Below, piece after piece: positions 1 to 48,491 of a stretch of 48,491 nt of DNA. The stretch is from Gammaproteobacteria bacterium (GTDB lineage Bacteria > Pseudomonadota > Gammaproteobacteria > Xanthomonadales > Wenzhouxiangellaceae). A program made the position numbers and the translations under genes. A model generated the notes under the pieces. That model worked only from the letters and a program-made list of their open reading frames with translations, was not told the DNA's origin and searched no databases. Location: positions 1 through 48,491 of the forward strand of contig JAHJQV010000060.1 in the NCBI GenBank assembly GCA_018819105.1, written 5' to 3'. Each line of letters begins with the position of its first letter. The first letter of the stretch is position 1.

Positions 1-3
1 ACC

Positions 4-1194
<1,191 letters not shown>

Positions 1195-1268
1195 GCCTGC
1201 ACCAGCAGCCACAGACAGACATTCAGTGATTCATGAGACAGGCTCTCGATAAAGGTTTGGAGTAGACA

Positions 1269-1580
1269 ATGGCCGAGCAGAAAATTCGCATCAGACTCAA
1301 GGCGTTCGATCACAAGTTGATTGATCGTTCCGCCCAGGAGATCGTCGACACGGCGAAACGCACCGGTGCGCAAGTGAGTGGGCCAATCCCGCTGCCTACC
1401 CGCATCGAGCGCTATACCGTACTGATTTCACCGCACGTCAACAAGGACGCACGCGACCAGTATGAAATGCGCACGCACAAGCGCCTCATGGACATCCTTG
1501 ATCCCAACGACAAGACTGTTGATGCGCTGATGAAGCTTGATCTTGCCGCTGGCGTTGATGTGCAGATCCAGCTCTCCTGA
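1269..1580 (+). CDS. rpsJ: 30S ribosomal protein S10
   Basis: First gene of the S10 operon. The 103-residue protein has the expected family length. It starts [19 protein letters not shown] and contains the conserved [15 protein letters not shown] segment. In the ribosome S10 sits in the 30S head; it also serves as NusE in antitermination. A GGAG ribosome binding site at 1259-1262 lies six bases before the ATG. No promoter was recognised in the 74-base gap after tuf, so transcription may continue from upstream. Confidence 0.98.
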
Positions 1581-1616
1581 GCTGGCATGTCATCACAAAA
1601 CAGATGAGTGAATGAA

Positions 1617-2249
1617 ATGAATATTGGAATCATAGGCAGAAAGCGCGGCATGACACGCGTGTTCCAGGAAGACGGCACCAGTGTACCGGTGACCGTGGTG
1701 GAAGCCGCGCCCAACCGCATTGCCCAGTTGAAGACGCCCGACAACGATGGCTACAGCGCCGTGCAGGTTACCGTGGGCACGCGCAAGCCGTCTGCGGTGA
1801 ACAAGCCGCTGTCCGGACACTTCGCCAGTCGCGATGTCAGTCCCGGTGAAGGTTGTTGGGAACTGCGCGTGGATGATCTGGCTGATCTGCAGGTCGGCAG
1901 CGAGCTCAGCGTGACCCAGTTCGAGGTTGGCCAGAAGGTGCTGGTGACCGGTGTCAGCAAAGGCAAGGGCTTTGCCGGTGTCATCAAGCGGCACAATTTC
2001 CGCATGCAGGATGCCACCCACGGCAACTCGCTGTCGCATCGTGCGCCGGGTTCCATTGGCCAGTGCCAGACCCCGGGACGCGTGTTCAAAGGCAAAAAAA
2101 TGGCCGGCCATATGGGCAGTGAACGCACCACAGTGAAAAATCTTGAGATCGTCAGCGTCGACGAAGCCCGTTCGCTGCTGTTGATCAAAGGCGCGGTGCC
2201 CGGCAGCAAGGGCGGTCACGTCATTGTGCGTACCGCGCAGAAGCATTAA
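1617..2249 (+). CDS. rplC: 50S ribosomal protein L3
   Basis: Primary 23S rRNA-binding protein near the peptidyl transferase centre. I place the start at ATG 1617 ([12 protein letters not shown]), which matches the usual L3 N-terminus. An in-frame GTG at 1608 would add three residues and is less likely. The product is 210 residues, the normal length. The conserved [20 protein letters not shown] region containing the methylated-glutamine site is present around residues 142-161. It lies between rpsJ and rplD in the S10 operon. Confidence 0.97.
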
Positions 2250-2261
2250 GGAGTTAGCAGA

Positions 2262-2867
2262 ATGGATATGGCAATTACCGGCGCAGACAGCAGCATCAAG
2301 GTTTCTGATGCCGTGTTTGCGAGGGATTTTTCTGAGGCTCTGGTGCATCAGGTCGTCGTGGCCTATCAGGCTGGTGGCCGTGCCGGCACCAAGGCGCAGA
2401 AATCCCGCTCAGATGTGCGCGGCAGCAACCGCAAGCCATTCAAGCAGAAAGGCACCGGCAACGCCCGCGCCGGCACCCGTTATGGGCCGCTGTGGCGCAG
2501 TGGTGGGGTGACTTTCGCTGCCCGGCCAAGAAACTTCAAGCAGAAGGTCAACCGCAAGATGTATCGCGGTGCCATGCGTTCGATTCTGTCCGAACTGATC
2601 CGACAGCAGCGCCTGCTGGTGGTCAAGGATTTCGCCGTGGACGCACCCAAGACCAGTGCCATGCAGGCGTTCCTGGAGCAGCTGGGCGTGGGCCATTGCA
2701 TGCTGGTCAGCACCAGCACGCCGGAACATGTCTATCTGGCTGCCAGAAACATTCCCGGTGTCTATACCGTGGACGTCAGTGATCTGGATCCGGTCAGCCT
2801 GGTGCAGGCATCGACCGTGGTGATGACCGTTGACGCGATCAATCAAATCGAGGAGTGGCTGGCATGA
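2262..2867 (+). CDS. rplD: 50S ribosomal protein L4
   Basis: L4 binds domain I of 23S rRNA and lines the exit tunnel; in E. coli it also autoregulates the S10 operon. The 201-residue product has the typical loop region with GGRAGTKAQKSRSDVRGSNR and the KGTGNARAGTR motif. An AAGGAG ribosome binding site precedes ATG 2262. The stop codon overlaps the rplW start (ATGA-type), so the two are probably translationally coupled. Confidence 0.97.
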   Translation: MDMAITGADSSIKVSDAVFARDFSEALVHQVVVAYQAGGRAGTKAQKSRSDVRGSNRKPFKQKGTGNARAGTRYGPLWRSGGVTFAARPRNFKQKVNRKMYRGAMRSILSELIRQQRLLVVKDFAVDAPKTSAMQAFLEQLGVGHCMLVSTSTPEHVYLAARNIPGVYTVDVSDLDPVSLVQASTVVMTVDAINQIEEWLA

Positions 2868-3166
2868 TCAGGGAATCACTGTACAACGTGGTGCGCCGCC
2901 CGCACGTGTCCGAAAAGACCGCACGGGTGAGTGCTGACAGCAACCAGTATGTGTTTGAAGTCGCCACCAGCGCCAGCAAGAAAGACATCCGCCAGGCCGT
3001 CGAAGCACTGTTTGAAGTCAGCGTGCGCGATGTCACGGTGGTGAGCATGCCGGCCAAGCGCAAAAGTTTTCGCGGCCGCCCCGGCGCGCGCAATGCCTGG
3101 AAAAAGGCCTATGTGCGACTGGCGGACGGACAAAGCATCGACCTGATCGATGGCGAACAGGCCTGA
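2864..3166 (+). CDS. rplW: 50S ribosomal protein L23
   Basis: L23 sits at the tunnel exit and is the docking site for trigger factor and SRP. The start is chosen at ATG 2864 ([19 protein letters not shown]), which overlaps the rplD stop and has an AGGAG site at 2851-2855. A GTG at 2855 would add three residues and overlap that site. Its 100 residues match the bacterial family. The typical P-x-x-S-E-K-T motif and the C-terminal KKAYVRL segment are visible. Confidence 0.96.
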
Positions 3167-3177
3167 GGAGCAATAGC

Positions 3178-4011
3178 ATGGCGATTTTGAAATCCAAACC
3201 GACCACGCCCGGCCGCCGCGGACTGGTGCAGATCAAGCATGATCATCTGCACAAAGGTGCGCCGTATGAGCCGCTGGTTGAAAAACAGACCCGCAATGGC
3301 GGACGCAACAACAACGGTCGCATCACCACCCGGCATCAGGGTGGCGGTCACAAGCAGCGCTACCGCAAGATCGATTTTGTCCGTGACAAGGACGGCATCC
3401 AGGCACGTGTGGAACGGGTTGAATACGATCCCAACCGCACCGCCCACATTGCCCTGCTGGTCTATGCAGACGGTGAGCGCCGCTACATCGTGGCCCCCAA
3501 CAAGCTGCGTGCCGGCGACCAGGTGATCAGTGGTGCCCGTGCTCCGATCAAGGTCGGTAACACGCTGCCGTTGCGCAACATCCCGGTGGGCTCAACCGTG
3601 CACTGCGTGGAAATGAAGCCAGGCAAGGGTGCCCAGTTGGTGCGCAGCGCCGGCGCCTCGGCCCAGCTGGTTGCGCGTGAGGGCATGTATGCCACGTTGC
3701 GTCTGCGCTCGGGTGAAATGCGCAAGGTATTGGCCCAGTGCCGTGCCACCCTGGGTGAAGTGTCCAACACCGAACACAGTCTGGCCAAACTCGGCAAGGC
3801 TGGCCGCAAACGCTGGATGGGCAAGCGCCCGACGGTGCGTGGTGTGGTCATGAACCCGGTGGACCATCCACATGGTGGCGGTGAAGGCCGTACCTCTGGT
3901 GGTCGTCATCCGGTGACCCCGTGGGGTGTGCCGACGAAAGGCTACAAGACCCGTAAAAACAAACGCACCGATGACATGATTGTACGTCGTCGCGGTGCCG
4001 GCAAGAAGTAA
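3178..4011 (+). CDS. rplB: 50S ribosomal protein L2
   Basis: One of the most conserved 50S proteins, needed for subunit joining and peptidyl transferase activity. It has 277 residues, close to the 273 of E. coli. The C-terminal [17 protein letters not shown] signature holding the functionally critical histidine is intact near residues 221-237, followed by the KTRKNKRTD tail. A GAGGAG-type site precedes ATG 3178. It lies between rplW and rpsS. Confidence 0.98.
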
Positions 4012-4028
4012 CCATAGGTTAAGCAGTT

Positions 4029-4301
4029 ATGCCTCGTTCATTACGTAAAGGACCCTTTGTTGATCACCATCTGCTGAAGAAAGTGGATGATGCCGTGGCC
4101 AGCAACTCCAAGAAACCGATCAAGACCTGGTCGCGTCGTTCCATGATCCTGCCGGACATGGTCGGGCTGACCATCGCGATCCACAACGGCAGACAGCATG
4201 TGCCGGTGCTGATCAACGAAAACATGGTTGGTCACAAACTTGGTGAATTCGCAGCCACCCGGACTTTCAAGGGTCACTCCGGTGACCGCAAGGCCAAGTA
4301 A
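4029..4301 (+). CDS. rpsS: 30S ribosomal protein S19
   Basis: S19 sits in the 30S head near the A site and contacts S13. The 90-residue product begins [15 protein letters not shown] and carries the conserved [15 protein letters not shown] and [15 protein letters not shown] segments. It lies 17 bases after rplB and 19 bases before rplV. Length and sequence are ordinary for the family. Confidence 0.98.
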
Positions 4302-4320
4302 CAGGCTAAAGGACATGAAT

Positions 4321-4653
4321 ATGGAAACCAAAGCAGTGCTCCGGGGTGCCCGGATTTCGGCCCAGAAAGTACGTCTGGTGGCAGACCAGGTGCGCGGTAT
4401 GCCGGTGGAAAAAGCCGAGCAGTTGCTGAAGTTCAGCGATAAAAAGGCTGCCCAGATCGTGCGCAAGGTGCTGCTGTCGGCAGTGGCCAATGCCGAAAAC
4501 AATCGCGGCGCGGACATCGACGAATTGAGCATCTCGACCATTTTCGTGGACGAGGGCCCAACCCTGAAGCGTGGTATGCCGCGTGCGAAGGGTCGTTATA
4601 ACCGCATTCTGAAACGCACCAGCCACATCACTGTGGCTGTGGCCGAACAATAA
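4321..4653 (+). CDS. rplV: 50S ribosomal protein L22
   Basis: L22 reaches into the exit tunnel with a long beta-hairpin. The start is set at ATG 4321 ([20 protein letters not shown]), giving 110 residues, the E. coli length. The AAAGGA site at 4308-4313 is well spaced for it. An ATG at 4315 would sit almost on the ribosome binding site. The hairpin region with [15 protein letters not shown] and the C-terminal RTSHITV segment are present. Confidence 0.97.
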
Positions 4654-4664
4654 GGCTTAAGCAG

Positions 4665-5345
4665 ATGGGACAGAAAGTACACCCAACAGGTATTCGCCTT
4701 GGCATCTCCAAAGACTGGAATGCCAAATGGTTCGCCGGCAAGCGTGAATATGCGCGCAACCTCAATGAGGACATCCGCGTGCGTGAATTCATTCACAAAC
4801 GGCTGCAGGATGCCGCCATCAGCCGCGTCCACATCGAGCGCCCGGCCAAGGCCATGAACATCACCGTGCACACTGCGCGGCCCGGCATCGTGATCGGCAA
4901 AAAAGGTGAGGACATCGAGCGTCTGCGCAAGGAAGTCTCCGCCATCGCTGGCGTGCCGGCGACCATCAGTGTGGCGGAAATCCGCAAGCCGGAGCTGGAT
5001 GCCAGGCTGATCGCCGAAGGCATTGCCGCACAGTTGGAAAAGCGTGTCATGTTCCGCCGTGCCATGAAGCGCGCGGTGGGCAGTGCCGTGCGTCTGGGTG
5101 CTCTGGGCATCAAGGTCAGTGTCTCCGGTCGTCTCAATGGTGCCGACATTGCTCGCACCGAATGGTACCGCGAAGGCCAGGTTCCGCTGCACACGCTGCG
5201 TGCCGACGTCGACTATGGCGTGATCGAGGCACACACCACTTACGGTGTGCTGGGCGTCAAGGTATGGGTCTACAAAGGTGAGATTTTCGACCTTGAACAG
5301 GCTGGCAAGGAAGAGCAGTCCGGCGCACGCCGGGCCAATCGTTAA
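4665..5345 (+). CDS. rpsC: 30S ribosomal protein S3
   Basis: S3 lies at the mRNA entry channel and contributes to helicase activity. The 226-residue product starts [19 protein letters not shown], has the KH-domain GKKGEDIE motif around residues 78-85, and the conserved C-terminal S3 domain with [20 protein letters not shown]. It lies 11 bases after rplV and 27 bases before rplP. Nothing is unusual. Confidence 0.98.
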
Positions 5346-5372
5346 GCCAGGCGACAGGACAGGAGATTAGAG

Positions 5373-5786
5373 ATGTTACAGCCCAAAAGAACCAAGTTCC
5401 GCAAGACCCACAAGGGCCGCAACCGCGGTCTGGCCCAGGTCGGCAATCAGGTGAGCTTCGGTGAATTCGGACTCAAGGCGACCACGCGCGGCCAGATCAC
5501 GGCGCGCCAGATCGAGGCTGCCCGTCGTGCCATCACCCGTCACGTGAAGCGTGGTGGCAAATTGTGGATCCGCGTGTTTCCGGACAAGCCGATCACGAAA
5601 AAGCCCATCGAAGTGCGCATGGGCAAAGGCAAGGGCAACGTTGAATACTGGGTTGCCCCGATTCAGCCTGGCCGCATGCTGTATGAGATCGAAGGCGTCA
5701 GTGAAGACGTGGCGCGGCAGGCGTTCACGCTGGCTGCAGCCAAGCTGTCGGTCAAAACCACTTTTGTCAATCGCACGGTGATGTGA
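5373..5786 (+). CDS. rplP: 50S ribosomal protein L16
   Basis: L16 organises the A-site region of the 50S subunit. The 137-residue protein begins [19 protein letters not shown] and carries the conserved [14 protein letters not shown] and RMGKGKG segments. Its stop overlaps the rpmC start (TGATG at 5784-5788), a sign of translational coupling. A GGAGATTAGAG stretch precedes the ATG. Confidence 0.98.
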
Positions 5787-6028
5787 TGAAATTTGAAGAT
5801 TTGAAAAACAAGGATGCGCAGCAACTGCAGCAGATTCTCAACGATCTGCGCGGCGAGCAGTTCAAGACCCGCATGCAGCATGGCAGCGGTCAATTGACCA
5901 ACACTGCAGCGATGCGCCAGTTGCGTCGTGACATTGCCAGGGTAAAAACCATGCAGACCCGATTGTCTACAGATCAGGGGTCTGCACAACAGGCCGCATC
6001 GGCTGATGCCGCCGGAGAGCAAGCATGA
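5786..6028 (+). CDS. rpmC: 50S ribosomal protein L29, with C-terminal tail
   Basis: L29 lies near the tunnel exit beside L23. The start is ATG 5786 overlapping the rplP stop; a GTG at 5783 would add one residue. The L29 core, [16 protein letters not shown] to about residue 62, has the usual two-helix pattern with the conserved [11 protein letters not shown] segment. The protein is 80 residues, longer than the roughly 63 of E. coli. The extra residues form an Ala/Gln/Asp-rich tail ([20 protein letters not shown]) that looks disordered. It overlaps the rpsQ start by four bases. Confidence 0.95.
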
Positions 6029-6336
6029 GTGAAGTGACAGAAGCCACTGCCAGTGCCGACAGCCGCGAAGCTGTTGCCGACAGCCATGTTGATGTGGTGC
6101 GCAGCCGGGTTGGTGTGGTCATCAGCGACAAGATGGACAAGACCGTGACCGTGCGTCTGCAGCGGCGCGTGAAACATCCGCTGTATGGCAAGTACATTAC
6201 GCGTGACACCAAAGTGCACGCGCACGACGAGAACAACGAATGCCATGCCGGTGATACCGTGCGTGTGGCCAGTTGTCGCCCGCTTTCCAAGACCAAGGCC
6301 TGGAAAGTGATCGATATTGTTGAACGTGCCAGATAA
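6025..6336 (+). CDS. rpsQ: 30S ribosomal protein S17, with N-terminal extension
   Basis: Primary 16S rRNA-binding protein with an OB fold. Core features [14 protein letters not shown] and [12 protein letters not shown] are present, followed by the DTVRV and PLSKTKAW segments. At 103 residues it exceeds the 84 of E. coli. The first 25 or so residues (from [20 protein letters not shown]) are acidic, low-complexity sequence before the core. ATG 6025 overlaps the rpmC stop (ATGA). A shorter product from an internal start cannot be excluded, but no internal ATG occurs before the core. Confidence 0.95.
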
Positions 6337-6353
6337 GCTGCAGGAGTAGTGAC

Positions 6354-6722
6354 ATGATTCAGATGCAATCCAATCTTGCGGCAGCCGACAACAGTGGTGC
6401 CCGCCGCCTGCAGTGCATCAAGGTGCTGGGCGGCTCCAAGCGTCGCTACGCCGGCATCGGTGACGTCATCAAAGTGACGGTCAAGGATGCCATTCCGCGC
6501 GGCAAGGTGAAGAAAGGCGAAGTCTACAACGCTGTGGTCGTGCGCACCGCCAAGGGCGTACGTCGGCGTGACGGTTCGCTGATTCGTTTTGATGGCAACG
6601 CTGCGGTGCTGCTGAACGCCAAGCTTGAGCCGATCGGAACCCGCATTTTCGGGCCGGTCACGCGCGAGCTTCGTACCGAAAAATTCATGAAAATCATCTC
6701 GCTGGCACCAGAAGTGCTGTAA
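6354..6722 (+). CDS. rplN: 50S ribosomal protein L14
   Basis: First gene of the spc section. L14 forms an intersubunit bridge with 16S rRNA. It has 122 residues, as in E. coli. It begins [18 protein letters not shown] and contains the family signature [16 protein letters not shown], with [13 protein letters not shown] near the C-terminus. It lies 17 bases after rpsQ with no terminator or obvious promoter between, so the S10 and spc sections may be co-transcribed. Confidence 0.98.
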
Positions 6723-6741
6723 CAGGGATGCGGAGACTACG

Positions 6742-7059
6742 ATGAAAAGAATACGCAAAGGCGATGAAGTGATTGTGACCACCGGGCGCAGCAAAGGCAA
6801 CCGTGGCAACGTCCTGCGGGTGCTGGACGAAGATCGCCTGCTGGTGGAAAACGTCAACATGGTGAAACGGCACACCAAGCCGGATCCCAACCGTCAGCAG
6901 CCTGGCGGGATCATTGACAAAGAGGCACCGATTCATGTCTCCAACGTCATGTTGTACAACCCGCAGCTGGGTCGCGGTGACCGCGTGTCATTCAAGACGC
7001 TGGACGACGGCCGCAAGGTTCGGGTATTCCGTTCCAACGGCGAAGTAGTGGACATTTAA
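6742..7059 (+). CDS. rplX: 50S ribosomal protein L24
   Basis: Assembly initiator protein of the 50S subunit. The 105-residue product has the N-terminal KOW motif (KGDEVIVTTGRSKGNRGNVL) followed by the conserved VNMVKRHTKP and GGIIDKEAPIHVSNV segments. It lies between rplN and rplE, 19 and 11 bases away. Length and composition are ordinary. Confidence 0.98.
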   Translation: MKRIRKGDEVIVTTGRSKGNRGNVLRVLDEDRLLVENVNMVKRHTKPDPNRQQPGGIIDKEAPIHVSNVMLYNPQLGRGDRVSFKTLDDGRKVRVFRSNGEVVDI

Positions 7060-7070
7060 GGTAAACCATC

Positions 7071-7613
7071 ATGAGCAGACTGCAGCAGATGCACAAGGAA
7101 CAGGTTGCGCCGCAACTGACCGAGAAGTTCGGTTACAAGAACCCGATGCAGGTTCCCCGCTTGACCAAGGTCACCATCAACATGGGCCTGGGTGAAGCCA
7201 CCACCGACAAAAAGGTGCTGGAACAGGCAGTGGACGAGCTGGCCAGAATTACCGGACAGAAGCCGGTGGTGACCAAGGCACGTAAATCGGTGGCCAGCTT
7301 CAAGATCCGCGACGGCTACCCGGTCGGTGCCAAAGTCACGCTGCGTGCCGAGCGCATGTATGAATTTGTTGATCGTCTGGTCAACGTGGCGCTGCCGCGC
7401 GTGCGCGATTTCCGCGGTCTGAACGCGAAATCGTTCGATGGTCGTGGCAATTACAATATGGGCGTCACCGAACAGACGATTTTTCCGGAAATCAATTTTG
7501 ACGAGATCAGTGCGATCCGTGGCATGGACATCGCCATCACCACCACCGCACAGAGTGACGCCGAGGCGCAGGCATTGCTGGCCGCTTTCGGTTTCCCGTT
7601 TCGTCAACGCTAA
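7071..7613 (+). CDS. rplE: 50S ribosomal protein L5
   Basis: L5 binds 5S rRNA and contacts the P-site tRNA. Its 180 residues match the family (E. coli 179). Recognisable segments are [32 protein letters not shown], the [10 protein letters not shown] motif and FPEINFDEI. It lies 12 bases before rpsN in the spc operon. Confidence 0.98.
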
Positions 7614-7625
7614 CAGGAACAGAAC

Positions 7626-7931
7626 ATGGCCAAGAAATCAATGATCGCCCGTGAAGTCAAACGCACCAAGCTGGTGGAGAAATACGCCACCAGACGCAGC
7701 GAGCTGACCACACTGATCAAGAACCCGGAAACGCCGTTTGAAGAGAAGATGGCTGCGATCAAGGCGCTGTCTTCGCTGCCGCGCGATTCCAGCAAGGTCA
7801 GACAGCGCAACCGCTGCCAGGTGACCGGACGTCCGCGCGGCTATTACCGCCGCTTCGGTCTGGGACGCAACAAGCTGCGTGAAGCCGCCATGCGCGGTGA
7901 CGTGCCGGGCCTGCGCAAGGCCAGCTGGTAA
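7626..7931 (+). CDS. rpsN: 30S ribosomal protein S14 (zinc-free type)
   Basis: S14 belongs to the 30S head. At 101 residues it is the long, zinc-independent form, since it lacks the paired CxxC motifs of the short form. It begins [20 protein letters not shown] and ends with [19 protein letters not shown] and the family-typical GLRKASW. A 75-base gap separates it from rpsH; no promoter was recognised there. Confidence 0.98.
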
Positions 7932-8006
7932 CAACGAGACGAACATGGTTTTGCGGTCATGGCTGACCACAGATTCCGCTAACACGATTGTGAACAGGAC
8001 AACGCG

Positions 8007-8402
8007 ATGAGTATGAATGATCCAATTGCAGATATGCTGACACGTATCCGCAATGCTCAGGCAGTAGCCAAGAAAACCGTCAGCATGCCGGCCTCCAAGA
8101 TCAAGGCCGGAATTGCTGCAGTGCTGAAACAGGAAGGCTACATCGTCGACTACAAGGTCATCGACAACGATGGCAAGCCGACGCTGACCATAGAGCTGAA
8201 GTACATGCAGGGTCGCGGTGTGATTGATCGCATCCAGCGCGTCAGCCGGCCCGGTCTGCGCAATTATCGCGGCAAGGACGAACTGCCGCGTGTGCTCAGC
8301 GGTCTGGGTGTGGCGATTGTCAGCACCTCAGGTGGCATCATGACCGATGCTGCGGCCCGACAGAAAGGTGTCGGTGGCGAAGTGCTGTGCATCGTCGCCT
8401 GA
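8007..8402 (+). CDS. rpsH: 30S ribosomal protein S8
   Basis: Primary 16S rRNA binder; in E. coli S8 represses the spc operon by binding mRNA near rplE. The 131-residue protein starts [18 protein letters not shown] and carries the C-terminal signature [20 protein letters not shown]. Start ATG 8007 is preceded by an AGGAC site; the ATG two codons later (8013) is a possible alternative. Confidence 0.98.
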
Positions 8403-8429
8403 TCGACGGCACATTGAGGAGATTGAAAC

Positions 8430-8957
8430 ATGTCTAGAATTGCAAAAAACCCGTTGCCATTGCCGCAGGCGGTGGAATTCAGCCAGCAGGGTGCCACGGT
8501 CAAGGTCAAAGGCAGCAAGGGCAGCCTGGAACTGAATCTGCCGGAAGGCATTTCGGTCGAGAACAACGATGGCGTGCTCAGCGTGAACGCCACCGATGAC
8601 AAAAACCATGCCCTGCAGGGCACCATCCGGGCACTGCTGGGCAACATGGTGACCGGTGTCACCGATGGTTTCGAGCGCAAGCTGGAGCTGCGTGGCGTCG
8701 GTTATCGTGCGCAGATGCAGGGCCAGCAGCTGAATTTGAGCCTGGGCCTGTCGCATCCGGTGGAATTCATTGCTCCGGATGGCATTACCATTGAAACGCC
8801 AAGCCAGACCGAAGTGGTCGTGCGCGGCATTGACAAACAACAGGTCGGTCAGGTTGCCGCCAACATTCGCGCCTATCGTCCACCCGAGCCGTACAAGGGC
8901 AAGGGTGTTCGTTATGCCGGTGAGCGCGTCATCATGAAGGAAGCCAAGAAGGCTTGA
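8430..8957 (+). CDS. rplF: 50S ribosomal protein L6
   Basis: L6 binds near the factor-binding centre of the 50S subunit. It has 175 residues with two tandem L6 folds, beginning [13 protein letters not shown]. The C-terminal signature [15 protein letters not shown] is present around residues 151-165. A GAGGAG site lies just before ATG 8430. It is followed by rplR after 49 bases. Confidence 0.98.
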
Positions 8958-9006
8958 TGACAGCCGTATTGCCCGCAGCGCTTAGGAATACCAGGAGAGC
9001 ACAGAA

Positions 9007-9363
9007 ATGCTGAACAAGAAAATTGCAAGAATGCGTCGCGCACGCAAGACCCGGTCTCAGATCAGCCGTCTCGGCGTGACCCGGCTCAGCGTGCATCGCA
9101 GCGGACGTCATTTTTATGCGCAAATCATTGCTGCCGAAGGTGGCCGCGTGCTGGCCGCTGCCTCGACCTTGCAAAAGGACGTGCGCGAAGGTCTCAGCAG
9201 CACCAGTTCCAAGGCGGCCGCAGCTGCGGTCGGCAAGGCCATTGCCGAGCGCGGCAAGCAGGCCGGTGTGGAGCAGGTGGCTTTTGACCGTTCCGGATTT
9301 GCCTATCACGGCTGCATCAAGGAACTCGCCGATGCCGCTCGTGAAGCCGGCTTGAAGTTTTAA
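9007..9363 (+). CDS. rplR: 50S ribosomal protein L18
   Basis: L18 binds 5S rRNA with L5 and L25. The 118-residue protein has the basic N-terminus [15 protein letters not shown] and the core motifs [16 protein letters not shown] and the C-terminal [20 protein letters not shown]. It lies between rplF and rpsE as usual. An AGGAGAGC site precedes ATG 9007. Confidence 0.98.
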
Positions 9364-9389
9364 TTTAATTTATTCGCAGGGTCAATTCT

Positions 9390-9902
9390 ATGTCTGCAAA
9401 GCATATGGACAACAACGACGGCATGATCGAAAAGCTGGTCGCCGTGAATCGCGTTGCCAAAGTGGTCAAGGGTGGTCGCCAGTTCGGCTTTACCGCATTG
9501 AGCGTGGTGGGTGATGGTGACGGCACCGTCGGCTTCGGTTATGGCAAGGCTCGTGAAGTGCCGGCCGCAATCCAGAAGTCGGTGGAAAAAGCACGCCGCA
9601 ACATGATCAAGGTACAGCTGAAGGATGGCACCTTGTGGCACCCGATCAAGGCTGCACACAGCGGTTCGCGCATCTACATGCAACCGGCATCAGGCGGTAC
9701 CGGTGTCATCGCCGGCGGCGCCATGCGCGCCGTGCTGGAAGCGGTCGGCATTCGTGACGTACTGGCCAAGAGCAATGGCTCCAACAATGCCATCAATCTG
9801 GTGCGGGCGACGATCAAGGGTCTGGAGTCCATGGCTTCGCCTGAGTCGGTGGCGATCAAACGTGGCAAATCAGTTGACGAGGTGATGGCAAATCATGTCT
9901 GA
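9390..9902 (+). CDS. rpsE: 30S ribosomal protein S5
   Basis: S5 helps set decoding accuracy and mRNA unwinding. It has 170 residues; the N-terminal double-stranded-RNA-binding segment begins [19 protein letters not shown], with [18 protein letters not shown] after it and the conserved [19 protein letters not shown] region. Its stop overlaps the start of rpmD by eight bases, indicating coupling. Confidence 0.98.
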
Positions 9903-10308
9903 GCAGGAAAACAAAATCAGCGCTGCGCCAGCAGATTCCGATCAGCCGGCAAAGAAAGCCAGCAAGAAAGCCGCCAAGAAGTCTGCGGCGAAAAAAGCTG
10001 CCGGCAAAAAAGCCACTAGCAAGGTTGCGGCAAAAAAGTCTGGCAGCAAAAAGGCCACTGCGGTCAAGGCTGACACTGTGCCGGCTGCGGCGGACAAGGC
10101 GGCTGACAAACCGGCTGGCAAAGCTGTGGGCAAGACGCTCAGCGTGACCCTGGTGCGCAGCACCAACAGCTGCATCGCCCGGCACCGTGCCACCGTGCGT
10201 GGCCTGGGGCTGCGCCGTATGCACCATACCGTGCAGCTGGAAGACACCTCGGCCATTCGCGGCATGCTGCGGCAGGTGGCCTATTTAGTACGAGTGGAGC
10301 AGCTCTGA
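9895..10308 (+). CDS. rpmD: 50S ribosomal protein L30 with long Lys/Ala-rich N-terminal extension
   Basis: The last 59 or so residues, from about [19 protein letters not shown], are a normal L30 core with [16 protein letters not shown] and a family-type C-terminus ([13 protein letters not shown]). The product is 137 residues, whereas a typical bacterial L30 is about 60. The extra 78 N-terminal residues are Lys, Ala and Ser repeats such as [15 protein letters not shown] and [11 protein letters not shown], resembling histone H1-like tails. The reading frame is continuous from ATG 9895, which overlaps the rpsE stop. No ATG lies between the extension and the core, so the extension is probably translated. 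Confidence 0.93.
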
Positions 10309-10342
10309 GCTGCACTGCGATCTGATCACACAGGAAAGTACC

Positions 10343-10774
10343 ATGAAATTGAACAGCATCAACTCCAACGCAGGCCGCAAGGCACGCAAGCGCGTCGGTC
10401 GTGGCATCGGTTCCGGACTGGGTAAAACAGGCGGACGTGGCCACAAGGGCCAGAAATCGCGTTCCGGCGGTTTCCACAAGGTCGGTTTTGAAGGCGGCCA
10501 GATGCCGCTGCAGCGGCGCCTGCCAAAAGTCGGATTCAACAGCGCGATCTCGCGCGTCACCGGCGAGATCTATCTGTACCAGCTGCAGCAGCTGCCGGGT
10601 ACCGAAGTCACCATGGAAACCATCCGTGCGGCCGGCCTGATCAAGGGCAGCATCAAGCGCGTCAAGCTGGTTGCCACCGGTGAGGTTGACAAGGCCTATG
10701 AGGTTTCCGGGATTCGCGTGACCAAGGGCGCGGAAGCGGCCATCGTTGCCAAAGGTGGCAAGGTAGCAGCCTGA
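10343..10774 (+). CDS. rplO: 50S ribosomal protein L15
   Basis: Late-assembly 50S protein. Its 143 residues begin [20 protein letters not shown], followed by the glycine-rich [20 protein letters not shown] loop that threads into 23S rRNA. The C-terminal part has the signature-like VKLVATGEV segment. The stop overlaps the secY start (TGATG at 10772-10776), so SecY synthesis is probably coupled to it. Confidence 0.97.
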
Positions 10775-12138
10775 TGGGAGCTTCTTCAGCACAGATGTCC
10801 GGCATGCTCGGCAACATTACGCGCATGACCGAGCTGCGACAGCGCCTGCTGTTTCTGCTGGGTGCACTGCTGGTGTTTCGCGTGGGTACCTTTATCCCGG
10901 TACCAGGCGTGAACCCGGCTGCACTGCTGCAGTTCATGGATCAGCAGCGCGGCACCATCATTGACATGTTCAACACCTTCTCAGGCGGTGCCCTGGGGCG
11001 TTTTTCGCTGTTTGCGCTGGGCATCATGCCTTACATCTCGGCGTCGATCATCATTCAGTTGATGACCTCGGCGGTGCCGCAACTGCAGCAGCTGCGTAAG
11101 GAAGGCGAGTCCGGTCGTCGCAAGATCACCCAGTACACCCGCTATTTCACGCTGATTCTGGCTGTGTTCCAGTCAGTCAGTGTGGCGCTGGCGCTGCAGC
11201 AGCAGACCGCTGGTGCGGGCATGCCGGTGGTGATCAATCCCGGTACCAGCTTCCTGTTCAGCGCCATGGTCAGTCTGACTGCAGGCACCATGTTCCTGAT
11301 GTGGCTGGGTGAGCAGATCACCGAGCGCGGCGTCGGCAACGGCATTTCCATGATCATTTTCGCCGGTATCGTGGCCGGGCTGCCTTCGGCCATCACCTCC
11401 ACCCTGGAGCTGGCACGCACCGGGCAGCTGGGCATCATGACGGTGATCTTCTTCCTCATCATGGCAGTGGTGGTCACCGCCTTTGTGGTGTTTGTCGAGC
11501 GCGGGCAGCGCCGCATCACGGTCAACTATGCACAAAAGCAGGGCGGACGCCGGGCGTATCAGAACGCCTCCTCGCATCTGCCGCTGAAGGTCAACATGTC
11601 GGGTGTGATCCCGGCCATATTTGCATCGTCACTGGTGCTGTTCCCGGCCACCATGACGCAGTGGTTCGGTCAGGGTAGCAGTTCACTGACCTTGCAGCGC
11701 ATTGCCAACTGGCTTGCGCCGGGACAGCCTGCCTATTTGATTCTATATGGCGCACTGATCATATTCTTCTGTTTCTTCTACACCGCGATTGTGTTCAATT
11801 CCAAGGAAACGGCAGACAACCTCAAGCGCTCCGGGGCCTTCATTCCGGGCATCCGGCCGGGTCGGCACACTGCCGATTATCTGGATGTGGTGCTGACCAG
11901 GCTGACGGCCGTCGGTGCCGCCTACCTCACCGCAGTGTGTCTGTTGCCGAACTTCCTGGTGATGCAGTGGAATGTGCCGTTCTTTTTCGGTGGCACCTCG
12001 CTGCTGATCATCGTGGTGGTGATCATGGACTTTATCGCCCAGGTCAACAATCATCTGGTGACGCATCAGTATGACAGTGTACTCAAGAAAGCCAATTTGA
12101 AGAATTATGGCCGTTCCGGCAGCGTCGTCAGACGCTGA
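10774..12138 (+). CDS. secY: Protein translocase subunit SecY
   Basis: Channel subunit of the SecYEG inner-membrane translocon. The 454-residue product is near the E. coli length (443) and has the ten hydrophobic segments expected. Family landmarks include [13 protein letters not shown] after the first membrane segment, the [14 protein letters not shown] signature and the cytoplasmic loop with [11 protein letters not shown] 10774 overlaps the rplO stop; an alternative ATG lies seven codons on (10795). It is followed by rpmJ and ends the spc section. Confidence 0.98.
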
Positions 12139-12161
12139 CAGACGGTATTCAGGAGAAGATC

Positions 12162-12278
12162 ATGAAAGTACAGGCATCGGTCAAGAAAATCTGCAGAAAT
12201 TGCAAGGTCGTGCGACGCAAGGGCGTTGTGTTTGTCATCTGCAGCAGTGACGCCAAGCACAAGCAGAGACAGGGTTGA
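12162..12278 (+). CDS. rpmJ: 50S ribosomal protein L36
   Basis: A 38-residue protein read directly from the DNA: it begins [20 protein letters not shown] and ends [11 protein letters not shown]. Zinc ligands Cys11, Cys14, Cys27 and His33 are all present, so this is the zinc-binding form. An AGGAG site lies eight bases before ATG 12162. It sits between secY and rpsM, its standard place. Confidence 0.96.
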
Positions 12279-12297
12279 GCATGCGCCCTGATATTCA

Positions 12298-12306
12298 TGC
12301 TATAAT
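12298..12306 (+). promoter_or_regulatory. Probable extended -10 promoter of the alpha operon
   Basis: The sequence TGCTATAAT combines a TGn extension with a perfect TATAAT hexamer 61 bases before the rpsM start. No convincing -35 box is seen at 17 bases, which fits an extended -10 promoter. A start near 12313 would leave a leader of roughly 50 bases. Confidence 0.5.
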
Positions 12307-12322
12307 TGAATGTTTTCACCGG

Positions 12323-12349
12323 CCACAGCGGTATGCTGTGGTTGACAGC
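12323..12349 (+). promoter_or_regulatory. Hairpin leader upstream of rpsM
   Basis: CCACAGC (12323-12329) and GCTGTGG (12335-12341) form a perfect seven-base stem with a five-base loop. The 3' arm can pair instead with ACAGC at 12345-12349. In E. coli, S4 represses the alpha operon through a pseudoknot in this leader, so this is a candidate counterpart by position. Structural equivalence is inferred, not shown. Confidence 0.4.
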
Positions 12350-12366
12350 TACAGCGGAGTAAGTTA

Positions 12367-12723
12367 ATGGCTCGTATTGCAGGCGTCAACCTGCCTGTGC
12401 AAAAGCACACCTGGGTTGCACTAACTCAAATTTACGGCATCGGTCCTGCGCGTGCGCGGCTGATCTGCGTCGACAGCAAGATCGATCCGACGACCAAGAT
12501 TCGTGAACTTGACGACGAGCAGATCGACCGCATCCGTGCGCAGGTTTCGCGTTATGTGGTGGAAGGTGATCTGCGCCGTGAAGTCGGCATGAACATCAAA
12601 CGGCTGATGGATCTGGGCTGCTACCGCGGTCTGCGTCATCGTCGCGGCCTGCCGGTCAGAGGCCAGCAGACCAAAACCAACGCCCGCACCCGCAAGGGCC
12701 CGCGCCGTCCGATCAAGCGCTGA
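12367..12723 (+). CDS. rpsM: 30S ribosomal protein S13
   Basis: S13 forms intersubunit bridges at the 30S head. Its 118 residues match E. coli. It begins [19 protein letters not shown], has the helix-turn segment YGIGPARA, and ends in the basic [18 protein letters not shown] region. First gene of the alpha operon, preceded by the promoter-like and hairpin elements described at 12298-12349. Confidence 0.98.
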
Positions 12724-12724
12724 T

Positions 12725-12743
12725 ACCGGAACACTTCTCCGGT
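12725..12743 (+). other. Small hairpin between rpsM and rpsK
   Basis: ACCGGA and TCCGGT form a six-base stem with a seven-base loop immediately after the rpsM stop. There is no T-run, so it is not an intrinsic terminator. It may be an mRNA processing or stability element. Confidence 0.3.
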
Positions 12744-12803
12744 GGGTGACAGCAGAAAATTGAATGACAACGCAGCAATGCATCTGATAGATAGAGAACT
12801 GTA

Positions 12804-13196
12804 ATGGCGAAAGCAAAACAGGCCAAACCACGCAAGAAGGTCAAAAAGGTCGTGTCCGATGGACTGGCGCACATCCATGCGTCTTTTAACAACACCATCA
12901 TCACGATCACCGACCGTCAGGGCAATACCCTGAGCTGGGCCACCGCGGGTGGTCAGGGCTTCCGTGGATCCAGAAAAAGCACACCGTTCGCGGCACAGGT
13001 TGCGGCCGACCAGGCCGGTCGTGCGGCATTGGATTACGGTTTGAAAAACCTTGAGGTTCGGGTCAACGGACCTGGCCCGGGACGTGAATCTTCCGTGCGT
13101 GCGCTGAATGCGATCGGCTACAAGATCCTCAACATCATCGATGTCACGCCGATACCGCACAACGGCTGTCGGCCACCCAAAAAGCGCCGCGTGTAA
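12804..13196 (+). CDS. rpsK: 30S ribosomal protein S11
   Basis: Platform protein of the 30S subunit, near the E site. It has 130 residues, starting [20 protein letters not shown] and continuing with the conserved [20 protein letters not shown]. The C-terminal signature with [18 protein letters not shown] is intact. It lies 80 bases after rpsM and 11 bases before rpsD. Confidence 0.98.
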
Positions 13197-13207
13197 GGAG
13201 AGATAGC

Positions 13208-13834
13208 ATGGCAAGATACACAGGACCAACCTGCAAACTGGCGCGTCGCGAGGGAACTGACCTGGGCCTGAAGAGCCCGGCCAGAAGCCTTGAAACCAAA
13301 TGCAACCTGGGTCAGGTACCCGGTGTGCAGGGTACCGCAAGGCGCTCGAAAACGTCTGATTATGCACTGCAATTGCGTGAAAAGCAGAAGGTGCGCCGGA
13401 TTTACGGTGTGCTGGAGCGCCAGTTCCGCAACTACTACAAGGCGGCCGCGCAACAAAAAGGCGCGACCGGCGAAAACCTGCTGCGGCTGCTGGAAAGCCG
13501 GCTGGACAACGTCACCTATCGGATGGGCTTTGCGGTGACCCGTGCCCAGGCGCGACAGATGGTCAGCCACCGTGCCGTACTGGTGAATGGTGAAGTGGTC
13601 AATATCCCGTCTTACCGGGTGCAGCCCGATGACGTCATTTCGATCCGTGAAAAGGCCAAAAACCAGTTGCGCATCAAGGAATCACTGACCCTGAGTCAGG
13701 AACTCGGACTGGCACCGCACTGGATCGAAATTGACGCCGATAAAATGGAAGGCAAGTTGAAGATGTTGCCGGATCGTGATGATCTGCCGGCTGAAATCAA
13801 CGAAAACCTGATCGTCGAGCTGTACTCCAAGTAA
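13208..13834 (+). CDS. rpsD: 30S ribosomal protein S4
   Basis: Assembly initiator of the 30S body and, in E. coli, the autogenous repressor of the alpha operon. Its 208 residues begin [19 protein letters not shown]. The S4 RNA-binding domain near residues 97-160 contains [20 protein letters not shown]. An AAGGAG-type site precedes the ATG. It lacks the N-terminal CxxC zinc motifs of the zinc-binding form. A 187-base gap follows before rpoA. Confidence 0.98.
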
Positions 13835-13842
13835 GCCGCAGA

Positions 13843-13993
13843 AGCTCTGGCGATATGCCGGAGATCTGCCTGCCGATCGCAGTGGTCGGCAACTCTGGAT
13901 GTCATGCAGACCAGGGAATACGGCGCAGACATCGGCATGAACTGGTTCAGCCGATGTATTTGCTGCCATGTGCCACGGCCTGATGCCGTGGTG
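13843..13993 (+). other. Hairpin array in the rpsD-rpoA gap
   Basis: Four consecutive stem-loops can be drawn: 13845-13851 with 13857-13863 (one G-T pair); TGCCGA 13871-13876 with TCGGCA 13886-13891; ACATCGGC 13929-13936 with GCCGATGT 13950-13957; and 13973-13979 with 13985-13991 (CCACGGC/GCCGTGG). None has a T-run. The gap is far longer than the couple of dozen bases usual at this point. It could modulate RNA processing or the ratio of rpoA to ribosomal protein mRNA. Confidence 0.45.
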
Positions 13994-14021
13994 TTGAAGC
14001 AATCAAGTAGAGAGAGAATCC

Positions 14022-15026
14022 ATGTCAGTTGCTATTGAGCAGATCGTCGACAACATGCTGAAACCAAAAGCGGCTGTGGTTGATGAAATATCGCCAACCC
14101 GGGCCAGAATCATTCTGGAGCCGCTTGAGCGTGGCTTTGGCCACACCATCGGCAATGCCCTGCGCCGGGTGATGCTGTCATCGATACCAGGCGCTGCGGT
14201 CACCGAAGTCGAGATCGACGGCGTACTGCACGAATACACCGCCATCGAAGGTGTGGCCGAAGACGTCATTGATGTCCTGCTGAATCTGAAACAGCTCAGC
14301 GTCATCATGCACAATGATGAGAAAGCCGTGCTGACTCTGGAAAAAAGCGGCCCTGGCCCGGTTACCGGTGCCGACATCACTTCTGTGCATGATGTCGAGA
14401 TTGCCAATCCAGAACACCTGATCTGCACGCTGACGAAAAAGACCGACATCAGCATGCGCATCACCGTGGCGCGTGGTGTGGGCTATCAGGCCGCCACCCA
14501 GATTGACATCGGCGAGGCAGAAAGCCGGCCGATCGGCAAGCTGATGCTGGACGCATCATTCTGCCCGGTGAAAAAAGTTTCCTACAGCGTCGAGGCGGCG
14601 CGCGTGGAGCAGCGCACCGATCTGGATCGACTGATTCTGGACGTGGAAACCAACGGCACCATTGACTGTGAAGACGTGGTGCGCCAGTCGGCCAACATCC
14701 TTGCCGACCAGCTTTCCGTGTTCGTCGAGTTCGTCGCTCGCAGCGAACAGCAGGAGCAGCAGGAAACCAAGGAAGTCCCGGCCATACTGTTGCGCCCGAT
14801 CGATGAACTGGAGTTGACCGTGCGCTCCACCAACTGCCTGAAGGCAGAGAACATCCTCTATGTCGGTGACCTGGTTCAGCGCACCGAAGTGGAATTGTTG
14901 AAAACACCGAATCTGGGCAAGAAGTCCCTGACCGAGATCAAGGAAACCCTGGAAGCGCAGGAGTTGAGTCTGGGCATGGAACTGGACAACTGGCCACCAC
15001 CGGGACTGCCGGGCACCGGAGCCTGA
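14022..15026 (+). CDS. rpoA: RNA polymerase alpha subunit
   Basis: Assembly platform of RNA polymerase and contact point for activators and UP elements. At 334 residues it is near the E. coli 329. The N-terminal domain carries [20 protein letters not shown] around residues 29-48. The C-terminal domain, joined by a Gln/Glu-rich linker near 240-252, has [20 protein letters not shown] and [12 protein letters not shown]. An AGAGAGAG purine run precedes ATG 14022. Confidence 0.98.
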
Positions 15027-15060
15027 GCGCTGCCAGCAAGAATCACCAGGAGATATACCA

Positions 15061-15447
15061 ATGCGTCACCAAAAATCCGGCCGTAAGCTGAACCGTAACA
15101 GTTCGCATCGCAAGGCCATGTTCCGCAACATGTCGGCTTCGCTGATCAAGCACGAAGTGATCAAGACCACCTTGCCCAAGGCCAAGGAACTGCGCCGCGT
15201 GGCCGAACCGTTGATCACCATGGCCAAGACCGATGGCGTGGCCAATCGTCGCCTGGCTTTCAGTCGTCTGCGCGACAAAGAAGCCGTGGGCAAACTGTTC
15301 GTCGAACTGGGGCCACGCTACGCCACCCGTCCGGGCGGCTACCTGCGTATCCTCAAGTGTGGTCACCGTGCTGGTGACAATGCACCGATGGCGCTGGTTG
15401 AACTGGTTGATCGACCGATGAACGAGACCGTTGTTGAGGCCGAATAG
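15061..15447 (+). CDS. rplQ: 50S ribosomal protein L17
   Basis: Last gene of the alpha operon; L17 lies near the tunnel exit. Its 128 residues begin [20 protein letters not shown], followed by [26 protein letters not shown]-type sequence typical of the family. The C-terminus has [19 protein letters not shown]. An AGGAG site lies before the ATG, and a strong terminator follows 27 bases after the stop. Confidence 0.98.
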
Positions 15448-15474
15448 GCCGATTTGACCGCCACTGATCTATGC

Positions 15475-15505
15475 AAAAAACGCCAGCTTCATGCTGGCGT
15501 TTTTT
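15475..15505 (+). terminator. Intrinsic terminator of the ribosomal protein cluster
   Basis: Stem CGCCAGC (15481-15487) pairs with GCTGGCG (15493-15499) around a five-base loop, followed by six Ts. Six As before the stem extend the pairing and would allow some function on the other strand for tetR, although that gene ends 230 bases away. Confidence 0.93.
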
Positions 15506-15738
15506 GTGTCTGCGTGTTGACCCCCCGCGGGACAATCATGCCATGATCGCTGCTGCTTCCAGACTTTCTCGGTGATCACGCGGTTGCCGACGCTGAGGCA
15601 GCAGGCAGTGCCGATGCGCATCGGAATATGGTGAGAAGCTGGGCAGCGCAGATGTGGGAGGTGTGGTCGCCGCATCATGATATTGTGCGCAGCTGGGTGA
15701 CAAGAAAAAACTGATGCAGGTGAGGCAGTGTTGTGCGC

Positions 15739-16362
15739 TCAGGTGAGATACATGCCAGCCAGACGCTCCAGCGCCTTGCGCTGATCCGGTCGCAGCCATG
15801 CCGCAACCAGACTCAACACCTGCCAGACGGCGAGATTGGGGTTTTGCGCCAGCGGATCAGGCGAGATGGCACTGAAACTCAGCCAGCTGTTCATGATCAG
15901 CAGCATGTTACGTGCCAGGGTGGCGCGCTCCAGTGCATTGGCCTGTAGCTGGCCACTGTCGGCGAGCTGATTGAGCAGTCGCTGAATGCTGCGCTGCTGC
16001 AATTCCAGTATGGCCTGAAAGCGCTTGCGCAGCGCCGGATACTCACTGCTCAACTGGTTGATCTCACGATACCAGAAGCGGTGGGCGATCTGTCGTTCAA
16101 ACTGCAGGTGCAGGAACATCCAGATGTCCTCGGCACTGTCGAGACTGTTGTCCGGCACCACAGCCAGCTCCAGCAGTGACTGTTCCAGCATATTGAACAG
16201 CCCGCTGATGATGTCGGCTCGACTGCGGTAGTGGTAGTGCAGGTTGCCCGGACTGATGTCCAGTTCGTCTGCGATCTGGTTGGTGCTGACGTTGCTGGCA
16301 CCAAGTTCGTTGAACAGTTCCAGCGCACAGAGCAGAATGCGTTCGGCGGTGTCTCTGGCCAT
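15739..16362 (-). CDS. TetR-family transcriptional regulator
   Basis: A 207-residue repressor-type protein. The N-terminal TetR DNA-binding domain (residues 3-50) has the helix-turn-helix STNQIADELDISPGNLHYHY followed by RSRADII. The all-helical C-terminal part would bind a ligand. It lies 43 bases downstream of an acyl-CoA-binding protein gene on the same strand, and both are divergent from a fatty acyl-CoA reductase gene. That context suggests control by acyl-CoA or a fatty acid derivative, which is inference. A candidate operator lies at 16697-16725. The 233 bases between its stop and the rplQ terminator hold nothing recognised. Confidence 0.92.
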   Translation of the reverse strand: MARDTAERILLCALELFNELGASNVSTNQIADELDISPGNLHYHYRSRADIISGLFNMLEQSLLELAVVPDNSLDSAEDIWMFLHLQFERQIAHRFWYREINQLSSEYPALRKRFQAILELQQRSIQRLLNQLADSGQLQANALERATLARNMLLIMNSWLSFSAISPDPLAQNPNLAVWQVLSLVAAWLRPDQRKALERLAGMYLT

Positions 16363-16405
16363 GCAGATCGGTGCTCAGGCTGCGGTGTGCCGTGCAGCAG
16401 CCGGA

Positions 16406-16666
16406 TCAGTGGTCCTGCAGGCGGGCAACCAGGTCAATGTAACGCTGCTTGGCGCTGTCGCTGTCGGTGCCTTTGAGACGTTGCCAGGCTTCGTACTTGG
16501 CGCTGGCCTTGAAATCGAACATGCCAGGCTTGTCACCGTGTACATCGCCTTCGGTGGCCTGTTTGTACAGGCCGTACATTTCCAGCAGTATGTCGTTGTC
16601 GGGACGGTCAGGCAGTGCTTGTGCCGCTGTGGCGGCTGCTTGAAAGCGGGTGTCCAGATCACTCAT
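16406..16666 (-). CDS. Acyl-CoA-binding protein
   Basis: A small cytoplasmic carrier of long-chain acyl-CoA esters. The 86-residue length is that of free-standing ACBP. The core signature is clear: YGLYKQATEGD near residues 31-41, the GMFDFKASAKYEAW segment with the ligand-contacting Lys and Tyr, and a final helix. A GGAG-type site (complement of 16675-16679) precedes the start. ACBP is common in eukaryotes and patchy in bacteria. Here it is probably co-transcribed with the TetR gene and divergent from the fatty acyl-CoA reductase, to which it could deliver substrate. Confidence 0.93.
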   Translation of the reverse strand: MSDLDTRFQAAATAAQALPDRPDNDILLEMYGLYKQATEGDVHGDKPGMFDFKASAKYEAWQRLKGTDSDSAKQRYIDLVARLQDH

Positions 16667-16696
16667 TGATGACGCTCCTGTGCTTGTGCGGTGACC

Positions 16697-16725
16697 AATG
16701 CCTGTGCAGGCATTACTCAGGCATT
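16697..16725. promoter_or_regulatory. Inverted repeat plus third half-site: candidate TetR operator
   Basis: AATGCCTG (16697-16704) and CAGGCATT (16707-16714) form a perfect inverted repeat with a two-base centre. A third copy of CAGGCATT follows at 16718-16725, eleven bases on, so on one face of the helix. It lies between the divergent ACBP-tetR and reductase genes, 31 bases upstream of the ACBP start and upstream of a TACAAT box (16794-16799) for the reductase. Confidence 0.65.
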
Positions 16726-16793
16726 ATGCCAGAGGCCGACCGGCCGGGATAGGCCGCGCGCAAGCCAATACTGTACTCACCCGATATTTTGCT

Positions 16794-16799
16794 TACAAT
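16794..16799 (+). promoter_or_regulatory. Possible -10 box of the acyl-CoA reductase gene
   Basis: TACAAT matches five of six consensus bases and lies 70 bases before the ATG. No good -35 box is visible at the right distance, which would suit an activated or weak promoter. Confidence 0.35.
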
Positions 16800-16869
16800 G
16801 TCGGAGGCATCACAATCACAACAACATCGGCAGCAAGCAAATCACAACGGTGTTTCTACAGGAGCAACC

Positions 16870-18864
16870 ATGAGCTATTTCATCACCGGCGGCACCGGCT
16901 TCATCGGGCGGCATCTCATCGACCAGCTGGTTCAGCGCAAGGGCAACATCTATGTGCTGGTGCGCAAGGGGTCGCGGGACAAGTTCCGGGCACTCGTGCA
17001 GGAACGCTGGCCGCAACACAGCAAGCGACTGCTGGCCGTCAATGGCGATTTGACCAAGCGTCGTCTGGGGGTCAGCGCCAAGCTGCTGGATGAACTCGAC
17101 GGCAACATCAAGCATGTTTTTCATCTGGCGGCCATGTACGACATGACTGCGAGCATGGAAGACCAGCATGCGGTCAACATCGATGGCACCCGTCATGCGG
17201 TGCAATTTGCCGAGGGAGTCAACGCCAAATGCTTCCATCACACCAGCTCCATTGCCGCTGCCGGCATGTACCGTGGCGTGTTTCGCGAGGACATGTTCGA
17301 AGAGGCCGAGCATCTGGACCATCCCTATCTGCGCACCAAGCACGATTCGGAAGGTCTGGTGCGGTCTGAATGCAGGATTCCCTGGCGCATCTACCGCCCC
17401 GGCATTGTGCTTGGACACTCTGAGACCGGTGAGATCGACAAGGTCGATGGGCCGTATTATTTCTTCAAGATGATCCAGAAGATGCGCCGCATGCTGCCGC
17501 AGTGGATGCCGACACTGGGTGTTGAGGGCGGTCGCATCAACATGGTGCCGGTGGATTTCGTTGCCCGCGCCATGGATCACATTGCGCACCAGCCGAAACT
17601 GGATGGCAAGTGCTTCCATCTCACCGATCCGAAACCGCGCCGCATCGGCGAGGTGCTGAATATCTTCGCCAGCGCCGGCCACGCACCGCTGATGACCATG
17701 CGCATTGATGCGCGCATGTTCAGTTTCGTGCCGGCGGCGATCAAGCAGGGGCTGAACATGCTGCCACCGGTGCGGCGCATCAGCAACCATGTGCTACACG
17801 AGCTGGGCGTGCCGCGGGCGGTGCTGGGCATGCTTAATTACCCGACCCGCTTTGACAGTCGGGAAACCGAGGCGGCGCTGAAAGGATCCGGCATCGAGGT
17901 GCCGCCACTGGAGGACTATGCCTGGATTCTGTGGGATTACTGGGAGCGTCATCTGGATCCCGATCTGTTCATCGATCGCAGTCTGCGCGGGCACGTGGCA
18001 GGCAAGAAAGTGCTCATCACCGGTGGCTCATCCGGCATCGGCAAGGCGGCTTCGGTGATGATGGCCAAGGCCGGTGCCGAGGTGCTGGTGGTGGCTCGCG
18101 GCGAGGAAGCACTGCAGGAAACGGTGGCTGAAATCAACGAGGCTGGCGGTCTGGCGCATGCCTACCGCTGTGATCTGTCCGACATCGCCGAGTGTGATCG
18201 CCTGGTGGCCGAAGTGCTCAGGGACCATGGTCATGTGGACATCCTGGTGAACAACGCCGGACGGTCGATTCGTCGCTCGCTGGCACTGTCCTACGACCGC
18301 TTCCATGATTTCACCCGCACCATGCAGCTGAATTACTTTGGCAGCCTGAAACTGATTCTTGGGTTTCTGCCGCTGATGGAGCAGCGCCGCAGCGGCCAGA
18401 TCATCAATATCTCGTCGATCGGTGTGCTCAGCAATGCGCCACGATTCTCTGCCTATGTGGCTTCCAAGGCGGCGCTGGATGCTTTCTCGCGCTGTGCCGC
18501 AGCCGAGTTCAATGACACCGGTGTGGCCTTTACCACCATCAACATGCCGCTGGTGCGCACCCCGATGATCGCGCCGACCAAGATGTATGACAATGTGCCG
18601 ACGATTTCACCCGAAGAGGCGGCCGAGAAAATCCGCGATGCGGTGATCTACCGGCCACAGCGCATTGCCACCCGACTGGGCATCTTCTCCCAGGTGTTGC
18701 ACATGCTGGCGCCGAAGATTTCCGAGATCATCATGAACTCGGCATTCCGCATGTTTCCCGATTCGGCGGCTGCCAAGGGCATGTCAGGAAGAAAGACCAA
18801 GGAAGAGCAGCCATCGGATGAGCAGATCGCCTTTGCCTCCATCATGCGCGGCATACACTGGTAA
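16870..18864 (+). CDS. Alcohol-forming fatty acyl-CoA reductase, two SDR domains
   Basis: A 664-residue enzyme predicted to reduce long-chain acyl-CoA (and aldehyde) to fatty alcohol with NADPH. The N-terminal extended-SDR/male-sterility-type domain has GGTGFIG (residues 7-13) and catalytic Y153xxxK157. The C-terminal classical SDR domain has GGSSGIG (385-391), NNAG (461-464), Ser515/516 and Y529xxxK533. Length, layout and many stretches (for example RTKHDSEGLVR and VDGPYYFFKMIQK) match the characterised Marinobacter-type reductase from memory. I chose ATG 16870 because it has a GGAG site (16861-16864) and starts at the Rossmann fold; an upstream in-frame start at 16789 lacks these. No wax ester synthase gene lies in the window. 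Confidence 0.92.
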   Translation: MSYFITGGTGFIGRHLIDQLVQRKGNIYVLVRKGSRDKFRALVQERWPQHSKRLLAVNGDLTKRRLGVSAKLLDELDGNIKHVFHLAAMYDMTASMEDQHAVNIDGTRHAVQFAEGVNAKCFHHTSSIAAAGMYRGVFREDMFEEAEHLDHPYLRTKHDSEGLVRSECRIPWRIYRPGIVLGHSETGEIDKVDGPYYFFKMIQKMRRMLPQWMPTLGVEGGRINMVPVDFVARAMDHIAHQPKLDGKCFHLTDPKPRRIGEVLNIFASAGHAPLMTMRIDARMFSFVPAAIKQGLNMLPPVRRISNHVLHELGVPRAVLGMLNYPTRFDSRETEAALKGSGIEVPPLEDYAWILWDYWERHLDPDLFIDRSLRGHVAGKKVLITGGSSGIGKAASVMMAKAGAEVLVVARGEEALQETVAEINEAGGLAHAYRCDLSDIAECDRLVAEVLRDHGHVDILVNNAGRSIRRSLALSYDRFHDFTRTMQLNYFGSLKLILGFLPLMEQRRSGQIINISSIGVLSNAPRFSAYVASKAALDAFSRCAAAEFNDTGVAFTTINMPLVRTPMIAPTKMYDNVPTISPEEAAEKIRDAVIYRPQRIATRLGIFSQVLHMLAPKISEIIMNSAFRMFPDSAAAKGMSGRKTKEEQPSDEQIAFASIMRGIHW

Positions 18865-19010
18865 CTGCAGCGTGCCGATGGGCTGATCGGTGTTTGTGGA
18901 TGCACAAAGTGCACAGATTTCACCGGGAGGTCATGAATAATCGTTGTCAGTCTTTGGCCATTGTGGAGGGTCAGGTTCTGATTGATGTTTACTGATCCGC
19001 AGCAAGCAAA

Positions 19011-19037
19011 AAAAAGCACCGCATGGCGGTGCTTTTT
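19011..19037. terminator. Bidirectional intrinsic terminator
   Basis: GCACCGC (19016-19022) pairs with GCGGTGC (19026-19032) around a three-base loop, flanked by five As on one side and five Ts on the other. It lies between the convergent reductase (+) and DoxX (-) genes and can serve both. Confidence 0.9.
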
Positions 19038-19057
19038 GCTGGCTGACTGCAGCCCGG

Positions 19058-19717
19058 TCAGGTAATGCGGGGAATCGCAATGCTGATGACGCCCAGCGCC
19101 AGCAGGGTGAAGCCGACTCCGGGTAGCAGATAGACAAACGGCACCGCCAGAATCAGCAGTGCCAGGCCAATGGCCGGCAGATCCCCAATGCGGCGATCAT
19201 CGCCACCACGTGCAGTGATTTTGCGCAGCAGCGTGTCCAGGCTGAGCTTGCCACCGCCATGGAAGATCAGTGGCAACAGGATCAGCATGAACAGCAGCGG
19301 AATGCGGTAATTGCCAAAGCCCTTGTCGCTGACGGCATAGCCTTGCCACAACTCGGCCAGACTAGACCATTCCGCCGGCCAATGGGTAGAGACGATGGCG
19401 ATGGTGGTGATCACCAGCAGCGAAAAGGCGGCAAAGCGGGTGAACAGACCCAGCAGCAGCAGAGCGGCAAAAATGACTTCGCCATAGGCCACCATGTTCC
19501 AGTTCAGGCCGGCCGGAAGCCAGTCGAACGGCACAGGGAACTCCTTGTTGGCAAACCACGAGGGGGCCCCGGATTCGCCCACGCTGGCACCCATTTTCAT
19601 GCGTCCGGCTTTCCAGAATTCGGCGAACATGATCAGCCGCAGTCCCAGCGGCCACACCCAGTCACCGGAGGCGCGCAAGCGTGCGGTCAGATCATCGTAC
19701 ATGTCGGTCAAATGCAT
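19058..19717 (-). CDS. hvfD: DoxX-family membrane protein of the hvf RiPP operon
   Basis: A 219-residue inner-membrane protein with about four to five hydrophobic segments: roughly residues 22-34, 74-92, 95-112, 138-152 and 180-215. The LRLIMFAEFWKAGRMKMG segment and the following loops fit DoxX/SURF4-like proteins. In hvfABCD-type operons a DoxX gene closes the cluster; its role is unproven and may be in export, redox supply or metal handling. It lies 43 bases after the hvfC stop on the same strand, and the operon ends at the 19011-19037 terminator. Confidence 0.88.
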   Translation of the reverse strand: MHLTDMYDDLTARLRASGDWVWPLGLRLIMFAEFWKAGRMKMGASVGESGAPSWFANKEFPVPFDWLPAGLNWNMVAYGEVIFAALLLLGLFTRFAAFSLLVITTIAIVSTHWPAEWSSLAELWQGYAVSDKGFGNYRIPLLFMLILLPLIFHGGGKLSLDTLLRKITARGGDDRRIGDLPAIGLALLILAVPFVYLLPGVGFTLLALGVISIAIPRIT

Positions 19718-19760
19718 GTTTCACTCCTGTTGCTGTGAAGTTTAGAAAGATAATGGTCAA

Positions 19761-20552
19761 TTAACCCGAGGCGCTGCTGTGGCCTGGCAAGCAACCCGGC
19801 AGCACGCCTTTGCGCTGCAGCTGTTGCAGTTCCGCGTGACCGCGCTCGATAAAGGTCTGATCTGCGGTCACGCCGAGTCTTGCGGCAAGCGTGATCAACA
19901 GCTGCTTGCCGCTGGCACTACGATTATGTTGCAGCAGTTCGCACAATGCGGCTGTGGCCGGCTGTAACTGCATGAACGAGACACGCTGGCGGCGGTTGCG
20001 ATACAGCAGCAGCCAGACCGGTTGCGCAGCGGGCGCGGTTGGTTGATAGTCCTTGCTGATGCGGTGCACTGGCCAGCGATAGCCCAGCAATCGGATCAGT
20101 GGCGACAGGACCGGAATCCCGTCGAGCAGATCACAGTCGCGCTGGTAGTCGTTGGGATTGACGCTGGTGGCGTCAAGCAGCAACTCGGTCTCGGACCATT
20201 CGTAATGCGCCAGCTCCAGCAGATAGCCGGGATCCCCAGAGTCACTGCCACGGTGGTCATGGATGAAAGCGATGAACTCCTGGCCGATTTCCGGAAACAT
20301 GGGCGTGTTCGCCTGATGCCGGCGCAGAAAGTCGCGCACCAGTTCTGACCAGGCCGGCTCGCCGTAAATCGTTTTCAGTACCGGAAAGTTTTTGCCCAGC
20401 AGGTTATTGATGTTGTTGAAGATCAGGCGTCGATAGATTGCCATGCGCCGGTCCTCGATGCCATCCGGGGCCGGACTGCCATCGGGGTCACGCAGGTGCC
20501 GGGTGAACTGATGCTGCAGCTGCTGAAAGCGCGGAATGTCGGTGTTTTTCAT
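19761..20552 (-). CDS. hvfC: DUF2063 protein, partner of the MNIO enzyme
   Basis: A 263-residue protein whose N-terminal half is the DUF2063 domain (once annotated as putative DNA-binding). The pattern includes a LQHQFTRHLRD start, IYRRLIFNNINNLLGKNFPVLK near residues 39-60, the PMFPEIGQEFIAF segment and LLELAHYEWSE near 109-119. In Haemophilus and bufferin systems this protein forms a complex with the DUF692 enzyme and presents the precursor peptide to it. Here it follows the DUF692 gene by 54 bases. The old DNA-binding label should not be taken as function. Confidence 0.9.
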   Translation of the reverse strand: MKNTDIPRFQQLQHQFTRHLRDPDGSPAPDGIEDRRMAIYRRLIFNNINNLLGKNFPVLKTIYGEPAWSELVRDFLRRHQANTPMFPEIGQEFIAFIHDHRGSDSGDPGYLLELAHYEWSETELLLDATSVNPNDYQRDCDLLDGIPVLSPLIRLLGYRWPVHRISKDYQPTAPAAQPVWLLLYRNRRQRVSFMQLQPATAALCELLQHNRSASGKQLLITLAARLGVTADQTFIERGHAELQQLQRKGVLPGCLPGHSSASG

Positions 20553-20606
20553 CTGCTTTGATCAGGCAGCAGTGCCAGCGGGCTAACAGGCGGTGCCGAC
20601 ACCGGC

Positions 20607-21521
20607 TCAACCGTTGCTGACGGCGGCAAGTTCAGGCTGCATGGCCTGGTGTTGCTGTTGCAGCGACTTGATGTGGTCAACTTCATCCAGCAGTTCCACC
20701 ACCGGGGGGAAATTGAAATCGCGTTCCAGCAGCGTGGGGAACACGCCGAAGTGCGCATAGGCCGCATCCAGCAACTGCCATACATCGGGAATCACGGCGG
20801 CACCGTGGGTGTCGATGATGAGATCATCGGCCTCGTTGTAATGCCCGGCGATGTGGGCATAGGCAATCCGCTGTGCCGGCAGCGAACGCAGAAACTGGAG
20901 CGGATCGTAGCGGTGATTGATACTGTTGACGTAAATGTTGTTGATGTCCAGCAGCAGGTCGCAGTCGGCCTGCTGCAGCACGCTGTTGATGAAATCGATC
21001 TCGCTGATTTCCTGGCCCGGCGCAGCATAGTAGGAGGCGTTCTCAATGGCGATACGCCGTCCCAGCAGATCCTGCACCCGCAGTATGCGTTCGGCGGTGT
21101 AGCGGGCTGCTTCCTCGGTGAATGGAATCGGCATCAGATCATACAGATGCCCGCCATCGCTGCAGAATGTCAGGTGATCGCTGTAGTAGCGAATGTCATG
21201 GCGGTCCATGAACCTGCCGATGCGGCGGATGAAGTCTTCATCCAGCGGGTCCGGGCTGCCCAGCGACAATGACAGGCCATGCAGCAGCATGGGGTAGCGT
21301 TCACAGTAGGCATGAAACTTGCGTCCCAGGTGACCGCCAACATCAATCCAGTTTTCCGGTGCCACTTCCATGAAGTCCACCGCCGCCATGCGCCCGGCCA
21401 GCTGCTCATCATTGAGCTTGCTTAGCAGGGCACGGCGTAAACCAAGACCGGCACCCTCAACAGGGTGCCGGCTCGGGATTTTCTCTATGCTGGTAGAACC
21501 AGTCATAGTGCATTCAGACAT
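20607..21521 (-). CDS. hvfB: DUF692/MNIO multinuclear iron RiPP-modifying enzyme
   Basis: A 304-residue TIM-barrel enzyme of the MNIO (DUF692) family, which uses two or three iron ions and oxygen to rework cysteines in peptide substrates. Likely metal ligands are visible in order: Glu in MEVAPENW, His in LLHGLSLSLG, Asp-His in YYSDHLTF, Glu in IAIENASYY, Asp in LLLDINNIYVN, His in YAHIAGH, Asp-His in IDTHG and Glu in LLERDFN. It starts 17 bases after hvfA; a second ATG at 21506 would remove five residues. Given the EGSCG-rich precursor, the closest described reaction is oxazolone/thioamide formation on HvfA in Haemophilus influenzae. The chemistry here is inferred. Confidence 0.93.
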   Translation of the reverse strand: MSECTMTGSTSIEKIPSRHPVEGAGLGLRRALLSKLNDEQLAGRMAAVDFMEVAPENWIDVGGHLGRKFHAYCERYPMLLHGLSLSLGSPDPLDEDFIRRIGRFMDRHDIRYYSDHLTFCSDGGHLYDLMPIPFTEEAARYTAERILRVQDLLGRRIAIENASYYAAPGQEISEIDFINSVLQQADCDLLLDINNIYVNSINHRYDPLQFLRSLPAQRIAYAHIAGHYNEADDLIIDTHGAAVIPDVWQLLDAAYAHFGVFPTLLERDFNFPPVVELLDEVDHIKSLQQQHQAMQPELAAVSNG

Positions 21522-21538
21522 TCAGGCTGAATGTTGGC

Positions 21539-21964
21539 TCAGGAAAGACCGCCGCAGCTGCCTTCGCCGCAGGAACCTTCACCACAAGAGCCTTCTTCAC
21601 CCTTGTCGTCGCCTTCACCACAAGAGCCTTCTTCGCCCTTGTCGTCGCCTTCACCGCAAGAGCCTTCTTCACCCTTGTCATCGCCTTCACCACAAGAGCC
21701 TTCTTCGCCTTTGTCGTCGCCTTCACCGCAGGAGCCTTCACCACAAGAGCCTTCTTCGCCCTTGTCGTCGTCTTCGCCGCAGGAACCTTCGCCACAAGAG
21801 CCTTCTTCGCCCTTGTCACCGCCCAGCATGTAGCCCTGATCCAGGTCTACCGAGCCGAACGCAACGTCGTTGGCGTCAAGATCTGCAGCAACCGCAGATG
21901 AAGCGATGAATGCCGAACCAATGGCCACAGCAATCGGGGTATTGATCAATTTACGCGTAGTCAT
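21539..21964 (-). CDS. hvfA: RiPP precursor with signal peptide and ten EGSCG motifs
   Basis: A 141-residue peptide precursor. Residues 1-26 are a Sec signal (basic TTRK, hydrophobic core, AVA cleavage motif). A short leader-like stretch DLDANDVAFGSVDLDQGYMLGG follows. Residues 54-138 carry ten EGSCG motifs with cysteines at 57, 62, 74, 79, 91, 103, 115, 127, 132 and 137, separated by acidic DDKGE spacers. Residues 81-128 are four exact copies of a 12-residue unit. The start is ATG 21964 because a GGAG site sits nine bases upstream; ATG 21973 would touch that site. The upstream gap to nth (295 bases) holds a 14-base palindrome. The product is probably periplasmic or secreted and copper-binding. 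Confidence 0.9.
   Translation of the reverse strand: MTTRKLINTPIAVAIGSAFIASSAVAADLDANDVAFGSVDLDQGYMLGGDKGEEGSCGEGSCGEDDDKGEEGSCGEGSCGEGDDKGEEGSCGEGDDKGEEGSCGEGDDKGEEGSCGEGDDKGEEGSCGEGSCGEGSCGGLS
21581..21724 (-). repeat. Four 36-bp tandem repeats inside hvfA
   Basis: Each 36-bp unit encodes EGDDKGEEGSCG; four copies are identical at protein level. Partial units with EDDD or doubled EGSCG flank them. This is coding repetition, not CRISPR: there are no unique spacers. Confidence 0.9.
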
Positions 21965-22136
21965 AAATAACATCTCCGTTTTTTGCAAAAAATGAACTTG
22001 GCTGGCTGTCTGTCGAGTCTGACTCTGGTACCAAATTCCAATACATCGACAGCAGGCTGCCGAATCAGTGTTGCACCAACCTGGGCAGGCGGATGCAGTT
22101 CGCTGTACAAGACCCACATCGGTAGTCGTATCTTAC

Positions 22137-22150
22137 ACATTGGCCAATGT
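22137..22150. promoter_or_regulatory. 14-bp palindrome upstream of hvfA, candidate operator
   Basis: ACATTGGCCAATGT is a perfect palindrome 173 bases before the hvfA start and 110 bases after the nth stop. The 295-base gap holds no other recognised feature. It may be a regulator site for the RiPP operon; the cognate regulator is not in the window. Confidence 0.35.
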
Positions 22151-22259
22151 TTTCTCTGGCTGCCGGTGCAGATCCCGAATGCGCAATCCAATCATAGCAC
22201 TTTGGTATGAGCATAGCATTGACAGGATCGACAGTTCAATCGCAGCAAGGTTCATGTGC

Positions 22260-22892
22260 TCAGGCTGTCTTGGCGCGGTATTCACACAGATCACGGATGA
22301 TGCACTCGGCACAGTTGGGCGAGCGTGCCTTGCAGGTGTAGCGGCCATGCAGGATCAGCCAGTGATGGGCATGCTGCAGGTAGCGTGGCGCGATGCGTTT
22401 GAGCAGCAGCTTTTCCACTGCCAGCGGGGTTTTGCCACGCGCCAGCCCGGTGCGGTTGGCGACGCGGAAGATGTGTGTGTCCACCGCCATGGTCGGCTGG
22501 CCGAAGGCGCAATTGAGGATCACATTGGCGGTTTTGCGGCCCACGCCAGGCAGTTGCTCCAGTTCCTCCCGGCTCTGCGGTACCTGACCATTGTGCTCGC
22601 TGAGCAACTGCTGACAGCAGGCCAGCAGGTTTCTGGTTTTGTTGTTGAACAGCCCCAGGCTCTGCAGATGGGTTTTCAGTCGCTGCTCACCCAGTGCTAG
22701 GATGGCGGCCGGTGTGTTGGCGACCGCAAACAGCTTGCGGGTGACCTTGTTGACGCCGACATCGGTGGATTGCGCCGACAGTGACACCGCCACCAGCAGC
22801 TCGAAAGGCGTCCGATACTCAAGTTCGGTTTTCGGTTCCGGGTTCTGCGCCTGCCAGCGCCGGAACATCTCATCGCGCTGCGCCTGATTCAT
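22260..22892 (-). CDS. nth: Endonuclease III
   Basis: DNA glycosylase/AP lyase of base excision repair acting on oxidised pyrimidines. Its 210 residues match E. coli (211). It has the helix-hairpin-helix LPGVGRKTANVIL with the catalytic lysine, the catalytic Asp in VDTHIFRVANR, and the C-x6-C-x2-C-x5-C iron-sulfur cluster at the C-terminus. The start overlaps the rnfE stop (ATGA), so it is the last gene of the rnf operon, as in many gammaproteobacteria. Confidence 0.97.
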   Translation of the reverse strand: MNQAQRDEMFRRWQAQNPEPKTELEYRTPFELLVAVSLSAQSTDVGVNKVTRKLFAVANTPAAILALGEQRLKTHLQSLGLFNNKTRNLLACCQQLLSEHNGQVPQSREELEQLPGVGRKTANVILNCAFGQPTMAVDTHIFRVANRTGLARGKTPLAVEKLLLKRIAPRYLQHAHHWLILHGRYTCKARSPNCAECIIRDLCEYRAKTA

Positions 22893-23620
22893 GTCTGCTG
22901 TCTGGAGGCAGAAACCTGCTGTGACAGCGATTGTGCAGCCTGCACTACTCTGCCGGAGTGCTGCTGTCGAGTTTGCAACAGCTGCCGGTGCGCCGCCACC
23001 AGCAGGCCCAGGATCAGAAACGCACCGGGTGGCAGACTGAACAGCAGAAAATGATATTCATCACCGGCCAGGTAAAGCGTCAGCGCCTGAGCATCATCAC
23101 CCAGCCAGCCGCCGAACAGCAGGCCGGCATCGCGCAGCAATGTGCTGTAGCCGATGATCTCACGAATGGCCCCCATCAGCAGCAGTGCCAGCATGAAGCC
23201 GGTGCCCATGGCCAGTCCGTCCAGAGCCGCCGCCGCCACGTTGTGGCGTGAGGCGAAGGCTTCAGCGCGGGCCAGGATCAGGCAGTTGGTCACGATCAGC
23301 GGAATAAAAATGCCCAGCACGCCGTGCAGGTCAAACAGCCAGGCCTCCATCAGCCGTTCGATCACTGTCACCGTGCCGGCGATGATGATGACGAACATGG
23401 CAATGCGCACTTCCTGCCGCAACACCGGCCGCAGTGCGGACACCAGGGTGTTGGTCAGAGTCACTGTGAGCAGGGTTGCCAGGCCCAGACCGATGGCATT
23501 GACCAGCGTATTGCTCACTGCCAGCAGCGGACACAGCCCGAGCAGTTGCACCAGAGCCGGATTGTTCTCCAGCACACCCTGCTGCCAGGCTTCAGATTTA
23601 TTCTGCTGCGGGTGGTTCAT
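22889..23620 (-). CDS. rnfE: Rnf electron transport complex subunit E
   Basis: Integral membrane subunit of the ion-pumping ferredoxin/NAD oxidoreductase (Rsx in E. coli). The start at ATG 23620 (MNHPQQNKSEAWQQGV) overlaps the rnfG stop and gives 243 residues. A longer frame reaching 23656 lies inside rnfG. The N-terminal ENNPALVQLLGLCPLLAVSNT contains the conserved membrane cysteine, followed by about six hydrophobic segments. Confidence 0.95.
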   Translation of the reverse strand: MNHPQQNKSEAWQQGVLENNPALVQLLGLCPLLAVSNTLVNAIGLGLATLLTVTLTNTLVSALRPVLRQEVRIAMFVIIIAGTVTVIERLMEAWLFDLHGVLGIFIPLIVTNCLILARAEAFASRHNVAAAALDGLAMGTGFMLALLLMGAIREIIGYSTLLRDAGLLFGGWLGDDAQALTLYLAGDEYHFLLFSLPPGAFLILGLLVAAHRQLLQTRQQHSGRVVQAAQSLSQQVSASRQQT

Positions 23621-24291
23621 GCCGGGTTTGCTTCCTGTTGCCGCGCCTGTTGCCACAGCTGCGCGCTGTGCTGCTGATGATAACGGCTGATGCGTGCCAC
23701 CGCATCGATCACGGCGGAACTGGTGATGGTGGCACCGCTGATCTGGTCGAACTGACTGCTCCAGGAGCGCTCCTGCTGCTGCTCGTAGTCCATCACAGCG
23801 GCGCTGACGCCCGCGAACTGTCGCAGCCAGTCGCTGCGCCCGGCTTCGATCTTGTCCCCGATGCCTGGTGTCTCCTGGTGGCGAGTCACGCGCACGGCCA
23901 GCAGCTCGCCACTGGCAGCAATGGCCACCAGCAGGCCGATGTCTCCGGAATAGCCGTCGTGGGTGGTCAGCGCATACACCACAGCGCTCGGTTGCCCCTC
24001 CAGGGTGGCCAGATAGGCGGTCACCGCTGCCCTGGTCTGCAACTGACCTGGTGCTTCCACCGGCACCGTGTGCAGCGCCGGGTTGTTGTCATAGCTGTGT
24101 GCCGGCAGCATGCCGGCAAGCTCATCCAGCACACGCTGCTGACGGTTGTTGTGGATGCGCTGGTCGGTGCTTTCCGCCACCAGTCCGATGATCAGCCCGG
24201 CCAGCGCCGCCACCAGCGCCAGCAGAGCAGCCGCCTGCCACGGCCAGGGTGGTCGCTTGTCGGTGGTGGGTTTCTGCGCAAGATCCGGCAT
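23617..24291 (-). CDS. rnfG: Rnf complex subunit G (covalent FMN)
   Basis: A 224-residue subunit with one N-terminal membrane anchor (residues 18-40) and a periplasmic flavin domain. The covalent FMN attachment motif SGATITS is present near residues 181-187, followed by VIDAVARI. The HQETPGIGDKIE segment typical of RnfG lies around residue 140. It overlaps rnfE by four bases and follows rnfD by ten. Confidence 0.95.
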   Translation of the reverse strand: MPDLAQKPTTDKRPPWPWQAAALLALVAALAGLIIGLVAESTDQRIHNNRQQRVLDELAGMLPAHSYDNNPALHTVPVEAPGQLQTRAAVTAYLATLEGQPSAVVYALTTHDGYSGDIGLLVAIAASGELLAVRVTRHQETPGIGDKIEAGRSDWLRQFAGVSAAVMDYEQQQERSWSSQFDQISGATITSSAVIDAVARISRYHQQHSAQLWQQARQQEANPA

Positions 24292-24301
24292 GATGGCGCA
24301 C

Positions 24302-25336
24302 TCAGCGAGGATGACCGAAGACGCGCGGCCGGGTGTACTGATCCAGCAGCGGGGCGAACATGTTCATCACCAGAATGGCGAAAGCAACGCCGTCCGGATA
24401 GGCCCCCCAGCGCCGGATTGACAGCATGATGATGGCAACGCCAACACCGAACAGCAGCTGGCCGCGTGGCGTGGCGCTGCCGGAGACCGGATCGGTGGCG
24501 ATGAAAAAGGCTGCCAGCACGGTGGCACCGCTGAAGATGTGCTGCAGCGGCAGCGGGTTGGCATCCGGATCAAACAGATAAAACGGTGTGGTGAGCAGAA
24601 ACGTGGTGAGCAGCAGCGCCACCGGCACACGCCAGTTGATCACCCGTCGCCACAACAGCCACAGGCCGCCGATGGCGTACCAGTTGGCGATCCATTCCCA
24701 ACCCAGGCCGCCAAAATCGCCAAATACCGGATTCTGCCGCACTTCGGTCACCAGCAGACCGGTCGCGGCACCAGTGCTGAGCTGATCCAGCGGCGTTGCC
24801 TGGGTGATGGCATCCCAGCTCAGCGCGCCCGGCGGCTGGCTGGAAAAGATCGTGTACAGCACGTCGCCCAGCGACAGGCTGGTGTCGGCCAGCATCTGCG
24901 GCGGCGTCCAGTAGGTGAAGATGCGCGGAAAGCTGATCAGCAACACCGCCAGGCCGACCATGGCCGGATTGAAACGGTTGTGGCCAAGCCCGCCGAACAG
25001 ATGTTTGGCAATGACAATGGCAAACAGCATGCCGATCAGGCTGCACCACCAAGGTGCCAGCGGTGGCAGGGACAAGGCAAACAGCAGTGCGGTGACGGCC
25101 GCAGACAGATCACCCATGAACATGCGCAGCGGCTGTTTGCGCAGCAGCAGCGACAGCCATTCGAACAGATAGGCGAAGCTCAGCGCCAGCACGATCTGTA
25201 CCAGCATGCCGATGCCGAAATAATACAGATAGGCGAGCACACCCGGCAGCAGCGCGACCAGCACCTGTGCCATCACCTTCTGCACCGAGTTCTGTGCCGG
25301 GATGTGCGGTGCGCCAGCGGCGGTGGTGACGGCCAT
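24302..25336 (-). CDS. rnfD: Rnf complex subunit D (covalent FMN)
   Basis: A 344-residue integral membrane protein with about nine hydrophobic segments. The second flavinylation site is the SGSAT segment near residues 281-287 of the DPVSGSATPRGQL stretch, although the usual flavinylated threonine in RnfD lies earlier, and AITQATPLDQL near 187 fits that better. The GGLGHNRFNPAMVG signature near residue 115 is intact. It lies two bases after rnfC and ten before rnfG. Confidence 0.95.
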   Translation of the reverse strand: MAVTTAAGAPHIPAQNSVQKVMAQVLVALLPGVLAYLYYFGIGMLVQIVLALSFAYLFEWLSLLLRKQPLRMFMGDLSAAVTALLFALSLPPLAPWWCSLIGMLFAIVIAKHLFGGLGHNRFNPAMVGLAVLLISFPRIFTYWTPPQMLADTSLSLGDVLYTIFSSQPPGALSWDAITQATPLDQLSTGAATGLLVTEVRQNPVFGDFGGLGWEWIANWYAIGGLWLLWRRVINWRVPVALLLTTFLLTTPFYLFDPDANPLPLQHIFSGATVLAAFFIATDPVSGSATPRGQLLFGVGVAIIMLSIRRWGAYPDGVAFAILVMNMFAPLLDQYTRPRVFGHPR

Positions 25337-25338
25337 GC

Positions 25339-26964
25339 TCAGGATGCCTCGCTGTCTTGCTCGCTGTGTACGTCACCGGCCTGACTGTCACCGGCCTGAC
25401 TGCCGCTGCTGCCGTCGCGCTCCTGCTGACGCTGACGTGCGCGTGCCAGCGCGGCAGCGATCACCGCCTGTGCCTGGGCCGGATCACTGGCGCGCGCCTG
25501 GCGTGCGGCGGCTTTTGCAGCGCGCTGTTCGGCGGCCTGTTGCAAGCGATCTTCGCGGGCGGCATGGCGGCGTGCCGATTTGTCGGCGCGGGCCTGCTGC
25601 TGGCGCTGCTGTGCCAGCAGTTGCTTGCCAGCGCGGAAGTGATCAGTAAGGGGAATGTGGCTGGGGCAGACCAGGTCGCAGCAGCCGCACTCGATGCAGT
25701 CGGGCAGCTTGAGTTCGGCAGTCAGCCCCAGATCACCTTTGCGCACGCCATGATAGAGCAGTTGTGGCAGCAGCATGGCCGGGCACACCCGGACGCATTC
25801 GCCGCAGTTGATGCAGGGCATGCTCTGCTCCGGCTGGCGCAGTCGATCCGGTGCCAGTGCCAGCAGACAATTGCTGCCCTTGTCGATGCCCAGTGCACGA
25901 TCCAGCACCTGCTCACCCATGATCGGACCACCGATCACCAGCCGCGCGTTATCCTGCTCAAGCCCGCCGCTGTGGCTGATCAGGTGCTCAATCGGCGTGC
26001 CCAGCAGTGCCAGCCAGTTGCGTGGCTCGCGCACCGCGCCGGTGACGGTGATGACGCGCTCAATCAGCGGTTCACGATCGATCAGGGCATGTTTCACCGC
26101 CCAGGCCGTGCCGACATTGATGCAGGCCAGTCCCAGGCTTTGCGGAAAGCCATCGGCGGGCACTTCCAGACCGGTCAGCATCTTGATCAACTGACGTTCG
26201 CCACCCTCCGGGTACACCGCCGGCACCTTGACCACACGCAGTTGGGCATCGTCGAGTTGCGCGCGCGCCGCCTCCAGGGCCCGGGCCAGTGCACCCAGCT
26301 GATCCTCGATGGCAACGATGATGTCGTCGATGCCCAGGGCGTGGGCAACAATGCGCGCGCCCAGCAGCACTTCGCCGGCATGCTCGCGCATCAGCATCTC
26401 GTCACAGCTGATATAAGGCTCGCATTCGGCCCCATTGATGATCAGGGTGTGCGCCGGCATGCCCCATTGCGAGGACAGCTTGCTGCCGGTGGGAAACACG
26501 GCACCGCCAAGGCCGACAATGCCGGCTGCGCTGATGCGCTGCAGAATGTTTTCGGCGCTGAATTCGCGCCAGTTGCCGATGCGGCGCTGGCAGTCCGGGT
26601 GCCATTCGTCGTGACCGTCGGGCAGCAGCGTGATGGCAGCAGCCGCAAGCGTCGGTTTGCGCAGCAGGGCTTGCTCTTTGATGGCATCGATGCGACCAGA
26701 GGTGGGCGCATGCACAGCTGCCGACAGCCCGGCCGCAGCCGTGGCGAGCAGTTCACCCTTGCGCACCTGTTGGCCGACTTTGACCACAGGCTCTGCCGCC
26801 ACCCCCACATGTTGCAGCAGCGACAACTGCAGGTAGGCCGGCAGCGGCGGCCGTGCCAGTCCCAGCCGCGTGGACATCTGTTTGTAGTGACGCAGTTTCA
26901 GCCCGCCGTGGAAGCCGTGCAGATAGGCGCCGGGCGGGTGCGTCATGCTGGCCGGCAGGCTCAT
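25339..26964 (-). CDS. rnfC: Rnf complex subunit C
   Basis: Peripheral NADH-side subunit with two iron-sulfur clusters. The 541-residue protein has the glycine-rich GLGGAVFPTGSKL nucleotide/FMN region near residue 153 and two clusters: CINCGECVRVCP and CIECGCCDLVCP. The C-terminal 100 residues are a charged Ala/Gln/Arg-rich tail, common and length-variable in gammaproteobacterial RnfC. Its ATG overlaps the rnfB stop by one base. Confidence 0.96.
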   Translation of the reverse strand: MSLPASMTHPPGAYLHGFHGGLKLRHYKQMSTRLGLARPPLPAYLQLSLLQHVGVAAEPVVKVGQQVRKGELLATAAAGLSAAVHAPTSGRIDAIKEQALLRKPTLAAAAITLLPDGHDEWHPDCQRRIGNWREFSAENILQRISAAGIVGLGGAVFPTGSKLSSQWGMPAHTLIINGAECEPYISCDEMLMREHAGEVLLGARIVAHALGIDDIIVAIEDQLGALARALEAARAQLDDAQLRVVKVPAVYPEGGERQLIKMLTGLEVPADGFPQSLGLACINVGTAWAVKHALIDREPLIERVITVTGAVREPRNWLALLGTPIEHLISHSGGLEQDNARLVIGGPIMGEQVLDRALGIDKGSNCLLALAPDRLRQPEQSMPCINCGECVRVCPAMLLPQLLYHGVRKGDLGLTAELKLPDCIECGCCDLVCPSHIPLTDHFRAGKQLLAQQRQQQARADKSARRHAAREDRLQQAAEQRAAKAAARQARASDPAQAQAVIAAALARARQRQQERDGSSGSQAGDSQAGDVHSEQDSEAS

Positions 26965-27521
26965 CAGGCGGCCAGGTCGGGAATGTGCACGTGCAACGGG
27001 ATCGGGCGCTGCGAAGGCGGCGTGACTTCGATCAGATCAATGCAATCGACCGGACACGGTGGCAGACACAATTCACAGCCAGTGCATTCGGCGGCAATCA
27101 CCGTGTGCATCCATTTCGCCGCTCCGCTGATGGCATCCACCGGACAGGCCTGGATGCACAGCGTACAGCCGATGCAGCGCTGTTCGTCGATCACCGCCAG
27201 CAGGGTCGGTTTGTGTTCGCCGCAGCTGGCATCCAGCGGCTTTGGCTCGCGTCCTAGCAGCTCGGCCAGCGCGGCAATGGTGGCGTCTCCGCCGGGCGGA
27301 CAGCGATTGATGTCGGCGTCATCGCGGGCAATGGCCTCGGCATAGGGGCGACATCCGGGATAGCCGCACTGGGCACACTGGGTTTGCGGCAGCATGGCAT
27401 TGATGCGCTCGGTGAGCGCATCGCTGTTGTCTCGCCAGCGCGAGGCAGCCAGACTCAGGCCAAGCCCGATGCCCAGGCCCAGCGCTGCCAGCAGCAGCAC
27501 TAGCGTCAAGGTTGCCGGCAT
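26964..27521 (-). CDS. rnfB: Rnf complex subunit B
   Basis: A 185-residue ferredoxin-like subunit. It has an N-terminal membrane helix, the [17 protein letters not shown] cluster region near residues 48-64, and two 4Fe-4S motifs, [12 protein letters not shown] and [12 protein letters not shown]. It is thought to take electrons from ferredoxin or pass them on. It lies one base after rnfA and overlaps rnfC by one base. Confidence 0.96.
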
Positions 27522-27522
27522 G

Positions 27523-28104
27523 CTAAAGACCCATCCCGGTAAAACCCATGAAGCCCATGGCCATCAGGCTGGCGCTGATCAGCGCGATCGGTGCGCCCTG
27601 AAACGCTGCCGGGACATCGGCCAGTTCGAGCCGTTCGCGCATGGCGGCAAAGGCCATCAGCACCAGGCCGAAGCCGGCTGCGGCACCAAATCCGAACAAT
27701 GCAGATTGCAGCAGATTGTGCTGCTCGCGCACATTCAGCAGGGCCACCCCAAGCACCGCGCAATTGCTGGTAATCAAGGGCAGAAAGAGCCCCAGCATGC
27801 GGTGCAGCAATGGCTGGAAGCGCCGCATGGCCAGCTCCACCAGCTGCACCATGGCGGCAATGATAAGAATGAATCCCAGCGTTGCCAGATATTCCAGCTG
27901 CAGTGGCAGCAGCAGGTACTGATACAGCAGGTAACTGCTGACCGATGCCAGGGTGAGCACAAACATGGTCGCCAGCGCCATGCCGCGGGCACTGTCAAGC
28001 TGACTGGAAACGCCCATGAACGGGCACAGACCGAGAAAGCGTGTCAGCACAAAGTTGTTGGCGAACACGGTGGCGATGATAATGAGCAGATAATCCTGCA
28101 GCAT
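27523..28104 (-). CDS. rnfA: Rnf complex subunit A
   Basis: A 193-residue inner-membrane subunit with six hydrophobic segments, paired with RnfE. The [18 protein letters not shown] segment with the membrane cysteine and the [14 protein letters not shown] segment are family hallmarks. First gene of the rnf operon. It begins 79 bases after metG. No promoter was recognised with confidence, though TTGACT at 28157-28162 (complement) is a possible -35 box. Confidence 0.96.
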
Positions 28105-28183
28105 GGCTAGGGTACGGCTTCGGTGCGGATCAGGTGTATCATTCTCAAGTTGTTGCAGTCAATGGCAGGCATCGGCGGTCGCG

Positions 28184-30265
28184 TCAGCGCACGCGCTGGC
28201 CAGGCTGTGCACCGCTGTCCGGGCTGAGCAGGAAGGGTCCGCCGTCATCGGGTTCGCCAGCGGCCAGCACCATGCCCTCGGACACGCCAAAGCGCATCTT
28301 GCGCGGTGCCAGATTGACGACCATGACGGTGAGCCGGCCCTGCAGCTGTTCCGGGGTATAGGCCGACTTGATGCCGGCAAACACCTGACGCTGCTGATCG
28401 CCCAGATCCAGCTCTAGCCGCAGCAGCTTGTCGGCTCCTGCGACAGCTTCTGCCTGCACGATGCGCGCCACGCGCAGCTCCACCTTGAGGAAGTCGTCGA
28501 TGCTGATGCTGGTCGATGTTTCGCTGCTGTGCATGCTGTCCACGGGGGTTGCGGTGGTTTCGGTGTTGTTGCCGGCGTTGTTGCTGGCGCTGGCGCTGCC
28601 CTCCAGTGACGCCCTGGAATCTTCGATGATAGCAGCAATCTGGCTTTCCTCGATGCGCTGCAGCAGCGGTTCGTAGGCATGGATGCGATGGTTCAGCAGT
28701 GGCTCTGCCAACCCCGACCAGCGTGTCGGTTGGGTGTCGTGCAGGTTGAGAAAGGCAAATGCGCGCGTCGCGGTGTCGGGCAGCACCGGTGCCAGCCAGG
28801 TGATCAGCAGACGGAACAGGTTCAGACCCTGGGTGCAGACAGCGATGGCAGCGGGAACCTGGTCGGGCTGTTTCGCCAGTTGCCAGGGGGCTTTTTCCGC
28901 CAGGTACTGATTGGCCTGATCGGCCAGCGCCATCACTTTGCGCACCGCAGCCTGATAATTGCGCTGCTCGAAATCTGCGGCGATGGCCTGCTGCTGATCC
29001 AGAAACTGCTGATACAGCTGCTGATCCGGCAGCACCGGCCCCAGCACACCATCGTTGAGCTTATGAATGAAGCCGGCGCAACGGCTGGCGATGTTGATCA
29101 GCTTGCCGATCAGATCGGCGTTGACGCGCTGGCGAAAATCATCCAGCTGCAGATCGATGTCACCCAGGCCGTTGCCGAGCCGGGCAGCAAAATAGTAGCG
29201 CAGGTAATCGGCATGCAGGTGGTTCAGGTAGGTGCGAGCCATGATGAAGGTGCCGCGCGACTTCGACATTTTGGCACCGTTGACGGTGAGGAAACCGTGC
29301 GCAAACACCGCAGTGGGGATGCGATAGCCGCCACCGTGCAGCACCGCTGGCCAGAACAGCGCGTGGAAGTAGATGATGTCCTTGCCGACAAAGTGATAGA
29401 GCTCGGTGTCACTGCCGGGTCGCCACCAGGCATCGAAGTCCAGCTCCGGGCGACTGGCGCAGAAATCGGCAAAGCTGGCCATGTAGCCCACCGGGGCATC
29501 CAGCCAGACGTAGAAGAACTTGTCCTGCTGGCCGGGAATTTCAAAGCCGAAGTAGGGGGCATCGCGGGACACGTCCCAGCTGCGCAGACCGTCGGCAAAC
29601 CATTCCTGCAGTTTGTTGCGCACTTCGTCCTGCAGCCCCGGAGACTGCATCCACTGTTGCAGCATGTCGGTGAAATCGGCCAGGCGGACGAAAAAGTGCT
29701 CGGATTTGCGCAGCACCGGCGCGGTGTTGCTGAGCGTGGAGACCGGGTTGACCAGGTCGGTGGGGTCGTAGGTGGCGCCGCAGACCTCGCAGCTGTCGCC
29801 ATACTGGTCTTCGGCAGCGCATTTGGGGCAGTTGCCGCGGATAAAGCGATCCGGCAGAAACATCTGCTTTTCGTCATCGTAGCATTGCTCGATGGTGTGG
29901 CTTTCGACATGGCCTTTGGCCTGCAGATTGGCCCAGATGTCGTTGACAATGGCGCGATTGCTGGCGCTGTTGGTGGAGCCGAAATGGTCATAGGAGAGAC
30001 CAAAATCACGAAAATCCCGCTGATGCTCTTCGGCCATTTCGGCAATCAGCTGATCCGGCGTGATGCCGCGCTTCTGCGCATGCAGCATGATCGGCGTGCC
30101 GTGGGTGTCATCGGCCCAGATGAAATAGGCCTCGTGCCCCTGCGCGCGCTGAAACCGCGCCCAGATGTCGGTCTGGATGTATTCCACCATGTGCCCGAGG
30201 TGAATCGGGCCGTTGGCATAGGGCAGGGCAGCGGTGATCAGAATACGGCGTTGTTTCATGTTCAT
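28184..30265 (-). CDS. metG: Methionyl-tRNA synthetase
   Basis: Charges tRNA-Met in the cytoplasm. The class I HIGH-type motif is HLGH in [12 protein letters not shown], and the KMSKS motif is AKMSKSRGT. The zinc domain has [20 protein letters not shown]-terminal tRNA-binding/dimerisation domain ([17 protein letters not shown] onward) is present, joined by a Ser/Asn/Thr-rich linker. I chose ATG 30265 ([11 protein letters not shown]), giving 693 residues. ATG 30259 is equally plausible, and the frame extends to 30289; no clear ribosome binding site decides. Divergent from apbC. Confidence 0.95.
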
Positions 30266-30409
30266 ATTATGGCATGATGCAGCGGCCATCAGAACCGTGT
30301 CGATGGCATGCTGCCATCAGTCCGGGCGCAGAAATCTGCGCGCAGCGTTGATGTCCAGGCCGATGTGCCCCAGATTGTTGTGCAACCATGGCTAACCCGG
30401 CACCCACGC

Positions 30410-31510
30410 ATGCATGATTCCGATCCGCGAGCGCAACAGCAGGCCACCCTGCAATCACTGCTGCAACAGCAGCGCAACCCTTACAGCGGACAAGCCTGGG
30501 CAGAGCATTGTCAGGCGCTGGTGATCGATGCGCACGATGGCAGGCTCAGTGCCGCCATCCAGTTGCAACTGGGCTATCCCGGTGCCGCGCAGGCGCGACT
30601 GCAGCTGGGCGAGCAGTTGCAGCAGGCAGGCTTTGCCTTGCCGCTGAGCGTCAGCGTGGCGCAGAAGATCCGCAGCCATCGCGTGCAGGGGGAGCTCAAG
30701 CCGCACGCCCAGATTCGCAACATCATCGCGGTGGGCTCCGGCAAGGGCGGGGTCGGCAAATCCACCGTCAGTGTCAATCTGGCGCTGGCGCTGGCCGCGC
30801 TGGGCGCGCGTGTGGGGCTGCTGGATGCCGACATTTACGGCCCTTCCCAGCCGACCATGCTGGCCTTGCGCGGACGACCGGAGATCACTGCCGACAAAAA
30901 GATGGTGCCGCATCAGGCGCATGGTCTGCAGGTCAATTCGATCGGCTTTCTGGTGGACACCGATGAACCGATGATCTGGCGCGGCCCGATGGTTTCGCAG
31001 GCCCTGCAGCAGCTGCTCAACGAGACCCGCTGGGAGCAGCTGGATTACCTCATCATCGATCTGCCGCCGGGCACCGGTGACATTCAGTTGACCCTGTTGC
31101 AGAAAGTGCCGGTGGCGGCTGCGGTGGTGGTCACCACACCGCAGGAAGTGGCCACACTGGATGCCGGCAAGGCGGTGCAGATGTTTGCCAAGCTGCAGGT
31201 GCCGACGCTGGGCCTGGTGGAAAACATGAGCCAGCATGTCTGCTCGGCCTGCGGCCACGTCGAGAGCATCTTCGGCAGCGCCGGTGGGCAGCGCCTGGCA
31301 GATCGCTACGACCTGCCGCTGCTGGCACAGTTGCCGCTGGACAGCTGCTATCGTGAGCATGTGGATGCCGGCCTGCCAACGGTGGCGGCGGCACCGCAGT
31401 CCAGTCAGGCGCAGGTGTTCATGGAGCTGGCGCTGCAGGTTTCGGCACGGCTGGCACAGCAGCCGCTGAGCAAATCGGTGCCGGAGCTGAAAGTGAAGCT
31501 CAGTGGCTGA
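30410..31510 (+). CDS. apbC: Iron-sulfur cluster carrier ATPase, Mrp/NBP35 family
   Basis: P-loop ATPase that binds and delivers iron-sulfur clusters. The deviant Walker A motif GKGGVGKST lies near residue 112-120. The DADIYGPSQPTML segment and the C-terminal CSAC cluster-binding pair (near residue 280) are intact. A short MIP18-like N-terminal domain precedes the ATPase. The start is set at ATG 30410 (MHDSDPRAQQQ), giving 366 residues; the frame is open to 30308 without a better signal. It is divergent from metG, a common arrangement in gammaproteobacteria. Confidence 0.94.
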   Translation: MHDSDPRAQQQATLQSLLQQQRNPYSGQAWAEHCQALVIDAHDGRLSAAIQLQLGYPGAAQARLQLGEQLQQAGFALPLSVSVAQKIRSHRVQGELKPHAQIRNIIAVGSGKGGVGKSTVSVNLALALAALGARVGLLDADIYGPSQPTMLALRGRPEITADKKMVPHQAHGLQVNSIGFLVDTDEPMIWRGPMVSQALQQLLNETRWEQLDYLIIDLPPGTGDIQLTLLQKVPVAAAVVVTTPQEVATLDAGKAVQMFAKLQVPTLGLVENMSQHVCSACGHVESIFGSAGGQRLADRYDLPLLAQLPLDSCYREHVDAGLPTVAAAPQSSQAQVFMELALQVSARLAQQPLSKSVPELKVKLSG

Positions 31511-31550
31511 ATTCCAGGCCGTTGCATTCTGGTCTGTGCAGCAAACCATT

Positions 31551-31556
31551 TATAAT
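31551..31556 (+). promoter_or_regulatory. Possible -10 box of dcd
   Basis: A perfect TATAAT lies 30 bases before the dcd start in the 75-base gap after apbC. No convincing -35 box at 16-18 bases was found. Confidence 0.4.
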
Positions 31557-31585
31557 CCCTGCCAGATCACACTACAGGCAAGCGC

Positions 31586-32155
31586 ATGAGCATTAAATCC
31601 GATCGCTGGATCCGCCAGATGGCCAACCAGCACGGCATGATTGAGCCGTTCGAGCCGGGCCAGGTCAAAACCAATGGTGCCGGAGAACGGCTGATCTCTT
31701 ACGGCACATCCAGCTACGGCTATGATGTCCGCTGTGCCGATGAATTCAAGATCTTCACCAACATCTCGTCGGCCATGGTGGATCCGAAAAACTTTGACGA
31801 GCGCAGTTTTGTCGATCAGCAGACCGATGTCTGCATCATTCCGCCGAACTCGTTCTGTCTGGCGCGCACGGTGGAGTATTTCCGTATTCCGCCGGACGTG
31901 CTGACCATCTGCCTGGGCAAATCGACCTATGCCCGCTGCGGCATCATCGTCAACGTCACCCCGCTGGAGCCGGAGTGGGAAGGCCACGTCACGCTGGAGT
32001 TTTCCAACACCACCACACTGCCGGCCAAGATCTATGCCAACGAAGGCGTGGCGCAGATGATCTTCATGCAGTCCGATGAGCGCTGCGAGGTGACCTACAA
32101 GGACCGCAAGGGCAAGTACATGGGCCAGCGCGGCGTGACCCTGCCAACCACCTGA
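31586..32155 (+). CDS. dcd: dCTP deaminase
   Basis: Converts dCTP to dUTP for thymidylate synthesis. Its 189 residues are close to the E. coli 193. Recognisable segments are [19 protein letters not shown], the substrate-binding [19 protein letters not shown] and the catalytic-glutamate region [11 protein letters not shown], followed by [10 protein letters not shown]. It lies downstream of apbC on the same strand, as often seen, and is convergent with the degS-like gene 35 bases on. No terminator hairpin was recognised between them. Confidence 0.96.
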
Positions 32156-32190
32156 TCGCGAAACTGGCCGCGCTCAGGCGGAAACTTAAC

Positions 32191-33339
32191 TTATCCGGGG
32201 GCCGGCTGCTGCAGCACCTGCAGCGAGGTGGTGAAGACCAGACCGCCTCGCTCGACGTTGAGCTCGATGTTGCTCATCGGTGCGGTGTTGGCGATCATCA
32301 GATTAAGCTGGTTGCTGTTGTCCACGGGCTGACCATCCCAGCTGAGGATGACATCACCCGGCTGCAGGCCGATCGACCAGGCCGGGCCACGACTGAGAAT
32401 CTGCTCCACGCGCGCTCCACTCAGACTGGTGGCAGACTGCTCGCGCCGGTTGATCCAGTGGTTGTCGGAAAAGCTGGCACCGATCCAGCCGCGGCGAACG
32501 CTGCCATAGGTGATGATCTGATCCAGCACCTTGCTGGCGATGGCGATCGGTATGGCAAAACCAATGCCCTGCGCACCCAGACTCTGATCCAGCATCGAAC
32601 TGTTAATGCCGACCACTTCGCCGCGGGCATTGATCAGCGCGCCGCCGCTGTTGCCGGCATTGATGGCGGCATCGGTCTGGATAAAATCCTCCAGCGCGCT
32701 GAGATTCAGATCATTGCGGCCCTTGGCGCTGACTATGCCCATGGTGACGGTGTTGTTCAGTCCATAGGCGTTGCCAATGGCCAGTACCACATCGCCGACC
32801 TTGAGCTGCTCCGGTCCGGCCAGGGCGGCCACTGGCAGATCGCTGGCATCGATCTTGAGCACGGCCAGATCGGTGTCCTGATCCGAGCCGATGATCTCCG
32901 GCTGAAACACCCGGCCATCGGCCAGCGCCAGGCGGATGTCATCAACGCGGTCAATGACGTGGTTGCTGGTGAGGATGTGGCCGTCGCTGCGCACGATTAC
33001 CCCCGAACCCAGCCCGCGCTGCTGTCGCTTCGGCAGCTTGTGCTCGAGAAAACGCTTGAACAATGGGTCGGTGACGCCGGGCAGGGTATTGCGCACGGTG
33101 GTGTTGGTGTAGATGCTGACCACCGCCGGGGCAGTCAGGTTGACCGCATCGGCATAGGAAAACGGCGCGCTGACCGTGTTGCCGACAGCGCCAGGACTTG
33201 CCTTGCTGCTGGCGTTGCTCATCGCCGGCAGCCAGTGTGGGCGCAGCCAGACGATGATGAATGCCGCCGCCAGCCCGAGCACGACAAAACGCCCGACAAA
33301 CCTTGCCGTGTCCGTGATTTGAGTTAAAAACCTGTTCAT
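32191..33339 (-). CDS. DegS/AlgW-type membrane-anchored serine protease
   Basis: A 382-residue periplasmic protease with an N-terminal membrane anchor (about residues 16-31), a trypsin-like domain and a single PDZ domain. The catalytic triad is visible as His in LTSNHVID, Asp in DTDLAVLKI and Ser in NAGNSGGAL. One PDZ domain and a membrane anchor rather than two PDZ domains and a cleaved signal point to DegS/AlgW, the site-1 protease that cuts anti-sigma factor RseA/MucA in the envelope stress response, over DegP/DegQ. No sigma-E genes lie nearby. Confidence 0.9.
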   Translation of the reverse strand: MNRFLTQITDTARFVGRFVVLGLAAAFIIVWLRPHWLPAMSNASSKASPGAVGNTVSAPFSYADAVNLTAPAVVSIYTNTTVRNTLPGVTDPLFKRFLEHKLPKRQQRGLGSGVIVRSDGHILTSNHVIDRVDDIRLALADGRVFQPEIIGSDQDTDLAVLKIDASDLPVAALAGPEQLKVGDVVLAIGNAYGLNNTVTMGIVSAKGRNDLNLSALEDFIQTDAAINAGNSGGALINARGEVVGINSSMLDQSLGAQGIGFAIPIAIASKVLDQIITYGSVRRGWIGASFSDNHWINRREQSATSLSGARVEQILSRGPAWSIGLQPGDVILSWDGQPVDNSNQLNLMIANTAPMSNIELNVERGGLVFTTSLQVLQQPAPG

Positions 33340-33448
33340 TCAGAATAGCTTAGCAGCTTGTTTGCAAGAATTAAGTAAATTCATCGGATGGCATGGCGCA
33401 GACATGGGGGCGGCGGCAGGCCAGTTCATCCCCGCGCGACTGCGCAGA

Positions 33449-34981
33449 TCACTTCCATGCCAGCTGATACAGGTCCAGGCGCCGATCGGCCAGATTGCGC
33501 ACCGAGCCCTGGGAACGGATCTCACGCAGATTGTCCAGATCCAGATCGGCAATCAGCATGGTTTCGGAATTGGCGGTGGCCTCGGCGGCCACGGCATCGT
33601 GCGGAAAGGCAAAATCAGATGGTGTGAACACCGCCGCCTGGGAATACTGCATGTCCATGTTCTCCACCTTCGGCAGATTGCCCACCGAGCCGGTGATGAC
33701 GACATAGCATTCGTTCTCGATGGCGCGCGCCTGGGCGCACAGGCGCACGCGCAGATAGGCGTTCTTGGTATCGGTCCAGTAGGGCACAAAAAGAATGTTC
33801 ATGCCAGCCTCGGCCAGCAGTCGGGGCAGTTCGGGGAACTCCACGTCGTAACAGATGAGGATGCCGATCTTGCCGACATCGGTGTCGAAGACCTGCACCT
33901 TGTTGCCGCCTTTCAGACCCCAGCAGCTGACTTCGTCCGGTGTCACATGCACCTTGTACTGCTTGTCCCAGGTGCCGTCACGGCGCAGCAGAAAGCAGAC
34001 ATTGTAAAGACTGGTGCCGTCGTATTCCGGCATTGAGCCGGCAATGATGTTGATGTTGTAGCGCACCGCCAGCCGCGACATTTCCTCGCGGATGGCCTCG
34101 GTGTAGGTGGCCAGCTGGCGCACTGCCTCGGCCGGTCCCTGATCGTTCCATGGTGCCATCATCGGGCCATTGAAGAATTCCGGGAACAGCACCAGGTCGG
34201 CCTGATAACCGGACACGGCATCGACAAAGAACTCGATCTGGGCGTACAGGTCTTCCAGTGAGCGGGTCGGACGCATCTGCCACTGCACCGCACCGACCCG
34301 CACATCGGACAGTCGACCTCCGATGACACCGGCCTTGGGCTCCTCGAAATAGATGTTAACCCACTCCAACAATGTTGCGTAACCCGCTGATTTTCTGTCA
34401 TCCGGCAGGTAGTTGCGCACAATTCTGCGCACCTGGAAATCGTTCGCCAGCTGAAACGTCAGGATCGGGTCCACCAGTTCCCGCGCGCGCACCCTGGCCA
34501 CATACTGCTGCGGCGTCATCTCGTTGCGGTAGCGGTGATAGCCGGGGATGCGACCGCCGACCACAATGCCGCGCAGATTGAGCTGTTCGCACAACTCCTT
34601 GCGCGCGTCGTACAGGCGTCGCCCCAGACGCAGGTCGCGGTAATCCGGGTGCACGAACACATCCACGCCATAGAGCACATCACCTTTGGGGTCGTGGGTG
34701 GTCAAAAAGCCGTCCCCGACGATGTCCCAGTAGCGGTGATCCTGGCCCCAGCGGCTGTATTTGACGATCAGCGCAATCGCCGCCGCAACCACCTTGCCGT
34801 TGTCTTCAATGCACAGCTGGCCCTCGGGGAAACGACGGATCTGCGATTTGAACTGGGCTTCGCTCCAGGCGCCTTCCAGATCACCGGCGTAGACCAGATC
34901 CATGATTTCGGCAATGTCCTGATAATCCTCGGCGCGCGTCTGGCGCAGCACCAGGCGATGGGAATCGGTGTCTTGGCTCAT
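33449..34981 (-). CDS. GNAT acetyltransferase-nitrilase fusion protein
   Basis: A 510-residue two-domain protein. Residues 8-200 form a GNAT-like N-acetyltransferase domain (VHPDYRDLRLGRRLYDARKEL near 110-130 covers the acetyl-CoA loop). Residues 225-505 form a carbon-nitrogen hydrolase domain with Glu268 (LFPEFF), Lys343 (YKVHVTPDE) and Cys377 (ILICYDVEFPE) as the catalytic set. Fusions of this type are widespread in bacteria, with unknown substrate; an amide or acyl-amine is a reasonable guess. It stands alone, followed by the degS-like gene after 109 bases. Confidence 0.9.
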   Translation of the reverse strand: MSQDTDSHRLVLRQTRAEDYQDIAEIMDLVYAGDLEGAWSEAQFKSQIRRFPEGQLCIEDNGKVVAAAIALIVKYSRWGQDHRYWDIVGDGFLTTHDPKGDVLYGVDVFVHPDYRDLRLGRRLYDARKELCEQLNLRGIVVGGRIPGYHRYRNEMTPQQYVARVRARELVDPILTFQLANDFQVRRIVRNYLPDDRKSAGYATLLEWVNIYFEEPKAGVIGGRLSDVRVGAVQWQMRPTRSLEDLYAQIEFFVDAVSGYQADLVLFPEFFNGPMMAPWNDQGPAEAVRQLATYTEAIREEMSRLAVRYNINIIAGSMPEYDGTSLYNVCFLLRRDGTWDKQYKVHVTPDEVSCWGLKGGNKVQVFDTDVGKIGILICYDVEFPELPRLLAEAGMNILFVPYWTDTKNAYLRVRLCAQARAIENECYVVITGSVGNLPKVENMDMQYSQAAVFTPSDFAFPHDAVAAEATANSETMLIADLDLDNLREIRSQGSVRNLADRRLDLYQLAWK

Positions 34982-35435
34982 ACATTTGTGCAGTTGTGAA
35001 TCCAGGCTACAGGGTACAGGCTGTTGTGCCCGGCTGCCACAGCCGCTGTGTTGCGGTGGTCAGGCATTTGTGCCGTCTTGACGACCTGAGAGCAGGTCGA
35101 ACTTCAGCGCCCCCATCCTCACCTTCCCCCGCGCACGGGGGAAGGGACTGCTCATTGCCAGCGTGATGCTCACAGCCATCCGTAGCATGGATAACTGAGC
35201 ATCAGGTATACGTCGATGCAAGCAGTTTGATGTGATGCCTAATCAACGTTTCGGAAGCTCCCTCCCCCGCATACGGGGGAATGGGCTGCTCATTGCCAGC
35301 GTGAAGTTCACAGCCAACCGTAGCATGGATAACTGAGCATCAGGTATACGTCGATGCAAGCAGATTGATGTGATGTCTAATCAATGCTTCGGAAGCTCCC
35401 TCCCCAGTGAGCGGGGGAGGGTTGGGGTGGGGGCA
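34982..35435. other. Intergenic region with GC-rich palindromes and tandem duplication
   Basis: No gene is supported here. It holds a CTTCCCCC/GGGGGAAG hairpin (35123-35130 with 35137-35144), related C-run/G-run palindromes near 35260-35285 and 35395-35433, and the 138-bp tandem duplication listed separately. The pattern continues on the other side of the DUF559 gene. Confidence 0.75.
35144..35405. repeat. 138-bp tandem duplication
   Basis: Bases 35144-35267 recur at 35282-35405 with only a few substitutions. The unit runs from CTGCTCATTGCCAGCGTGA through GTAGCATGGATAACTGAGC to TCGGAAGCTCCCTCCCC. Each unit is bounded by a C-run/G-run palindrome, so duplication between the palindromes is likely. 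Confidence 0.9.
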
Positions 35436-35807
35436 TCACTCACTTCGTGCTGTGCTGGAATCAACACGCGAACCAAGCGCCTGCAATATCATCTCAAGGC
35501 AAGCATCGGTATGCTGTAGAACCTCATGGTTCCAGAAGCGCAATACCCTGAAGCCCTGTCGATTCAGGTAGCGGGTGCGCCTGGCATCCTCAGTCTCCAA
35601 CTCGCCGTGCTGTCCGCCATCCACCTCGATCACCAGTCCGGCCTGCAGGCATGCGAAATCTGCAACGAACGGGCCAATCGGATGTTGCCGCCGGAACTTG
35701 TAACCGAGCATCTGTCGCGCCCGCAGATGCCGCCACAACCGTTGCTCCGCATCGGTCATCTGCGTGCGTAAACGGCGTGCCCTGGTGGTGGAGTTGGGGG
35801 TTCTCAT
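35436..35807 (-). CDS. DUF559 domain protein, Vsr-like nuclease fold
   Basis: A 123-residue protein of the DUF559 family, related to very-short-patch-repair-type endonucleases. It has RRLRTQMTDAEQRLWRHLRA at the start, then YKFRRQHPIGPFVADF (residues 35-50) and the acidic core LVIEVDGGQHGE, followed by RVLRFWNHEVL. The Asp in VADF and Glu-Val-Asp are the likely metal-binding residues. Function is unproven. Palindromic repeats lie on both sides, and the first 24 codons are duplicated upstream at 35891-35966. It is not next to a DNA methyltransferase gene. Confidence 0.85.
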   Translation of the reverse strand: MRTPNSTTRARRLRTQMTDAEQRLWRHLRARQMLGYKFRRQHPIGPFVADFACLQAGLVIEVDGGQHGELETEDARRTRYLNRQGFRVLRFWNHEVLQHTDACLEMILQALGSRVDSSTARSE

Positions 35808-36022
35808 GCCCCCATCCTAACCTTCCCCCGCGAACGGGGGAAGGGACTGCTCACAGGCAGCGTCGATCTTATGGGCTACTGCACCAGGCTGCCACAGCCG
35901 TTGCTCCGCATCGGTCATCTGCGTGCGTAAACGGCGTGCCCTGGTGGTGGAGTTGGGGGTTCTCATGCCCCCATCCTAACCTTCCCCCGCGAACGGGGGA
36001 AGGGACTGCTCACAGGCAGCGT
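35732..36022. repeat. Direct duplication of the DUF559 5' end and flank
   Basis: Bases 35732-35863 recur at 35891-36022, offset by 159 bases, with very few differences. Each copy includes the start of the DUF559 gene and the CTTCCCCC/GGGGGAAG palindrome downstream on the + strand (35823-35844 and 35982-36003). Confidence 0.9.
35891..35966 (-). pseudogene. Fragment of a DUF559 gene (5' end only)
   Basis: Reads MRTPNSTTRARRLRTQMTDA and a few codons more, then leaves homology. It is a by-product of the 159-base-offset duplication and lacks the nuclease core. Confidence 0.75.
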
Positions 36023-36137
36023 CAACGTTATGGGCACAAGCAATCCAGCATCGAATTATCAGACGGCCAGCATCGATACTATTCATTTGCCGCGGTGTTG
36101 CGGTGGTGATTTCGACATGAACAGCGCTTCGGAAGCT

Positions 36138-36160
36138 CCCTCCCCCGCGCGGGGGGAGGG
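36138..36160. repeat. C-run/G-run palindrome next to the BNR gene
   Basis: CCCTCCCCC (36138-36146) pairs with GGGGGAGGG (36152-36160), a nine-base stem with a five-base loop. It belongs to the same family as the palindromes around the DUF559 gene. It lies 53 bases after the BNR gene stop (- strand) and lacks a T-run. Confidence 0.75.
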
Positions 36161-36212
36161 TTGGGGTGGGGGCTGGTCTGCCTCAGGTCAGCCTTTGTTG
36201 TGGCATCAGGAC

Positions 36213-39200
36213 TCAGTTGTCCAGCACCGGGATGCGACCGGGGGTCCACGGTGCCTCGCCGGCCACGGCAGCCTCTAGCGCCTGCAGCCTGGTGTTGGCC
36301 TGATCGAGTCCCTGCTGCACCTGCTGGAACTGCTCACGGGCAATGTCCAGTGATTGCTGCTGGTTGCCGCTGACCGCAGCCAGCGCGTTCCAGTGTGCCC
36401 ACGAGAACATGCCGACGCGTTCAGCCAGCCCCATCGGACGCGGCTCGCTGGCACTTGCCTTGACGGCATCGCCATTGAGCAGCAGGTTGACATCATGCAG
36501 TCCGGCATCGATCTGCTGCAGTTGTGTGCTCAGGCTGTTGTCCAGTGCCGGGGTGTCGCGCAGTGCCACGCGCAGATGACTGACGCGATTCTGCAATTCG
36601 CCCAGTGCCTTGCCAGCCCCCTGCACAGCGCGACTGAGATCGGCTGCCGCCTGCATGGTACGGTGGTGATCCTGCAATGAGTCGGGACGGAACTGGCCGC
36701 GCTGCAGCGGCTTGACGATGAAGCGTTGCGGCGAGCCCAGCGCGGTGCGCTCGCCGCGTACCAGCTTGACCATCTGCACGGAGTACTCGCCGGGTGCTGT
36801 CAGCACGCCGCTGGGTTCGGATTCCCATGGCGCGCGAAAGCCGCTGCCACCGAGTGACACCGGGTCCGGTGCCGGCAGACGCAGATCCCAGTTGCTCCGG
36901 TGCAGACCCTTGGTGGTGCTGCCGGACACGCGCCGGATCACCTCACCGTTGGCATTGCTGATTTCAAACCACAGCTGCGGTGCCTGTTCGCGGTCTTCTG
37001 CGCGCAATGCATCCCAGCTCGGGTAGGGGTTGTCGTCGCCGCCTTTTTTGCGTTCGCTCTCCTCCTGCTGACGCTGCTCGCGCAGGCTCTGGTAGCCGTC
37101 GCGCAGGTGGTAGGTGAACACGGCACCGAACGGCGGGTTGTCGGCGGTGAAGTAAGTCACCCCCTGGGCACCCTTGCTGCCGTAGACCCAGACATCGTCC
37201 TCCACATACAGCCAGGGATCGCGCACGGCAAACAGCGTGGCCTCTGCTTCCTGCAGCTCTGTGGCCGGTGTACGCAGGGCGCTGTAGTCATCGAGTATGC
37301 GTATGCCGCGGCCAAAACTGCCAATGACCAGATCCGATTCGCGGCGCTGGATTTCCAGATCGCGCACGGCAATGGTGGGCATGTTGCCCTGTAGCCGGAA
37401 CCAGTTCTGACCGCCGTTCTGGGTAGCAAACACCCCGAATTCGGTACCGACAAACAGCAGCTGCGGATCCACGTGATCCTGCACGATGGTGTGCGCGCTG
37501 CCGCGTTCGGGCAGGTTGCCGCTGATCGACTTCCAGCTGCGTCCGCGATCGCTGCTGACATAAACATACGGTCGGTAATCGCCGCGCTTGTGGTTGTCGA
37601 AGGCGGCATAGACAGTGTCGACATCGTGCAGCGAGGCTTCCACATCGCTGACATAGGTCATGTCCGGAACCTTGCCAAAGCGCTCACTGCGGCGCCAACT
37701 GGCACCGTTGTCGTCGCTGACCTGAATCAGGCCGTCGTCGGTGCCGACATACAGCAGGCCCTCCTGCAGCGGGCTTTCCGACAGACCGATGATGCTGCCG
37801 TACATCGAGGTCGAGGCATTCTTGGCGATCGCATCCACGCTCCATACCCGGCCCATGACCGGCAGTGCGTTGCGGTCAAGCTGGCGGGTCAGATCCGGGC
37901 TGACCACGCGCCAGTTGTTGCCGCCGTCGTCACTGCGAAAAAGCTTTTCTGCGGCAAAATACAAGCGTTTACGGTCGTGCGGGCTGATGATGAAGGCGGA
38001 ATTCCAGTTCCACTTGTAATTGTCCTCGTCAGCGCCCGGCATGGGCGTGATCAGCACGCGCTCGTGGCTGCTGCGATCGAACCGTGCCAGCATGCCATGT
38101 TGCAGTTGCGAGTAAACGGTGTCCGGGTTTTCCGGGTCAACCTGCGTCTTGAAGCCGTCGCCACCCAGGGTGATCACCCAGTCGTGGTTGGCGATGCCGT
38201 AATTGAAGGTGGTGCGCGCCGGTGCGCCAAGGCTGGAATTGTCCTGCGTGCCGCCATAGACGTTGTAGAACGGCAGCGCGTTGTCCGGGGTGGCGCGGTA
38301 AAACTGGGTGATCGGCAGATTGCGCACGTGCCGCCAGTTGGCGCCGCGATCCCAGCTTTCGTAGATACCACCGTCGTTGCCGGTGATCAGATGGTCGGTG
38401 TTGGCCGGATCGATCCACAGTGCGTGCTCATCCACATGTTTGTGCTCGACGCCCACCATGTTCCAGGTCTTGCCGCCATCCTCGGACACCTGCATAAAGG
38501 TGTCCATGGAGTACAGCCGGTCGGGGTTGTGCGGATCAACAATCAACTCGTTGTAATACTGCGGGCTGCCGGCGACATGGTCGGAGCGCTTTTCCCAACT
38601 GACGCCGAAGTCGGTGGAACGGTACAGGCCCTGGCTTTTGCCATCGGCCTCGATGATCGCGTACACCGTGTCAGGCGACGATGGTGCAAACGCCAGCCCG
38701 ATGCGACCCATGTCGCCGCCAGGCAGGCCGGCGGTGATTTTGCTCCAGCTGGCACCGCCATCGCTGGAGCGGTGCACGCCGCTGCCCGGGCCGCCGTCGA
38801 TCAGGGTCCAGACCTGCCGATGTCGCTGCCAGGTTGAGGCCAGCAGCAGATCGGGATTGTGCGGATGCATCAGCAGCTCGTTGGCACCGGTGTATTCGTC
38901 CACTGTCAGCACCGCTTCCCAGCTGGCGCCGCCGTCACTGGTCTTGTACACGCCGCGCTCGCCGCCGGCACTCCACAACGGTCCCTGGGCAGCCACGTAG
39001 ACGACATCGGAATCGCGCGGGTCGATGACAATGCTGCCGATGTGCTCGGAGGTCGGCAGACCCATGTTGCTCCAGCTGCGGCCACCGTCCAGCGACTTGT
39101 ACACGCCGTCACCGTAGGCCACCGAACGCTGTGCGTTGTTTTCGCCACTGCCGACCCAGACCGTGTCCGGGTTGTTCGGATCAAGCTCCACCACACCGAT

Positions 39201-39494
39201 GGAGTAGGAACCTTCCTGGTCAAAAATCGGCGTGAAAGTGATGCCGCCGTTGACGGTTTTCCACAGCCCGCCCGAGGCGGTGGCCGCGTAATACACTTGC
39301 CAGCCGTCCGGATGCATGGCGAAATCGCTGATGCGCCCGGAGGTCACTGCCGGGCCGAGGTCACGAATGGCCAGGCCGGCATAGATTGAGGCCGGATCGG
39401 GTTTGTCGTCCTGGGCGCACAGCGCAGCGCTCAGCAGCAGGGCTACACAGCAGGCCAGCAGCGCTGGCAGTGACTTGGAGGTGGGTTTGTGCAT
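36213..39494 (-). CDS. Secreted BNR-repeat (VPS10/sortilin-like) beta-propeller protein
   Basis: A large exported protein of 1093 residues from ATG 39494 (MHKPTSKSLPALL). ATG 39509 and a TTG at 39524 are in-frame alternatives. The N-terminus is a signal peptide ending near ALCAQ; the residue before Cys is Leu, so it is not a good lipobox. At least ten BNR-type S-x-D-x-G-x-x-W motifs occur, such as SSDGGASWSKI, SEDGGKTWNMV and SSDRGRSWKSI, making two propellers. The C-terminal 300 residues hold a beta-sandwich-like region and a helical tail. Often annotated as glycosyl hydrolase, but catalytic residues are not evident. Substrate unknown. Confidence 0.87.
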   Translation of the reverse strand: MHKPTSKSLPALLACCVALLLSAALCAQDDKPDPASIYAGLAIRDLGPAVTSGRISDFAMHPDGWQVYYAATASGGLWKTVNGGITFTPIFDQEGSYSIGVVELDPNNPDTVWVGSGENNAQRSVAYGDGVYKSLDGGRSWSNMGLPTSEHIGSIVIDPRDSDVVYVAAQGPLWSAGGERGVYKTSDGGASWEAVLTVDEYTGANELLMHPHNPDLLLASTWQRHRQVWTLIDGGPGSGVHRSSDGGASWSKITAGLPGGDMGRIGLAFAPSSPDTVYAIIEADGKSQGLYRSTDFGVSWEKRSDHVAGSPQYYNELIVDPHNPDRLYSMDTFMQVSEDGGKTWNMVGVEHKHVDEHALWIDPANTDHLITGNDGGIYESWDRGANWRHVRNLPITQFYRATPDNALPFYNVYGGTQDNSSLGAPARTTFNYGIANHDWVITLGGDGFKTQVDPENPDTVYSQLQHGMLARFDRSSHERVLITPMPGADEDNYKWNWNSAFIISPHDRKRLYFAAEKLFRSDDGGNNWRVVSPDLTRQLDRNALPVMGRVWSVDAIAKNASTSMYGSIIGLSESPLQEGLLYVGTDDGLIQVSDDNGASWRRSERFGKVPDMTYVSDVEASLHDVDTVYAAFDNHKRGDYRPYVYVSSDRGRSWKSISGNLPERGSAHTIVQDHVDPQLLFVGTEFGVFATQNGGQNWFRLQGNMPTIAVRDLEIQRRESDLVIGSFGRGIRILDDYSALRTPATELQEAEATLFAVRDPWLYVEDDVWVYGSKGAQGVTYFTADNPPFGAVFTYHLRDGYQSLREQRQQEESERKKGGDDNPYPSWDALRAEDREQAPQLWFEISNANGEVIRRVSGSTTKGLHRSNWDLRLPAPDPVSLGGSGFRAPWESEPSGVLTAPGEYSVQMVKLVRGERTALGSPQRFIVKPLQRGQFRPDSLQDHHRTMQAAADLSRAVQGAGKALGELQNRVSHLRVALRDTPALDNSLSTQLQQIDAGLHDVNLLLNGDAVKASASEPRPMGLAERVGMFSWAHWNALAAVSGNQQQSLDIAREQFQQVQQGLDQANTRLQALEAAVAGEAPWTPGRIPVLDN

Positions 39495-39634
39495 GGTCTG
39501 TCTCAGCATCGTGGTGGTTTGCAATCAATTTCAATGCATTACTCTACACCGGCATGACTGTGCTTGCATCGGTCTGCGGCGGGAGGTCGTTTGGGCAGGT
39601 TATGAGGTGGTCTGCGGCTTAACCGGAACTGGAT

Positions 39635-40390
39635 TCAGGCCGGTTGCGCGGGACTGGGCGTGCGAGGTTGTTCCTGAGCGGCAATATCGTCGTCAGGTTC
39701 TTGCTCTTCCAGCGGATACATCGCATCCAGATTCACACTGTGCCAGCCATCCAGATGCAAAATCAATGATTCGCCTGGAATGCTGATCCATGCGTTTTCC
39801 TTGCCGTCATCTGCCAATCGGCGACGTCGTGCGAACTGCAGCACGATGTATTCAGGCTCACCCGCCTTATTGTTGATGTGTTTCTCGTAGATTCCAGCGA
39901 ACAACCAGGTTTTGCCATCAAACTCCATCGCGACAGTCGTCCACAGCACCACTGGTTTGTCTTTGGTCAACAATTCATCCACTTTGCTTGCCAGCCAGTT
40001 TTTTTCGGTCTTTATCTTATTGATAAGCTGTGCAAAAAAAGCAGACAGTCCTATGGCTGTTGCCTGATACAAGCCTAGAGCGTATAGGTGATGTTGTATG
40101 TTTTTCAGTGCTTTGAGTTGCAATGAGGAATCTTCAATCCCGACAAGGATACCTGCGACAACGATATCTGGGCGTGGCGTGGACAATATGCCAGCAGCCG
40201 ACTGGGCAATGAAATATGTTAAGAAGTGAATCAGAAAAGCACCGGTTGTCGCTGTAGCCAGCACTTTCCAGCCTGCATCCATGATGACAGGTAGCCCAGA
40301 TTCCTCTTTTCCCAGTCTGGCAAAGACTGTCATCAGAATGCCGGGTAGTGCAATGAAAATCACTGCAATCCCCGTCAATCCAATCCCCAT
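39635..40390 (-). CDS. Unrecognised membrane protein
   Basis: A 251-residue protein I do not recognise. Hydrophobic segments lie near residues 3-22, 44-68 and 104-122; the C-terminal half is soluble and contains PVVLWTTVAMEFDGKTW, YIVLQFARRRRLADDG and an acidic, proline-rich tail. Local GC content is lower than in neighbouring core genes. It follows a 62-residue gene by 21 bases on the same strand, suggesting a two-gene unit. Its position between a housekeeping-like gene and a type I restriction operon suggests an acquired, possibly defence-related module; that is inference. Confidence 0.7.
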   Translation of the reverse strand: MGIGLTGIAVIFIALPGILMTVFARLGKEESGLPVIMDAGWKVLATATTGAFLIHFLTYFIAQSAAGILSTPRPDIVVAGILVGIEDSSLQLKALKNIQHHLYALGLYQATAIGLSAFFAQLINKIKTEKNWLASKVDELLTKDKPVVLWTTVAMEFDGKTWLFAGIYEKHINNKAGEPEYIVLQFARRRRLADDGKENAWISIPGESLILHLDGWHSVNLDAMYPLEEQEPDDDIAAQEQPRTPSPAQPA

Positions 40391-40411
40391 TCTAGCGCCC
40401 CCTGATGGTGA

Positions 40412-40600
40412 TCAGCCGGTGGCAGCAGATGCTTTCTTGGGCGGGTCGGTGTACACGCGTATTCCGCCAGATTGTGCTGAGCGTGAGTTTGGACTGTTGC
40501 GGATCTGCTCGATCGCGTTGACCAAAGCTGTTGACTTAGCTGGATCCTTCAGTATTTTTCGGACTTGGTCAGAATAGTTGGCTTTGTATCCAGATTTCAT
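40412..40600 (-). CDS. Unrecognised small protein
   Basis: A 62-residue protein starting MKSGYKANYSDQVRKILKDP from ATG 40600; a GTG at 40609 would add three residues. It has a helical N-terminal part (residues 5-36) and a polar tail GGIRVYTDPPKKASAATG. A GAGTG site lies about eight bases before the ATG. It probably forms an operon with the membrane protein downstream. Its function is unknown. Confidence 0.6.
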   Translation of the reverse strand: MKSGYKANYSDQVRKILKDPAKSTALVNAIEQIRNSPNSRSAQSGGIRVYTDPPKKASAATG

Positions 40601-40704
40601 TGCATTCACTCAGATGGGTTGCATCACTGAACTTTGGATTTGCAAGAATTCATTAAGTTGCAGAAAGTAACGTAACTAAACTTTACCATAGAATCATAAG
40701 CTTT

Positions 40705-43700
40705 TTACAATTGGTTGTTGGTCGATAGCTCAGCCTGTCGCAGCACCAGTTGGGTGGCGCCTTCTGCCAGATCGGGTGGATAGCCGTACTTGGCCAGCAT
40801 ACGCCGCACGCTGCGTCGCAGATTGGCGCGCACCGATTCACGCTGGGTCCAATCCAGTTTCGGCATCTTCTTGACCATTTCGGTCAATTCACGTGCCATC
40901 AATCTTAACGTGTCGATTTGCATGGCCTCACGGGCAGATTCACTCTCGGCCAGAGCATCATAGAAGGCGATTTCATCGCCGCTCAGGCCCATGTCATCTC
41001 CGCGTCGCTGCGCCTCGCGCATGCTTTTGGCCAGATCAATCAGGCGCGTGATCATCTCGGCGGTAGTGATTGCCTTGTTGGTATAGCTCAGCATGGCGTC
41101 TTCGAGTGCTTCCCGAAACTTCTTGCTCTGCACGAGATTGGAGCGCTCGGTGACGCGAATCTGATCGTTGAGCAGCTTGCGCAGCGTTTCCAGAGCCAGG
41201 TTTTTCTGTTCCAGCGCCGCCACGCGCTCCAGGAATTCGTCGCTGAGTATGTCCAGTCTGGCCTCGTCCAGTCCGGCCACGGCAAACAGATCAACCACCT
41301 GGTCGGCATTCACTGCGCCGCCGATCACCTGACGCACTGCAGCATCGATGTCACGTTGACGAGCATTGACAGCAGGTTGATCGTTGTCATCGGCCAGTCG
41401 CTTGCGAATCATCGCCTGAACACGCTGAAAAAACGCCAGATACGGGCTAATGAGCTCGGTTTCAGCTCTGGGCACGGAAAGCGCAAAAGCGGTGGACAGC
41501 TCCTTCACCAGCGTCCGAAATCTATGCCAGCCATCGTTTTGTCCCAGCACATGGTCAATCGCCTTTAGGTAGACGGGCAGAACCCCGCTTGCATCCGCGT
41601 TCAAGCCCTGTTGATAATCACAACCGTGCATGAAGCCTTGCAGTTTCTCAAAAGCCGATTGCATCGCCGGCACCGCCTCGTCCTGTATATTCCGCACGGC
41701 CTCGCCGCTGCCACCAGCCTTGGTGTAGGTGGCCAGGGCATCGGCCAGCCTATCGGCCAGGCCGAGCAGATCGACGATCAGCCCGCCCGGCTTGTCACCA
41801 TATACGCGGTTCACGCGAGCAATGGCCTGCATAAGATTGTGCCCACCCAGCGGTTTGTCCAGATACATGGTGTGCGCCGGTGGACAATCGAAACCGGTCA
41901 GCCACATGTCGCAGACAATGGCCAGCCGCAAATCGTCTGCCGGATCCTTGAATCGCCCGGCCAGGCGTTTGCGCGCGAACTTGCTGCGCACGTGCTGGCG
42001 CAGTGGTTGCGGATCCACGTCGCTGCCGGTAACGATGACCTTCATCTGGCCCAGTGCATCGTCGTCGTCGTGCCAGTGGGGCCGCAATGCCTTGATGGCC
42101 TCGTACAAGCGCGCAGCGATATCACGACTCATGGTCACCACCATGGCCTTGCCTTCCATTGCGGCGCGCCGCTTTTCCCAGTGCTCGACGACAAACGCTG
42201 CCACCCGTTCGATGCGCTCCTGTGCACCAACCAGTGACTCCAGAGGAATGCGGATGGTGTCGTCTGTCTGTGCGCCAGAAAGATTGGCCTGCACGGCATA
42301 ATCAAGCTTCTCCTCAGCAACGCGAGCACCCTCGTCGTTGACGTTCAGTTTGACGATGCGAGATTCATAGTAGAGTGGTCGGGTGGCACCATCCTCGACA
42401 GCCTGGCGGATATCGTAGATGTCAGCATAATCACCAAACACCGCCATCGTGCTTTTGTCATCCAGCTCCAATGGTGTGCCGGTGAAGCCGACGAAGGTGG
42501 CATTCGGCAGCGCCTCGCGCATCCAGCGTGCGCCGCCTTCGACAAAGCCATACTGGCTGCGATGCGCCTCATCAGCCATCACAACGATGTTGTGACGTTG
42601 CGAAATCGTCCCATGCGCCTCGGTGAATTTCTGAATCGTCGTAAACACCACACCACCGGCCGCCCGGTCCAATAATAGCTTCAACTTGTCGCGGCTTTCA
42701 GCCTGCACCGGCAACTGACGCAACAGCGCCCGGCCAGCAGCGAAGGTCTCGAACAACTGGTCGTCCAGATCGTTCCGGTCGGTGATCATCACCACAGTGG
42801 GATTGGCCATCTTTGGTTCGCGAATCAGCGCGCCAGCCAGCATCATCATGGTCAGTGACTTACCGGAGCCCTGGGTGTGCCAGATCACACCACCGCGTCC
42901 GTCGCCTGCGTTTTCTCCCTCTTCCCCGGTGAGAGGGCCGGGGTGAGGGTGGCTTGTTCTCAACGCCTTGAGAACGCTCTCCCGCGCCTTGCGTACGGCA
43001 CGGAACTGGTGATAGCCGGCAATCTTCTTGATGATCTCGCCGCGCTCGTCCTCTTCAAAGGTGACGCAGCTACGCAGATAGTCCAGCAGCGTCCGTGGCT
43101 CGAACAGTCCGCGAATCAGCGCCTCCAGCGTCGGCGCGCCGCCGTCTTCGTCAGTCAGCGGCCGCCAGGGCATAAAGCGGCTGCGTCCGGCAGTCAGCGA
43201 GCCGACCCTTGTCAGCATGCCGTCTGAAACCACCCGCAAGACATTCGGCCCAAACAGATCGGGTGCCGCCTGCTGATAGCGGTCGAGTTGATCGATGGCG
43301 ACGCCGAGATCGGACTGGGTGTCGGTTGGGTCTTTCAGCTCGATCACCGCAATCGGCAGCCCGTTCAGGAACACTGTCAGATCGGGCCGGATGATCTTGC
43401 CCGATGCTCCGGCGACGCTGAGCTGGCGCACCACCAGCAGGTCGTTTGCCGCCGGGTTGTCAAAATCGATCAGGCGCGCGCGGCCGCCGCGGGTCTCGTC
43501 GGTCTTTTGGTCGCGGTATTCGACCTCGATGCCATCCGTAAGCAGCGCATGGAACCAGCGGTTGTTCTGAATCAGCGTCGGATGCGGCGGGCGCGACAGC
43601 AAGCGCACCACCTCCTCGACCGTGTCGTGCGGCAGATCCGGATTGAGGCGATGCAGCGCGGTACCGAGACGGCCAGTCAGCACGACATCGGTTGCACCGC

Positions 43701-43815
43701 CACGTTCCCCGGCGTCGTCGATCACAACGCCGCGCTTGGTGGCAGCGCCGATCGCACCGAAATAGACAACGGCGACGTCCTCAACGAGCTGTTCGGTGGG
43801 CGAGGACATCGTCAT
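40705..43815 (-). CDS. hsdR: Type I restriction enzyme, R subunit
   Basis: Motor and nuclease subunit of a type I restriction system. In 1036 residues: the PD-(D/E)xK nuclease motif as D145...E159-L-K161; Walker A with GSGKS at 316-320; the DEAH box at 415-418; later helicase motifs including VTGSDVDP and AIARVNRVYG; and a helical C-terminal domain. Its ATG overlaps the abi stop (ATGA). Just before Walker A, residues 287-306 are a low-complexity HPHPGPLTGEEGENAGDG stretch that appears to be an inserted palindromic repeat; the frame stays open. Confidence 0.95.
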   Translation of the reverse strand: MTMSSPTEQLVEDVAVVYFGAIGAATKRGVVIDDAGERGGATDVVLTGRLGTALHRLNPDLPHDTVEEVVRLLSRPPHPTLIQNNRWFHALLTDGIEVEYRDQKTDETRGGRARLIDFDNPAANDLLVVRQLSVAGASGKIIRPDLTVFLNGLPIAVIELKDPTDTQSDLGVAIDQLDRYQQAAPDLFGPNVLRVVSDGMLTRVGSLTAGRSRFMPWRPLTDEDGGAPTLEALIRGLFEPRTLLDYLRSCVTFEEDERGEIIKKIAGYHQFRAVRKARESVLKALRTSHPHPGPLTGEEGENAGDGRGGVIWHTQGSGKSLTMMMLAGALIREPKMANPTVVMITDRNDLDDQLFETFAAGRALLRQLPVQAESRDKLKLLLDRAAGGVVFTTIQKFTEAHGTISQRHNIVVMADEAHRSQYGFVEGGARWMREALPNATFVGFTGTPLELDDKSTMAVFGDYADIYDIRQAVEDGATRPLYYESRIVKLNVNDEGARVAEEKLDYAVQANLSGAQTDDTIRIPLESLVGAQERIERVAAFVVEHWEKRRAAMEGKAMVVTMSRDIAARLYEAIKALRPHWHDDDDALGQMKVIVTGSDVDPQPLRQHVRSKFARKRLAGRFKDPADDLRLAIVCDMWLTGFDCPPAHTMYLDKPLGGHNLMQAIARVNRVYGDKPGGLIVDLLGLADRLADALATYTKAGGSGEAVRNIQDEAVPAMQSAFEKLQGFMHGCDYQQGLNADASGVLPVYLKAIDHVLGQNDGWHRFRTLVKELSTAFALSVPRAETELISPYLAFFQRVQAMIRKRLADDNDQPAVNARQRDIDAAVRQVIGGAVNADQVVDLFAVAGLDEARLDILSDEFLERVAALEQKNLALETLRKLLNDQIRVTERSNLVQSKKFREALEDAMLSYTNKAITTAEMITRLIDLAKSMREAQRRGDDMGLSGDEIAFYDALAESESAREAMQIDTLRLMARELTEMVKKMPKLDWTQRESVRANLRRSVRRMLAKYGYPPDLAEGATQLVLRQAELSTNNQL
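42898..42957. repeat. Palindromic repeat inserted in frame within hsdR
   Basis: The DNA holds CCCTC (42917-42921) opposite GAGGG (42933-42937) and CCCCGG (42924-42929) opposite CCGGGG (42938-42943), alternative stems of a C/G-run repeat. It is translated within HsdR in the linker before Walker A. The same general type of repeat, though not an identical copy, surrounds the DUF559 gene. Confidence 0.7.
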
Positions 43816-44549
43816 TCCGCCTCCTCCTGTGCTTCATCCGCCGCCGCGGCAGGCGTCCCATTGTCGTCTCCGTCGCGCTCGGCGGTGTGGTCGTTCAGTG
43901 CTGCCTTGTATGCCTCACGGTCTGTGTGGAAGAGCACCCGGCTGGGCAATAGTTCCAGGTCTCCAAGCCGAATTACCTCATTGTCGCGGTCAAACGCCTC
44001 GTTGAAGTCGGCATGGTCGTCATAGTAGACCCGTGCCCCTGGCGTCTGGGTCAGCGCGTCACGATGGATGCGGTAGAGAAACGAAACGATCGTATCCGCT
44101 GCTTGTGCCGCCAGCGTCGCTTGTCGCTGATCGAGCCGGGCAGAGAATCCGTCGCGGCCGTGTGATGCGATGCCATAGTTGTTCCGAAGCTCGCAAAGTC
44201 CCTGCACCGTGGTATGGAGACCGTTCAAAGTCTTTGTGATTGAGTCTCGCGTCTTTGAAGGATCCGGATGGTTGCGAGGAATCAACGACAGATAGGCCGT
44301 GGTCTCCCGCATGATCTTCGGGGCATCCCAGCTCGGATCCGCAGGGCGGCCTATGTCCTCGAGAATCGTCTTGCAGATGGTTTCGACCAGAGTTTTGGCA
44401 AGATCGAACGCAAAGTCAGGCACCCGCTCAATAGCGTCCTCCAATGCTTGAATCTGCTGCTCAATGATTTCCGGGGTTGGCCCTTCGAGCATCGCGGCTC
44501 TGGAGCCGGCCATCTGGAATCGAGCTTGCACCATGGGGGGGTCAGCCAT
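43812..44549 (-). CDS. Abi-C-like abortive infection protein inside the restriction operon
   Basis: A 245-residue protein from ATG 44549 ([13 protein letters not shown]), overlapping the hsdS stop by eight bases. The central region has LAKTLVETICKTILEDIG (about residues 50-67), then LNGLHTTVQGLCELRNNYGIASHG and QRQATLAAQAADTIVSFLYR. These match the abortive-infection C-terminal (Abi-C) domain pattern. The RNNYGIASHG stretch resembles the R-x4-6-H of HEPN RNases, a possible active site. The C-terminus is acidic and Ala-rich. Its stop overlaps the hsdR start, so it is tightly coupled to the restriction genes and may be a back-up toxin. Confidence 0.75.
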   Translation of the reverse strand: MADPPMVQARFQMAGSRAAMLEGPTPEIIEQQIQALEDAIERVPDFAFDLAKTLVETICKTILEDIGRPADPSWDAPKIMRETTAYLSLIPRNHPDPSKTRDSITKTLNGLHTTVQGLCELRNNYGIASHGRDGFSARLDQRQATLAAQAADTIVSFLYRIHRDALTQTPGARVYYDDHADFNEAFDRDNEVIRLGDLELLPSRVLFHTDREAYKAALNDHTAERDGDDNGTPAAAADEAQEEAE

Positions 44550-45852
44550 TGGCGACCTCCACGCGGACGTCGCCACTCAACAGCTTGGGCAGCAGGTAAT
44601 CGCGCAACTCGGCGAGCTGTCCGTTTTCCTTGACGCAAGCCGTCAACACATCGAAGAGGGGATCAGCAGCTTCCTGATAGGCGGCGACAACATTGGTAGT
44701 CGGCAAAACCACAGGCAACGGACGGAAGTTCTTCTTGCTAATCTCGGCGAAAGTGGTGCCGCTAGCGTGGGCTTTGATAGTGTCCATTGAGGTGAACGCC
44801 CAGTTAAAGACATAGGTCGGCGGCAGCGGGCCGTCACAGACCATCGCAATGAAGCCCTGGTTGACCGCGGTCGGCACGCCAGCAATCGCCAAGTAACCCA
44901 CTGGGGCGCGTGATGACATCAGAACCGTGCTAACTGGGAGGATGCCGGAGCTGATCGAGTTGACTCCTGCGTCGGTGATGCGGCGCTCCGTGTCCAGCAG
45001 CACCGGATGGGAGAGACGAGACATGTCCTTCGGCGTCGCCCAGCAATGCTCGCCACCGTCCCAGTAATCCGGGTTCTTCGTGCTCGGGGTGCCCCCGCCC
45101 TTCGCTGTGACAACGTCGCCGATCGCCTTCACCTCCCACCCCGCCGGCACTGGGCCGATGTCGGAATCGACGAAGCGGGTGGGCAGGGCGTCGAAGACGG
45201 GCTGGAGCATGGAGGGGAAGGCGGTGGCACCGGCGGCCTTGGCCTTGACAGGCAAGAAGTCCACGAACCACGCGCGAAAAATTGCTCGTGCCAGCCTCTC
45301 CAGCACCCGCGCCGTTCGCCGGTTCTGCTCGATTTTGTCGTCGAGAGCTTTTAACGTGTTTCCGATTGCCGACTGAGTTGCGATATGCGGCAACGTAATT
45401 TTCAACTGATTGAGCATGTCATTGTTCAGGCTTGCCCTCGTAGACATGGACGACATTGCAGTCACATCGCGTCTGAATAGTGGGCTCCGAAAGAAGTAGC
45501 CCGCGTACTCAGGGACAATCTCCGCATCGGACTTCGGGCGTAATCGTTTGGAAAAGCCATTGAATGTGGCAAACGGGATGTCTCGAAGGGCAACGCAACT
45601 CATTCCAAGCTCATCCATCGTCTCGCTAGTTCGCGCCAGGAAAACATCGCCACGCTTTATGTCGCAGGATTCACGTTCCGCTTCCGTCGAGTTGACTAGA
45701 TTGCCAAGCTCATCGGGAACGAAGAAGTTATAAAAAACGTCCTTGAACGTGAGAAATGGATGACCCGATCCGAAAGCGGATGCAGGCTTTGAAAGTCCAG
45801 AACGAAAGTCGTACACCTCACCGAGAAGTCTTTCGACTCGATCACTCGTCAT
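44542..45852 (-). CDS. hsdS: Type I restriction enzyme, specificity subunit
   Basis: The 436-residue DNA-recognition subunit has two target-recognition domains, roughly residues 1-145 and 215-385. Each is followed by a helical conserved spacer; the first includes [33 protein letters not shown]. The second domain begins [25 protein letters not shown], a classic HsdS start. It overlaps hsdM by 11 bases and the abi gene by eight. The first domain's N-terminal half is slightly short but the gene looks intact. Confidence 0.94.
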
Positions 45853-47524
45853 GTCTGAGTCTCCCCATCCGCTCCCGCACCAGAGCCATCAACCGCTCCC
45901 CCTCGCCAAAGCATTCCTCTAACTCCGCCAGCAAACGCGGGTACTTCTCCTCGAACGGCTCGCCGTCGTCATCCTGCGCCTCGGCGCCGACGTAGCGCCC
46001 GGGCGTGAGCACGAAGCCGTGCTTGCCGATGCCCTCGATCGTCTCGCTCTTGCAGAAGCCGGGGATGTCGCGGTATTCCCATTTGCCGTGTTCGGCCTCG
46101 CTCCACCAGTCGGGCGCGGGTTCGCCGCGCCACTGGCGGAAGGCGTAGACGATGCGGCCGAGGTCGGAATCGAAGTTCGGGTCGCCCATGCCGTCGGCCA
46201 ACATGCTCTCCCCATCGTCGCCGCCAGTGAGCACCCGCAGCGTCCGGGTCTGCATGGCGCCCAGCTTGCGCGCGTCGATGAACAGGGTCTCGCCTTTGCG
46301 ATCGCGCCCGCCATGCTTGAGGTTCTTGCCCGTCTTGTCGCGAGTGAGGAACCAGAGGCAGGCGGGGATGCCGGTGGTGAGGAAGAGCTGGGCCGGTAGC
46401 GCGACGATGCAATCGACCAGGTCGGCCTCGACGATGCGCTGACGGATCTCGCCCTCGCCGCCGGAGCCACTGGAGAGTGAGCCGTTGGCCATGACAAAGC
46501 CGGCCACCCCGCCGCCGTGGCCGTTGGGGGGAGCCAGGTGGTGGATAAAGTGCTGGATCCAAGCGTAGTTGGCATTGCCGACGGGCGGCGGGCCGTACTG
46601 CCAACGCACGTCGTCGGCCAGCAGCTTGCCCGACCAGTCCGAGATATTGAACGGCGGATTGGCGAGGATGTAGTCGGCCTTGAGGTCAGGATGCAGGTTG
46701 CGCAGGAAGCTGTCGGCGGGCTGCGATCCGAGGTTGGCCTCGATGCCGCGGATGGCGAGGTTCATGTGCGCCAGCCGCCAGGTGGTGGGGTTCGACTCCT
46801 GGCCGAAGATCGAGATGTCGGTCGTCTGCCCGCCGTGGGCCTCGACGAAGCGCTCCGACTGCACGAACATGCCCGCCGAGCCGCAGCAGGGGTCGTAGAC
46901 GCGGCCCTCGTAGGGTTCGAGCATCTCGACCAGCAGACGGACGATGCAGCGCGGCGTGAAGAACTCGCCGCCGAGCTTGCCCTCGGCCTGGGCAAACTTG
47001 CCGAGGAAGTACTCGTAGACCCGGCCGAGCGTGTCGCGGGCCTTGGCGCGATCGCCCTTGAAGCCGATGTCGGCGATCAGGTCGATGAGGCCCTTCATCT
47101 TTTCCGGTGCGATGCTGCGCCGGGCGTAGTCGCGCGGCAGCTTGCCCTTGAGGCTCGGATTGTCGCGCTCGACGGCAATGATCGCGTCGTCGATCAACGT
47201 GGCGATGTCGGGCCGCGCGGCCTGGTTCTGCAGGTTCTGCCAGCGGGACTCGGGCGGCACCCAGAAGACCCGCTCGGCGGTGTACTCGTCGCGGTTCTCC
47301 AGCAGGCCTTCGAGCTGGGGGCCGGTGATGCCGTCGGCTTCCAGCTCGGCCTTGAGTTCGTCTTTACGGGCTTCGAAAGAGTCGGAGATGTACTTCAGAA
47401 ACAGCAGGCCGAGCACCACGTGCTTGTACTCGGCGGCATCAATCTGTCCGCGCAACGTATCGGCGGCCTTCCAGAGTTGATCGGCGTAGGCCAGGTCGGA
47501 GTCTTGTTTGCTGGTCTGATTCAT
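45842..47524 (-). CDS. hsdM: Type I restriction enzyme, methyltransferase subunit
   Basis: N6-adenine methyltransferase subunit. From ATG 47524 ([20 protein letters not shown]) it has 560 residues. The N-terminal HsdM domain covers about 1-150. The AdoMet-binding motif is [10 protein letters not shown] (211-220) and the catalytic motif NPPF (289-292). A GTG at 47578 is in frame but its extension does not look like HsdM. First gene of the hsdM-hsdS-abi-hsdR operon. Codon use and GC content are high here, differing from the hypothetical genes downstream. Confidence 0.95.
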
Positions 47525-47598
47525 GTTGCTGTGTTTAGCCCGGTGATGTTGGTGACAGAATTTACGCGCTTGTTGCACGTTGCCAGAATAACCGTTTT

Positions 47599-48351
47599 CT
47601 ATGGCGGCGTTGGCTGTTCATAGAGCAGAAGTTGATCCTGCCAATCGTGCATGAATCCCATGTGTACGTGCGGAATTGACGGGTATTCGCCGGTGAGGTC
47701 AACCAGCTTGGCCAGCCAGCCACTATCTGGCGCTATCTGTTTGCACAGATAGCACAACATTGCCGCGATTGTGATGTAGCGGCGGGGCGGCTGCGTTCTG
47801 TTGGTGCCGTCAGGTTTTGGCAGTTTTTCATGCCAGCGTGGTGGCACGGCAAGCTCGCGATTCCAAAGTCGGGCATGGTGTGCGCAGATGTTGCGAACAA
47901 AGGTCAGAGTATGGAGCCAGCTGCCTAACACGTTTTGCGGCAAATCAAAATAGTGTGCGATTTGCTTCCGGTCACGGTCCCGAGCCAAGCCGCTGTAAAG
48001 ATGGGAAATTCTGCCCAAGCTCAATTCCTCGGTCATGGCCCAAGAAGGGGGCAATGCTGGCTTGTCATAGGTTTCTGCATAAAAGCGCAAATAGTTGTCG
48101 CGTTTGCGTCCGTCAATTTGACGTGCCTGCCTTTCCGGGCAAGCACTGCTTTTCTTGATGTGTTGGCATTCGCGTGAGAACTTTTGCCGCTCCCGATTGA
48201 GTTGGGTCTGCAGTGTATTGATTAGTTCATGGTGCCTGTAATTGTCCTTGAAGCGACTGCGTTCCAGATACCAATGCGCCCCATGTGTAGAGGCCATGTG
48301 ATTCGAGATAATGGCACGGATGGCTACCTCGAGCCGCTCCAGCGCGGTCAT
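47599..48351 (-). pseudogene. Abi_2-family (AbiD/AbiF-like) gene truncated at its N-terminus
   Basis: The 250 codons correspond to the middle and C-terminal part of an Abi_2 protein. It opens at TALERLEVAIRAIISNHMA, a segment that in intact members comes after some 80-90 residues. Later landmarks are HWYLERSRFKD, RDRKQIAHYF and FVRNICAHHARLWNRE, the last matching an R-x4-6-H HEPN-type motif. Homology ends within a few bases of the IS element's left end at 48357, so insertion probably removed the 5' part. An ATG at 48351 happens to allow a short product. Activity is doubtful. Confidence 0.75.
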
Positions 48352-48356
48352 TAAAG

Positions 48357-48491
48357 TGGACCCCAGATTCTGGACAGTAGTTTAAGCTACGTTCCGAGGT
48401 TTGAGGAGCAGAAGAATGAGTGAGACAAAGAGACGCAAGTCCTACCCCCCGGCTTTCAAGGCAAAGATCGGCCTTGAAGCGCTCAAGGGTG
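48357..48491 (+). mobile_element. Left end of an IS3-family insertion sequence (partial)
   Basis: Begins with the terminal-repeat-like TGGACCCCAGATTCTGGACA, followed 59 bases on by an orfA-type transposase start. The element continues beyond the window, so the right end and target duplication cannot be checked. Confidence 0.75.
48416..48491 (+). CDS. IS3-family transposase OrfA, N-terminal part
   Basis: Only 25 codons are in view, reading MSETKRRKSYPPAFKAKIGL and on to ALKG. This is the usual N-terminus of the helix-turn-helix OrfA, with the YxxxFKAKIxLEAL pattern. A GAGGAG ribosome binding site lies at 48403-48408. OrfB and the frameshift site would lie outside the window. Confidence 0.8.
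   Translation, partial: MSETKRRKSYPPAFKAKIGLEALKG

Follow-up and report, generated by a model that had tools for sequence, protein, structure and literature searches.

A captophorin-like operon of Wenzhouxiangellaceae with serine replacing lysine in all ten cysteine motifs of its precursor

Results

The operon and its precursor

Four genes in the window, the whole 48,491-nucleotide stretch of DNA analysed, probably form a captophorin operon of the oxazolin and fontiphorin type. The chemistry would be unchanged and the charge of the product changed. The genes are co-directional and occupy positions 21964-19058 of the minus strand. Their order is precursor, MNIO, DUF2063 partner and DoxX, with intergenic gaps of 17 (or 32), 54 and 43 bases. 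The first-pass annotation gave the four co-directional genes correctly, in coordinates and in reading frames. Its assignment of the operon to the hvfABC plus DoxX type is upheld, since all four genes exceed the cut-offs of Hvf-type NCBIfam models. The features are as follows.

21539..21964, minus strand: hvfA-type precursor, 141 residues, ten EGSCG motifs (NF050137 40.7 bits, cut-off 19.5)
21884..21964, minus strand: Sec-type signal region, about residues 1-27, read by eye (KLINTPIAVAIGSAFIASSAVAA)
21551..21805, minus strand: ten-EGSCG array with spacers rich in Asp and Glu, carrying one Lys apiece
21447..21472, minus strand: 11-pair hairpin at the start of the MNIO gene
20607..21521, minus strand: MNIO (DUF692, HvfB family), start codon at 21521 or 21506 (PF05114 337.2 bits; NF003818 428.1, cut-off 360)
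19761..20552, minus strand: DUF2063 plus NGO1945_C partner (HvfC family; NF050145 286.7, cut-off 142; PF09836, PF22106)
19058..19717, minus strand: DoxX (HvfX family; NF050144 110.4, cut-off 80; PF07681 49.1)
19011..19037, minus strand: terminator-like hairpin 3' of DoxX; the region has 4 sites of this type, 2.9 being expected from shuffles

The precursor has exactly ten cysteines (residues 54, 59, 71, 76, 88, 100, 112, 124, 129 and 134), every one inside EGSCG. Its N-terminus, MTTRKLIN...SSAVAA, is a signal-like region judged by eye, with an inferred cleavage site; this region is probably also the leader recognised by the enzyme complex. The earlier description of a precursor with ten cysteine motifs was sound, its signal peptide being putative. 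So was the remark that serine replaces lysine throughout: the residue before cysteine is Ser in 10/10 motifs and Lys in 0/10. The spacers had been called very regular. They are repeated acidic units, but of two lengths and not one: 17 residues per motif pair and 12 per single, in the order pair, pair, three singles and terminal triplet. Serine codons in the array are TCT (six), TCC (three) and AGC (one). Because Ser, Cys and Gly codons all differ among units, the array is a varied coding sequence and not an identical DNA repeat. Six lysines are retained in the mature region, all in spacers. The precursor matches NF050137 (KCGExKCG_twice) in four stretches. It is not classed as HvfA itself, scoring 32.4 with the HvfA equivalog NF050188 (cut-off 95). 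No match was found in Pfam, hence no DUF2282, and none among solved structures at E 0.01. A single-sequence AlphaFold model was uninformative (mean pLDDT 45).

The solved chain nearest to the MNIO is 3bww_A (E 9.9e-74) and that nearest to the partner is 3dee_A (E 6.1e-11). Aligned to 3bww, the MNIO retains the stretches HGLS, SDHL, ENxSYY, LDxNN, HIAGH, DTHG and ERDF, in which we take the iron ligands and catalytic Asp to lie. The enzyme appears, as first annotated, to have the expected metal ligands, since the metal-site stretches of 3bww and the catalytic-base Asp are kept. In the genome (98.7% complete) there is a single MNIO, a single DUF2063 gene and a single NF050137 match, the precursor. 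Therefore, if EGSCG were not a substrate, the enzyme would have no substrate visible to NF050137.

The 11-pair hairpin could act as a brake on translation of the enzyme. The surrounding stretch, 21430-21545, has a folding energy of -49.2 kcal/mol (z -5.23), and 0/200 shuffles reach as low. Given the number of similar sites, the hairpin 3' of DoxX would be a weak sign of termination. A consensus scan of 18850-22420 found no sigma-70-type promoter, Rfam at gathering scores had no match within the window, and none of the four operon genes is a regulator or copper gene. The absence of a promoter match and of such genes counts against the captophorin reading.

Comparison with known systems

Oxazolin (HvfABC, Haemophilus influenzae) and fontiphorin (FonABC, Fontimonas thermophila) are captophorins of the Buf_EGKCG group. 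The window operon shares with them repeated EGxCG motifs, an MNIO with a DUF2063/RRE partner, the precursor-MNIO-partner order and DoxX, which is often there. It differs in that x is Ser in ten of ten motifs, the peptide is far more acidic, and 12- and 17-residue units are mixed. The bufferins Buf1 (DUF2282) and Buf2 have the same enzyme and partner class, a signal peptide and thiooxazole. However, Buf1 precursors have four conserved cysteines and Buf2 mostly six, and the window MNIO scores 258.7 with the BufB model, below the cut-off of 310. Methanobactins (MbnABC) have an MNIO that acts on cysteine and bind copper, as is predicted here. They differ in having a leader peptide rather than a Sec signal, MbnC as partner and oxazolone/thioamide groups; the MbnB model gives 51.5 here, far below its cut-off of 325.

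The oxazolone/thioamide chemistry first proposed for the window is outdated. Oxazolin was initially assigned these groups, and fontiphorin, oxazolin and gonophorin are now described as 5-thiooxazoles, the captophorin class, in the sections of PMC13097082 drawn on here. Part of PMC13419390 also reassigns HvfA to 5-thiooxazole. The alternative suggestion, of different chemistry, is possible but finds no support here: metal-site stretches, catalytic-base Asp and the Arg-Arg and Phe reported as substrate contacts are kept, and FonBC accepted double variants with Ala (EGACG, in the preprint), Arg or Thr before cysteine. Phe and Glu severely impaired processing, and Ser is absent from the variants described for FonBC in these sections (PMC13097082). 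The locus lacks the lysine of EGKCG, yet it may be placed as a variant of the Buf_EGKCG-oxazolin operon, because in print the lysine gives the precursor group its name and is no proven requirement. Among the matches listed, a motif-string search of the literature did not find EGSCG as a captophorin motif. The listed papers containing EGSCG concerned other subjects by title (growth hormone and others), and the supplementary motif tables of PMC13097082, outside this search, may list it.

A product binding up to ten copper ions, as first suggested, is an overstatement. With seven rings, fontiphorin bound at most four Cu in native MS (PMC13097082, in part), so about five Cu is a fairer guess for ten rings. 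Fewer than ten rings could form, because FonBC modified a two-repeat peptide and left a one-repeat peptide unmodified (same sections), and three motifs of the window precursor are isolated. HvfBC prefers full-length HvfA, according to part of PMC13419390. Our analysis favours a product that buffers copper in the periplasm and carries up to ten thiooxazoles; about one Cu per two rings is more likely for it than ten Cu.

Serine before cysteine across the family

We surveyed 161 MNIO loci from the family, order and phylum of the window. This is a non-random sample, covering part of the 215 order genomes over the cut-off and consisting of best-scoring loci and other order loci hand-picked for family spread. 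Loci with at least three readable motifs (133/161) were kept; the 28 dropped were 1/33 in Wenzhouxiangellaceae and 27/128 outside, and two of the 101 outside loci kept come from one genome. HvfB-type MNIOs occur in 32/43 Wenzhouxiangellaceae genomes. Lys or Arg precedes cysteine in 20/251 motifs of this family, with Ser in 121 and Ala in 85, compared to 557/722 motifs in the 101 outside precursors. Precursors without any Lys or Arg at this position number 22/32 and 1/101, respectively. In the MNIO clade of the window, which contains four species (G000, G001, G004 and G008), Ser is found in 35/35 motifs. A motif-directed search also found Lys-free precursors next to an MNIO in Thioalkalivibrio, Methylonatrum, Neiella and Myxococcales. 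Hence, as judged from these sequences, serine is a lineage trait that recurs elsewhere and is not peculiar to the window.

Both TCN and AGY serine codons are present in 9/16 Wenzhouxiangellaceae precursors with at least four Ser motifs. No single synonymous change converts one codon type into the other, and such mixtures count as evidence that serine is kept. The enzyme has changed little at the positions of interest. GLRR and ERDF, which we equated by motif alone with FonB R15/R16 and D249/F250, are each found in 32/32 Wenzhouxiangellaceae members with a readable precursor; outside the family, Arg-Arg and ERDF are each found in 100/101. By this alignment of motifs, the serine motif goes with no change at the enzyme sites for which substrate contact is reported.

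Several candidate correlates of lysine loss were rejected. The greatest differences between Wenzhouxiangellaceae and the rest are at enzyme columns 117 and 84; these columns fail to explain the serine of the window, because the window has the common Asp at 117 and Ser at 84. Locus GC showed no correlation (rho 0.01). Two origins within the family were suggested by a 157-row FastTree, which separates the four-species clade of the window from other members, but an AU test (67 rows, after exclusion of three odd ones) did not reject a single family clade (p 0.323). The 16 changes counted on the tree are no rate, because the 24 rows added from the motif scan are enriched for Lys-free precursors. 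A copper-sensing upstream ORF was also discarded: the leader stretch CGSC-x-A-x-C is common to G000 and G001 only. ORFs with CxxC occur in 29/127 leaders compared to a shuffle mean of 13 (range 8-18, 20 shuffles). This excess is no evidence of such an ORF, because 19 of the 24 matches listed (Wenzhouxiangellaceae, f8, f5 and f9; f2, f5, f8, f9 and f12 being survey labels of other families) resemble, by eye, the iron-sulphur tail of upstream endonuclease III.

Acidity of precursor and enzyme

Lysine loss may be a side effect of overall acidification, in a lineage of saline or alkaline habitats, with no metal or enzyme role of its own. We hold this tentatively, as a possible account compatible with the captophorin reading. 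In the region that starts 25 residues ahead of the first motif, net charge per residue in Wenzhouxiangellaceae is -0.265 for Lys-free precursors and -0.234 for others. The same region is far less acidic in f8 (-0.097), f2 (-0.028) and f12 (-0.009). The enzyme follows: net acidity is 0.071 in Lys-free loci and 0.059 in the rest, and across 157 rows acidity correlates with low motif Lys/Arg (Spearman -0.375, p 1e-6, kinship uncorrected). Thioalkalivibrio and Methylonatrum carry Lys-free precursors, and one Wenzhouxiangella originates from soda lakes, according to part of PMC7691419. However, enzyme acidity barely differs between Wenzhouxiangellaceae (0.070 and 0.063) and f8 (0.066). Nine independent pairs on supported branches, too few for power, gave no trend in enzyme Lys, acidity or GC. 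General acidification stays a serious partial explanation, because enzyme acidity follows the same direction across the whole sample.

The acidic spacers could also be read as a sign that the main target is something other than copper. The Asp/Glu spacers and rings would then bind a different metal, or act with DoxX in redox stress. The abundance of Asp and Glu is consistent with this, as are EF-hand-like stretches between motifs in some f12 precursors; EF-hand-like fusions are described in part of PMC12452194. Furthermore, the related mmr operon of Microbulbifer gave no copper response: it was not detected in proteomes obtained with copper or without it, and its authors are hesitant about a protective role (PMC12538549, in part). 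This also weighs against the captophorin reading. We consider this reading very unlikely, as the captophorin-class products that were characterised are generally reported to bind Cu (PMC13097082, same sections).

Tandem and isolated motifs

We defined a motif as tandem if it has a neighbour five residues away and the rest as isolated. Outside Wenzhouxiangellaceae, Lys or Arg is found in 483/515 tandem motifs compared to 74/207 isolated motifs, 108 of which have Ser. Within precursors of this first set, isolated motifs have less Lys/Arg in 46 cases, more in 2 and equal amounts in 23. The direction is the same by family (f2, 12 to 1; f8, 18 to 0; f12, 6 to 0; pooled rest, 10 to 1). In Wenzhouxiangellaceae, tandem motifs have Lys or Arg in 19/238, so the distinction is lost. 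Mixed precursors exist, for example one locus (L113) with four Lys and twelve Ser motifs. The contrast between tandem and isolated motifs was found by looking and was not predicted beforehand.

For replication we used 66 class-level precursors. These remained from 70 loci once a repeat and three loci used earlier had been removed; a few genomes contribute two loci each, and the model used to draw the set was built on Lys pairs, which favours all-Lys precursors. Here, Lys or Arg occurs in 62/83 isolated and 416/446 tandem motifs, and the contrast within precursors is 5 versus 2, plus 22 ties (sign p 0.45). The first set, mostly from the order of the window, shows the rule strongly; replication was weak, and beyond that set the rule is unproven.

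The pattern invites a reading in which there are two kinds of motif. Lysine would mark tandem motifs that become paired thiooxazoles, and serine would mark isolated cysteines, left as thiols or otherwise modified, so that the window product would be partly or wholly different. The contrasts outside the family and within precursors fit this reading, and so does the failure of FonBC to modify one-repeat FonA. We regard it as unlikely nonetheless. In Wenzhouxiangellaceae, 219/238 tandem motifs do not have Lys or Arg and the enzyme contact sites are unchanged. Double variants with Ala and Thr are substrates (PMC13097082, in the sections used). The class-level set is weak, and isolated motifs within one array may derive from one copied unit. 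An extension of the idea is a two-letter code, with Lys denoting a tandem-pair metal site and Ser an isolated cysteine of other fate or metal. The window array would have been rewritten entirely to Ser, giving a polyanionic captophorin of different metal loading or solubility with unchanged recognition residues. This too seems improbable.

Precursors apart from the enzyme

A scan for pairs of EG[S/T/R/C/W]CG, a pattern that admits Thr, Arg, Cys and Trp codons besides Ser, gave at least 118 stretches; an MNIO was present in at least 39. Among the matches listed that have four or more motifs, at least half with Ser, an MNIO lies in the stretch in 24 and is missing from it in 59. In the 59, a gene like the ECF sigma factor gene of L264 lies on the same strand within 2.5 kb in 41, a relative of its DUF3379 protein in 44 and a relative of its methyladenine glycosylase in 38; Pfam names of these genes were checked on L264 alone. 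The corresponding counts in the 24 are 1 (on the other strand), 0 and 0.

An MNIO is found elsewhere in 46/50 genomes of the MNIO-less stretches (49 of the 59 listed plus one more). We collected 30 enzyme loci from those genomes, second MNIOs of some genomes lying outside the set and six loci ending at contig ends. The partner is present in 27 and DoxX in 26. By reading, an adjoining EGxCG precursor occurs in 1/30 (L321, mostly Lys). It looks as if MNIO-less Ser-type precursors are modified in trans and have their own sigma factor. Bufferin precursors unlinked to MNIO genes are mentioned in the landscape paper (PMC12452194), whose consulted sections contained no split arrangement with its own sigma factor.

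Discussion

The operon genuinely belongs to a known class; its substrate sequence is what is unusual. In the captophorin reading that we prefer, the precursor would be synthesised with a signal peptide, and the DUF2063/RRE partner would present it to the MNIO. This enzyme, which contains iron, would oxidise the cysteine of EGSCG to 5-thiooxazole, removing 4 H (about -4 Da) per cysteine, and the Ser carbonyl would take the role of the Lys carbonyl in ring formation. The Sec pathway would carry the product out of the cytoplasm. In the periplasm, thiol-bearing rings would hold Cu(I) and buffer copper. Lysine loss would leave the reaction unaffected and make the chain strongly acidic.

A lineage in which lysine is gone from nearly every motif, while contact sites are kept, is a natural substitution experiment on what the enzyme needs. 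The prediction is that lysine is dispensable for chemistry. Its role, if any, would be in product charge, solubility or copper packing. With Lys in tandem and Ser in isolated motifs, one mixed precursor would suffice to test this dispensability.

Ser-type precursors at other loci

Scanning for EG[S/T/R/C/W]CG pairs identified the following locus in another genome.

L264, 4229-6635: Ser-type EGSCG precursor locus, ECF sigma gene nearby on the same strand

Among the matches listed, 40 like loci share this same-strand ECF sigma gene near the precursor, and most of the 41 also encode a DUF3379 protein and a methyladenine glycosylase (Pfam names of neighbours were checked on L264). By record title, 24 of these 41 listed loci are from Woeseiaceae. 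No MNIO gene occurs in the stretch around the precursor at L264 or the 40 like loci listed. A separate locus carries MNIO, partner and DoxX.

Outside Wenzhouxiangellaceae, only one of 101 precursors, that of locus L140, is Lys-free. Its tandem motifs (neighbour five residues away) are EGECG and its isolated motifs EGSCG. According to PMC13097082, Glu at the same place before Cys severely impairs processing by FonBC, the MNIO and partner of the fontiphorin system.

Sequence features of the window

21447-21472, minus strand: strong GC hairpin, start of MNIO gene
35125-36035: two tandem arrays with periods of 138 and 159, each of roughly two copies

The hairpin region folds with a z of -5.23. A similar hairpin is predicted in comparison loci L056 and L057, and a weaker one in most of 13 loci folded. 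The hairpin might reduce the amount of enzyme made per precursor molecule. Both tandem arrays contain a stretch resembling CCCCCGCACACGGGGGAAGGGACTGCT.

Upstream neighbourhood of the operon

22065-22214, minus strand: leader ORF with CGSCTANC
22260-22892, minus strand: endonuclease III-type gene (HhH-GPD, EndIII_4Fe-2S), directly upstream of the operon

In the genus mate G001, CGSCSARC aligns with CGSCTANC; in these two sequences, two Cys codons differ synonymously. Among the matches listed, an endonuclease III-like gene ends upstream of the precursor in 19 leaders from Wenzhouxiangellaceae and a second family, f8. Hence, the operon's site beside this gene is old.
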